From the NCBI GenBank assembly GCA_031261165.1, contig JAISJU010000177.1, positions 1-40,815 on the forward strand: 40,815 nucleotides of DNA. Reading direction: 5' to 3'. The notes under the pieces were generated by a model. That model had not been told where the DNA came from, did no database searches, and saw only the letters and a program-made list of their open reading frames with translations. Positions 1 to 40,815 of this stretch are shown here, one piece after another. The DNA comes from Prevotellaceae bacterium (GTDB taxonomy: Bacteria; Bacteroidota; Bacteroidia; Bacteroidales; Paludibacteraceae). The position numbers were made by a program, and so were the translations under genes. Numbering within the stretch: the stretch's first letter is position 1; each line of letters starts with the position of its first letter.

Positions 1-56
1 TCGGTAAAACATTAAAATAAATATAAATAAATGCAGTATATTAGCAAATTAAAACA

Positions 57-75
57 CGCCGATTGCAAATCGGCG
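57..75. repeat. Short perfect palindrome upstream of the first gene
   Basis: An 8-bp perfect stem, CGCCGATT at 57-64 and AATCGGCG at 68-75, with loop GCA. It lies in a non-coding AT-rich stretch, so the GC-rich stem stands out. It may be the remnant of an intergenic palindromic repeat or a terminator of a gene outside the window. There is no T-run, so a terminator is less likely. Nothing else is recognisable in positions 1-130. Confidence 0.6.
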
Positions 76-130
76 CGAGCGGAGTACCTTGCGTCAGTAG
101 GGAAAAAAGGACAAAAAAAGTTAGAAAAAA

Positions 131-136
131 GGAGGA
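131..136 (+). promoter_or_regulatory. Strong Shine-Dalgarno site deciding the GTG start
   Basis: GGAGGA lies seven bases before the GTG at 144. It supports that start codon and contrasts with the usual lack of Shine-Dalgarno sites in Bacteroidetes genes. Confidence 0.6.
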
Positions 137-143
137 ATAAATA

Positions 144-596
144 GTGAAAAAAACATTTTCCATTTTAATAATGGTTTCAATCTTTACATTAATAAATGCA
201 CAATCAGATGAATCTGTTAAAGTGAAGATTTACGCATTAAATTTTATGTCGTTATATTATAGAGATTGTAGTATAAAAGACGTAAAACGTGAAGGTTTTT
301 ACGTTCAAACGGCAAATACTAATTATATTAAAGAGGCGAATTTTGACAATTTACTTAAACATTTGGAAAAAGATAATAATATAAATCTTAATATGTTTGA
401 GGATTATAGAGCAATATTGACAGTATATAAGCGGGGAGGGAAAAAAGAAACATATTTTATTTTAGGCACAGGACATATTGTGTATAAAAATAAGTGTTAT
501 AAGGCAAATTATCCATTAATTGCAGCGATTTATTCTTTTTTACCTGATATTTTTTTTACATCATTTTATGAAAAATATCCAGATGGTTTTCAGTAA
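144..596 (+). CDS. Small secreted orphan protein
   Basis: The 150-residue product has a clear N-terminal signal peptide (about residues 1-19, MKKTFSILIMVSIFTLINA, cleavage before QS), so it is probably periplasmic or exported. No family is recognised. The mature part is rich in Lys, Asn, Tyr and Phe with no Cys pair in a known motif. The GTG start at 144 is supported by a strong Shine-Dalgarno GGAGGA at 131-136, seven bases upstream. Such a site is unusual in this window, where most genes lack one. The gene is visibly far more AT-rich than its neighbours, which suggests recent acquisition. A hairpin terminator follows at 666. It stands alone upstream of htpG, and nothing in the context gives a function. 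Confidence 0.7.
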   Translation: MKKTFSILIMVSIFTLINAQSDESVKVKIYALNFMSLYYRDCSIKDVKREGFYVQTANTNYIKEANFDNLLKHLEKDNNINLNMFEDYRAILTVYKRGGKKETYFILGTGHIVYKNKCYKANYPLIAAIYSFLPDIFFTSFYEKYPDGFQ

Positions 597-665
597 ATAA
601 ATCCACCCGTTGTGTCTATGCTCAATGGTGTGAACGTAGAAAAATTATCAACAAATAACAATTTT

Positions 666-704
666 ATGCCAAAATGTCAGTAACAGCACTTTGGCATTTT
701 TTTT
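666..704 (+). terminator. Rho-independent terminator after the orphan gene
   Basis: The stem ATGCCAAA (666-673) pairs with TTTGGCAT (690-697) and runs into eight T residues (697-704). It ends the orphan transcript and insulates htpG. Confidence 0.75.
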
Positions 705-751
705 GCATAAAAAACAGCAAAAACTTTCAAACTTTATAAACTAAATAAGTT

Positions 752-2602
752 ATGCAAAAAGGACACATCGGGGTAACATCAGACAACATTTTCCCCATTA
801 TCAAAAAGTTTCTGTACAGCGACCACGAAATTTTCCTGCGTGAAATCGTATCAAACGCCGTTGATGCCACGCAAAAGTTAAAAACGCTTGCCTCCGTTGG
901 CGAGTTCAAAGGCGAGTTGGGCGACCTGAAAATCCGCATCGCCATTGACAAAACGGCAGGCACCTTGACCGTTTCCGACCGAGGCATTGGTATGACCGCC
1001 GAAGAAATCGACAAGTACATCAACCAAATCGCTTTTTCGGGCGCGGAAGAGTTTGTGAATAAGTACAAAGACAATGCGCAGGCGATTATCGGGCATTTCG
1101 GCTTGGGATTTTATTCCACTTTTATGGTTTCCAAAAAGGTGGAAATCAGAACTTTATCTTGCCGTGAGGGCGCACAGGCAATTCAATGGAGTTGCGAGGG
1201 AAATCCCGAATTTGAGGTTTTGGACATCACAAAAGCCGACAGAGGAACAGACATTGTTCTCTACATTGACGATGAAAATAAGGATTTTCTCGAAGAAAGT
1301 AAAATCGAAAGTTTGCTGAAAAAATACTGTAAATTTCTGCCCATCGAAATCGTTTTCGGCAAGAAAAAAGATTGGAAAGACGGGAAATCGGTTGAAACAG
1401 AAGAAGATAACATCATCAACGACCCGCAGCCGCTTTGGACAAAAAAGCCCGCCGATTTGAAAGACGAGGATTACGACAAATTTTACAACGACCTCTATCC
1501 GTTCAGCGAGCCGCCGCTTTTTCATATTCATTTGAATGTCGATTATCCTTTCAATTTGACCGGCGTGCTGTACTTCCCCAAAATCAAAAATAACATTGAA
1601 GTTCAGCGCAATAAGATACAACTGTATAGTAATCAGGTGTTTGTAACCGACTCTGTTGAGGGCATCGTGCCGGAATATTTGACACTTTTGCACGGCGTAA
1701 TTGACTCGCCGGATATTCCGCTGAATGTGAGCCGCTCGTACCTGCAAAGCGACAGTAATGTAAAGAAAATTTCGGGCTATATCACTAAAAAAGTGGCTGA
1801 TAGATTGTTTGAAATTTTCAAAGAAGACCGTGCCAAATTTGAGGAAAAATGGGATAATTTGAAAATTTTTATTCAGTACGGAATGCTCAGCGATGAGAAA
1901 TTTTATGAACGCGCCGAAAAATTTGCCTTATTTAAAAATGTTGATGGCAAATATTTTACGTTTGAGGAGTATAAAACTCTGATACAGAGCGAACAAACGG
2001 ACAAAGACGGTAACCTGGTTTACCTCTATGCCAATCACGCCGAAGAACAATTTGCCTACATTGAACGTGCCAAAGCGAAAGGCTACGATGTGTTGTTGAT
2101 GGACGGACAGTTGGATATTCACGTGGTAAGCCAGTTGGAACAGAAGTTTGAAAAATCGCGTTTTGTGCGCGTGGATAGCGATGTGATTGAGAAAATTATC
2201 CGCAAAAACGATGACGCGGAAAGCAAACTGACAAAAGAGCAGCAGGAAGAATTGACCGCGCTTTTCAAAGAGCAGTTGCCAAAGGTGGAAAAAACGGAAT
2301 TTGCAGTAACTTTTGAGGCGATGAGCGATGCGCAGCCCATCATCATTACGCAAAACGAATTTATGCGCCGAATGAAAGAAATGTCGGCTATGCAGGGCGG
2401 AATGATGAGTTTCTACGGCGAAATGCCCGACTCGTACAATCTGGTTATCAACACCGCGCACCCGCTTGTCGAAAAAGTTTTGAACGGCGACCGCAATCCG
2501 AAATTTGTGCGCCAACTCATTGATTTGGCGTTGCTTGCCAACAATATGCTGAAAGGCGAGGCATTGAGCGATTTCGTAAAACGGAGTACGGAATTACTCT
2601 GA
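752..2602 (+). CDS. htpG: Hsp90-family molecular chaperone HtpG
   Basis: The 616-residue product is the bacterial Hsp90, a cytosolic ATP-dependent dimeric chaperone that remodels late folding intermediates and client proteins. The N-terminal GHKL ATPase motifs are all visible: FLREIVSNAVDA near residues 28-39 (catalytic Glu31, Asn35 and Asp38), SDRGIGMT near residue 75, and IGHFGLGFYSTFMVS near residues 113-127. The middle domain carries the conserved LNVSRSYLQSDSNVKKI segment that includes the active-site Arg. A C-terminal dimerisation domain follows. Length fits the family (about 620-680 residues). The ATG at 752 gives the canonical short N-terminus, MQKGHIGVTSDNIFPIIKKF. It is transcribed alone: a terminator lies upstream and a foldback with a T-run lies downstream. 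Confidence 0.97.
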   Translation: MQKGHIGVTSDNIFPIIKKFLYSDHEIFLREIVSNAVDATQKLKTLASVGEFKGELGDLKIRIAIDKTAGTLTVSDRGIGMTAEEIDKYINQIAFSGAEEFVNKYKDNAQAIIGHFGLGFYSTFMVSKKVEIRTLSCREGAQAIQWSCEGNPEFEVLDITKADRGTDIVLYIDDENKDFLEESKIESLLKKYCKFLPIEIVFGKKKDWKDGKSVETEEDNIINDPQPLWTKKPADLKDEDYDKFYNDLYPFSEPPLFHIHLNVDYPFNLTGVLYFPKIKNNIEVQRNKIQLYSNQVFVTDSVEGIVPEYLTLLHGVIDSPDIPLNVSRSYLQSDSNVKKISGYITKKVADRLFEIFKEDRAKFEEKWDNLKIFIQYGMLSDEKFYERAEKFALFKNVDGKYFTFEEYKTLIQSEQTDKDGNLVYLYANHAEEQFAYIERAKAKGYDVLLMDGQLDIHVVSQLEQKFEKSRFVRVDSDVIEKIIRKNDDAESKLTKEQQEELTALFKEQLPKVEKTEFAVTFEAMSDAQPIIITQNEFMRRMKEMSAMQGGMMSFYGEMPDSYNLVINTAHPLVEKVLNGDRNPKFVRQLIDLALLANNMLKGEALSDFVKRSTELL

Positions 2603-2606
2603 TTTT

Positions 2607-2690
2607 TTAGACCGCAAATTTCGCAAATTTATGCAGATGTAAAAAAACATTTGTGTAAATTTGCGTTTTTTTTTGTCATTTGCGTTCTAA
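2607..2690. repeat. Foldback element, 'CGCAAAT' family (copy 1), after htpG
   Basis: The arms begin TTAGACCGCAAATT on the left and end CATTTGCGTTCTAA on the right, with internal ATTTGCG/CGCAAAT repeats and a T9 run. It can fold into an imperfect hairpin and probably ends htpG transcription. The right arm abuts the promoter of the next gene. It is related to the elements at 14703 and 39606. Confidence 0.65.
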
Positions 2691-2705
2691 AATAAAAAAA
2701 AGCAT

Positions 2706-2713
2706 TAACTTTG
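2706..2713 (+). promoter_or_regulatory. Bacteroidetes -7 box (TAACTTTG)
   Basis: An exact match to TAnnTTTG, 13 bases before the ATG at 2727. It predicts a very short leader for the TPR-like gene. An alternative start at 2739 would give a longer one. Confidence 0.6.
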
Positions 2714-2726
2714 CAAAAAAAATGAT

Positions 2727-3194
2727 ATGCAACCTTTAATGACCACCCAAAGAAATATCCAAACAGAAACAAAAGCTGAGTTTTCGCTTGGATACCTGTT
2801 GATGAAAAATGAGCAATACGTTGATGCCCTGTTCTTTTGGCTTTCGCAACAAGAGAAAGAAAATGCTGTCATTCAATACAATACGGCATTGTGTTATTTC
2901 TTTGCAAAAGATTTTTCGCAGGCAAAAGCAAATATCGAACTTTGCATCAGAAACATCAAAATTCAGTCTTACATTCAGCGAAATACAGCCATCAATCAGT
3001 TGCTTGAAACAGAGGCGCAATCGACGAATTACCTAAATCCGCTGTTGTCCGCAAGTCTGACGCTTTGCCCCGAACTCGTTTTGCTGCGTGCCAACCGCTT
3101 GCTGTATGATATTTGCGTGCAAATGGGCGATGTGCAGACCGCTCAACGCATTGCCGATACACTTGCGAATAAGCGTTTTTCAAACATAAATTGA
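2727..3194 (+). CDS. Small TPR-like protein
   Basis: The 155-residue product has no signal peptide and looks cytosolic and alpha-helical. Residues about 19-75 read as tetratricopeptide-like helices (AEFSLGYLLMKNEQYVDALFF, then IQYNTALCYFFAKDFSQAKA), and a helical C-terminal part (RANRLLYDICVQMGDVQTAQ) may hold one more. TPRs are protein-interaction scaffolds, so a specific role cannot be read. The start is either 2727 or Met5 at 2739. It has its own promoter (2706) and terminator (3217), so it is probably monocistronic. Confidence 0.75.
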   Translation: MQPLMTTQRNIQTETKAEFSLGYLLMKNEQYVDALFFWLSQQEKENAVIQYNTALCYFFAKDFSQAKANIELCIRNIKIQSYIQRNTAINQLLETEAQSTNYLNPLLSASLTLCPELVLLRANRLLYDICVQMGDVQTAQRIADTLANKRFSNIN

Positions 3195-3216
3195 GAAAGT
3201 TTAAAATACTGAAAAC

Positions 3217-3252
3217 AAAAAGATTGCCTATTTTCCGGACAATCTTTTTATT
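3217..3252 (+). terminator. Rho-independent terminator after the TPR-like gene
   Basis: AAAAAGATTG (3217-3226) pairs with CAATCTTTTT (3240-3249) and a T-rich tract follows. It lies inside the artefactual N-terminal extension that a TTG start at 3191 would give the next gene, which argues against that start. Confidence 0.7.
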
Positions 3253-3312
3253 TTTATGTTGTATAACATTTTATTTTTATGTTAAAAATGTTTCGGTTAT
3301 AAAAAAAAGGCA

Positions 3313-3320
3313 TATCTTTG
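3313..3320 (+). promoter_or_regulatory. Bacteroidetes -7 box (TATCTTTG)
   Basis: An exact match to TAnnTTTG, 45 bases before the ATG at 3365. It puts transcription start near 3327 and so decides the start codon of the ankyrin gene. Confidence 0.65.
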
Positions 3321-3364
3321 AAGTTTTAAATTTCAATAATATTAAACCAAAAAATAAATACTTT

Positions 3365-4345
3365 ATGGACTTGGATAATTTATTTCTAAATGCCTGTAAA
3401 AACGGGCAAAAAGGCGTGATTGAGGCGTTCTTGAAAAAAGGCGGCATCAATGTGAATAAACGCGATGCAATGGGCAATACGCCGCTGTTTTACGCCGCCG
3501 AAAAAGGCGCACGCGACATTGTCCTGATTTTGTTGAAACAAGATGCCGATGTTAATCAGGCGAACAACAACAGCCAAACGCCACTGCACAGCGTGTCGCG
3601 CTCGGGCAACAAAGAAATCATCAAACTGCTGGCAGACGGTGGCGCAGATGTGAATGCCACCGACAAAGAGGGCAAAACGCCGCTGATGTACACCCTCGCG
3701 GAAGGCAAAACCGAAGTTACCAAATTCCTGCTCTCGCTCGGCGCTGACAAGACCGTGAAGGACAACAACGGGCACACGGCTCTCGACTACGCCACTGCCA
3801 ACGGCTTGCGCGACACTATCGCCGTGCTGACCGAAGGCACGGAAAGCACAAAAGACAATTTCGGCAACACACCCATTCACCAAGCCGCCCACAACGGACA
3901 AACCGAAGTGCTGAACGTGCTTGTAAAACAGTCGATTGCCGACATTGACGCGCTGAACGCCAACGGCGAAACGGCACTCGTGATTGCCACCACAGGCAAC
4001 AATCTTGCCGTTGCGGAAATCCTGCTCGCGGCGGGCGCAAACGTCAATCTCAAACTGCTTAACGGCAACGCACCGCTGCATTTTGCGGCAATGTACGACA
4101 ATCGTTTCATTGCCAAAGCCCTGCTCGAAAAAGGCGCAGAGATAAACGCCAAAAACGAGTTGGGCGAAACCGCACTGATTCAGGCGGCACGCGGCGGACA
4201 CAACGATTTTACGGCTCTGCTTATCGAAAAATCCGCCGATGTGAATTGTGTGGATTTGCAACAAAAATCGGCTTTGGCGTATGCTTCGGAGGCGGGTTAT
4301 ACCGAAATTGTGGAACAGTTGATTATGGCGGGAGTGGAAAATTAA
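3365..4345 (+). CDS. Ankyrin-repeat protein (first of two)
   Basis: From the ATG at 3365 the product has 326 residues and consists almost entirely of about ten ankyrin repeats. The recurring pattern is G-x-TPL-xx-AAxxG followed by LL-xx-GAxxN (for example NTPLFYAAEKG, QTPLHSVSRSG, NTPIHQAAHNG, NAPLHFAAMYD, ETALIQAARGG). Ankyrin arrays bind partner proteins. No enzymatic domain or signal peptide is present, so it is probably cytosolic. A longer frame opens at a TTG at 3191, but that extension covers a terminator (3217-3252) and the promoter (3313), so its apparent hydrophobic N-terminus is not believed. It heads the LemA/DUF3137/DUF1266 block, with lemA starting 80 bases downstream. Confidence 0.85.
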   Translation: MDLDNLFLNACKNGQKGVIEAFLKKGGINVNKRDAMGNTPLFYAAEKGARDIVLILLKQDADVNQANNNSQTPLHSVSRSGNKEIIKLLADGGADVNATDKEGKTPLMYTLAEGKTEVTKFLLSLGADKTVKDNNGHTALDYATANGLRDTIAVLTEGTESTKDNFGNTPIHQAAHNGQTEVLNVLVKQSIADIDALNANGETALVIATTGNNLAVAEILLAAGANVNLKLLNGNAPLHFAAMYDNRFIAKALLEKGAEINAKNELGETALIQAARGGHNDFTALLIEKSADVNCVDLQQKSALAYASEAGYTEIVEQLIMAGVEN

Positions 4346-4350
4346 AATTT

Positions 4351-4380
4351 TATACTGAGCGTAGCCGAAGTACACAGTTC
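4351..4380. repeat. TGAGCGTAGCCGAA repeat motif
   Basis: The sequence ACTGAGCGTAGCCGAAGTAC..CAGT has short complementary ends (ACTG/CAGT). The 14-base core (4356-4369) recurs exactly at 37161-37174, where it sits inside an insertion in a hairpin element. It is probably a small dispersed palindromic repeat. Confidence 0.5.
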
Positions 4381-4425
4381 AGACAAAAATAAACAAAAAT
4401 TACAAAACCCTTAAAAATAAGAAAA

Positions 4426-4992
4426 ATGAACACAACATTAATTATCATTGCAGCAATAGCCGTTATTCTATTGCTTTGGTTTATTGTAACTTACAACAAG
4501 TTCATTGCCAAAAACAACCGTGTGAAACAAACCGAAAGCAGCATTGACGTGATGCTCAAACAGCGGAACGATATGATTCCGAATCTGGTGGCTGCCGTGC
4601 AAAACTATGTGGGGCACGAAAACAGCACGCTCACTAAAATTGCCGAACTGCGCGCTCAGATGCAGCAAACAGACAACAAATACGAGCAAATGCAACTCGG
4701 CTCGGAACTGTCCAAAAAACTTGCCGACATCAAAGTAGCAGTGGAAAACTACCCCGAACTGAAAGCCGACAAGCAATTCCTGCGCCTCGAAGAGTCCATC
4801 GAAGATATGGAGTACAATTTGCAGGCAGCGCGGCGCACCTTCAATGCGGCAGCGGTCGATTTCAACAATTATGTGCAAATGTTTCCCTCGAACATCATCG
4901 CTTCAATAAAGAATTATCAGCCGTATGAACTGATAACTATTCCCGAAAGCGAAAAGGCGAATGTTGATGTGAAGGCGTTGTTTAAAAATTAA
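4426..4992 (+). CDS. lemA: LemA family membrane protein
   Basis: The 188-residue product has one N-terminal transmembrane segment (about residues 4-22) followed by a long helical domain. The family hallmark VKQTESSIDVMLKQRNDMIPNLV occupies about residues 33-55, and a second conserved stretch, NLQAARRTFNAAAVDFNNYV, lies near residue 130. LemA proteins are inner-membrane anchored, with most of the protein folded into a helical bundle. Their exact role is unsettled, although they commonly sit next to membrane proteins of unknown function or envelope proteases. Here the DUF3137 gene begins seven bases downstream, a pairing often seen for this family, so the two are almost certainly co-transcribed. 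Confidence 0.93.
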   Translation: MNTTLIIIAAIAVILLLWFIVTYNKFIAKNNRVKQTESSIDVMLKQRNDMIPNLVAAVQNYVGHENSTLTKIAELRAQMQQTDNKYEQMQLGSELSKKLADIKVAVENYPELKADKQFLRLEESIEDMEYNLQAARRTFNAAAVDFNNYVQMFPSNIIASIKNYQPYELITIPESEKANVDVKALFKN

Positions 4993-4998
4993 AAGAAT

Positions 4999-6078
4999 AT
5001 GAACACCCAACAATTACAACAAGAACTACATTCTACGCTTACAAGAGCAGAACGTAACCGCAGAATAGTGAAAATCAGCCAACTGCTTTGTTATGGCGGC
5101 GCAGCCATTTGGTTTATCGGCATTTTTGCGCTCAACGGCTTGATTTTTTCGGGCGGCGGCTCGCCGTTTATGCACGACTATGAGGCAAACCCCAATCCCA
5201 CATTTTGGGAAGCAAACAAAATGCTGGTCGTCATCATTCCGCTTTTTGCGCTGATAACGCTCGGTAGTATGGGGCTGGGCTATTTCTACAAAAAATTTAC
5301 GACAGACGAACAAAACGCCGTGCGGCGCATCATCAAACAGATGTTTCCCGATGCCAAATGTTATTTGGAAGGAAAAGAGGCATTGCTGTTGCAAATTTAC
5401 GGCAGCCGTTTCTTCGACGGCATTGCGAGGCGCAACGAACTGTCGGGCTACATTTTCGGCAATATCGTGTTTGAACTCAACGGACACCGGCTGAACATTC
5501 AGGATTTGACGGTGCACAAAACCGCTTCGCAGTCAACCGTCAGCAGTTATCTTACCTTGTTCAAAGTGATGTTTGGCGGCGCATTTGCAAAACGAGTTGA
5601 AAACGTAACAAGCGATTTTCGCGGACTGTTTGCCAATGCGAAATTGGCAAAGGCTATCAACGGCAGCATCGTAATTTTTCCCGACCACTTGGAGCAGCAC
5701 CTCGACTACCTCGCCCGTTCGCTGCAATCGCTCAAAAGCACCGGCGACTGCAAACTGGTACAACTTGAAGACCCTGAATTTGAACGCTATTTTGCCGTGT
5801 ATGCCACAGACGAAATCACGGCGCGATACGTTCTTACACCGGCTATGATGCTGCGAATGACCGAGTTGCGTCGCAAATACAACCGCGATATAATGCTCTC
5901 GTTCAGCGGCGACCAGTTCTATTTTGCCGTGTCAATGCCCGAAGGATTTTTAACGCTGGGCGGCAACACGGACAACGCCGTTTATGACCTTTACGACAAC
6001 ATAGAAACCGCACGCACTATTCTCAAAGAATTGAGATTGGACAAAGGCGTGGAGACGAAAAAAGAAATCGTCTTATAA
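4999..6078 (+). CDS. DUF3137 family membrane protein
   Basis: The 359-residue product has two predicted transmembrane segments, about residues 30-51 (CYGGAAIWFIGIFALNGLIF) and 75-96 (LVVIIPLFALITLGSMGLGYF). A long soluble domain follows (residues about 110-350), containing the ALLLQIYGSRFFDGIARRNE and SGYIFGNIVFELNGHRLNIQD strands typical of this domain of unknown function. It lies directly behind lemA with a 6-base gap, so the two probably work together at the membrane. The biochemical role is unknown. The assignment rests on the two-TM architecture, the domain's look and the lemA neighbourhood. Confidence 0.8.
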   Translation: MNTQQLQQELHSTLTRAERNRRIVKISQLLCYGGAAIWFIGIFALNGLIFSGGGSPFMHDYEANPNPTFWEANKMLVVIIPLFALITLGSMGLGYFYKKFTTDEQNAVRRIIKQMFPDAKCYLEGKEALLLQIYGSRFFDGIARRNELSGYIFGNIVFELNGHRLNIQDLTVHKTASQSTVSSYLTLFKVMFGGAFAKRVENVTSDFRGLFANAKLAKAINGSIVIFPDHLEQHLDYLARSLQSLKSTGDCKLVQLEDPEFERYFAVYATDEITARYVLTPAMMLRMTELRRKYNRDIMLSFSGDQFYFAVSMPEGFLTLGGNTDNAVYDLYDNIETARTILKELRLDKGVETKKEIVL

Positions 6079-6141
6079 ATGGAGTCGTTAATTAAAAAAT
6101 TACAATCCGAATTTAATGTATAATTAAAAAAATAAAAAGAA

Positions 6142-6732
6142 ATGAACAAAAAAGCAATCCTTTCGGTAATGCTGATTTTATCGGCAATTTTAGTGTCTTG
6201 CGGCGGCGACAACGCAACAAAGCAAGTAGTGAAACAACTCAATTCGAGTTATGATTTGGACGGACAGGAAGTACAACTTGTCGGTTATGTCGCGATTGCC
6301 TCCGGCAGAGGCGGCGGAGCATTGATAATGAACAACCAAATGACCGTTGGTTTGGTAAATTCAAACTGGCAACAAAAGCAAGATGCTTTTGCCGGTGCAG
6401 ATATCAATTTCGGACAAAGCCCCAACTGTTTGTACTTGCCCGAAAAATTCCAACTTGGAGATGTTGAAATTTATGATTCAAATGGACAAAAGTATGGTGT
6501 CAATACCAAATTCGCTTTTAAAGCAAAGGTAAAATATACCCGCAAAGATTGGGAAAAAGAAACGGTTGTTGATGAAACCGACAAACCCGAAATGCAGATT
6601 CACGGAGTAAAAACAGCTGCCCAACGCGCAGAAGATGCCAAAAAAGCAGCCGAAGAACGCAAAAAGGCAACAGGCGACCCCAACGATTACACCTTTAAAT
6701 TGACGGTTGTCGAAATATCTGTAGCAAAATGA
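6142..6732 (+). CDS. Lipoprotein of unknown function
   Basis: The 196-residue product begins with a lipoprotein signal peptide ending in the lipobox VSC (Cys20) followed by GGDN, so the mature protein is lipid-anchored in the envelope. The segment after the anchor (DGQEVQLVGYVAIASGRGGG) reads like a small beta-barrel. Residues about 150-180 (AAQRAEDAKKAAEERKKATGD) form a charged helix. No family is recognised. It sits 63 bases after the DUF3137 gene and on the same strand as the LemA block, so it probably belongs to that transcription unit. Confidence 0.8.
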   Translation: MNKKAILSVMLILSAILVSCGGDNATKQVVKQLNSSYDLDGQEVQLVGYVAIASGRGGGALIMNNQMTVGLVNSNWQQKQDAFAGADINFGQSPNCLYLPEKFQLGDVEIYDSNGQKYGVNTKFAFKAKVKYTRKDWEKETVVDETDKPEMQIHGVKTAAQRAEDAKKAAEERKKATGDPNDYTFKLTVVEISVAK

Positions 6733-6793
6733 ACTGTAAATTAACTAACCGCAAATAACAATACTGTTTTACTCTATTAAAAATTAAATTATT

Positions 6794-7588
6794 ATGGGAT
6801 TATTAGATTCATTAAACAAAAAAGCGCAACAACAATGGGCGCAAAATTTGACCCTCGCACAAATTGAGGAGTACGAACGTCAAGGTATGGATATGTCGGA
6901 ATACCGCATACAGTACGAAGAACGTAAAAAACAGGAGCAGGAACTTGTCGATGCCATCGCATTGGACAAGCTGGACGCTTACAAAAAAACACGAAGTGCC
7001 GAAGACCCGTTTTTGACGGATGTAGTCAAATTCAATGGCTTTTCGGACAAGGAAAAGGCGACATTGGAACTTGCGCCGTTGGTGTATGGTAGGGTAGTGC
7101 AGGCGCACGGTTCGTTGTTCAAACCGTGCAAAACCCCCGGTCGTGTCGGCATTGTATTTTTGTATGCCCTCGACGATGCGCACCGCTACGATATTGAGTG
7201 GCTTGCCAAAATTGCCAACCGCATTTCGGAAATGAAAGAAAGCGTGGAAAATCAACCGAAAAGTATATGGGATAAAATATCCGGTCTGTTTGACTTGGAG
7301 AAAAACACGATTATCGCCCATTTTATGGAAGCAAAACGGCTCAAAGTCGTTCCCGAAGATTGCCGGAAGATAATCGGAGGCTTGCGGGACGTACACAGTC
7401 ATTTTTGTTTCCCGCTCGGCGCAAGTTTGAGCGAAGGCGCAGAGGCGTGGTGTTCGACCTACGTGTTGAATTTTGAGACAGGCAAATTGCCGTTTGACTG
7501 TATTCCGCACAACCGGATTATACCTTTCCTGCTTGCCAAGCCGCCCAGAGAAATTCGCTTAATACCGCCCAAGTATTATACGAAATAA
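6794..7588 (+). CDS. Conserved-looking protein of unknown function
   Basis: The 264-residue product has no signal peptide or membrane segment. Residues 1-70 are helical and charged (MGLLDSLNKKAQQQWAQNLT, then EYRIQYEERKKQEQELVDAI). The rest contains several Trp, Cys and His residues (LRDVHSHFCFPLGASLSEG, EAWCSTYVLNF) but no catalytic motif that I recognise. It lies 61 bases behind the lipoprotein gene in the LemA/ankyrin block and is followed by a hairpin terminator at 7600. Its role is unknown, and the link to the block rests on position only. Confidence 0.75.
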   Translation: MGLLDSLNKKAQQQWAQNLTLAQIEEYERQGMDMSEYRIQYEERKKQEQELVDAIALDKLDAYKKTRSAEDPFLTDVVKFNGFSDKEKATLELAPLVYGRVVQAHGSLFKPCKTPGRVGIVFLYALDDAHRYDIEWLAKIANRISEMKESVENQPKSIWDKISGLFDLEKNTIIAHFMEAKRLKVVPEDCRKIIGGLRDVHSHFCFPLGASLSEGAEAWCSTYVLNFETGKLPFDCIPHNRIIPFLLAKPPREIRLIPPKYYTK

Positions 7589-7599
7589 TGTGATTTTTG

Positions 7600-7631
7600 C
7601 CTTTTCCAAAGTTTCAGGACTTTGGAAAAGG
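7600..7631 (+). terminator. Hairpin terminator after the unknown gene
   Basis: A perfect 13-bp stem: CCTTTTCCAAAGT (7600-7612), loop TTCAGG, ACTTTGGAAAAGG (7619-7631). There is no strong T-run after it, so termination may be partial. Related TTTCCAAAGT hairpins occur at 21431 and 28399. Confidence 0.6.
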
Positions 7632-7688
7632 TATTAATAAAAATAATTTCAACTTTAAAAAAACAAATCAACTTAAAAAAACAATTGT

Positions 7689-8693
7689 ATGAAAAAGATT
7701 TTAACAACAGTAATGTTAGGCATTGCCCTCAGCGTGGCAGTGCCGAGTGTAGCAACGGCAGAAACGCAGGTTGAAAAAGCGATGCGCGAACAAGCCGAAT
7801 TGAAAGCCCGACAGGCGGAAGAACGAAAAATTGAAGAGGCAAAATACGACAGTCTGGAACTCGTACGCCAACAGCAACAAGCGGAATATGACGCGCAAAA
7901 CGCAAAAACGCATCGCTACATCTGGCTTATTTGCGGTGTATTTATGGTCGTTTTTGTCGGCTCGTGGGCATACCGGAACAAAAGCACGTTCCTCTCCATT
8001 GTCCGTGTTTTCACCGGCGGGTTTCGTACCGGCGGCGATGTTACCACACTTGAGTCGAAGAAAATTCTCACCGGCGCGCTTTACGCCTACCAGCAAGGCG
8101 CATTCCTCAACACGCTGAAAGCAGACATCGGCAATAAACTCTACACTATTCTGGGCGAATGGTGGGACATCAATGGCAGGGATACTGCCGTTGAAACGCT
8201 TGATTATCTGCGTGATAAAGGTTTTGCCTATTATTTTCCAACGGTTTGGAAAGCAGCGCAAGCCGGTTCCGACGAAGCAATAAAAGCCATTATCATTGAG
8301 GCAATGACCACGCAGGAAGATGCCGAAAAAGCCTACTCGCAAACCTGTAATTTGAAAGAGTCCATCAGTCAACTTAAAGAATTGAAAATCATTAATCACG
8401 CCGATGATATTGAGAAATTAGGCGTTGAAGGTTGGGACGCAGGGCGTTTGATTTTCATTGCCCGCCTTTGCTGCGATGCCAAATACATCACGGAAGATGA
8501 AGCATGGAAATACATTGATGCCGCTTACGCATTGGCGCAACGCAAGTTCAGTTCGTGGGCGGAAATCGCCAACAGTTACATCATCGGGCGTTTCCTCTGG
8601 AACGGCACTGCTGCCAACGATGGTATGGATTCGCTTGCCGAAGATTTGATAAAGAAATCAAACAGTCCCTGGCAACAGGTGGCTTGGAAATAA
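7689..8693 (+). CDS. Membrane-anchored DUF1266 protein
   Basis: The 334-residue product starts with a hydrophobic signal-like segment (about residues 1-24, cleavage plausible after VATA). It continues as a charged coiled coil (residues about 27-75, rich in Gln, Glu and Arg) and then one transmembrane helix (YIWLICGVFMVVFVGSWAY, about 77-95). The C-terminal half matches the DUF1266 pattern: EWWDINGRDTAVETLDYLRD near residue 158, then EGWDAGRLIFIARLCCDAKYI, EAWKYIDAAYALAQRKFSSW and SYIIGRFLWNG. The domain has no known activity. The second ankyrin gene starts 10 bases downstream, so the two are co-transcribed and may be partners. Confidence 0.85.
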   Translation: MKKILTTVMLGIALSVAVPSVATAETQVEKAMREQAELKARQAEERKIEEAKYDSLELVRQQQQAEYDAQNAKTHRYIWLICGVFMVVFVGSWAYRNKSTFLSIVRVFTGGFRTGGDVTTLESKKILTGALYAYQQGAFLNTLKADIGNKLYTILGEWWDINGRDTAVETLDYLRDKGFAYYFPTVWKAAQAGSDEAIKAIIIEAMTTQEDAEKAYSQTCNLKESISQLKELKIINHADDIEKLGVEGWDAGRLIFIARLCCDAKYITEDEAWKYIDAAYALAQRKFSSWAEIANSYIIGRFLWNGTAANDGMDSLAEDLIKKSNSPWQQVAWK

Positions 8694-8703
8694 TCAAAAC
8701 AGT

Positions 8704-10293
8704 ATGCAAACCTACGAAATCAAAAGAATGTACGAACAAAATGACCCGAAAGAGGACATTTTGAACGCCTGCCAAACCGCCCTTGCCGAAAACGGCAACG
8801 ATTACGGCGTAGAACTGATTACGCTTGCGGCAAACTTTGCCGATGTCCGCGCCCTGCGCTTGCTTGTGGAGGCAGGCATTGACCCGCTACTACAAGACGA
8901 ATACAAACATACGCTCTTGCACATTGTGGCAAAGTTAGACGAGGCGCGGTATCACCTGCCGAGCGACGAAGACATAAAAGCAAGTGTAGCATTTTTGCTC
9001 GAACAGCGCGTCAGCGTGTTGCGCAAAGACGACAACCGCTATATGTGCTGTTATCACTACGCGGCAGAAACAGGCAATTATCCATTTATTGCTACGTTGG
9101 CAGAACACGGTGCCAAACTCACAATGACCGACCGCGATGGAAACACAGCCATTCACATTGCTGCTGATTATGTGAAGCATCCGATAAGCAGTCTTCAATA
9201 TACCGAAGACAGAGTTAGAAAAGCCGGTGAAGAGTTGGTAAAAGCGGCAAATTTGGGTGAGTCGTGGATAAAATCTGCCCAAAAAAGAGTGCAGGAATGC
9301 AATGAAGAATTGCAGGCAATTCACAAAAAAATAGAATATTATTTCCTGACAGTCAAAACATTGGTAGAAAGCGGCGTGGATAAAGACGAGAAAAACCAGT
9401 ACGGGCGCACGGCGTTGGAAAATGCCGTTGAGTCCGGTGCCAAGAAAATGGCTGCTTACCTCAATGGCGAAGACGTGGAAAGTGGCAACGCCGCAATCGG
9501 CGGTATGAACTTGCACCAAGCCGTTATCAAAGACGATTTGGAGGCAATCGCCGCCCTGCTGAAAAACGGTGCCGACCCCAACGCCCTGCTTGACGGCGAG
9601 CCGACTGACGACAGCCGCAATTACCTCGGCTGCACGCCGCTTGCAGTGGCTTGCGATTGTATCAGCGTGGAGGCGGTAAAACTGCTTTTGCAAAACGGCG
9701 CAACGCCCGGCTACAAAAACAGCGAAGGTAAAGCCCCCATCACGTGGCTGTTGAGTACGCGCGGGTGCAAGGTGTCAATGCAAACCGTACAAAAGGAAAA
9801 ACGTGTGGAACAAATCATCAAAGCCTTTATTGATGCGGGTTACAACATCAACGACACCGTCAATGACGATGCCGACACGCTCGTTATCTACGCGCTGAAA
9901 TATGCGGCAGAAACCCATTTGTATCACTTCGACCTCGAAGTAGTTGCCAATGAAGAAGCGATGTGCTACCGCGCCGATTTCAACCTGAGCAACCACGCGG
10001 GACAAACTCCGCTGATGCTCGCCTGCACGAAAGACCGGGAGGAAATAGAAAACACCCTGTTGAGTATCCTCGAAGCAGGCGTAGAAGTCAATGCCCGCGA
10101 CACGGAGGGCAACACGGCGTTGCATTATACTTTCAAAAACCGTTCAAAAAACACCACCAAAGCCTTTTGCGAATTGCTCTTGGATTTTGATGCCGATGCC
10201 GCCGTAGCCAACAACAAAGGCGAAACGGCTATGGATATGGCAGTGGCTACCGAAAATGAGCCGCTGGTGAAATTGTTGTTGAGCAAGATGTAG
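8704..10293 (+). CDS. Ankyrin-repeat protein (second of two)
   Basis: The 529-residue product is built of ankyrin repeats: residues about 50-170 (HTLLHIVAKLDEA, YMCCYHYAAETGNY, NTAIHIAADYV), a helical insert about 170-225, then further repeats (RTALENAVESGAK, MNLHQAVIKDDLE, CTPLAVACDCISV, QTPLMLACTKDRE, NTALHYTFKNRSK, ETAMDMAVATENE). There is no signal peptide, so it is probably cytosolic. It lies 10 bases behind the membrane-anchored DUF1266 gene and likely binds its cytoplasmic part or another product of the block. It ends in TAG, which shows that TAG is an ordinary stop codon in this genome. It closes the LemA-to-ankyrin block. Confidence 0.88.
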   Translation: MQTYEIKRMYEQNDPKEDILNACQTALAENGNDYGVELITLAANFADVRALRLLVEAGIDPLLQDEYKHTLLHIVAKLDEARYHLPSDEDIKASVAFLLEQRVSVLRKDDNRYMCCYHYAAETGNYPFIATLAEHGAKLTMTDRDGNTAIHIAADYVKHPISSLQYTEDRVRKAGEELVKAANLGESWIKSAQKRVQECNEELQAIHKKIEYYFLTVKTLVESGVDKDEKNQYGRTALENAVESGAKKMAAYLNGEDVESGNAAIGGMNLHQAVIKDDLEAIAALLKNGADPNALLDGEPTDDSRNYLGCTPLAVACDCISVEAVKLLLQNGATPGYKNSEGKAPITWLLSTRGCKVSMQTVQKEKRVEQIIKAFIDAGYNINDTVNDDADTLVIYALKYAAETHLYHFDLEVVANEEAMCYRADFNLSNHAGQTPLMLACTKDREEIENTLLSILEAGVEVNARDTEGNTALHYTFKNRSKNTTKAFCELLLDFDADAAVANNKGETAMDMAVATENEPLVKLLLSKM

Positions 10294-10346
10294 GAAAGAG
10301 AGAATACAAAAAAACACCACATCTTTAAATTTTCTATCAAAAAAAT

Positions 10347-10377
10347 TTGCACAAACAATAAAATATCCATACTTTTG
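10347..10377 (+). promoter_or_regulatory. Bacteroidetes promoter (TTG, 20 bp, TACTTTTG)
   Basis: TTG at 10347-10349 and the -7 box TACTTTTG at 10370-10377 are spaced 20 bp apart. They predict transcription starting near 10384 and a leader of about 80 bases before the T9SS cargo gene. Confidence 0.6.
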
Positions 10378-10465
10378 ACCGTGAAAAAAAGAAGGTATCC
10401 GCCTTGCACCAGACAGGGCAGTCCTTTTACTTTGGATTTTTATAACCTTTTTAATTTATTATAAT

Positions 10466-11482
10466 ATGAAAAAGTACAACTTTTTACCGGACAGCAACCG
10501 CGTTAAGCATAGTCCCGCCGCTGCAACGAACAACGTAGGGGTGCGCTTAATCGCGCCCCTGCTCGCCACCATTGCCTGCCTTCTGGCAATCGGAAACGCC
10601 AACGCCGCTGATTTGATTGCCATTCAGCACACATACTACACAGAGTACAATATGTCGATTCATTCCTTCTACGGCGACATTGCAGGGCAACCCACAGGGC
10701 AAACAGGCGAACAGAAATTCAGTTATTCCGTTAGGCGCGAAGAATACACCCCACCATTATATGGGGAAATTTTAAATACAAATAACTATGTGCCTAATAA
10801 TTCCGAAGGACAAATGCCGCAGGACTGGAACAATCCGGCGACACTTCAAAATGTGGGCTGGTATTACGGCGGCGCAGAAAATTTTGGGTTTCAAATGCCT
10901 GTTGACTGGACAAAGATTTTGGATATTGCCAACAACACGCAGATTTGCGCGGGCGGTACGCTGGCAATTACCGACAGCGTAACGGGAACTGTGCTTGCCA
11001 CCTACGCAGGCACTGACGCAAACGGACAAAGTATTTTGAATATTGACAGCGTAGCGTATTTGCAGTTTCTGGAAAACAGCAAAACCGTTACACATTCGGA
11101 AGAATACATTGGTATCAGGTACGAGTATCAATATATTGGCGGGAAATTGACAAGAATAGAGATTGAACAGTGGAGTATTACAGATTCTACGATTTATAAT
11201 TTGTCGGTAAATAAGTCGGTGGGAGTGGAAATACCTACGGGCATTGCAGCCGCCGCAAGCGGAAAATTGCAGATTTACATTTCGGGCGACGAGTTGCACG
11301 TAGAAATTCCATTTTTTGAAAAAATGGAATTTCTGAACGACTTGCGAATTTACGATATTGCAGGGCGTTCCGCAGGGGCGTATTGCATACGCCCGAATGA
11401 AACAATCAATGTTTCCAATTTGTCAAGCGGCGTTTACATTGTAAAAATTGGAAATAAATCAGCGAAATTTGCGAAGAAATAA
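10466..11482 (+). CDS. T9SS-secreted protein with type A sorting domain, carrying two in-frame palindromes
   Basis: The 338-residue product ends in a typical type A T9SS sorting domain (residues about 265-338: IYISGDELHVEI, LNDLRIYDIAGR, NVSNLSSGVYIVKIGNKSAKF), so it is probably exported across the outer membrane. The N-terminal export signal is unusually long: the hydrophobic stretch (LIAPLLATIACLLAIGNANA) only begins near residue 28, with cleavage probable around residue 47. Two GC-rich palindromes lie in frame in the gene: 10537-10560, just before the hydrophobic core, and 11376-11394, inside the sorting domain, where it encodes the odd insert SAGAYCIRPNE after IAGR. The mature region has no recognised domain. 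The gene is monocistronic. Confidence 0.85.
   Translation: MKKYNFLPDSNRVKHSPAAATNNVGVRLIAPLLATIACLLAIGNANAADLIAIQHTYYTEYNMSIHSFYGDIAGQPTGQTGEQKFSYSVRREEYTPPLYGEILNTNNYVPNNSEGQMPQDWNNPATLQNVGWYYGGAENFGFQMPVDWTKILDIANNTQICAGGTLAITDSVTGTVLATYAGTDANGQSILNIDSVAYLQFLENSKTVTHSEEYIGIRYEYQYIGGKLTRIEIEQWSITDSTIYNLSVNKSVGVEIPTGIAAAASGKLQIYISGDELHVEIPFFEKMEFLNDLRIYDIAGRSAGAYCIRPNETINVSNLSSGVYIVKIGNKSAKFAKK
10535..10562. repeat. GC-rich palindrome inside the T9SS cargo gene (copy a)
   Basis: AGGGGTGCG (10537-10545) pairs with CGCGCCCCT (10552-10560) around loop CTTAAT, with one G-T wobble. It lies within codons of the export-signal region without breaking the frame. Confidence 0.6.
11375..11395. repeat. 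GC-rich palindrome inside the T9SS cargo gene (copy b)
   Basis: GGGCGTAT (11376-11383) pairs perfectly with ATACGCCC (11387-11394) around TGC. It lies in frame in the sorting-domain coding region. Confidence 0.65.
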
Positions 11483-11523
11483 AAATCAACGGAATTTTAA
11501 GGATTTCAAAGCCCCTCGCCGGT

Positions 11524-11754
11524 GCGGATTTGTAATTACGAGTGTTCGGAAAATTATTTTTAGGCACAGAGTGCCGTAAATATTTGTAGTAAATGATAAA
11601 ATGATTAGTCTATTAAGGTGCAGCGCACCGTAATATTGAAACTGATTACGGTGAGCTGCACCTCTGACAAAAAATTAAAACTATTATGCTACAAATATTT
11701 GCGGCACTCTGTGCCTAAAAATAATCTTCCGAACACTCCTAATTACAAATCCGC
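11524..11754. mobile_element. 231-bp foldback (MITE-like) element with nested palindrome
   Basis: The arms 11524-11590 and 11688-11754 are inverted copies matching at 63 of 67 positions. Each starts GCGGATTTGTAATTA and contains GGCACAGAGTGCC. Between them is a second inverted pair, 11616-11634 and 11645-11663 (19 bases, one mismatch). There is no ORF inside, and no target-site duplication is obvious. The stretch 11483-11900 holds this element and a hairpin, with no gene. Confidence 0.8.
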
Positions 11755-11763
11755 GTTGGCGGG

Positions 11764-11885
11764 ATAAATAAATAAATGAATAATTGAATAATTGAATAAT
11801 TGAATAAATGAATGGCTGATGCAACAAATTAAAATTGCGTCAGCCATTCATTTATTCATTTATTCAATTATTCATTTATTTATGC
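11764..11885. terminator. Long bidirectional hairpin between convergent genes
   Basis: The core stem is TGAATAAATGAATGGCTGATGCA (written in parts: 11801-11823) pairing with 11836-11858, 22 of 23 bases. It is extended by tandem GAATAATT/GAATAAAT units on both sides. It separates the plus-strand T9SS cargo gene from the minus-strand phosphate transporter and probably ends both transcripts. Confidence 0.65.
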
Positions 11886-11900
11886 GTAATTCGCATTATC

Positions 11901-12914
11901 TTACAAAATAAAACTAACCAAACAATAATATCCCGCCGCCAGCAGCGCACTGACAGGAATGGTAAGCACCCACGCCCAAACCAAATTAAGCGTTACGCCC
12001 CAGCGAACGGCGGACAGACGTTTCACCGCGCCAACCCCGACAATCGCGCCGGTAATGGTATGCGTGGTGCTGACAGGTATCCGCAGAAGTTCCGTTAAAA
12101 ACAGCGTTATCGCGCCTGCCGTTTCGGCTACAACGCCTTCGAGGGGCGTTACTTTGGTGATGCGCGACCCCATCGTTTTGATGATGCGCCAACCGCCGGA
12201 CAGCGTACCGAGCGCAATTACCGAGAAACAGCAAAGCGGCACCCACGTGGGAATCTCCGTAATATTCTGAATGCTGCCGTGCGCAAACAACGCTGCGGCA
12301 ATGATGCCCATCACTTTTTGCGAGTCGTTCATACCGTGTCCGAGGCTGAACAAGCCTGACGACACAAGTTGCAGGCGTTTAAACCATTTGTTGCACTTGT
12401 GCGGGTTGGCTTTTCGGCAAATCCAGAACACAAGAGTCGTCAGCCCTATCGCAATAACCATACCAATGAGCGGCGCAAGAACGATAAACGATGCAATTTC
12501 AATAACTCCTTTTGCGCCAAACCAGCGGATAGCGTCCATATTAAAAAACGTTCCCGTAAGTGCCGCGCCCGCAAAACCGCCAATGAGCGTATGCGAAGAC
12601 GAAGACGGAATGCCAAACCACCACGTCAGCAAGTTCCACGAAATGGCAGCCAATAACCCCGAAAGGATAACCGGCAAGGTTATAAATTGCTCAAGAACCA
12701 CTTTCGACACCGTGTTGGCAATGCCAAATTCCCCGATGACGTATTTGGAAATGAAGAACGCAATAAAATTGAATGCGGCTGCCCACATCACTGCCCAAAA
12801 CGGCGTCAGCACTTTGGTGGAAACTATTGTCGCTATCGAATTTGCGGCATCGTGAAAACCGTTTATATAGTCAAAAACGAGGGCGAGAAGTATAACGATA
12901 ATGAGTAAAGTCAT
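11901..12914 (-). CDS. pit: PiT-family inorganic phosphate transporter
   Basis: The 337-residue polytopic membrane protein carries both copies of the PiT signature. The N-terminal copy has NGFHDAANSIATIVSTKVL (about residues 19-37) and FGIPSSSSHTLIGGFAGAAL. The C-terminal copy has SLGHGMNDSQKVMGIIAAAL and LRIPVSTTHTITGAIVGVG. These families import phosphate by proton or sodium symport as low-affinity, constitutive carriers, sometimes as metal-phosphate. Length is normal for the short bacterial form. It starts four bases downstream of the PhoU-like gene, the standard arrangement for a Pit accessory pair, and shares its promoter at 13600. Confidence 0.95.
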   Translation of the reverse strand: MTLLIIVILLALVFDYINGFHDAANSIATIVSTKVLTPFWAVMWAAAFNFIAFFISKYVIGEFGIANTVSKVVLEQFITLPVILSGLLAAISWNLLTWWFGIPSSSSHTLIGGFAGAALTGTFFNMDAIRWFGAKGVIEIASFIVLAPLIGMVIAIGLTTLVFWICRKANPHKCNKWFKRLQLVSSGLFSLGHGMNDSQKVMGIIAAALFAHGSIQNITEIPTWVPLCCFSVIALGTLSGGWRIIKTMGSRITKVTPLEGVVAETAGAITLFLTELLRIPVSTTHTITGAIVGVGAVKRLSAVRWGVTLNLVWAWVLTIPVSALLAAGYYCLVSFIL

Positions 12915-12918
12915 TTTT

Positions 12919-13569
12919 TTATGCGTATTTTACGATAATTGTTTTGATGATTTTTCCCACGCTGTCGGCTCTGTCGGTAGCGCGTTCTATTTCTTGCATT
13001 ATTTCTTTGATTTTGATGAGTTCAATAGCATTCTTTTCTTGCTCAAAAATATCGGTAATGAAGTGTTCGTAGATGTCGTCTGCCTGGTTTTCAAGTCGAT
13101 GCAACTCTTTGCAGATGTTTTTTGCCGCTTTCGGATTTTTCTTCATTGTAGCAAGTTCTTCGGCGGCTTTTTGAATGAGTTTGCAGCCCTCTTTGAGGAT
13201 TTCTGCCAGTTTCACCGACTGTTCGGGCAGTTTTTCGGGCTGATACATAATCACTCGTTTGGCTGCGCTGTTCATATTGTCCAGCACATTGTCGAGTTGT
13301 TCGCCCAAAGCGTTGAGGTCTTCGCGGTCGAACGGCGTGATGAAGGTGTTGTTCAACTCGTCAAAAAGGTGCGCGAGAATGCCGTCGCCTTTGGTTTCCA
13401 AAGCCTTTATCTGCTTATACACAGCCTTTCGCGCTTCTTTGTCCTGCGTGCGGGTGAGTTCAATAAACAAGTCCGAACAAGCCAAAATATTTTCGGACAT
13501 TTCCCATAAAATGGGATAAAATTTATCTCCTTTCGGAATAAATTTGTTGAAAATAGCATTTAATTTCAT
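12919..13569 (-). CDS. PhoU-like Pit accessory protein (DUF47)
   Basis: From the ATG at 13569 the product has 216 residues of all-helical DUF47/PhoU-like fold. Recognisable segments are FYPILWEMSENILACSDLFIEL, KALETKGDGILAHLFDELNNTF, ITPFDREDLNALGEQLDNVLD and LHRLENQADDIYEHFITDIF. The acidic E-x-x-A/G-D-x-I motifs bind metal ions in relatives. These proteins are thought to control or assist the adjoining Pit transporter. A frame opens upstream at 13602, but that Met overlaps the -7 box at 13600-13607, so 13569 is preferred. It is the first gene of the phosphate operon and is divergent from terC. Confidence 0.93.
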   Translation of the reverse strand: MKLNAIFNKFIPKGDKFYPILWEMSENILACSDLFIELTRTQDKEARKAVYKQIKALETKGDGILAHLFDELNNTFITPFDREDLNALGEQLDNVLDNMNSAAKRVIMYQPEKLPEQSVKLAEILKEGCKLIQKAAEELATMKKNPKAAKNICKELHRLENQADDIYEHFITDIFEQEKNAIELIKIKEIMQEIERATDRADSVGKIIKTIIVKYA

Positions 13570-13599
13570 AACCAAAGTTTTTTCTTGATTTTTGCAGGG

Positions 13600-13607
13600 C
13601 AAAGGTA
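13600..13607 (-). promoter_or_regulatory. Bacteroidetes -7 box for the phosphate operon
   Basis: On the minus strand this reads TACCTTTG, an exact TAnnTTTG match, 31 bases upstream of the ATG at 13569. It settles the start codon of the PhoU-like gene. Confidence 0.6.
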
Positions 13608-13671
13608 AAACAAATTTCCCTGTTAAAAAACATTTTTGAAATAAATTCTTCGCATTTTTGTAATTATTTTT

Positions 13672-13702
13672 TTGAAACGAGTTTATTTTTTTCGTACATT
13701 TG
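13672..13702 (+). promoter_or_regulatory. Bacteroidetes promoter for terC (TTG, 20 bp, TACATTTG)
   Basis: TTG at 13672-13674 and TACATTTG at 13695-13702, spacer 20 bp. It lies 24 bases before the ATG at 13726, so a TTG start at 13672 is excluded. It is back to back with the phosphate operon promoter. Confidence 0.7.
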
Positions 13703-13725
13703 CGCCCAAATTAATACTTAACATT

Positions 13726-14697
13726 ATGGAAGAAAGCCCTGTTTACTGGATTGGATTTTTAATTTTTGTGTTCATTATGTTGATGCTCGATTTGGGCGTT
13801 TTTCATAAAAAAGACGAGGCAATGCGTGTGAAACCCGCACTTCTTTGGAGTGCTTTTTGGATTTCGCTCGCCTTATTATTTAATGTCGGCGTGTATTTTG
13901 CCATCGACCATCAAAAAGCGGTGGAATTTTTTACGGCGTATGTGCTCGAAAAATCGTTGAGCGTGGATAATCTTTTTGTGTTCATTATGATTTTCGGCTA
14001 CTTCAATATCGCGCCGCGCTATCAGCACAAAATCCTGTTTTGGGGCATTTTCGGTGCGCTCATTATGCGGGCAGTTTTCATTTTTGCGGGCGTGGCACTT
14101 ATCACCAAGTTTGCGTGGATAATGTATATTTTCGGCGCATTCCTTATCTACACGGGCGTTAAAATGCTGTTTGAAAAGGAAGACGACAACAATTTCAATC
14201 CCGACAACAACATTGTTATCCGTCTTTTCAAAAAGATTATGCCGGTTACGGACGACAATCCCCAAGCGCACTTTTTTCTCCGTAGAGATGGGAAACTTTA
14301 TGCCACAACGTTTTTCATTACATTGCTGTTTATCGAAGTTTCCGACCTGATTTTTGCGGTTGATTCCATTCCGGCGGTGCTGTCCGTGTCCAAAGATACG
14401 TTCATAGTCTTCACTTCCAACATTTTTGCCATAATGGGTTTGCGCTCGCTCTATTTTGCGTTGAGCGGGATAATGAAGTACTTTCATTACCTCAAATATG
14501 CCTTGGCGGGCATTTTATCCTTTATCGGCATCAAGATGTGCGTTAATGAATTAGCAGATGAATTGGGCTGGCATTTCCATATTTCAAACTATGCTTCTTT
14601 GGGGGTTATTGTTCTGCTGCTGACCGTTTCGATAATCTTTTCCATTATCCGCAAGCGAAAAATTGAGGAAATGGCAAATGAGAAAATCAATGGTTGA
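13726..14697 (+). CDS. terC: TerC-family integral membrane protein
   Basis: From the ATG at 13726 the product has 323 residues with eight or nine hydrophobic segments. The family signatures are visible: EKSLSVDNLFVFIMIFGYF near residues 75-93, and LLFIEVSDLIFAVDSIPAVL, SKDTFIVFTSNIFAIMGLRS in the second half. The acidic residues in the membrane motifs (Glu and Asp in EKSLSVDN and VSDLIFAVDS) are thought to bind metal ions. Members (Alx/TerC/YkoY) are linked to manganese export, supplying metal to exported enzymes, and tellurite resistance. The gene has its own promoter and is followed by a strong foldback. Context does not indicate a tellurite operon, so a metal-homeostasis role is more likely. 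Confidence 0.93.
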   Translation: MEESPVYWIGFLIFVFIMLMLDLGVFHKKDEAMRVKPALLWSAFWISLALLFNVGVYFAIDHQKAVEFFTAYVLEKSLSVDNLFVFIMIFGYFNIAPRYQHKILFWGIFGALIMRAVFIFAGVALITKFAWIMYIFGAFLIYTGVKMLFEKEDDNNFNPDNNIVIRLFKKIMPVTDDNPQAHFFLRRDGKLYATTFFITLLFIEVSDLIFAVDSIPAVLSVSKDTFIVFTSNIFAIMGLRSLYFALSGIMKYFHYLKYALAGILSFIGIKMCVNELADELGWHFHISNYASLGVIVLLLTVSIIFSIIRKRKIEEMANEKING

Positions 14698-14702
14698 GGA
14701 AG

Positions 14703-14801
14703 CGCAAATGACGCAAAAAACGCAAATTTTCGCAAAGCATATTTTATTGATTATCGGTAAAATATATTTTGCGAAAATTTGCGTTTTTTGCGTCATTTGC
14801 G
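14703..14801. repeat. Foldback element, 'CGCAAAT' family (copy 2), between convergent genes
   Basis: Arms of 44 bases (14703-14746 and 14758-14801) match at 42 of 44 positions around an 11-base loop. The arms start CGCAAATGACGCAAAAAACG. It separates terC from the convergent MalY-like gene and could terminate both strands. It shares the CGCAAATGACGCAAA start with the element at 39606. Confidence 0.8.
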
Positions 14802-14802
14802 G

Positions 14803-15969
14803 TCAAAAAGACTTTTTCAACCGCGCCATCGCCTCTTCCAACACGCTGCGCGGCGTAGCCACATTGAGCCGTGCAAAACCGCTGCCGCCGGGTCCGAAGG
14901 TTGTGCCTGCGTTCAGTCCGATTTTGGCTTTTTTGACCAAGAATGCCTGTAATTCATCGTCTTTTAAGCCCAATTCGCGGAAATCGAGCCAGAGCAGAAA
15001 TGAGGCTTGCGGGATAATCGGCTTTATTGCCGGCAGGTTTTCTTGCAGAAAATCGGCTACAAATTCAATATTTCCCTGTAAATATTCAACAAGTTGCGCG
15101 AGCCATTCCGCGCCCTGCGTATAAACGGCTTTCGTGGCAACGTAGGCAAAAATATTGCCGCCCCGACAGTCCAATTTGTCGATATAGCCGCCAAAGGCAC
15201 GCCGCAAATTGTGGTTGGGAATAACGTAAAACGAACTTGCCAAACCGGGCATATTAAAGGTTTTGCTCGGCGCCATAAAGGTTACGCTGTTTTCGCGTGC
15301 CGAGTCCGAAACGGAGGCAAAGGGAATGTGTTTGTGATTGTACAGTGCCAAATCGGCGTGAATTTCGTCTGAAATGACAAGGACACCGTATTTTCGGCAA
15401 ATGTCGTCAATCCGCTGCAACTCGTCTAAACGCCACACGCGCCCACCCGGATTGTGCGGGCTGCAAAGGATAAACATTTTTACGGCATTTTCGCGAATTT
15501 GCCGCTCGAACAGTTCAAAATCTATTTCGTACTGACCGTTGCGCAGCAGCAGTTCATTGCAAATCAGTTTTCGGTTGTTGTGTCGCGGAAACATCATAAA
15601 GGGCGGATAGACAGGCGTTTGTACCAAAACGGCATCGCCCTCTTTGGTGTAGGTATTAATCGCCAAAGCGATGGCAGGCAGCACGCCCGCAATGAAATCA
15701 ATCCAATCGGCATTGATTTCCCACTGATGTTTGGTTTGGAGCCACGTGATGGCGGTCGCGAAAAAATCTCGGTCGCGAATGGTGTAGCCCATTATTTCGT
15801 GCTTGCAACGCTCGTTGATGGCATTCATAGCAAAATCGGGCGTGCGGAAATCCATATCCGCCACCCACAATGGCAGCAAATTGCTTGTACCAAAAACTTT
15901 TTCGGCAAGGTCGGTTTTATAACTCGAAAAGCCGTGCCGGTCTATTATTTCGTCAAAATTGTAAGTCAT
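14803..15969 (-). CDS. PLP-dependent C-S lyase/aminotransferase, MalY/PatB type
   Basis: From the ATG at 15969 the product has 388 residues of fold-type I PLP enzyme. The N-terminus (NFDEIIDRHGFSSYKTD, then LPLWVADMDFRTPDF) is diagnostic of the MalY/PatB cystathionine beta-lyase branch. SPHNPGGRVW, VISDEIHADL and the PLP-binding SKTFNMPGL follow, with Schiff-base Lys236. Such enzymes cleave cystathionine or cysteine conjugates to thiols, pyruvate and ammonia. A longer frame from 16017 exists, but the -7 box at 15995-16002 lies inside it. The gene is monocistronic, convergent with terC, and downstream of the phosphatase terminator. Confidence 0.92.
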   Translation of the reverse strand: MTYNFDEIIDRHGFSSYKTDLAEKVFGTSNLLPLWVADMDFRTPDFAMNAINERCKHEIMGYTIRDRDFFATAITWLQTKHQWEINADWIDFIAGVLPAIALAINTYTKEGDAVLVQTPVYPPFMMFPRHNNRKLICNELLLRNGQYEIDFELFERQIRENAVKMFILCSPHNPGGRVWRLDELQRIDDICRKYGVLVISDEIHADLALYNHKHIPFASVSDSARENSVTFMAPSKTFNMPGLASSFYVIPNHNLRRAFGGYIDKLDCRGGNIFAYVATKAVYTQGAEWLAQLVEYLQGNIEFVADFLQENLPAIKPIIPQASFLLWLDFRELGLKDDELQAFLVKKAKIGLNAGTTFGPGGSGFARLNVATPRSVLEEAMARLKKSF

Positions 15970-15994
15970 TTTTATCTTGTTTTTTTGAACGGGG

Positions 15995-16024
15995 CAAAAA
16001 TACAACATTATCCCCAAACAGCAA
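15995..16024 (-). promoter_or_regulatory. Bacteroidetes promoter for the MalY-like gene
   Basis: On the minus strand, TTG (16022-16024) is followed by 19 bp and the -7 box TATTTTTG (15995-16002). It is 26 bases upstream of the ATG at 15969 and decides that start. Confidence 0.65.
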
Positions 16025-16040
16025 AATATACAAAAAGAAA

Positions 16041-16075
16041 CATTCCCAAAGCCTGTAAAAAAGACTTTGGAAATG
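16041..16075 (-). terminator. Hairpin terminator after the phosphatase operon
   Basis: CATT-x-CCAAAG pairs with CTTTGG-x-AATG around an A/T-rich loop. On the minus strand it follows the phosphatase stop by about 48 bases and leads into a T-rich tract. Confidence 0.5.
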
Positions 16076-16122
16076 TTGCAAATAATCTGAATACGGCGGG
16101 GCAGGGGAACAGCCTGATGTTT

Positions 16123-17064
16123 TTATCTGTAATGATAAATCACTTGTCCGGTGTGGTTTTCCATATAAAAATCTATCTTATCCGCAGAAAGGGAGAGAAC
16201 GGAAAAGCCCGGGTCGGGATTGCAAAAGACGGTGCCTGCGATGGGTTTCACTTCCCGCGATTTTGAGGCGGAGGAATTTACCACGTAATTTACCTGCGAG
16301 CCTTGCGGTTTGATGTGCTGGAAACTGTGGATATGTCCGCCGATGTAAAATGCCACGTTGTTTTTTTCCAACAGGGGCATTATGCGGTTTTGCATATCTG
16401 TGCGCTCGGATTCTTCTTTTTCGGTGTAGGCAAAGACGGGGTGATGACCGAACACAATTTTCCATTGGGCATCGGAGGCTTTGAGGGTGCTGTCTATCCA
16501 CGCCAATTGCGCGTTCATATCTTGCTGCGCGGCTTCGGGATATTTTTCGGAATCGTTGCGGTATTTGTCTATCAGGGGCGTGGTGTCTATGAAGACAAAG
16601 AGGCATTCTTTGCCGCTGTTGCCGATGGGGCGAGTGATGGTGAAATAGCGTGCGGGGGCGTTCCATCGCTCGCTTTTTTGGGAATAATCGAGGATTGCCT
16701 GCACGTTGCCGCGATATTCGTGGTTGCCGGGGACAACGTACCAGGGGATTGTGTAGAGCGAGGGGGCGGTGTAGATGTTCTCGATTTTCAGGTTCCATTC
16801 TTCGTCATCAACGCTTTTTACGCCGTTATCGTGAATAGGGTCGCCGGGTATTGCCAAAAAGGCGATGTTGTTTTGGGCGACTACTTCGCCCATCAGGTTG
16901 GCAATGTTTTGCTGCTCGGACTCGCCGCGTTTTCCCATATCATTGGCGATAACGATGTTCAGGTTGTTTTCGGGGAGTTTCGGCAGCAGGGAGTGCGGCG
17001 TTTGTGCCGAACAGGCTGACGAAAACAGCAGCAGCGAGAATAATATGCTTGTTATTTTTTTCAT
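16123..17064 (-). CDS. Secreted purple-acid-phosphatase-like metallophosphoesterase
   Basis: The 313-residue product has a signal peptide (about residues 1-20, ending CSAQ) and a calcineurin-like domain of the tartrate-resistant acid phosphatase type. Its metal motifs are NDMGKRG near residue 42, GDPIHDNGV near 73, PGNHEYRGN near 112, FGHHPVF near 205 and GGHIHSFQH near 243. In typical members the second motif reads GDNFYxxG, whose Tyr is a metal ligand that gives the purple colour. Here the equivalent position appears to be His. The first motif also lacks the usual G-D-W-G. It probably hydrolyses phosphate monoesters outside the cytoplasm. It starts 12 bases after the beta-helix lipoprotein gene in an operon with a TonB receptor. 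Confidence 0.88.
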   Translation of the reverse strand: MKKITSILFSLLLFSSACSAQTPHSLLPKLPENNLNIVIANDMGKRGESEQQNIANLMGEVVAQNNIAFLAIPGDPIHDNGVKSVDDEEWNLKIENIYTAPSLYTIPWYVVPGNHEYRGNVQAILDYSQKSERWNAPARYFTITRPIGNSGKECLFVFIDTTPLIDKYRNDSEKYPEAAQQDMNAQLAWIDSTLKASDAQWKIVFGHHPVFAYTEKEESERTDMQNRIMPLLEKNNVAFYIGGHIHSFQHIKPQGSQVNYVVNSSASKSREVKPIAGTVFCNPDPGFSVLSLSADKIDFYMENHTGQVIYHYR

Positions 17065-17076
17065 TGTTCTATTGTT

Positions 17077-18705
17077 TTAATTTGTTCCAAATGCGCCAAA
17101 GCGTGCCGCAGGCGCGGGTGTTTTATAGTTTGTGCCGCCGATGGTGAGTCCGCTTGCGCCGAAGTAGGGCGTATATGCGCCTGTGAAATTGCTGTATGCG
17201 TTGCTAAGCACGGGCGAGGCGGCTTGTACGTGGAAATCCCACGAGGGGGCAAGCACGCTTTCTTCGAGCGGAACGCTGTTGATGGCAAAGTTCAGGAATT
17301 TGGGGTCGGTGGCGGAGTCGCCTGCCGATGCGCTTACGATGCTGTGTTCATCTATTTTGGGCGTGTTGTTTTTCCCTGCGTGCCAATAGTCTTTTTCGGC
17401 AGCGGTGTAGCCAAGGAATGCTGTCAGATAGTCGGGACTGTCTTGTGCAAAGGGGCTTGTTTGCGAGCCTGATGCATAGAAGTTATAGTCGATAACGGAG
17501 TTGTTGTCTGCGCCGTTTGAGGCATCGGGCGTATCCCATTTTGGGGTTTTTGCCATAAATTTGCAATTTACCATCAGATTGTTGAACACGGATACGAGTG
17601 CATTTTTTTCTACAAAGATGGAGCCGCCTTTTATGCTCGTTCTGCGCCAGCCGGCATTGACAACGGTGTTGTTGTATGCGCGTACCAATGCTTGTTGGCG
17701 TTCGGCGTTTTGTCCTGAGGAGGAGAGTTTAAAGCCGTTGGTGTTTGGCGAGAAGATGAGGTTGAATGCGGCGTCTATTTTAACGCCGGCTTTCATATTG
17801 ATGGCTTCTGCGCCGGTTTCGCCTACGGAGTAGAAGGTGTTGTTTGCAATGATGGCATTTCCGCCCATAAAATAGAGTGCATCGGACTCGCCGGTGAAAC
17901 GGATTGTGCTGTTTTGAACTACATAGTTGCCATTGACGTTGTTTGTGGTGATGGCGGGTGTGAAGTCGCCGCCTGCGGTGTAGTATCCGTCAATGACCGA
18001 AGGCGATTCGGCGATACACTGGTTGCCGGTGTATTCGATTATCACGTGGTCGAAAACCGCTTCGGGACATTTTGCGCCGCAGACGATGCCGCCCCAGTGT
18101 TTTTGCCATTGATTGCCGTTTGAGCGTTGGCTTTCGGAAACGGTGAAGGTAACGGGCTTGGCGGCGGTGCCTTTGCAATATAGTTTTCCGTCAACAATAA
18201 GTTCGATGGCTGTGTGGCTTTCGCCCACGCCGCTGTTACTGAAAATAACGGTTACGCCTTCTTCAATGGTCAGTGTTTTGCCTTCGGGAACGCGGATTTG
18301 TCCGCTTACATAAATGTTGCTGCCTTTTTCCCAAGTGCCTTGTATTTCGCCCGCGAGGTCGGTGATGGTTTCGGCGGAAACCGTTACATCGCAAGTGGCT
18401 TTGATAGAGGCATCGGCTGTTGATGTGGCGGTAATCACCGCGCTGCCTTCGTTGAGGGCGGTTACAAGACCGTCTGTGCTCACTGTGGCGATTTCGGGTT
18501 TGGAAGAAGTCCATTTCAATGTTTTGTCAGCCGCCTCGCTTGGGAAGAAGGTTACGGACAGTTGTTTTGTTTCGTCCGGTTTGAGCCTCACAGATGCTTC
18601 CATTGTGATGCCTTGCAGCGATTTGTCGCTGTCGTTGTCTTTGCAACCGGTGAAAAGGGCGCATAATGCTGCCGCTACCGGGATTAGAAATCTTTTTACG
18701 TTCAT
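17077..18705 (-). CDS. Lipoprotein with Ig-like (BIG2) domain and beta-helix
   Basis: The 542-residue product has a lipoprotein signal peptide with lipobox FTGC (Cys21). Residues about 30-110 form a bacterial Ig-like BIG2 domain (LKPDETKQLSVTFFPSEAAD, LKWTSSKPEIATVSTDGLVT, GSAVITATS). The remainder reads as a right-handed parallel beta-helix: regularly spaced short strands with N-x-T/N-N-x turns such as VVQNSTIRF, IIANNTFYSV and VRAYNNTVVN. It is likely on the cell surface. Beta-helices often bind or cleave polysaccharides, but no catalytic motif is seen. It sits between the TonB receptor (104 bases upstream) and the phosphatase (12 bases downstream), so it may be the surface substrate-binding partner of the receptor. 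Confidence 0.85.
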   Translation of the reverse strand: MNVKRFLIPVAAALCALFTGCKDNDSDKSLQGITMEASVRLKPDETKQLSVTFFPSEAADKTLKWTSSKPEIATVSTDGLVTALNEGSAVITATSTADASIKATCDVTVSAETITDLAGEIQGTWEKGSNIYVSGQIRVPEGKTLTIEEGVTVIFSNSGVGESHTAIELIVDGKLYCKGTAAKPVTFTVSESQRSNGNQWQKHWGGIVCGAKCPEAVFDHVIIEYTGNQCIAESPSVIDGYYTAGGDFTPAITTNNVNGNYVVQNSTIRFTGESDALYFMGGNAIIANNTFYSVGETGAEAINMKAGVKIDAAFNLIFSPNTNGFKLSSSGQNAERQQALVRAYNNTVVNAGWRRTSIKGGSIFVEKNALVSVFNNLMVNCKFMAKTPKWDTPDASNGADNNSVIDYNFYASGSQTSPFAQDSPDYLTAFLGYTAAEKDYWHAGKNNTPKIDEHSIVSASAGDSATDPKFLNFAINSVPLEESVLAPSWDFHVQAASPVLSNAYSNFTGAYTPYFGASGLTIGGTNYKTPAPAARFGAFGTN

Positions 18706-18809
18706 AGTTTTTTTTGTTTTTTAGTGAATAATAAAAATGTTTATTTGGTAATTATTTTGTCTTTAATGTAATGTTTGCTACTTTGCCCGAGACTTCCGTT
18801 GGCTTGCCC

Positions 18810-21332
18810 CTACAATTTAAATTTCACCCCAATCAAAATATTTTGTCCGTAATATTCTTTTCTGTCCACTCGCCCGCCGTTTTTTCTCTCAATGCCTGCC
18901 TGCGCGTTGTCGCTTTTGTTGGCGTGAACGTATTGTATCATCGGTGTGTCCAGCAAGTTAGAGGCTTTGGCAAAAACGGCAAGCCCCATTTTGAAAGATT
19001 TTTCTATGGAAACATCAACCCGCGAATAACCCGCTTGCCACAAATCTTGGTCTAAATAATGCGACACGGCAGCCAGCCGGTTGCTTGTGTAGGAATAAGC
19101 AATTTGCGCGTCCCAGCCCCTTTTGGCATCTCTGAAAAGCAGTGCCGCATTAACCACGTGCGCCGCCTGTCCGTAGAGCGGGCGAGTTTGATTTACGTTG
19201 ATGATAATCGTGTTTGTTTCCGCATCGCGATTGGGGTTGGCAACCAACTCCGCCTTTTCGGTGGTGATGGCAGAGTGCGTAAAAGTGTAATTGACCTTCA
19301 CGCCCAGCCAGCCGAAATATTTTATCACATCAGCCTCCAGCCCGTAATTAGACGCATCGCCAAAATTTTTGGGCATATAATACACATCTTGCCCCGATGT
19401 TTCAATGCCCGTTTCGATGGGATTTTTAATTTTCTTGTAAAAAACCCCCAGCATCATTTGCTCCGAAGCCTTTGGGAAAAACTCGTAGCGCAAGTCAAAA
19501 TTATCGGCAACCGTGTGCTGCAAATTCGGATTGCCCTTTTCCTTATAATCCTCGTAAATCATATTGTAAGGCACAATCTCAAAAAAACTCGGGCGATTGA
19601 TGGCTCGCGCGTAAGAAAAGCGCAAGTTCGCATTCCGGTGCACGCCATATTTGACGTGCAAACTCGGCAGCCAGTCCGTGTAATCCTGCTGTCCGCTGTT
19701 TTGCGCCCCCTCCGTTGGAAATTTCAAATCATATCCCTGCTGCGTGTGTTCCGCGCGAATGCCCGCCGTTACTTGCCATTTTCTAAAAATAAATTTTCCC
19801 GAAAAATAACCTGCGCCAATATCCTCTGTGGCATCATAATTAAGCGGGTCGCTCAAATTGCCGAACGCAGCCACGCCGTATTTTATTTCGTCAAAATTAT
19901 TCCAGTCAATGCCCCTGATAGCCTCGTGCTGCGAAACCGGCGGCTTAGTGTCATACATCGGCGTAAAGCGGTATTCGTTAAAATAACTGCCGCGCTGCTT
20001 GTTGCGAAACATTCCGCCTGTGGAAAGCGTCAGCGTTCCGCCAAACGCGGGCGCGATGTCGTAATGCACATTTCCGTAAGCCGCCTTGTCCCTGTCCGAG
20101 TTATGTTCCCACCGGCGCGTAGTGCTGTTATTTTGGTCAATTTTGGTCAAATTATTGAGAACAATCATCGCAATCTGCACATTGTCCGGCGTTTCGTTAA
20201 ACGCATCGCCGTATGCAAGCGACCAGTCCGCCCGCAACTTGTCGTTTCTCAAAAAAGCGTGCGAGCCTTTGAGCGTAGAGTTGAAAATAGTTTGGTGATT
20301 CCACCTCAGGCGATAGTTTTGCGTCTTCTCGCCGTTCTCTTCGCGCACCTGCGCATTGCGGAAATCCATATACGCATTGTACCACATCAGTTTGTGGCGC
20401 GGCGAAAACCTGTAGTCAAGTTTCAGGTGCGTTCCCAGCCGGCTTTGCTCGTTAGAAAAGTATCGGCGCGTGATGCTCTGCGTGCCGTCTGCGCCCGAAG
20501 TTGCGCCATACACATCGCTGCTGTTTCCGCGATAAGTGTCGGAATAACTGCCCGCCAGCAAAACCCCCAGCCGTTGCCCAAACAGCCGTCCGCCGGCAGA
20601 AAACCCGCCCGCGTAATTCAGCGGCGCACGCCCCTCGTTCAGATGCAAATTGGCGGTACTGAAATTTTTCATTTGCGCCTCGTATTTTAGTCCGTAAAGT
20701 TCGTTAGGCGATTGGCGGTTGATAGCCGAAGGTTTAAAAGATTGGTAGTCGCGCCCGAAAAATTGCGCATTATATCCTGTGGAAAGATTGACGTTGAATT
20801 GCCACCGCTCGGGCGCATCTTTCATCACCAAATTCACCGCCCCGCCTATGCCGTCACCCTCCATATCGGCGGTCAATGCTTTGGTAACTTCGAGCCGGTC
20901 GAGCAATTCTGACGGAAAAATATCAAGCGGCACGAAGCGGTTTTTATTGTCGGGGCTTGGAATTTTCACGCCATTCACCAGCGTGTAATTAAACCGTTTA
21001 TCCATTCCCCGCAAGATAGCGTACTGCCCGTCTCCGCTGCTGTTGCGCTCAATCGTAACGCCTGACATTCGTTGAATAACGTTGGCAACCGTCAAGTCCG
21101 GCGACAACTCAATGGCTTTCGCGCTCATCACATTCACCACGCTCACCGCGTTTCTCTCAATATTTCGTGCGCTAAATTCCGTATTCCGCACCTCGCCGCC
21201 CACAATCACCACTTCGGCAAGCGATTCCGTTCGCGGATTTTCTGCATACAATATATCCACGCTATCGCCGACAGATTGTGCAAAACCCTGTTGAAAAAAC
21301 AATAACCCGAAAATCACAAGAAACCGCTGCAT
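18810..21332 (-). CDS. TonB-dependent outer-membrane receptor
   Basis: The 840-residue product has a signal peptide (about residues 1-18, ending GFA before QS), a TonB-box-like LAEVVIVGGE near residue 38, and a plug domain (TVANVIQRMSGVTIERNSSG, GQYAILRGMDKRFNYTLVNG, DRLEVTKALTADMEGDGIGG). A 22-strand-type barrel follows to the C-terminus (QNILIGVKFKL). It lacks the carboxypeptidase-like N-terminal domain of SusC proteins. Receptors of this type import scarce ligands across the outer membrane using TonB energy. It is the first gene of a three-gene operon with a surface lipoprotein and an acid-phosphatase-like enzyme, so an organophosphate or phosphate-bearing ligand is a reasonable inference. 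Confidence 0.93.
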   Translation of the reverse strand: MQRFLVIFGLLFFQQGFAQSVGDSVDILYAENPRTESLAEVVIVGGEVRNTEFSARNIERNAVSVVNVMSAKAIELSPDLTVANVIQRMSGVTIERNSSGDGQYAILRGMDKRFNYTLVNGVKIPSPDNKNRFVPLDIFPSELLDRLEVTKALTADMEGDGIGGAVNLVMKDAPERWQFNVNLSTGYNAQFFGRDYQSFKPSAINRQSPNELYGLKYEAQMKNFSTANLHLNEGRAPLNYAGGFSAGGRLFGQRLGVLLAGSYSDTYRGNSSDVYGATSGADGTQSITRRYFSNEQSRLGTHLKLDYRFSPRHKLMWYNAYMDFRNAQVREENGEKTQNYRLRWNHQTIFNSTLKGSHAFLRNDKLRADWSLAYGDAFNETPDNVQIAMIVLNNLTKIDQNNSTTRRWEHNSDRDKAAYGNVHYDIAPAFGGTLTLSTGGMFRNKQRGSYFNEYRFTPMYDTKPPVSQHEAIRGIDWNNFDEIKYGVAAFGNLSDPLNYDATEDIGAGYFSGKFIFRKWQVTAGIRAEHTQQGYDLKFPTEGAQNSGQQDYTDWLPSLHVKYGVHRNANLRFSYARAINRPSFFEIVPYNMIYEDYKEKGNPNLQHTVADNFDLRYEFFPKASEQMMLGVFYKKIKNPIETGIETSGQDVYYMPKNFGDASNYGLEADVIKYFGWLGVKVNYTFTHSAITTEKAELVANPNRDAETNTIIINVNQTRPLYGQAAHVVNAALLFRDAKRGWDAQIAYSYTSNRLAAVSHYLDQDLWQAGYSRVDVSIEKSFKMGLAVFAKASNLLDTPMIQYVHANKSDNAQAGIERKNGGRVDRKEYYGQNILIGVKFKL

Positions 21333-21424
21333 AACTTTTGTTTATAATTTTGCTGCAAAAGTCCGCTAAAATTGCAACCAAACGGTTACGATAAAATTAT
21401 GTTTCTTGTACGAAAAGATTACTA

Positions 21425-21461
21425 AAAAAAGACTTTCCAAGTTTTTAAAACTTGGAAAGTC
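21425..21461 (-). terminator. Rho-independent terminator of the methyltransferase operon
   Basis: GACTTTCCAAGTTTT (21431-21445) pairs perfectly with AAAACTTGGAAAGTC (21447-21461). On the minus strand it is followed by TTTTTTT. It ends the TRIC/methyltransferase transcript and insulates the TonB operon. Confidence 0.8.
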
Positions 21462-21476
21462 TAAATAAAAAGAATA

Positions 21477-22661
21477 TTATAGTTTCCTGCATTTCATCAT
21501 CACTCTCCGCCCATCAAAAAGCGTAGTAGCAAAAAGATACACCTCTCCGCCATCAGCAATTTTCAATTTTCGGCGCAGATTTTCAGCCGTTTCGGGGAAG
21601 TTTCGCACGGCGATGTTTGCTTGTTTTACATTAATTTTTTTCGATAAAAAACATTCTTCCACCTCAAAAACTCGCCCCTGAAAGTCAATGCAAAGTGTTT
21701 CGGAAGTATATAAATGGCTGTTCGGGTGCAGTTTTTTCAGACTAAATCTTTCGGCAATCAGTTTATACGCGCCCGCTTTCAAGAGGGCTGCATTCGGCTC
21801 ATACAAATACTTTTCGGGATTTTCGGCAAAGCGGCAAACGGCATTTCGTTCTTCGTTCAAAGTAAAAGAAAAGCGTTGCACAGGCGCGTTCTTCGGAAAA
21901 TTGACAGCAACAAGTTTAGGCTCACTCGGAACATCTTTTTTCAAAAGAAAAAGCAACTCCTTACACTCGTTTTCTACGGCTACAACGTGAATTTCCGCCA
22001 CATTCCGAAGTTCTTTGACTGCCTGCGAAATATCCAACATCGGCGAAGTTTTTATCAAAACCGTTTCCGATTTTTGCAGCAGCGCGGGCAATATTTCCAA
22101 AATATTCGGCTCGCAATCGGCAAAGGCAGCCACTTTTTTGCCTCGCACATCTCGGCGGGCGGGGTCTATAAAAATACAATCAACTGTTTCTGTTTTCTTC
22201 AAAAAATCAACGGCATCGGCATTCTCCACATTAATATTATGCAAGCCCAACACCGAAAAATTATGTTTTGCCGTTTCGCAAAGGTCGGCATTGCGTTCCA
22301 CATAAATTGTTTTCGAGAATGTCTGCGACAAAAACGCCGTATCTACGCCCATTCCGCCGGTCAAATCGAGCAACGTGGTTTTGTCATTGCGGGCGCGACC
22401 CGCAATCCCCTTTCCGATTAAAGTAGTCTTATACAAAGCCGTTTGTTCAGACGAACTCTGTTCAACGGAAATCTGTGCAGGAAAAACAATCTCGGCAGTT
22501 TCGTACCACGCAGGCAGTTTCGCACGCGCGTGCTGGCGTGCCTTGATTTGCTGCAAAGCGAAAGGCACATCTACTTCGGCATTCCGCTTGGCGGACAATG
22601 CTAATTTTGACACGTCTTCGTTGATGTGGTCAATGATGAATTGTCCGGTGGCAGCATTCAC
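21477..22661 (-). CDS. Class I SAM-dependent methyltransferase with THUMP-like domain (PG_1098 type)
   Basis: The 394-residue product has a helical N-terminal part, a Rossmann methyltransferase core (SAM motif LLDLTGGMGVDTAFLS near residues 97-112, IYVERNADLCETAKHNF for motif II, and the catalytic-type IFIDPARRD near 168) and a C-terminal THUMP-like region. This architecture matches the PG_1098-type family, thought to act on RNA, though no substrate is proven. A palindromic repeat at 22381-22410 is translated in frame as GIAGRARNDK, immediately before the SAM motif, and lengthens the protein there. The gene overlaps the TRIC-channel gene by four bases (ATGA), so the two are translationally coupled. 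Confidence 0.85.
   Translation of the reverse strand: MNAATGQFIIDHINEDVSKLALSAKRNAEVDVPFALQQIKARQHARAKLPAWYETAEIVFPAQISVEQSSSEQTALYKTTLIGKGIAGRARNDKTTLLDLTGGMGVDTAFLSQTFSKTIYVERNADLCETAKHNFSVLGLHNINVENADAVDFLKKTETVDCIFIDPARRDVRGKKVAAFADCEPNILEILPALLQKSETVLIKTSPMLDISQAVKELRNVAEIHVVAVENECKELLFLLKKDVPSEPKLVAVNFPKNAPVQRFSFTLNEERNAVCRFAENPEKYLYEPNAALLKAGAYKLIAERFSLKKLHPNSHLYTSETLCIDFQGRVFEVEECFLSKKINVKQANIAVRNFPETAENLRRKLKIADGGEVYLFATTLFDGRRVMMKCRKL
22381..22410. repeat. In-gene palindromic repeat (ATTGCGGG-N5-CCCGCAAT)
   Basis: ATTGCGGG (22386-22393), five bases, CCCGCAAT (22399-22406), flanked by TTGTC and CCCC. The same unit occurs twice in the lptG upstream region (25282-25311 and 25356-25386). 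Here it lies in frame within the methyltransferase gene. Confidence 0.8.
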
Positions 22662-23272
22662 GGTTTCTCTTCCCCTTTCAACGCAGGCAGGCTCAAATGA
22701 AAACGCACGGAAACAAAGCGTACCAGTATCACCCCCGCTATGGTAACAATCTGCGTAACAATATCATTCAGTCCAAAATGGTGGCAGACACAATAAATCA
22801 ATCCGCCAACCACGCAGGCAAGCGCGTAAATTTCTTTTCGGAAAATCAGCGGCTCTTCGTTTATCAGAATATCGCGGATAATGCCGCCCACCGCGCCGGT
22901 TATCATTCCCATAATCACCGCCACCCACAGCGGATAGCCGAGCATCACGGTTTTTTCAAGCCCTACGAGCACAAACAAGCCCAAACCGATGGTATCAAAA
23001 AAGAAAAACGTATTTTCGAGGCGAATAAGATAGCGGCTGAAAATCATAACAAACACCAGCGCAACGCCGGTACAAATCAAATAACCGGGCGTATCAAGCC
23101 AAAAAGGCGTTTGGGAAAGCAGCAAGTCGCGCGTAGTCCCCCCGCCGACCGCCGTAGCAAAACCCACCACATACGCCCCGAAAAGGTCGAACTGCTTTGC
23201 CGATGCCATTCGCAAACCGCTAATGGCAAAAACAAAAGTGCCGAGATATTCGATGATGGTAACTATACTCAA
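22658..23272 (-). CDS. TRIC-type cation channel family protein (UPF0126)
   Basis: The 204-residue product has seven hydrophobic segments. It contains the two family repeats, each ending in a glycine-rich kink: VGGGTTRDLLLSQTPFWL near residues 41-58 and TGAVGGIIRDILINEEPLIF near residue 125. Prokaryotic TRIC proteins form trimeric potassium-permeable channels, but the physiological role of most bacterial members is unsettled. It is the first gene of a two-gene operon with the methyltransferase, whose start overlaps its stop. There is no obvious functional link between the two. Confidence 0.92.
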   Translation of the reverse strand: MSIVTIIEYLGTFVFAISGLRMASAKQFDLFGAYVVGFATAVGGGTTRDLLLSQTPFWLDTPGYLICTGVALVFVMIFSRYLIRLENTFFFFDTIGLGLFVLVGLEKTVMLGYPLWVAVIMGMITGAVGGIIRDILINEEPLIFRKEIYALACVVGGLIYCVCHHFGLNDIVTQIVTIAGVILVRFVSVRFHLSLPALKGEEKP

Positions 23273-23320
23273 TTGTAAATGATTAATTAAAAGATTATTG
23301 ACTAATAACTATCAACTAAT

Positions 23321-23527
23321 AATGCGAATCACGGGTTGAATTAGCCCGTTAGGGCTTGCATATCAATAGAATAACAATATCTATATTTACCTGAATGTCC
23401 GTAGGACATTCACAATACCTATTTTTGTGTATCCCCCTACGGGGAAAAAGACAAAATACTCATTTTTTTCTATTGATATGAATGCCCTATCGGGCAAAAA
23501 ATACAATTTCAACTCGTGATTGGCATT
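23321..23527. mobile_element. 207-bp foldback element built of nested palindromes
   Basis: Terminal inverted repeats of 20 bases (23321-23340 and 23508-23527, 18 matches) start AATGCGAATCACG. Inside is a perfect 13-base inverted pair CATATCAATAGAA (23359-23371) / TTCTATTGATATG (23468-23480), and four small palindromes: 23344-23355, 23393-23411 (GAATGTCC-GTA-GGACATTC), 23432-23445 and 23484-23495. There is no ORF. The right end overlaps the stop codon of the neighbouring gene. Confidence 0.75.
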
Positions 23528-24539
23528 AATAATTAATAACTAAAATAAATTGTTGTTGGCTGCTCACCCGCTTGCCGTCATAATGAAATGACCAGTCAAG
23601 ACTTGCTTTTACCCGGTTTGATTTGATAATATTGGCATACAAATCCGTGCGGTTATAAATTTTTGCCTGATAATAGGGGTCGCCCAAGTACAAACCGCCG
23701 TCATTGTAAGGCGTTTGGTAGAAAATCATCAAGCCCTCGCCCGCATAAAGCGTATTTTTAATGCCGATACGCCACCACTCGGCTTGTGCCTCTACAAACA
23801 ACCCCTGCGGCACATTCCATTTACCCGGAACGTTGCGCCGCCGCTCCATTCCCATCATATAACCGACATTAATATATAATGTATCAAAAAACGTTTTCTC
23901 GCTCAAATCAACGCCCACCGCTGCGTGCAGCAGTCCGTTGTCGTGTATGCGTTCCTCCTCGTTGGAAACAAGGCTGAGTGCGTAGTGGCGATAGTAATAT
24001 TGATACTTTCCGTAAAAAATATCCTTTCGGTAAATGCCTGCCGAGCCGGCTGTGAAACTCTCTCGCCGATTGACGGCTTGCCTGCCTGTCCAATCCAAGA
24101 AAAGCGAAGCGTTGCCCTGTGCGGTTTCGTAACGCCACACAAAGCCGTTGATATTCGGGCAGTAATAGGTCAAACTGTCCTGAAAAAACGGCGCAGGAAA
24201 CTCGCCCACCGCCAATTTGCGCGGGAAACTGCCGAAATAAAACGAAAACGGCTCTTTTTGAAAATGATAATAAGCCGTATAAGTTACATCATTTTTGTTC
24301 ATCTCGCGCCCAAACTCTTTCAGCACATCAACGCCCACGCGAAGGTGGTGATTACCGCCGAACCCCAAACCGATTTCGGGTGCCAAGCGAATGCCGAACA
24401 TCGACTGGTCAATCTGATAATCGGAATGATACTCGCGGTTATCGGCAAAACCAAGTGCATTAACCGCCCACTCAAAGCGTTGGGCATTAGCGCAAAAAAC
24501 GGCAGTAAAGCACAAAAACAGGGTAAAACGTAACTTCAT
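23526..24539 (-). CDS. Predicted outer-membrane beta-barrel protein
   Basis: The 337-residue product has a signal peptide (about residues 1-19, ending ANA before QR). Its sequence is dominated by alternating aromatic/polar strands (HHLRVGVDVLKEF, KYQYYYRHYALSLVS, TLYINVGYMMGM, ASLDWSFHYDG) and ends in FILVINY, the aromatic-ended terminal strand of outer-membrane barrels. No enzymatic motif or named family is recognised, so a porin-like or structural role is only a guess. A -7 box lies 24 bases upstream. Its stop codon is overlapped by the inverted repeat of the 207-bp foldback element, so the element inserted, or the gene end was remodelled, right at the 3' boundary. Confidence 0.78.
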   Translation of the reverse strand: MKLRFTLFLCFTAVFCANAQRFEWAVNALGFADNREYHSDYQIDQSMFGIRLAPEIGLGFGGNHHLRVGVDVLKEFGREMNKNDVTYTAYYHFQKEPFSFYFGSFPRKLAVGEFPAPFFQDSLTYYCPNINGFVWRYETAQGNASLFLDWTGRQAVNRRESFTAGSAGIYRKDIFYGKYQYYYRHYALSLVSNEEERIHDNGLLHAAVGVDLSEKTFFDTLYINVGYMMGMERRRNVPGKWNVPQGLFVEAQAEWWRIGIKNTLYAGEGLMIFYQTPYNDGGLYLGDPYYQAKIYNRTDLYANIIKSNRVKASLDWSFHYDGKRVSSQQQFILVINY

Positions 24540-24562
24540 AAAATCGCTTTTTCTTTTGCCTG

Positions 24563-24570
24563 CAAAGGTA
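24563..24570 (-). promoter_or_regulatory. Bacteroidetes -7 box for the beta-barrel gene
   Basis: On the minus strand this reads TACCTTTG, an exact TAnnTTTG match 24 bases upstream of the ATG. No clear -33 TTG is visible at the right spacing. Confidence 0.55.
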
Positions 24571-24715
24571 GCAATAAGTTAAGAGTTAAGAGTTATGAGT
24601 TGAGAATTTTTTGTGTAATATCGAAAAATAATTTCCAAAACACTTGCAGGTTTCAAAAAAAGTGCGTAATATTGCAGCCTGATTTTATTTATTCACTTTT
24701 AAAAAGTAAAAACTT

Positions 24716-25150
24716 ATGAAAAAATTATCATTCATTGTAGGCGCAATGTCAGTGGCTTTCTTGTTGGCATCGTGCTGCGGCGGCAGTAAAGACGAAAAAT
24801 CCTGCTGCAAAAAAGACGAAAAGAAAGAGTGTCAAAAACCGTGTTGCGAAGGTCTGAGCGAAGAGCAAAAACAAGTCTGTGCCCAATTCCAAGCACAATG
24901 GGAAAAATTCGACAGCCTCACGGTTGATGTTCAAGAAGGACTGATAGCCAGGAAAAAAGGCTTTATTGACGCAAAACGCGCTGAGGCAAAAGCCAAAATC
25001 GCCAAATGCGATTCCATCTGGGCTGAGTACGACAAACTGACCACAACGGCAGAACAAAAAGCATTTATTGATGCCAACGCTTGCTGCAAGAAAAAATGCG
25101 ACAAAGCAGAAGGCGAGAAAAAATGCTGCAAAAAAGAAGAACAGAAATAA
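24716..25150 (+). CDS. Cysteine-rich lipoprotein
   Basis: The 144-residue product has a lipoprotein signal peptide with lipobox LASC (Cys20). The mature protein holds about 14 Cys, mostly as CC pairs near each end (SCCGG, KSCCKKDEKK, KPCCEG, then NACCKKKCDK and EKKCCKK), with many Lys and Glu around them. The centre is a charged helix (VCAQFQAQWEKFDSLTVD, then AKRAEAKAKIAKCDSIWAEY). The CC clusters suggest metal or heme-like ligand binding, or redox-active disulfides at the envelope, but no family is recognised. The gene is monocistronic and ends at a textbook terminator (25179). Confidence 0.8.
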   Translation: MKKLSFIVGAMSVAFLLASCCGGSKDEKSCCKKDEKKECQKPCCEGLSEEQKQVCAQFQAQWEKFDSLTVDVQEGLIARKKGFIDAKRAEAKAKIAKCDSIWAEYDKLTTTAEQKAFIDANACCKKKCDKAEGEKKCCKKEEQK

Positions 25151-25178
25151 CGGTGTTTTTAAAAATATCACTACTTTT

Positions 25179-25217
25179 GCAAACTGAAAAACCTTGTGTT
25201 TTTCAGTTTGCTTTTTT
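25179..25217 (+). terminator. Strong rho-independent terminator
   Basis: A perfect 14-bp stem, GCAAACTGAAAAAC (25179-25192) with GTTTTTCAGTTTGC (25198-25211), five-base loop and a T6 run. It ends the Cys-rich lipoprotein transcript. Confidence 0.9.
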
Positions 25218-25230
25218 AATCCCTAAATTC

Positions 25231-25443
25231 CCTAAAGGGGATACTCTGCAAAGCCTCCTTTAGGGCAGGGCTGTTAAGTTCCTGTCATTGCGGGCTTGCC
25301 CCGCAATCCCCTGAAAAAAGGGATTCCGGCTTTCGTCAGAATGGCAAGCAGAAAAGGGGATTGCGGGTCAAGCCCGCAATGACAAAACTTACATTGTTCG
25401 GTATGTTTTACAAAGAACTTAACAGACCTGCCCTTTAAGGGAT
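25231..25443. mobile_element. Foldback element upstream of the LptG-like gene
   Basis: The outer arms CCTTTAGGGCAGGGCTGTTAAGTTC (split: 25257-25281) and 25415-25440 (inverted, imperfect) enclose two inverted copies of TGTCATTGCGGG-N5-CCCGCAATCCCC (25282-25311 and 25356-25386). A further CCCTAAAGGG-type palindrome lies at the left edge. There is no ORF. The region 25151-25464 is otherwise only a terminator. The same inner unit occurs in the methyltransferase gene. Confidence 0.7.
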
Positions 25444-25464
25444 TGGCGGTAAAAATTTTATGGT

Positions 25465-26970
25465 ATGTTCAAAAAATTAGATAGATACATTCTCAGGAAT
25501 TTCATCACGGTGCTTTTTGCCACCTTTTTCATCTGCCTTTTCATTCTGCTGATGCAGTTTTTATGGAAATATGTCGATGAAATGATTGGCAAAGGGTTGA
25601 GCCTGACTGTTCTCGCCGAATTTTTCTTTTATTCCGCCCTCACGCTCGTGCCGATGGCGTTGCCCTTGGCGGTTTTGCTTGCCGCACTGATGACTTTCGG
25701 CAATTTCGGCGAGCGGCTCGAACTCCTGGCGATGAAAGCGGCGGGCATCTCGCTGTTCCGTATCATTCGACCGCTGGTAATTGCCATTTCGTTTATCAGC
25801 ATCGGCGCGTTTTTCTTTGCGAACAATGTTATTCCGCATTCGCAGGTCAAACTCTGGACTTTGATTTATTCCATTCGCGATAAATCCTCCGAAATCGAAA
25901 TTCCCGAAAACGTGTTTTACCACGGCATCAGCGGTTACAGCGTATATGTGAAGGGCAAAGACCACAAACATAACCTGCTAAAAGACATAATGATATACGA
26001 CCTCTCGAAAGGCTTTGAAAACATCACGGTTACGGTAGCCGACTCGGCGCGGCTGCAATTTACTGACGACAAGCAATTTATCGTTTTCACGCTCTATAAT
26101 GGCGAATCTTTTGAGAATTTGAAAGACCAGAAAACCGCACGGAGCAACGTGCCTTACCGCCGCGAGTCTTTTCAGATGAAACAAACCCTGATAGAATTTG
26201 ACGGCAGTTTCACCAAAATGGACGAAAGTATGATGACCAACAAGTATGTGAGCAAAAATGTGCTGCAACTTGGGCGCGACATTGACACGTTCAACGTCAA
26301 AATCGACAGCCTTGCCCGCGATTTCAAACAGCAGGCAACGCGTTCGATGCCTTATTATCAGAATAATACGGACAATACGCGCCTCACGAACAAGCCTGTG
26401 GTTGATGTAAGCACCCAACTGAGCATTGACTCCTTATATAATACATTAAGTAATGATGATAAGCGCGAGGCAATTCGCCGCGCGTTGCAGGAAACGAGTG
26501 CGACAAGCAGCAGTCTGTCGTTCAAAAAATACGAAATAGAGGACAATCAGTATCTTTTGCGCCGACACGCCATTGAGTGGCATCGCAAATTCACGCTTTC
26601 CTTTGCTTGCCTCATTTTCTTTTTTATCGGCGCACCGCTCGGCGCAATTATCCGCAAGGGCGGTTTGGGAATGCCGGTTGTTATTTCCGTTTTCCTGTTC
26701 ATTATTTATTACATTATAGATAATACCGGTTACAAATTTGCCCGTGAGGGAATGTGGCAGGTGTGGGAAGGAATGTGGCTCAGTGCGGCGGTGTTGCTGC
26801 CCTTTGGTATCTTTTTGACTTACAAAGCCGCCAAAGATGCTGCACTGTTGAATGCAGATGCGTATGTTCTGGTTATCAAAAAAATATCAATATTGATTAA
26901 TCCATCTTCTTTGTATATAAAAGTATATAAAAAAACTATGAGAAAATTAACCGATAAACTGAATATATAA
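25465..26970 (+). CDS. LptF/LptG (YjgP/YjgQ) family permease
   Basis: The 501-residue product is an inner-membrane permease subunit of the lipopolysaccharide export family, which works with LptB to pull LPS from the inner membrane. Three transmembrane helices lie in residues about 13-120 (with the conserved LDRYILRNFI start and ERLELLAMKAAGISLFRIIRPL coupling region). A periplasmic beta-jellyroll domain follows at about 130-300 (GYSVYVKGKDHKHNLLKDIM). Three more helices lie at about 380-465 (IFFFIGAPLGAIIRKGGLGM). It is longer than enterobacterial LptG (about 360) because of a charged, low-complexity insert (about 270-360), typical of Bacteroidetes members. It is transcribed from downstream of a foldback element. 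No other lpt gene is adjacent. Confidence 0.92.
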   Translation: MFKKLDRYILRNFITVLFATFFICLFILLMQFLWKYVDEMIGKGLSLTVLAEFFFYSALTLVPMALPLAVLLAALMTFGNFGERLELLAMKAAGISLFRIIRPLVIAISFISIGAFFFANNVIPHSQVKLWTLIYSIRDKSSEIEIPENVFYHGISGYSVYVKGKDHKHNLLKDIMIYDLSKGFENITVTVADSARLQFTDDKQFIVFTLYNGESFENLKDQKTARSNVPYRRESFQMKQTLIEFDGSFTKMDESMMTNKYVSKNVLQLGRDIDTFNVKIDSLARDFKQQATRSMPYYQNNTDNTRLTNKPVVDVSTQLSIDSLYNTLSNDDKREAIRRALQETSATSSSLSFKKYEIEDNQYLLRRHAIEWHRKFTLSFACLIFFFIGAPLGAIIRKGGLGMPVVISVFLFIIYYIIDNTGYKFAREGMWQVWEGMWLSAAVLLPFGIFLTYKAAKDAALLNADAYVLVIKKISILINPSSLYIKVYKKTMRKLTDKLNI

Positions 26971-27047
26971 AACAAAAAACGCAATAATTTACAGACACTT
27001 ATTCCGTTATCTTCAATTATTTATAGATGACAAATAAACAAATATTG

Positions 27048-27128
27048 CCTTTGTGTTCTTTGCGAAAATCTTTGCGAACTTTGCGGTAAAATGTAACCGC
27101 AAAGGACACAAAGGCTGCGCAAAGAAAA
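27048..27128. repeat. Imperfect foldback with CTTTGCGG arms, upstream of ribBA
   Basis: Inner stem CTTTGCGGT/AACCGCAAAG near 27079-27104 and outer pair GCCTTTGTGT (27047-27056) with ACACAAAGGC (27106-27115). The intergenic region 26971-27195 otherwise holds AT-rich repeats of TTTGAACTTTT just before ribBA. No FMN riboswitch is recognisable. Confidence 0.55.
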
Positions 27129-27195
27129 AATCAATGAATGTTACAAAGGAATTTAAACTTTTTGGACTTTTGAACTTTTTGAACTTTTAAACTTT

Positions 27196-28392
27196 ATGAA
27201 CTCAATAGAAGAAGCAATAAAAGATTTCCGCGAAGGAAAAATCATCATAGTAGTAGATGACGAAGACCGCGAGAACGAGGGCGATTTCATTACCGCCGCC
27301 GAACTCGTTACGCCCGAAAAAATCAATTTTATGATAACCGAAGGGCGCGGCGTGCTTTGCGCCCCATTGACGGAAGACCGTTGCGCCGAACTTGACTTGC
27401 AAATGCAGGTACAGCAAAACACCTCGCTGCTTGCCACACCCTTTACCGTGAGCATCGACAAACTCGAAGGCTGCAGCACCGGCGTTTCGGCAGAAGACCG
27501 CGCCGCCACGCTCAAACACCTCACATCTGCAACAGCAACAGCCGAAGATTTCGGGCGACCGGGGCATATCTTCCCCCTGCGGGCAAAGACCAAAGGCGTA
27601 CTTCGCCGTGCGGGACACACAGAGGCAGCGGTCGATTTGGCGCGGCTCGCGGGGCTGTATCCCGCAGGCGTGCTGATTGAAATAATGAACGCAGACGGCT
27701 CAATGGCGCGTATGCCGCAACTCACGGAAATTGCCGAGAAATTTTCGCTGAAAATCATTACCATCAAAGATTTAATTGCCTATCGCCTTAAAAACGAGTC
27801 GCTTGTAGAAAAAGGCGAAGAAGTGAATATGCCCACCGCCTATGGCAATTTTCACCTGATACCTTTTCGCCAAACGTCTAACGGATTGGAACACGTGGCA
27901 TTAATCAAAGGCGCGTGGCAGCCTGACGAGCCTGTGCTGGTGCGCGTGCATTCCTCCTGTATGACCGGCGATATTTTCGGCTCAAAACGCTGCGAGTGTG
28001 GTGAGCAGTTGCACAAAGCGATGGAAATCATCGAAAAAGAGGGTAGAGGCGTGGTTGTGTATATGAATCAGGAAGGACGCGGCATCGGTTTGATGAACAA
28101 AATTGCCGCCTACAAATTGCAGGAAAACGGCTTAGACACGGTTGATGCCAACCTGCACTTGGGTTTCAACGCCGATGAACGCGACTACGGCGTGGGGGCG
28201 CAAATCCTCCGCGAAGTGGGCGTGAAAAATATCCGTCTGATGACCAACAACCCCAAAAAACGTATCGGTTTGGAAGGTTACGGCTTGGAAATCGTAGAAA
28301 ATATTCCGCTCGAAATCGCACCCAATCCTTATAATGAGAAATATATGAAGACTAAAAAGGAACGTATGGGGCATAATTTGAAAGATATATAA
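27196..28392 (+). CDS. ribBA: Bifunctional riboflavin biosynthesis protein RibBA
   Basis: The 398-residue product fuses two enzymes. The N-terminal part (residues about 1-200) is 3,4-dihydroxy-2-butanone-4-phosphate synthase, with [14 protein letters not shown] near residue 15 and [15 protein letters not shown] near 141. The C-terminal part (about 205-398) is GTP cyclohydrolase II, with zinc ligands Cys255, Cys266 and Cys268 in [25 protein letters not shown], and the terminal [16 protein letters not shown]. It makes both precursors of riboflavin in the cytosol. Key residues of both halves look intact and the length is standard. The gene stands alone and no FMN riboswitch precedes it. Confidence 0.97.
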
Positions 28393-28398
28393 AAGCCG

Positions 28399-28431
28399 AA
28401 CTTTTCCAAAGTTTTGAATTTTGGAAAAGTT
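28399..28431 (+). terminator. Hairpin terminator after ribBA
   Basis: AACTTTTCCAAA (28399-28410) pairs perfectly with TTTGGAAAAGTT (28420-28431). It lies 7 bases after the ribBA stop and immediately before the terminator-promoter cassette. Confidence 0.65.
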
Positions 28432-28440
28432 GCTTTGGAT

Positions 28441-28564
28441 AGAAAACGTTTCTCAAAACAAACGTTTTTTTTGTGGAAAAGTTACTCCTAAGAGAAATAA
28501 TATAAGTTAAAGTCGAAAAGTTTTTGCAATATTTCTTGTATGTGCGGAAAAATTAGTACCTTTG
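28441..28564 (+). repeat. Terminator-promoter cassette, copy A
   Basis: A near-identical copy of 29441-29568: 67 bases (28493-28559) match perfectly, and the left part differs by three substitutions and a 4-base indel. It carries a hairpin (AAAACGTTT 28443-28451 with AAACGTTTT 28460-28468, T-run) at the left and a promoter at the right. Similarity stops right after the -7 box. Confidence 0.9.
28536..28564 (+). promoter_or_regulatory. Bacteroidetes promoter of the toxin-antitoxin operon (TTG, 18 bp, TACCTTTG)
   Basis: TTG at 28536-28538 and the -7 box at 28557-28564. It lies 27 bases before the ATG at 28592, which decides that start over a TTG at 28562. It forms the right end of cassette copy A. 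Confidence 0.7.
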
Positions 28565-28591
28565 AACTTTGAAAATTTAAAACAGAAAAAA

Positions 28592-28939
28592 ATGGAAACA
28601 ACAATAGCAAGACCTCGAACAGAGATACAGCCCAATAATACTTCTGTTCATTATCGGAAAAGGCAACAGCCCGAAAAAAACATGGCAAACATAACCATTC
28701 CGCTCTCGTTGCAGATATTGCTTGCTATGAATATGAACAAGCAGGAAATAGAAAACGATATGCGAAGAGAATATGGTGTGCAACTGTACAAAAAAGGGAA
28801 ACTGACAATTAGCCAAGCTGCCGAATTGACAGGAATGAATATTTACGACTTTATGGCGTATCTTGCAATACTTTCTGTACCGGTAATAGATTATCAGGCA
28901 GACGAATTAGAAGAAGAAATAAAACAGTTTAATATATGA
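28592..28939 (+). CDS. UPF0175-family antitoxin-like protein
   Basis: From the ATG at 28592 the product has 115 residues. The conserved UPF0175 core begins near residue 31 (MANITIPLSLQILLAMNMN). It continues with YKKGKLTISQAAELTGMNIY, a helix-turn-helix-like segment, and ends VPVIDYQADELEEEIKQF. The first 30 residues are polar and may be disordered. An internal ATG at 28682 would give a core-only form. UPF0175 proteins regularly precede PIN-domain toxins and are taken as their antitoxins, probably binding their own promoter. The next gene starts inside this one (ATGA overlap at 28936-28939), so the two are translationally coupled. Low GC compared with ribBA suggests horizontal origin. Confidence 0.87.
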   Translation: METTIARPRTEIQPNNTSVHYRKRQQPEKNMANITIPLSLQILLAMNMNKQEIENDMRREYGVQLYKKGKLTISQAAELTGMNIYDFMAYLAILSVPVIDYQADELEEEIKQFNI

Positions 28940-29412
28940 TTATTGTTTGCGACACTTCGCCGATAGTGGCTTTGGCAATTATAAACGAATTGCCTTTGCT
29001 TGACAAAATATTTGATAATGTGTTGATACCTCAAACCGTATTCAATGAATTGACAGTAGGGGATAAACCGCAAGCAGAGAAATTATATGTGTGGGCTAAA
29101 GATAAAATATGTGCTGCCACAGACAAACACTTGTTTCAAACCTATAATATGATATTAGATGCAGGCGAATCGGAGGCAATGACACTCTATTGGGAGAAAA
29201 ATTCCGATTTTCTATTGATTGACGAGCGAAAAGGGCGTAAAATAGCAAAATACAATAACATAAAAATCATTGGCACATTGGGTATTTTGTTGCTGGCAAA
29301 ACAAAAAGGATATATAAACGAAATAAAACCTATGTTGGATATATTGCAAACCTCATCTATAAGGATAGCAGAAAATTTGTATCAAAAAGCACTTGTATTG
29401 GCAAAAGAATAA
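28936..29412 (+). CDS. PIN-domain protein (DUF3368), putative toxin
   Basis: The 158-residue product begins with the PIN-fold strand MIIVCDTSPIVALAIINELP (Asp6, first acidic metal ligand). It carries NVLIPQTVFNELTVGD (Glu near residue 38), LDAGESEAMTLYWEK (Glu near 80) and LLIDERKGRKIAKYN (Asp near 95), the remaining acidic positions of the nuclease site. DUF3368 proteins are PIN-like ribonucleases, typically toxins paired with UPF0175. It overlaps the antitoxin gene by four bases and is followed by a terminator shared with cassette copy B. All acidic residues look intact, so it is probably active. The alternative is a PIN domain with a housekeeping role, which is less likely in this pairing. 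Confidence 0.88.
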   Translation: MIIVCDTSPIVALAIINELPLLDKIFDNVLIPQTVFNELTVGDKPQAEKLYVWAKDKICAATDKHLFQTYNMILDAGESEAMTLYWEKNSDFLLIDERKGRKIAKYNNIKIIGTLGILLLAKQKGYINEIKPMLDILQTSSIRIAENLYQKALVLAKE

Positions 29413-29441
29413 AAACAAACACTCTAATAACCAAATTTACA

Positions 29442-29476
29442 GAAAACGTTTCTCAAAACAAACGTTTTCTTTTTTT
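29442..29476 (+). terminator. Rho-independent terminator of the toxin-antitoxin operon
   Basis: GAAAACGTTT (29442-29451) pairs perfectly with AAACGTTTTC (29460-29469) around an 8-base loop and is followed by T7 (29470-29476). It is part of cassette copy B. Confidence 0.8.
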
Positions 29477-29539
29477 GTGAAAAAGTTAGTCCTAAAAGAA
29501 ATAATATAAGTTAAAGTCGAAAAGTTTTTGCAATATTTC

Positions 29540-29568
29540 TTGTATGTGCGGAAAAATTAGTACATTTG
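29540..29568 (+). promoter_or_regulatory. Bacteroidetes promoter of the adhesin locus (TTG, 18 bp, TACATTTG)
   Basis: TTG at 29540-29542 and the -7 box at 29561-29568, in the same context as the toxin-antitoxin promoter but with one changed base in the box (A for C). The leader is about 50 bases. Confidence 0.7.
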
Positions 29569-29623
29569 GGGGTTGAAAACTACTCACGTTGAAACACCTG
29601 AAAACCCTTAAAATCTCAATACT

Positions 29624-32600
29624 ATGAAACACAAATTACTTTTTAATTGGTGTAGAATATTGTTATGTTCTGCACTGTTTTTAACTTTCTCTGTAAATGC
29701 CGCGACAGTAACCTCAACACAAAACGGCGATTGGAATACGCCGACAACTTGGGGAGGAACTGCTCCCGTTGCCGGAGATGATGTCGTAGTTGCAAACAAT
29801 GTTCGGGTAAATGCCGCTACTATTACTTGCGCCTCGCTTACTATTAATTCAGGTGCTACCCTTACTTTTGATGGTAATAATGCTGCCAATACACTTGTCG
29901 TCAATGGCAATTTAACTGTTAACGGCACGTTAAACCAAAACAACAACGCAGGTTTCCCTATCGAAATTCACGGTAATTTTACGGTAAACGGCACTTATCA
30001 AACCACCAATCAAAACAATGCCAATGTAAAAATAACGATGAAAGGCAACGGCGGTACTACTATCGGCGGTACTAATTTTGCCAACAATAACAACGAAAGA
30101 AGATTTTTAAATCTGACCATTGATTTGAATTCGTCGACTGCCGTTGTTACTTTGTTGAATGATATTTATTTTTCGGAAGGTAACGATAATAACAACTCCA
30201 AACGATTGACCATTAATCAGGGTATTCTTAATGCAACCGGCAGAACAATCAATTTTTATAAAACCGGTAAAATTATTACCACAGCCAATGGGCATATCGC
30301 TTGGAAAAATGATAATTGTGCCTACGATGCGCCCAATATCCATTGGATTAGTCCCGAATCAGGCTCAGATTTGACGGTTGAAGGCACTGCTCCGCTTTAT
30401 ATCAATAACTTTACATACGTTGCGGGTAAAGAAAATTTTAAATTTCCAAACAATTCAAGTGCCACCATCTGTATTCTGGGAAATATTAAATCAGATAAAA
30501 GCAACATTTATTATAATACCGGTACTTGGTATTGGGGACCCGATTCAAATTACGACCGCGGCGCAGTGGGCGGCGACCCGACACCTTCTTACACAGGTGC
30601 AAATGGTGCCGCAAACCTCAATAGCACTGCAAACGCAGCCTATCAAGCCCCTGCCATTATTCAAAATACTTTAGACTTTTGCGATTGCGAAGGTCTTACC
30701 AAGCCGAACAAGCCTGCACCTTCGTTAGAAAATATCTGCACCGGCGAAACATTAAGTGCATTGGAACCGGGTACTCACTCTTATACTTATCGTTGGCAAA
30801 CAGCGGCAACAGGCAAATTAACAACAGGCAATCCTACGACTGCCGCAGCAACAGGTACAAAATACTACTTGCGCGAACAGAACGGCACCTGTTGGAGCGT
30901 TGCATCAGAACCCGTTACGGTAATCGGCTCTGTGCCGGGCAATATCTCGCCGACATCAAGACAAATATTACCGGGTACTTCCACCAATATTACACTGACC
31001 GGCTATACCGGCACTATTCAATGGCAATCAAGTCCCAATGGAGTTGACACTTGGTCAAACATTGACGGCGAAACCTCTGCAACACTTTCTACCGGCAATC
31101 TTGCCTTAGGCGACTACTACTATCGCGCAGTAGTAACAAATGCTTCCTGCGCACCGGCATACTCTGCCGTAGCGACAATTTCGGCAAGTAATTGCAATGC
31201 CATTTCGGTACAGGATTATGATTTAAGCGGTTTTACATTTGTAGGCGGACCCTATTACATTAAAAATAATTACGCGGGTTTTACAAACCAGTATATTAAG
31301 GAAAATGAAAATAGATATATAGAAGCCAGCCGTGTATTTAATCCCTCTGAAAGCGACTTGGAAAATACCGACTATCTGTGGCTTGTGTATAGCCGTGTGG
31401 TTGGCGGAACAACCTATTATTTTATCCGCAACTATGCATCGGGTAAATTCTTTAACGCTAATTTTGATGCAGGCTACGACCACTATTATGACTGCGACAA
31501 CAGTAACAATGCTTTGCATCTTGAAACTTGGAACAGCGGCGGCGATGCGGCAACGGCGGCAAATGCCGACAATGATGCCAACAAAATAATGTCGACTTTC
31601 TGCTTTGAACTGGGTACCACACCTGTAAATGCAAATTTTACCACAACAATTATTGAAAAATTCTGGCATTATCCGAATCGTCCTTTGCACGGTCAATATA
31701 CCGATTGTCATATTAATGAAGATGCGAAAACGCCTTATGTTTTTTTTACAAGTAACAGTCACGCTTGGGGAACAAAAAGTTGGGATTTTATCAAATACAC
31801 TGAAAAAATTGTCAGCGAAGACGCTTTGCCAGACGGTAAATATTGCGAAGGTGCCAAAATTACTTTTATAGCACGAGGGCTTGGCGACAATGTGCAATGG
31901 TATGAAAATGCGGTATTCGGCACGCCTCTGGCTACCGGAAACACTTATATGACAAGTGCGCCCTTTGGTACTGATGTCAGCACAATCTGGTATGCTTACG
32001 ACCCCGATTGTAACATTACGCTCAATACAACAGTAACAACCAAATTCTGTTGCAGCAGTGTAGGTACTGCCTCTACCGTGTTTGAAGAACATTTTGATAT
32101 TACCAATGTAATAACAGACCAAAGCACCGATAAACGAAATGGTGTTATTATCCATCGTAATTATCAGGACTGTAATGGATATTGCGCACCCTTGCCGGCA
32201 GGAAAAGGTACTATTGGTACTCAGTATTCATATAATAATTCCGGAAGTGCCGATGGTTGCAATATGGGGGATAATGAGTATGCGATTGTAAAATCAAGTG
32301 GTAATTTCAGTTGGTGGAGCAGTAGGATACCCGTTAATGAACATACCGCCAACGGTGCAACAAACAGCGGCGCATTAATGGTTAATGCATCTTTTACTGC
32401 CGGATTGTTTTACACTTTAACGTTATCGGGCGTGTGTCCCAATACAAGTTATGACTTCTCAGCCTGGTATGCTTCGGTGGCTAATCCGAACCAATTACCA
32501 TCTGCTATTCTTTTTGAAGTGTATCAATCTCTCGGAGGTGTAGAAACATTGGTAGAAAGTAAAAATACAGGCGATTTTGGCGGTACTGCCGGCGGAAGTT

Positions 32601-34849
32601 TTCTGTGGCATCAGATGTCGCTTGAATTTACAACGCCTGCTGTTATAGCCGAAGGTGTTACCTACGTGCTGAAACTGAAAAACAACTATACCGGCGGCGA
32701 AGGTAATGACCTTCTTATTGACGATATTGTGGTTACCAAATGTTCGCCCACCGCTTTTGCATACGAGGCTGGTACAGCCAATCAGGAAATAGATGTTTGC
32801 AGCACAAAAGCAAAAAGCATAGAACTTCGCGCCGAAGTGTCGCAATGGGGCTTAATCTCGCCGGGCGGCGAACAGACTGTTTATTGCAGATGGATGTATA
32901 ATGATGTCAGTAAAGACTTGCCCGATGACCAATGGATACCGGTTGCAGATAAGGACGCAAGCACTTCAAAAGTATATACTTTCAATCCACAGGACGGTGT
33001 CGGTTCCACTCGCTATTTCCGTGCCAAACTTTCGGCAGACTCTACGAGAGCGGCAAACATTTCCTCGCTGTCAGCTCTTGGCGACTGTGCCGTAACCGAT
33101 ATTTATTCGGGCGTATTTACGGTCAATCAAACCGGCGATTTATCCCTTACGCCGACACAGGATACGATTGTCGTATGTAAAGGAACAGCGGTGAATTTAA
33201 AAGCAACCGTTACTACGCCGAGCGGCGATTATAGCAATGTTTACTGGTGTTGGAGCGCGTATGCCGATATTACAACCGTAATTCCGAGTTGGACACAGGG
33301 ACAAATAATCACGCAATATTCGCTGGGAACACCACAAAAAGACACAGTTTATTATATTCACGCCAAAAAAGCGGTTTGTTTGACTGATGCTAAAATTACG
33401 GTTAAGGTGAATGAGTCGCCGACCATCACTTTAACAAGCAGCAATAATACACAAAGCGTTTGTGAAAATGCAGCCCTTACGGCTATTACCTACACGCTTG
33501 GCGGCGGTGCCACAGGCGCGACTGTTACAGGCTTGCCCGCCGGCGTAACCGGCTCGTTGAGCGGTACAACATATACTATTTCCGGTACGCCGACAGTAAC
33601 AGGTACATTTAATTATACAGTAATGACCACCGGACAGGTAGCACCCTGTACTGCTGCGCAGGCTACCGGTACAATAACCGTTAATGCAAAACCGAATGTT
33701 AGTGTAAACAGCCCGACTATTTGTACAGGCGATAATGCAACACTTACAGCTTCCGGTACTGCAGACACTTATTCTTGGACACCGGGAACAAATTTAAGTG
33801 CCACAATCGGCGCAAGCGTAACCGCTACCGCCCCGACAAACGGCACACAATACACCGTAGAAGGTACGGCAACGGCAACCGGCTGTAAAAATACGGCAAC
33901 GGCTACAATAACCGTCAATGCGAAACCGAATGTTGCGGTAAACAGCCCCGAAATTTGTGCAGATGCTAATGCCACGCTCACGGCAAGCGGTGCAGATACT
34001 TATACTTGGACACCGACAAGCGGATTAAGTGCAACAATCGGTGCAAGTGTAACCGCTACTGCCCCGACAAACGGAAAACAATATACAGTTGAAGGTACGG
34101 TAACGGCAACCGGCTGTAAAAACACTGCCGTTGCAACAATAACCGTCAATCCGAAACCCACCGCAAATGCTGTTCCGACACAAATTCTTTGTGCCGCAGG
34201 ACAGGGAATAAACACAGGCTCCATAGATTTGACTGTAACAGGTGGTACTCCCGGTTATACATACGCTTGGAGCAACAGCGCGACAACCAAAGATTTGACA
34301 GGCTTGTCGGCAGGCAATTACAGCGTAACCGTAACCGACAGCAAAGGTTGTACGGCAACCGCAAGCGCAACCATCAATGCTGCGCCAACTGCTATTAGTG
34401 CTGCTTACGACCAAACGCCCGCTACTTGCGGAGCAAATAACGGTACGGTAACGGTTAAAAATGTAACAGGAGGTACAGGCGGTTACACCTATAATATAGG
34501 TGGTGGAGGTTTTGTTTCAGAAGCAAAATTTACAGGTTTGGCAGGTGGCGAACATACTGTAACGGTTAAAGATGCCAACGGCTGTGAATTTAATTTACCG
34601 GCTACTGTTGCGCAGTCCGGAACATTAAGCGGAAGCATTGCCGCCCAAACCAATGTAAGTTGCAATAGCGGCAGCAATGGCTCTGTAACAGTAGAGGGCA
34701 GTGGCGGCACACCCGACTATCAATATAAATTAGGTAGTGGCGTATATCAGGATAGCGGTACATTCAACGGATTGACAGCCGGTAATTATACCGTTACGGT
34801 AAAAGACGATGTTGATTGTACTTATGATGTAGCGGTAACGATTACGTAG
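29624..34849 (+). CDS. Giant SprB-like adhesin, N-terminal part, ended by in-frame TAG
   Basis: The 1741-residue product has a signal peptide (about residues 1-26, ending VNA). A G-x-W-x-x-x-x-T-W beta-domain follows at about 30-130, Ig-like segments at about 365-520, and a jelly-roll, carbohydrate-binding-like region at about 820-1040. PKD/Ig-like modules include three copies of a 77-78-residue repeat beginning NAKPNV or NPKPT (from 33683, 33917 and 34148). At the end lie three SprB-type repeats (GGTPGYTYAWSNSATT, LSAGNYSVTVTDSKGCTA). SprB-like proteins are surface adhesins exported by T9SS for gliding or attachment. The frame stops at TAG (34847-34849) in the middle of a repeat motif, TIT-stop-PDEL, where relatives have Gln. 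The same frame continues to the sorting domain, so this part lacks its T9SS signal. Confidence 0.9.
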   Translation: MKHKLLFNWCRILLCSALFLTFSVNAATVTSTQNGDWNTPTTWGGTAPVAGDDVVVANNVRVNAATITCASLTINSGATLTFDGNNAANTLVVNGNLTVNGTLNQNNNAGFPIEIHGNFTVNGTYQTTNQNNANVKITMKGNGGTTIGGTNFANNNNERRFLNLTIDLNSSTAVVTLLNDIYFSEGNDNNNSKRLTINQGILNATGRTINFYKTGKIITTANGHIAWKNDNCAYDAPNIHWISPESGSDLTVEGTAPLYINNFTYVAGKENFKFPNNSSATICILGNIKSDKSNIYYNTGTWYWGPDSNYDRGAVGGDPTPSYTGANGAANLNSTANAAYQAPAIIQNTLDFCDCEGLTKPNKPAPSLENICTGETLSALEPGTHSYTYRWQTAATGKLTTGNPTTAAATGTKYYLREQNGTCWSVASEPVTVIGSVPGNISPTSRQILPGTSTNITLTGYTGTIQWQSSPNGVDTWSNIDGETSATLSTGNLALGDYYYRAVVTNASCAPAYSAVATISASNCNAISVQDYDLSGFTFVGGPYYIKNNYAGFTNQYIKENENRYIEASRVFNPSESDLENTDYLWLVYSRVVGGTTYYFIRNYASGKFFNANFDAGYDHYYDCDNSNNALHLETWNSGGDAATAANADNDANKIMSTFCFELGTTPVNANFTTTIIEKFWHYPNRPLHGQYTDCHINEDAKTPYVFFTSNSHAWGTKSWDFIKYTEKIVSEDALPDGKYCEGAKITFIARGLGDNVQWYENAVFGTPLATGNTYMTSAPFGTDVSTIWYAYDPDCNITLNTTVTTKFCCSSVGTASTVFEEHFDITNVITDQSTDKRNGVIIHRNYQDCNGYCAPLPAGKGTIGTQYSYNNSGSADGCNMGDNEYAIVKSSGNFSWWSSRIPVNEHTANGATNSGALMVNASFTAGLFYTLTLSGVCPNTSYDFSAWYASVANPNQLPSAILFEVYQSLGGVETLVESKNTGDFGGTAGGSFLWHQMSLEFTTPAVIAEGVTYVLKLKNNYTGGEGNDLLIDDIVVTKCSPTAFAYEAGTANQEIDVCSTKAKSIELRAEVSQWGLISPGGEQTVYCRWMYNDVSKDLPDDQWIPVADKDASTSKVYTFNPQDGVGSTRYFRAKLSADSTRAANISSLSALGDCAVTDIYSGVFTVNQTGDLSLTPTQDTIVVCKGTAVNLKATVTTPSGDYSNVYWCWSAYADITTVIPSWTQGQIITQYSLGTPQKDTVYYIHAKKAVCLTDAKITVKVNESPTITLTSSNNTQSVCENAALTAITYTLGGGATGATVTGLPAGVTGSLSGTTYTISGTPTVTGTFNYTVMTTGQVAPCTAAQATGTITVNAKPNVSVNSPTICTGDNATLTASGTADTYSWTPGTNLSATIGASVTATAPTNGTQYTVEGTATATGCKNTATATITVNAKPNVAVNSPEICADANATLTASGADTYTWTPTSGLSATIGASVTATAPTNGKQYTVEGTVTATGCKNTAVATITVNPKPTANAVPTQILCAAGQGINTGSIDLTVTGGTPGYTYAWSNSATTKDLTGLSAGNYSVTVTDSKGCTATASATINAAPTAISAAYDQTPATCGANNGTVTVKNVTGGTGGYTYNIGGGGFVSEAKFTGLAGGEHTVTVKDANGCEFNLPATVAQSGTLSGSIAAQTNVSCNSGSNGSVTVEGSGGTPDYQYKLGSGVYQDSGTFNGLTAGNYTVTVKDDVDCTYDVAVTIT
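33683..34147 (+). repeat. Tandem 77-78-codon repeats in the adhesin
   Basis: The unit starts (N)AKPNVSVNSP and ends CKNTATATITV, and occurs at 33683-33916 and 33917-34147. A degenerate start follows at 34148. The shared core SATIGASVTATAPTNG is identical in protein and nearly so in DNA. Confidence 0.85.
34847..34849 (+). other. In-frame amber codon splitting the adhesin
   Basis: The codon order is ATT ACG TAG CCT GAT GAA TTA, in the same frame as the ORFs on both sides. A single C-to-T change from CAG would restore the expected ITQPDEL repeat junction. TAG is a normal stop elsewhere in the window (10293, 39599, 40619). Confidence 0.9.
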
Positions 34850-34870
34850 CCTGATGAATTAACCGTAACT

Positions 34871-37075
34871 TTGACAGGCGTGCCAACTACCGTATGTCCG
34901 AGTGCCAATGCCGTATCTGTAACGGCAAATGTAATCGGCGGTACAGCATCTTATACTTACGCTTGGACAGGTGCAACAGGCTCAACAGCCAATGTGTCTG
35001 TAACCATTCCGGCTACTTGCGGCAATGTGAATGTAAAAATAGACATCACAGATGCCAAAGGCTGTACGGCTACAAATGATGCAGATATTACGGTGGCAGA
35101 TAATGTTGCCCCGACCGGTACTGCTCCTGCCGGCACAAACAATATCAATGCTTGTTTTGTAAATGCTACGACAATGCCTGTGGGTGTTCCCGCCTTTAAT
35201 CCGACAGCAGCGGCAGCGGGCTATACGGATAATTGCGCTGGCACCGTAACCGCAACTTTGACCGGTACGAGTGTAACAGGCAATAATTGTTCTTGGACAG
35301 GTACTTACACCTTTAAGGTATCCGATGCTTGCGGCAATGAATTGACAAATCAGACAATTGTTTATACCGGCGGCGATAAAACCGCTCCGACCGGCACTGC
35401 TCCGAGTGGCACAACAAACATTAACGCTTGCTTTGTAGATGCAAGTACGATGCCTTTGGGTGTTCCTGCTTTTGCAACTTTAAATGCGGCAACTGGTTAT
35501 ACCGACAATTGTGGCGGCACAGTAACCGCAACATTGACCGGAACAACAGTAACAGGAACAAATTGTTCTTGGACAGGTACTTATACCTTTAAGGTATCAG
35601 ATGCTTGTAATAATGAATTGACAAATCAGACAATTGTTTATACCGGTGGCGACAAATCTGCTCCTACATTTGGTTTAAGCGGAACAACGGCTAATCCGGA
35701 TGAGGCAGGAAATTGTGTTTTTGAAGTTCCCGATTTGGAAAGTTTAGTAATAAGCAAAGCCGATAACTGCACGGCAGCGGGAAGTCTTATTTATACGCAA
35801 ACACCTCCGGCAGGTACGGTAATAACCGCCGACCAAGTAGTTTCGATAACCTTAACGGACGCTTGCGGAAATGTAAGTGCGGCGCAAACAGTTACGGTAC
35901 AATATGGCAACCCGAATCCAACGGCAAACATCACAAACATTACCGGCACCACTATATTGACTTGCGCAACCACAAGCATAAGCGTAACGGCAACCGGCGG
36001 CGGTACTTACGCTTGGGATAATGGTTTAGGTAGTGCTGCTGCTGCAACAATAACAAATACAGGCACTTACACAGTAACCGTAACCGCCGCAAACGGTTGT
36101 ACGGATACAGAAAGCATAACCATAACGGACGACAAAACCAAACCGACCGCAGGCATTACGCCGAGCGGAACAGAATTGTCTTGTTCGGTACCGAGCATTA
36201 CGCTGACACCAAACGGCGTTGGCAGTTATGTATGGCTTGACGGAACGGCAACCATAACCGAGCCGGGCGATTATCGTTTGGAAGTAACTGCCGCCAATGG
36301 CTGTAAAGATACGGCAACAGTAACTATTACCAAAGATAATACCCCCAATACTAAACTTCCTTTGAACAAACCGGCATCTGTATGTGAAAATGCAGCATTT
36401 GAATTGCCGGCATTGACAGATGCGGATACTTATTATGAGTATTCTATTAATGGTATTGACTGGCTAAGGCTGAACGACAGAATGCGTAGTGCAGCAGATA
36501 ATCATTGGTATCGCGTTAATTCAAGCCTTCCGTGCGTGCATTATTCGGACTCGGTAAAACCGGACATCGTTCCGCCGATAACCGGTTTGATACTGGAGTA
36601 CGAAAACATCAGCGCACAATCCCATCAGGACAAAGAAATGGTAACGCCGGGTCAAACGGTGCAAGTGAAGTTGAATATGGATAATCTCGGAAATTATCAA
36701 TGGAACGATGGCAAAAAAGACACGACAACCGTAGATAATACGCTGACAATCCGCCTCTACAAAGACCGTAAAATAACGGTAGTAGCCGACAACAACGGCT
36801 GTCCGTCAGAGCCTGCGGAAATAGATATTCCGGTTATCTGGCCTACCGCCATTACGCCCTACACCAAAGACGGCTACAATGATGACTTTATACCCGAAAT
36901 CAATTGCCATATAATAATCTTCAACCGCTACGGACAAAAAGTGAGCGAAGGCAACAACGGTTGGGACGGTACATATCGCGGCGCACTTGCAGACCCGGGA
37001 ACTTATATGTATGTGGTGAATTTGCCTGACGGCGAAGTGAAAAAAGGAACGATTGAAGTAGTGAAAATAAAATAA
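34871..37075 (+). CDS. Adhesin C-terminal part with type B T9SS sorting domain
   Basis: This open frame (734 residues from a TTG at 34871) is in the same phase as the preceding adhesin ORF and has no promoter, RBS or signal peptide of its own, so it is the tail of one 2483-codon gene. It holds the rest of a SprB repeat, two near-identical 92-residue HYR-like units (residues about 80-171 and 172-263, each with GYTDNC and SWTGTYTFKVSDAC), and Ig-like modules (TCATTSISVTATGGGTYAWD and SCSVPSITLTPNGVGSYVWL). It ends with a CHU_C/type B gliding-motility sorting domain (about 655-734: ITPYTKDGYNDDF, IIIFNRYGQKVSEG, NGWDGTYRG, DPGTYMYVVNL). Without readthrough or reversion it would not be made. Confidence 0.85.
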   Translation: MTGVPTTVCPSANAVSVTANVIGGTASYTYAWTGATGSTANVSVTIPATCGNVNVKIDITDAKGCTATNDADITVADNVAPTGTAPAGTNNINACFVNATTMPVGVPAFNPTAAAAGYTDNCAGTVTATLTGTSVTGNNCSWTGTYTFKVSDACGNELTNQTIVYTGGDKTAPTGTAPSGTTNINACFVDASTMPLGVPAFATLNAATGYTDNCGGTVTATLTGTTVTGTNCSWTGTYTFKVSDACNNELTNQTIVYTGGDKSAPTFGLSGTTANPDEAGNCVFEVPDLESLVISKADNCTAAGSLIYTQTPPAGTVITADQVVSITLTDACGNVSAAQTVTVQYGNPNPTANITNITGTTILTCATTSISVTATGGGTYAWDNGLGSAAAATITNTGTYTVTVTAANGCTDTESITITDDKTKPTAGITPSGTELSCSVPSITLTPNGVGSYVWLDGTATITEPGDYRLEVTAANGCKDTATVTITKDNTPNTKLPLNKPASVCENAAFELPALTDADTYYEYSINGIDWLRLNDRMRSAADNHWYRVNSSLPCVHYSDSVKPDIVPPITGLILEYENISAQSHQDKEMVTPGQTVQVKLNMDNLGNYQWNDGKKDTTTVDNTLTIRLYKDRKITVVADNNGCPSEPAEIDIPVIWPTAITPYTKDGYNDDFIPEINCHIIIFNRYGQKVSEGNNGWDGTYRGALADPGTYMYVVNLPDGEVKKGTIEVVKIK
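35108..35659 (+). repeat. Two tandem 276-bp units in the adhesin tail
   Basis: Units 35108-35383 and 35384-35659 encode 92 residues each beginning APTGTAP and ending IVYTGGDK. Long stretches are identical in DNA (for example AATTGTTCTTGGACAGGTAC), so the array could expand or contract by recombination. Confidence 0.85.
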
Positions 37076-37080
37076 AAAAC

Positions 37081-37194
37081 ATCTGAATCAGGATTTGCAG
37101 GATTAAAGGATTAACAGGATAAAACCTGAAATCCTGCAAATCATAAAATCCTGCGGTTATTGAGCGTAGCCGAAATGCAAATCCTGATTCAGAC
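37081..37194. repeat. CTGAATCAGGATT hairpin element, copy 1 (with insertion)
   Basis: The ends ATCTGAATCAGGATTTGCAG and AAATCCTGATTCAGA are inverted, with internal AGGATT/AATCCT repeats. It is nearly identical to 38538-38627 except for about 24 extra bases (about 37154-37178) containing TGAGCGTAGCCGAA. It lies between the adhesin and ompA-like genes. Confidence 0.8.
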
Positions 37195-37214
37195 AAATAA
37201 AAAATAAAAAAGAT

Positions 37215-38531
37215 ATGAAAAAGATAATCACAATAGTATTAGCAATCGGTTTGGCAACAAGTGCTTTTGCCATACACGAGAAATATGTGCAGGGCTATGA
37301 ATTTAAGCCCTCGAAAGTCAATACGGAAAGTAATGACCGGGCAATGTCGTTCCTGAAAAACAAAGTGGTCTATTCCGTGCAGGACACCGCTGCGGGCAGT
37401 GCCATCAAACTCTATGTAGCCGATGTTATTGAGCAGGATATTGAACTCGACAACGCCGAGTTTTCGCAAGAACTGACCGATTTAGGCATTTTCGGCACAT
37501 TTGCTTATGACGAAAGTTTGAATAAAATCTACTTTTCGCATTACGACAAAGCGACCAAAAATTATATGCTCTACGAAAGCACACAGACCGAAGAAAAAAC
37601 GTGGACATCGCCCAAACGCTTGAAAATAGCGGGTTTGCAGGGTTACCGCAAAGACGGCTCGCCGCTGGTGAATGCCGGCTGGCTTTATCGTGCGCCGGGT
37701 TTATCGGGCTTTTTCAATCCCACGCTGGCAGACGGCGGCAAACGCATCTATTTCTCTGCCGATTTCCCCATTGGAAATGGCGAACGCGATATTTGGTATG
37801 TTGAAAAAGAAGACGATACGCATTGGTCAATGCCCCAAAATCCGGGTACAAACGTCAATACCAAAGGCAAAGAGGACTATCCTTTTGTGATTGGCGATAA
37901 ACTCTATTTTTCGTCTGACACGGAAACAAACGGCGGCACAGACCTCTTTGTTTCCGAAAAAGAAGGCAATGCGTGGGGCGTTGCCAAGCCTTTGGACAGC
38001 GTTTATAACTCTTCGGCTGACGACTACAACCTGATTGGTACGGAAAACACCATCTTCTTTGTGTCCGGCAGGCACGAGGGCTATGCAGACGATATTTACC
38101 GCCCTGCACGCCTCTTGCTTGAGCCTTGCCCCACATTGGCAGAATCCACGCCCGAATCCGAGCCGATTATCCAAATGAAGACCTTCCCCTGGAAACTCTT
38201 CTATTTTGATTTCGACAAAGATATATTGAACGAGGAATTTCTTATCGAACTTGACCAACTTTACAATACGATGATTGACTTTATGCAGGATAACGACTTT
38301 GTCATTCGCGGACACACCGACTCGCGCGGCACCGATGAATACAATATGCGCCTATCCAAACGCCGTGCGCAACGTATTCAGAAACTGCTCGCCGAAAAAG
38401 GCATACCAGCAAAGATTATGCACATAGAGCCTTACGGTGAAAGTCAGCCGGTTATTCCCGATGCGCAAACGGAAGAAGAACACGCACAAAACCGCCGCGT
38501 AGAAGTGGATATTGTGAGAAAAAACAATTAA
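37215..38531 (+). CDS. OmpA-family protein with PD40/WD40-like repeats (T9SS-associated)
   Basis: The 438-residue product has a signal peptide (about residues 1-19, ending AFA). A beta-propeller-like region of PD40 repeats lies at about 90-300 (LSGFFNPTLADGGKRIYFSA, EDYPFVIGDKLYFSSDTETN, DDYNLIGTENTIFFVSGRHE). A C-terminal OmpA peptidoglycan-binding domain lies at about 325-437 (FYFDFDKDILNEE, IRGHTDSRGTDEYNMRLSKR, RRVEVDIVRKN). The domain order PD40-OmpA resembles PorE-type T9SS proteins without the TPR part. It probably sits in the periplasm, tethering outer-membrane machinery to peptidoglycan. It lies between the adhesin and the PorP/SprF gene, so it likely helps export or anchor the adhesin. 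Confidence 0.9.
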   Translation: MKKIITIVLAIGLATSAFAIHEKYVQGYEFKPSKVNTESNDRAMSFLKNKVVYSVQDTAAGSAIKLYVADVIEQDIELDNAEFSQELTDLGIFGTFAYDESLNKIYFSHYDKATKNYMLYESTQTEEKTWTSPKRLKIAGLQGYRKDGSPLVNAGWLYRAPGLSGFFNPTLADGGKRIYFSADFPIGNGERDIWYVEKEDDTHWSMPQNPGTNVNTKGKEDYPFVIGDKLYFSSDTETNGGTDLFVSEKEGNAWGVAKPLDSVYNSSADDYNLIGTENTIFFVSGRHEGYADDIYRPARLLLEPCPTLAESTPESEPIIQMKTFPWKLFYFDFDKDILNEEFLIELDQLYNTMIDFMQDNDFVIRGHTDSRGTDEYNMRLSKRRAQRIQKLLAEKGIPAKIMHIEPYGESQPVIPDAQTEEEHAQNRRVEVDIVRKNN

Positions 38532-38537
38532 AATAAC

Positions 38538-38627
38538 ATCTGAATCAGGATTTGCAGGATTTTAGGATTAACAGGATAAAACCTGAAATCCTGCAAATCA
38601 TAAAATCCTGAAAATCCTGATTCAGAC
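38538..38627. repeat. CTGAATCAGGATT hairpin element, copy 2
   Basis: This is the 90-bp version of the element at 37081-37194, again directly behind a gene of the adhesin locus. Its ends can pair (CTGAATCAGGATTT with AAATCCTGATTCAG). It could terminate transcription or stabilise mRNA ends. Confidence 0.8.
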
Positions 38628-38654
38628 AAAAAAATAAATTAAAATTATACGACT

Positions 38655-39599
38655 ATGAAAAGAATAATAATAATTCCCCTGTTTTTGATAATGTCGCTCG
38701 GTGCGTTTGCGCAGCACGATATTTTGCTGACGCAACAATGGTTTTCGCGCATCAACCGAAACCCTGCCTCCACAGGCAACAGCGACTATTACGACTTGTT
38801 TCTTCTCACGCGCCGCCAATGGACAGGCGTGGATAATATGCCGCAGAGCAATCTGTTGAATGTGCATAGTTATTTCGATAATATCCGTTCGGGCGTAGGC
38901 TTGTCGCTCGCTTACGAAAATCCGGGCGGTATTGCCAACTCGGTGCTAAATGCCAAAATACCTTATGCTTATCACCTGAATTTGAAGGAAGACCTTTTGC
39001 TTTCTCTGGGTGTGAGCGCGGGTATTCTCTACAAGTCCTTTGACCCGACCAAGCACATTTTGCGTGATGGAAAGGTAGATGATATAGATTTTCCGCAAGA
39101 AAAAGAGGGAAAAGTGAATCCCGATTTTGACTTCGGGGTGGAACTTTCAATGCCTAAATTGTTGGTAGGCGCGTCTGTAACGCATCTCGGTATGCTGCAC
39201 AGTAAAGTAACCACTTACAGTTCGGCAATGAATTTTTACGGTTATGCGCGTGGCAATTTTGTGTTGAACGAAAACTTCGACATTGCGCCCTCAGTGGTTT
39301 ATTTGAACTACGGAAAGGTGAATTTGATAACCATTGGTGCCAACGTTTTCTACAAAAAAATGATTTGGGCAGGCATAGATTACCGTCCGCCCTCGCCGCG
39401 CAAAGCCGACTTGCAAAAGTGGGATTACTCAATGCTCACGGCAATGCTCGGTATTGAGTGGAACTTCTTCCGTATCGGCTACGCCTACGATTTGAGTTTG
39501 TCGAAACTGAACGATTTGTCGTACAGCACGCACGAATTGATGCTTTCGTTCCGCATACCGAATAAGGCTAATAAATATGGCGTGCGGTTTATGCAATAG
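38655..39599 (+). CDS. PorP/SprF family type IX secretion membrane protein
   Basis: The 314-residue product has a signal peptide (about residues 1-19, ending AFA before QHD). The PorP/SprF start pattern follows (LLTQQWFSRINRNPASTGNS), then LLTRRQWTGVDNMPQ, VGLSLAYENPGG, and barrel-like strands to the C-terminus (ELMLSFRIPNK). Members are outer-membrane beta-barrels. PorP is required for the T9SS itself, and SprF-type paralogs are needed to secrete or hold one type B sorting-domain adhesin. As it follows an SprB-like adhesin, the SprF role is favoured. It ends in TAG just before a foldback element. Confidence 0.94.
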   Translation: MKRIIIIPLFLIMSLGAFAQHDILLTQQWFSRINRNPASTGNSDYYDLFLLTRRQWTGVDNMPQSNLLNVHSYFDNIRSGVGLSLAYENPGGIANSVLNAKIPYAYHLNLKEDLLLSLGVSAGILYKSFDPTKHILRDGKVDDIDFPQEKEGKVNPDFDFGVELSMPKLLVGASVTHLGMLHSKVTTYSSAMNFYGYARGNFVLNENFDIAPSVVYLNYGKVNLITIGANVFYKKMIWAGIDYRPPSPRKADLQKWDYSMLTAMLGIEWNFFRIGYAYDLSLSKLNDLSYSTHELMLSFRIPNKANKYGVRFMQ

Positions 39600-39605
39600 A
39601 TGACT

Positions 39606-39698
39606 TTGAACGCAAATGACGCAAATTACACAAATTTCCGCAAATGATGCGAATAAATATTTGCGAAAAATTGTGTAATTTGCGTCATTTGCGTTCAA
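39606..39698. repeat. Foldback element, 'CGCAAAT' family (copy 3)
   Basis: Arms of 40 bases (39606-39645 and 39659-39698) match at 38 of 40 positions around a 13-base loop. The arms start TTGAACGCAAATGACGCAAA. It separates porP/sprF from the next promoter and shares its arm start with 14703. Confidence 0.8.
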
Positions 39699-39706
39699 AA
39701 AAGTAT

Positions 39707-39714
39707 TATCTTTG
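39707..39714 (+). promoter_or_regulatory. Bacteroidetes -7 box (TATCTTTG)
   Basis: An exact TAnnTTTG match, 24 bases before the ATG at 39739. It rules out a TTG start at 39712 for the DUF4160 gene. A possible -33 TTTG comes from the foldback arm, but the spacing is short. Confidence 0.6.
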
Positions 39715-39738
39715 CAGACAAATTTAGTTCAAGAAATT

Positions 39739-39996
39739 ATGCCTGAAATTAGTAGATTTTTTGGTATTGTCATCACAATGTTTATTGACGACCATAATCC
39801 GCCGCATTTTCATATCCGATATGGTAGTTATCGTGCTGTGTACGATTTGAAGAAAGGAATTGTAACAGGTCAAATGCCCGCCAATGTAATAAAAAAAGTA
39901 GCAGAATGGGCAGATTTACACAAAACGGAATTAATAGAAAATTGGGAGAAACTGAAAAATAATGAAAATGCAAAATATATTCAACCTTTAATGTAA
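39739..39996 (+). CDS. DUF4160 domain protein
   Basis: From the ATG at 39739 the product has 85 residues covering a complete DUF4160 domain: MPEISRFFGIVITMFIDDHN, then PPHFHIRYGSYRAVYDLKKG and the C-terminal helix VAEWADLHKTELIENWEKL. The conserved H-x-P-P-H-F-H-like cluster (DDHNPPHFHIRYG) could bind metal or nucleic acid, though no activity is proven. It pairs with a DUF2442 gene eight bases downstream. This pair recurs across bacteria in small AT-rich cassettes and is suspected to be toxin-antitoxin-like. Base composition is more AT-rich than the adhesin locus. Confidence 0.88.
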   Translation: MPEISRFFGIVITMFIDDHNPPHFHIRYGSYRAVYDLKKGIVTGQMPANVIKKVAEWADLHKTELIENWEKLKNNENAKYIQPLM

Positions 39997-40004
39997 AGAC
40001 GACT

Positions 40005-40247
40005 ATGTATGATGATGCTGCATTGATAAAACGAGTTGTAGATGTGGATTATATAAAAGATTTCACAATGCAAGTTGAATTTAATGACGGAAAAACGAAA
40101 GTCATTGATTTTTATCCGTTGTTAAAGGGAAAACAATTTGAGCCTTTGAAAGAAAGGAATAATTTTATTCAATTTGGTTTAACGGATTACACTTTAGAAT
40201 GGTATAATGGCGCAGAATTTTCGCCTGAATATCTGTATGCGGTGTGA
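40005..40247 (+). CDS. DUF2442 domain protein
   Basis: The 80-residue product matches DUF2442: VDVDYIKDFTMQVEFNDGKT, KVIDFYPLLKGKQFEPLKER and the terminal TLEWYNGAEFSPEYLYA. Such proteins are small DNA-binding-like or antitoxin-like partners of DUF4160. It starts eight bases behind the DUF4160 gene and is presumably co-transcribed from the promoter at 39707. Function is inferred only from the pairing. Confidence 0.88.
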   Translation: MYDDAALIKRVVDVDYIKDFTMQVEFNDGKTKVIDFYPLLKGKQFEPLKERNNFIQFGLTDYTLEWYNGAEFSPEYLYAV

Positions 40248-40256
40248 AAGAAAAAA

Positions 40257-40619
40257 ATGATTAGAACTTTTCAAAAAATACTTTATTTGTTTGTTGCATT
40301 GGTATTTAGCACTGCAACCTCTTTCTCGTGGGCAGCGGCTTTTCACGCCGAAGAAGTCAGTATTTCCTGCAAAAAAGCAGGTTTCTACGAACTGCAACAA
40401 ATCGGCGTTGCAAATATTGCCGTGCAACAAAAACAAGTCAATTCTTCCAATCACGGCAACGCGGGTGCTAAAATATTCAATAGAAACACGGTTTTCGGTA
40501 CCTTTGCTACACAACTTTTTTATAGAAATATTGAAATTCAATATGTTGCATTGGCAAAAACAATGAAAATCGGTTTGCCTGTGCAGAAAATTATCTTCCC
40601 ATCGCATTTTTTCTTTTAG
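40257..40619 (+). CDS. Small secreted orphan protein
   Basis: The 120-residue product has a signal-peptide-like N-terminus (about residues 1-26, YLFVALVFSTATSFSWAAA). The short polar and basic mature part shows no recognised domain. The ATG at 40257 lies 9 bases after the DUF2442 stop, so it may share that transcript. The stop codon (TAG, 40617-40619) falls inside the left arm of a foldback element, so the present C-terminus may have been shaped by that element. A 142-codon frame on the other strand overlaps it completely and looks like a shadow. Whether this gene is translated is uncertain. Confidence 0.5.
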   Translation: MIRTFQKILYLFVALVFSTATSFSWAAAFHAEEVSISCKKAGFYELQQIGVANIAVQQKQVNSSNHGNAGAKIFNRNTVFGTFATQLFYRNIEIQYVALAKTMKIGLPVQKIIFPSHFFF

Positions 40620-40713
40620 CACGCAGATAACGCAGATTTATAGGATTCTCGCAGATTTTTTATTACAGAAATCTGCGGAAATCCTATAAATCTGCGTCAT
40701 CTGCGTGCTAAAA
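40614..40713. repeat. Foldback element, 'CTGCG' family
   Basis: Arms of 45 bases (40614-40658 and 40669-40713) match at 42 of 45 positions around a 10-base loop. The left arm starts TTTTAGCACGCAGATAACGC. It is followed by an A/T tract and includes the stop codon of the small secreted gene. Confidence 0.8.
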
Positions 40714-40747
40714 AAAAAATAATAATCAAATAAAACAAAAGAAAAAA

Positions 40748-40815
40748 ATGGATACATCAGTAATATTTATAGGATTGGGCATATTGCTCATATTTGTTGT
40801 GCCGATAGTTATCAT
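40748..40815 (+). CDS. Membrane protein, truncated by the window end
   Basis: Only the first 22 codons are present: MDTSVIFIGLGILLIFVVPI and then VI, a single hydrophobic segment starting at the N-terminus. An A-rich leader precedes the ATG. It is probably a small membrane protein or the first helix of a larger one, and no family can be named. Confidence 0.55.
   Translation, partial: MDTSVIFIGLGILLIFVVPIVI

Follow-up and report, generated by a model that had tools for sequence, protein, structure and literature searches.

Palindromic repeats with a CGTC tag (CGTC REPs) are characterized, in the accessible text of Di Nocera et al. 2013 (PMC3733652), by a CGTC or TGTC (or CCTC) tag, an 8-9-bp stem that starts with A-T pairs, a loop of 4-5 nt and a short unpaired tail, mostly CCA; head-to-head dimers predominate, and in general there is no association with transposase genes. 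In the same text, Bacteroidetes are among the phyla listed, with G. forsetii named as CGTC-positive, intragenic copies are described in several species, and RPE-4 and RPE-6 of Rickettsia conorii are equated with CGTC REPs. The Rickettsia palindromic elements (RPEs), which are 105-146 bp long, are inserted in 19 protein reading frames according to the accessible part of a review, and in the available portions of this literature the insert-bearing enzyme encoded by Rickettsia gmk is reported to be active. Here, we compare with these systems a 29-nt palindromic unit that lies within a methyltransferase gene of a Bacteroidales-type genome, in a window (the whole stretch of DNA analysed) of 40,815 nucleotides.

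A palindromic unit in a methyltransferase gene

The gene (21477-22661, minus strand) encodes a 394-residue PG_1098-type SAM-dependent methyltransferase with methyltransferase, ferredoxin-like and THUMP-like domains (Pfam: PG_1098_Fer, 5.7e-23; Thump_like, 2.3e-14; and methyltransferase models). Its sole sequence match in the PDB is 3ll7, that is, PG_1098 of Porphyromonas gingivalis. The repeat unit, located by exact sequence match, occupies positions 22382-22410 and reads on the plus strand TGTCATTGCGGG-CGCGA-CCCGCAATCCCC, or, split into its parts, TGTC-ATTGCGGG-CGCGA-CCCGCAAT-CCCC: the tag (22382-22385), an 8-bp stem ATTGCGGG/CCCGCAAT (22386-22393 and 22399-22406) around a 5-nt loop (22394-22398), and the tail (22407-22410). 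On the minus strand, in the frame of the methyltransferase, the unit is read as GIAGRARND, followed by K from the next codon, shortly ahead of the SAM-binding motif DLTGGMG (residues 99-105; 22347-22367, minus strand); NDKTTLLDLTGGMGVDTAF is a sample of the peptide across the repeat. The first-pass annotation, made from the sequence alone, had placed the start of the unit at 22381, one base early; the sequence that it gave is correct, and the palindromic repeat translated in frame in this gene is confirmed as a real observation.

Homologs were compared in two sets that may overlap in species, namely, relatives from the family and order (29 aligned, of which 28 have a readable loop and one is truncated) and 80 named genomes read out of 564 matching homologs. 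A GIAGRARNDK-type segment is absent in 28 of the 28 relatives with a readable loop, and the peptide is found in none of the 80 named homologs; thus, no homolog that carries the same peptide without the DNA repeat was encountered. Between the invariant residues K78 and D99, there are 10 residues in 56 of the 80 homologs, 11 in seven and between 13 and 37 in the other 17, compared with 20 in the window methyltransferase, which corresponds to a net gain of 30 nt over the usual spacing. The inserted segment, coding for GIAGRARNDK (residues 85-94), maps to 22380-22409 on the minus strand, with boundaries that are ambiguous by about one codon, the exact boundaries and any target duplication being judged from proteins with about 50% identity. 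In two homologs, L130 (20 residues) and L189 (21 residues), the loop reaches a similar length with no clear palindrome in it, so loop length alone is no proof of insertion. It could be argued that the protein has had this peptide for a long time and that the DNA coding for it resembles the repeat by chance. However, all 29 nt of the gene copy are identical to the repeat consensus save for two loop bases (CGCGA in place of the usual CTTGA), and, in addition to the lack of the peptide in the 80 named homologs and the 28 relatives, the alignment with 3ll7 has a 9-residue gap opposite the repeat; the probability of such a coincidence is negligible.

Judging from its sequence and model, the enzyme looks intact despite the insert. 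Across 81 sequences, 29 columns are invariant, D166, P167, R169 and R170 included, and all of them are conserved in this protein; the AlphaFold2 model built on homolog sequences (mean pLDDT 94.8, pTM 0.91) has 3ll7 as its closest fold match (TM 0.85). In this model, an irregular stretch (residues 87-95) connects a helix (72-86) with a strand (96-99), and block confidence goes down to 78 and 85 around the insert. Given this order of elements, the insert appears as a loop beside, and outside, the strand leading into the SAM motif; it is predicted to form a surface loop between the helix and the first SAM strand, the kind of location for which the first-pass annotation had proposed to check by modelling.

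Copies of the repeat in the genome and inside other genes

The genome (3.04 Mb, 225 contigs) contains 196 exact matches to the arm TGTCATTGCGGG, 99 forward and 97 reverse, with 0 occurrences of its reversed-letter control in the same genome, and the perfect palindrome ATTGCGGG-N3-7-CCCGCAAT is present in 135 places (control 0). Within the window alone, a 12-mer search with at most two mismatches yields seven matches against 3.9 expected, an excess that is not clearly beyond chance, with 9 of 100 shuffles reaching seven. The window also contains the two inverted intergenic copies that had been reported at lptG: the first (25283-25311, plus strand) and the second (25356-25384, minus strand) lie upstream of the LptF/LptG permease gene (25465-26970, plus strand) and fold as one hairpin (-63.4 kcal/mol, z -9.1). 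Among the two-unit clusters, 18 are arranged +-, with the tags outward, and three -+. The full palindrome is present in 11 of the 120 genomes of the family sample, which includes this genome, and high counts are found in only five of these (180, 135 in this one, 61, 56 and 28); the palindrome together with the tag and part of the tail is present in 2 of 395 genomes of the phylum sample, this one and another with one copy per orientation. The repeat family is patchy, which we infer to reflect recent amplification in a few lineages.

Several other repeats were noted as well. The spacer of inverted pairs often contains a third palindrome, of the TGTCATTCTGACGAAAGTCAGAATCCCC type (window 25312-25355; L086, L067, L084), which reads in frame as GDSDFRQND or CHSDESQNP. 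A repeat of the GACTTCGCTCAGCAACCA type is apparently nested in the palindrome loop in L006, L008, L028 and L109, with peptides such as GIAGHTSTSLSNQARND. Other long inverted repeats, of the CGCAAATGACGCAAA type, are found in the window at 14703-14801, 39605-39699 and 40608-40719, and a 90-nt repeat with 92% identity between its copies (37064-37153 and 38521-38610) is itself an inverted repeat, of the CAGGATTTGCAGGATT type.

Of the 196 places, we examined the 100 that come first along the contigs, a non-random set, together with the three units of the window, which gives 103 units in 73 clusters; the TGTC tag is present in all 103 by construction of the search. A stop-free frame of at least 120 codons contains 49 of these units, in 38 distinct ORFs, 37 of which were scanned against Pfam (the methyltransferase ORF was scanned separately). 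Judged by reading, 23 of the 103 units (20 of the 73 clusters) are inside 19 genes, all in an open frame, and protein-family evidence is present on both sides of the unit in 15 of these 20 clusters and on one side in five. Besides the methyltransferase, the genes concerned encode a ResIII-type helicase (L014), a PDDEXK protein (L015), ketoacyl synthases (L022, L087 and, twice, L088), RsmF (L028), a BcrAD-type ATPase (L067), MurF-Alr (L074), an RND transporter (L082), RF3 (L083), a glycosyltransferase (L086), AroE (L089), MiaA (L097), RibD (L098), two macroglobulin-like proteins (L099, L100), GH65 (L103) and a U32 peptidase (L109). Some of the cases counted are weak: in L015, L022, L087, L099 and L100, Pfam support is on one side only, in MurF-Alr the second arm is damaged, and RibD and the U32 peptidase have one palindrome arm only. 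Of the 49 units, those at the ORF start, likely upstream of the true start, were dropped (L001, L008, L073, L079, L081, L092, L093), and so were those in ORFs without convincing Pfam support (L006, L023, L027, L071, L076, L080, L084, L085, L090, L096, L104, L105). A codon-usage test of the flanks reached its threshold on both sides in 3 of the 73 clusters only, all three in frame; it was too weak, and the assignment to genes therefore draws on homology and open frames.

An example outside the methyltransferase is RF3, in which the unit adds 13 residues, CHCGLDPQTH and its neighbours. The net insertion is 39 nt, not 30, so the length of the unit alone does not keep the frame. RF3 contains a second in-frame insertion, of 14 residues, in the GTPase domain (codons around SASLSTSASTSLST), which comes from another repeat family; this second repeat, CTTCGACTTCGCTCAG, is found in 118 places of the genome (55+63) at no more than one mismatch (control 0). 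Both the 13-residue and the 14-residue insertions are absent in every relative aligned (18 of 18, the ones that passed the filter among 21 loci supplied). In AroE, about 41 residues separate GAVNVI from GYNSD, compared with 6-8 in the two displayed homologs of solved structure. Single units resemble the consensus to about the same degree inside genes and elsewhere.

Stops are present in two of the six frames of the unit, and the probability that 20 of 20 clusters are open by chance is (4/6)^20 = 3e-4, a value tempered by the fact that open frames had served to pick the candidates. This bears on the possibility that the element is present in the mRNA and not in the protein, whether because the ribosome skips it, because it is removed or because the genes are pseudogenes. 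The unit at 22382-22410 is predicted to fold into a stable mRNA hairpin (-14.6 kcal/mol, z -2.7), and some known bypass signals are hairpins. Yet the reverse search, for long same-strand frames on both sides of the repeat with a stop or shift in between, found no conserved gene cut at the repeat: its flags were gene ends (IspH then phosphofructokinase; the end of methionine synthase) or unsupported ORFs. With the invariant residues of the methyltransferase kept as well, a presence in mRNA only is quite improbable, and translation of the repeat is preferred. Since four of the six frames are free of stops, many landings in genes would be survivable. All four readable frames are used, by 10, 8, 4 and 1 units, a weak departure from equality (p 0.04; both from hand counts).

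In two genes, the repeat appears to provide the end of the protein: IspH (L085 463-1314) and a member of the YhcH/YjgK/YiaL family (L102 1362-2084) would both owe to it their final residues, SLRA, and their TGA stop codon.

The repeat is inside genes in other genera, too. In four other repeat-bearing genomes, 4 of 59 clusters are within Pfam domains, namely, in a chorismate synthase and a nitrogenase-type protein (G123) and in a decarboxylase and a radical-SAM/TRAM protein (G074). For the perfect palindrome, this compares with 13 of 47 clusters here (Fisher p 0.006; p 0.04 with two-sided cases only), a comparison that we do not rely on because the places are the first listed and not random. 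In the chorismate synthase of G123 (L199 57-1109), the repeat is in frame, with an adjoining repeat-like peptide. These cases are also relevant to a possible artefact of assembly or binning in a fragmented genome, given that assemblers break or misjoin at repeats. In 18 of the 73 clusters, the contig ends too near the repeat for the flanks to be analysed, which makes it probable that the repeat interrupts the assembly of this 225-contig genome. A misjoin, however, would bring together different genes, whereas the flanks belong, by reading, to one protein family and are in frame in 15 clusters, and the same repeat is found inside genes of other genera; an artefact is very improbable as the origin of the in-gene units.

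The same methyltransferase loop in other lineages

Two other methyltransferases contain repeats of a different, GTAG type in the same loop. In L164 (Bacteroidales RGIG10078, 2001-3239), the loop is 37 residues long and contains GTAGAGACGCACGGTCGTGCGTCTCT, the first 25 bases of which have 10+9 matches in the genome of L164 at up to two mismatches (control 0). In L169 (Lentimicrobiaceae SIG105, 1538-2809), the loop of 36 residues contains GTAGAGACGCGTCAATG, present in 40+27 places of its genome at up to two mismatches (control 0). When the 17 homolog loops of at least 13 residues were tested for palindromes against 300 shuffles, a long palindrome without mismatches emerged in L164 only (10 bp, matched by 1 of 300 shuffles). 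The palindrome in L169 is 5 bp long (matched by 160 of 300 shuffles), and this insert was identified from the fact that its first 17 bases recur 67 times in its genome at up to two mismatches. In the L146 and L179 loops, the stems are 6 bp long (matched by 9 and 12 of 300 shuffles, respectively), and L130, L161 and L189 are long loops without a clear palindrome. Three different palindrome families would thus appear, from sequence comparison, to have entered one methyltransferase loop in three lineages, although the repeats of L164 and L169 both begin with GTAGAGACGC and could be relatives. The presence of GTAG-type repeats, unrelated to the one described here, in two other lineages suggests that this loop is a recurrent landing site; given the long loops without a clear palindrome in L130, L161 and L189, loop tolerance suffices as an explanation, without active targeting.

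Recurrent entry into one loop could alternatively indicate that the inserted peptides have been domesticated and alter enzyme function to the gain of the host, all the more as several of the decorated proteins (RF3, MiaA and RsmF) work on RNA or in translation. The decorated proteins are of many kinds, however, the four readable frames are all used, and the loop length of the homologs, from 10 to 37 residues, points to tolerance. Domestication is therefore unlikely; the added peptide is predicted to have little or no effect on the enzyme and most likely has no function.

Very probably, then, a unit of a high-copy CGTC-type REP entered the coding sequence of the methyltransferase, where it is translated along with the rest; the DNA repeat and its copy number, the excess of 30 nt over the spacing usual in homologs, the frame that stays open, the conserved rest of the enzyme and about 20 similar cases are observed directly. 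Translation and retention of the unit can be attributed, we infer, to a tolerant surface loop. In the mechanism that we propose, a non-autonomous palindrome would spread over the genome, often as inverted pairs able to fold into one hairpin, its movement presumably helped by an enzyme encoded elsewhere. Most of the landings seen are intergenic or affect the end of a gene, whose stop codon may then come from the repeat itself, and a minority would be in frame, in tolerant loops, and translated. Broken genes presumably are lost, and translation of the survivors would be the simplest reading. We further consider it somewhat more likely than not that this Bacteroidales-type lineage is undergoing a wave of in-frame palindrome insertion throughout its proteome, comparable in extent to that in Rickettsia, and, at the same time, that the loop preceding the SAM motif was entered recurrently and independently by unrelated palindromes in at least three lineages of Bacteroidota. 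The 19 genes come from about half of the copies of one family; all copies would perhaps bring the number to 35-40, to which families such as the second one in RF3 would be added.

Relation to known palindromic repeats

The debate on selfish palindromes as a source of new protein peptides has so far drawn chiefly on Rickettsia and Wolbachia. With its many decorated housekeeping enzymes and its repeat-free relatives, a Bacteroidales-type genome offers an unrelated second case for comparing how such peptides are inserted, tolerated and possibly used, and one loop entered by three unrelated repeat families would be a direct readout of the tolerance of a protein to insertion. Gene callers and protein models should anticipate inserts of the CHCGLDPQSP, GIAGQARND and GLRVKPAMT types.

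The repeat fits the CGTC-tagged REP superfamily. It shares with these REPs the tag, the 8-bp stem, the first A-T pairs, the 5-nt loop, the dimers in opposite orientation, the copies in genes and the lack of a repeat-flanked tyrosine transposase (here, the Y1_Tnp class was examined), and the CGTC tag itself is present in further copies at L025 and L028. The least fitting feature is the tail, which is short and C-rich but mostly CCCC rather than CCA; the second repeat nested in the loop of some copies, the Bacteroidales-type host and the large in-gene share also set it apart. GTAG-tagged REPs with RAYT transposases are similar as short tagged palindromes, and two GTAG-type families are in the same methyltransferase loop elsewhere. 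In contrast to these, the tag and stem of the present repeat differ, and no unit flanks any of the 4 Y1_Tnp genes in this genome at a distance of up to about 1.5 kb.

With the RPEs (RPE-1; RPE-4, RPE-6), the repeat shares the in-frame presence of palindromes in many unrelated conserved genes, where they are read as peptides; the 19 frames counted for RPEs in the accessible part of the review compare with 19 genes here from about half of the copies of one family. It is much shorter than the RPEs (29 nt versus 105-146 bp) and has other sequences and a host from another phylum, with relatives, as judged by the methyltransferase, among Bacteroidales. On these sequence features, it appears to act like an RPE but is not classed as one. 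The parallel with Rickettsia drawn in the first-pass annotation proves closer than analogy, given that the available text of PMC3733652 places RPE-4 and RPE-6 in the same CGTC REP superfamily. The accompanying remark that such cases are little described in Bacteroidetes applies to the in-frame decoration of proteins, but not to REPs as such, for which Bacteroidetes are listed, nor to intragenic copies, both covered in the accessible sections of PMC3733652. The accessible parts of the open literature contain no report of in-frame REP decoration in Bacteroidetes, with earlier in-gene cases in G. forsetii being possible. Thus, the kind of element is known, and what is new is protein decoration on the Rickettsia scale in a Bacteroidales-type genome, together with the shared methyltransferase loop.

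Follow-up and report, generated by a model that had tools for sequence, protein, structure and literature searches.

A single in-frame TAG separates an adhesin gene from its type B T9SS sorting domain in a Prevotellaceae bacterium

The gene for a type B T9SS adhesin is interrupted in this genome by a single in-frame TAG at positions 34847-34849 of the forward strand, read directly in the sequence, and the two frames that flank it are one former gene. We think it reasonably probable that the interruption is a real mutation, a recent single-base nonsense lesion in one of the roughly 18 genes for type B T9SS proteins that the genome contains, and neither recoding nor a dedicated switch is indicated at the TAG. 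The 5' open reading frame (29624..34849, +) runs for 1741 codons ahead of the stop and is followed, in the same phase, by 741 open codons (34850..37075, +) up to a TAA at 37073-37075, which makes 2483 codons with the TAG included. Between 34850 and 37075 the coding frame contains no stop, against 11 to 67 in the remaining five frames. Codon frequencies, computed over the window (the whole 40,815-nt stretch of DNA that we analysed) and the fetched loci, correlate at 0.90 between the 5' and 3' parts in frame and at about 0 when shifted, and GC content by codon position is similar in both. Together, stop counts, codon frequencies and GC by position identify the two sides of the TAG as one coding frame, confirming what a sequence-only reading of this DNA had claimed from the common phase of the two frames and their total length.

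The 5' part opens with a predicted Sec signal peptide (MKHKLLFNWCRILLCSALFLTFSVNA, 29624..29701, +), judged by eye, and contains by Pfam an Ig_7 match and, shortly before the TAG, three SprB repeats over the PF13573 cut-off (34172-34285, 34406-34510 and 34640-34738, +). Past the TAG, Pfam recovers HYR_4C and CHU_C: two HYR-like repeats (35210-35391 and 35486-35667, +), 85% identical to each other, and the C-terminal CHU_C sorting domain that a type B substrate requires (36842..37054, +; PF13585 at 32.8 bits for a cut-off of 27, and 38.5 bits in the genome search). The TIGR04131 match to the same C-terminus, at 32.7 bits, is slightly below its cut-off of 35. The predicted signal peptide is thus kept on one side and the sorting domain on the other, as had been proposed; the 'lectin-like' regions of the same proposal find no support, since neither Pfam nor searches of the tested pieces at E values up to 2 detected any lectin or carbohydrate-binding family in the 5' part. 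Neither a signal peptide nor an obvious separate start is seen in the 3' part, where the first ATG comes no earlier than codon 108. Upstream of the whole gene, a candidate -7 promoter (TACATTTG, 29561..29568, +) is proposed from a match to the Bacteroidota -7 motif TAnnTTTG.

The residue that the TAG replaced can be approached through repeat arrays, aligned at the junction, from 19 relatives' loci (same order or family) and from two paralogous loci within this genome. The alignment offers 125 equivalent repeat boundaries, which are distant homologs and not orthologs and, coming as repeats from a small set of proteins, are not independent of one another; there, the residue opposite the TAG was Gln in 48 cases, Glu in 31 and a stop in none, usually with Pro next. 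This bears out the TIT-stop-PDEL junction, and the Q-P described as usual there. Where the adhesin has TIT-stop-PDELTVT, its paralog on contig C45 has IVTQPEKLTVT, and the one on contig C56 (open frame of 2259 aa) aligns without any stop over the junction and into the HYR region, showing that the parts on either side of the TAG belong together. Judging from these sequences, the likeliest ancestor is a Gln codon (CAG, through a C-to-T change), and the next a Glu codon (GAG, through G-to-T), which is the weaker alternative. The single C-to-T change suggested previously therefore holds in that one base change suffices and Gln comes first, but G-to-T from Glu is an alternative to it. No ortholog was found in 300 genomes of the family, in 60 relatives by DNA comparison or in two further contig scans, and an exact-pattern scan of viral contigs found nothing.

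If the lesion is real, one base change would have turned a repeat-boundary codon, for Gln or with lower likelihood Glu, into TAG; ribosomes would stop there, and the truncated product, retaining its predicted signal peptide, would reach the periplasm. Because the motifs of the type B C-terminal domain (CTD) are each necessary for secretion (PMC12618676), a product devoid of this domain would presumably stay in the periplasm and not be displayed on the surface. The state of the 3' part bears on the age of such an event. Over 60 codons, the two HYR-like repeats have accumulated about 20 synonymous against 8 non-synonymous differences (dS 0.62, dN 0.06), and this mainly synonymous divergence indicates that the 3' part was once translated, with the reservation that their dN/dS of about 0.10 reflects the time since the repeat arose and is silent on the period after the TAG appeared. 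No nonsense codon is found in the 3' part beyond the TAG. Nonsense changes would make up about 2.3 to 3.2% of substitutions there, so that a neutral history exceeding about 0.04-0.06 substitutions per site should, at the 95% level, have left another one. Against a real lesion it counts that the 3' part lacks the decay expected of an old pseudogene. Hence the lesion arose recently, the frame remains in use, or the cells do not have the stop.

The last of these options, a consensus or strain-mixture error in which a sense codon of the cells came out as TAG when a repetitive adhesin gene was assembled, is the main competitor of the lesion, and we hold it to be a distinct but lesser possibility; of the explanations offered by the sequence-only reading, recent inactivation and this one both remain. 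The assembly consists of 225 contigs with 3.65% contamination, some tRNAs that usually lie in rRNA operons are missing from it, as fits a metagenome bin, and an undecayed 3' part is what such an error would leave. However, a lone substitution would be required, where long reads typically give indels; the assembly holds no second allele, the nearest copy being 69% identical, and the junction lies outside any long near-identical repeat. The remaining explanations accept the stop and have it decoded or reversed. TAG serves as a stop in this genome: RF1 is present with full score, the 24 genes of the window whose stops were counted end in TAA (16), TGA (5) or TAG (3, PorP/SprF among them), and TAG also terminates two other CHU_C genes of the genome. 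We accordingly rejected the idea that this organism reads TAG as an amino acid, which only the open frame favors, because RF1 is present, several intact genes end in TAG and no tRNA with a CTA anticodon was found; barring some system that escaped notice, its probability is close to nil.

Leaky readthrough, in which Gln would be inserted at the TAG at low frequency, so that a little full-length adhesin reaches the surface and selection maintains the arrangement, would also explain the intact frame past the stop. Gln tRNAs are able to misread UAG in E. coli (PMC5289835), and a tRNA-Gln with anticodon CTG is present here. Nevertheless we find it unlikely, in view of RF1, of the absence of a suppressor tRNA and of ordinary folding after the stop, where the energy is no better than that of shuffled sequences (z -0.58). 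No anticodon reading a stop was found among the 36 tRNAs of the genome, all of which were typed, so that the search for suppressors recommended earlier came back empty. This absence is not proof, since the genome is 96.5% complete and several standard tRNAs (Ile-GAT and Ala-TGC among them) were not found, and an undetected suppressor tRNA would in turn weigh against the nonsense lesion that we favor. A stop conserved in relatives, as readthrough would lead one to expect, is seen at none of the 125 distant-homolog sites, which argues against a conserved recoding element. Phase variation, with TAG as the off state, has the class of gene in its favor, as surface adhesins are a frequent target of such switching, but slippage cannot reverse a substitution, and the site has no slippable or simple repeat, invertible arms, donor cassette or second allele. 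The nearest DNA copy in the genome, 69% identical, does not span the stop. We regard this explanation as very improbable, and neither switchable expression nor amber readthrough, both put forward earlier, gained any positive evidence.

How frequent such interruptions are can be judged from the 18 CHU_C sites of the genome: 11 belong to frames that have a start of their own, five reach a contig edge, one is the TAG-split gene described here and one is on contig C196. In the latter (locus L138, 1-275) an in-frame TAA directly precedes CHU_C, with VY-stop-PNAI where paralogs have LPNAI, a case made doubtful by its position about 38 bases from the low end of the contig. A more speculative view would make the TAG a selected low-leak valve, in which misreading by tRNA-Gln sets a small and fixed exported fraction and the TAA of C196 is a second example; we give it little credence.

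Returning to the nonsense lesion as the preferred explanation, the genes downstream indicate which kind of adhesin would have been affected. A PD40 and OmpA protein, intact and PorE-like (37215..38531, +), reaches only 109 bits with NF052230 PorE, for which the cut-off is 600, and is followed by an intact PorP/SprF shuttle-type outer membrane protein with a TAG stop of its own (38655..39599, +; PF11751, E 9.5e-48). The genome has six PorP/SprF genes and SprA, so that both a linked PorP/SprF gene and a T9SS translocon, as expected for a type B substrate, are at hand. In Flavobacterium johnsoniae, SprB and the other mobile type B substrates are encoded without a PorE-like gene, and those encoded with one appear static (PMC12618676), a picture similar to that in PMC9143113. 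Given its PorE-like and PorP/SprF neighbors, the intact form would by analogy be a wall-anchored static adhesin, and not a gliding SprB. The earlier label 'SprB-like' is hence justified by the three SprB repeats only, whereas the neighborhood resembles the static, wall-anchored kind (PMC12618676, PMC9143113).

The closest known arrangements, such as Fjoh_3952/3951/3950 and the PG1035-PorP-PorE complex, share with this locus a type B domain, an OmpA/PD40 PorE-like protein and a PorP/SprF protein, consecutive on one strand; here, in contrast, the substrate gene is interrupted by TAG and the order is adhesin, PorE-like, PorP. SprB of F. johnsoniae has SprB repeats, a type B CTD and a PorP/SprF neighbor in common with our adhesin, which is far shorter (2483 codons versus 669 kDa; PMC9143113), has only three confident repeats and lies with a PorE-like gene that is absent from sprB. 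As for the mutation itself, gldB of the natural isolate F. psychrophilum FPS-S11B carries a point mutation that creates a premature stop (PMC8400371), also in a motility- or T9SS-linked gene of Bacteroidota, so that this kind of event is already known. It differs from the present case in the gene concerned and in the phenotype and strain comparison that accompany it. Our literature search found no description of a type B adhesin split by a nonsense codon, nor any of readthrough in such a protein. If the stop is present in the cells, the strain has very recently lost one surface adhesin, with its dedicated shuttle and anchor genes intact, which would illustrate adhesin turnover in nature on a small scale; a consensus error would instead call for caution before biological meaning is read into a lone stop of an assembled genome. 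Knowledge of the T9SS is left unchanged by either outcome.

Some further features of the window and the genome deserve mention. Two long SprA-type proteins (L113 on C61 and L114 on C214) are 48% identical over the available stretches and represent either two translocons or the sign of a mixed bin. A 338-aa protein at 10466-11482 carries the T9SS type A domain Por_Secre_tail, and the window therefore has both CTD types. Ankyrin-repeat proteins are encoded at 3191-4345 (384 aa) and 8704-10293 (529 aa). Around the PorE-like and PorP genes lie palindromic intergenic repeats of the AATCAGGATTTGCAGGATT type and others (37064-37154, 38521-38610, 39605-39699 and 40608-40719), possibly terminators or dispersed repeats. 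Finally, a direct repeat of about 138 nt (28441-28579 and 29441-29579; 32 nt at 97% and 110 nt at 93%), whose copies are 1000-1004 nt apart and which has no other full-length copy in the genome, brackets a small-protein and DUF3368 (PIN-like) pair resembling a toxin-antitoxin module. Each copy contains a TAnnTTTG-like motif, so duplicated promoters may serve both this pair and the adhesin, and recombination between the copies would delete the putative module.
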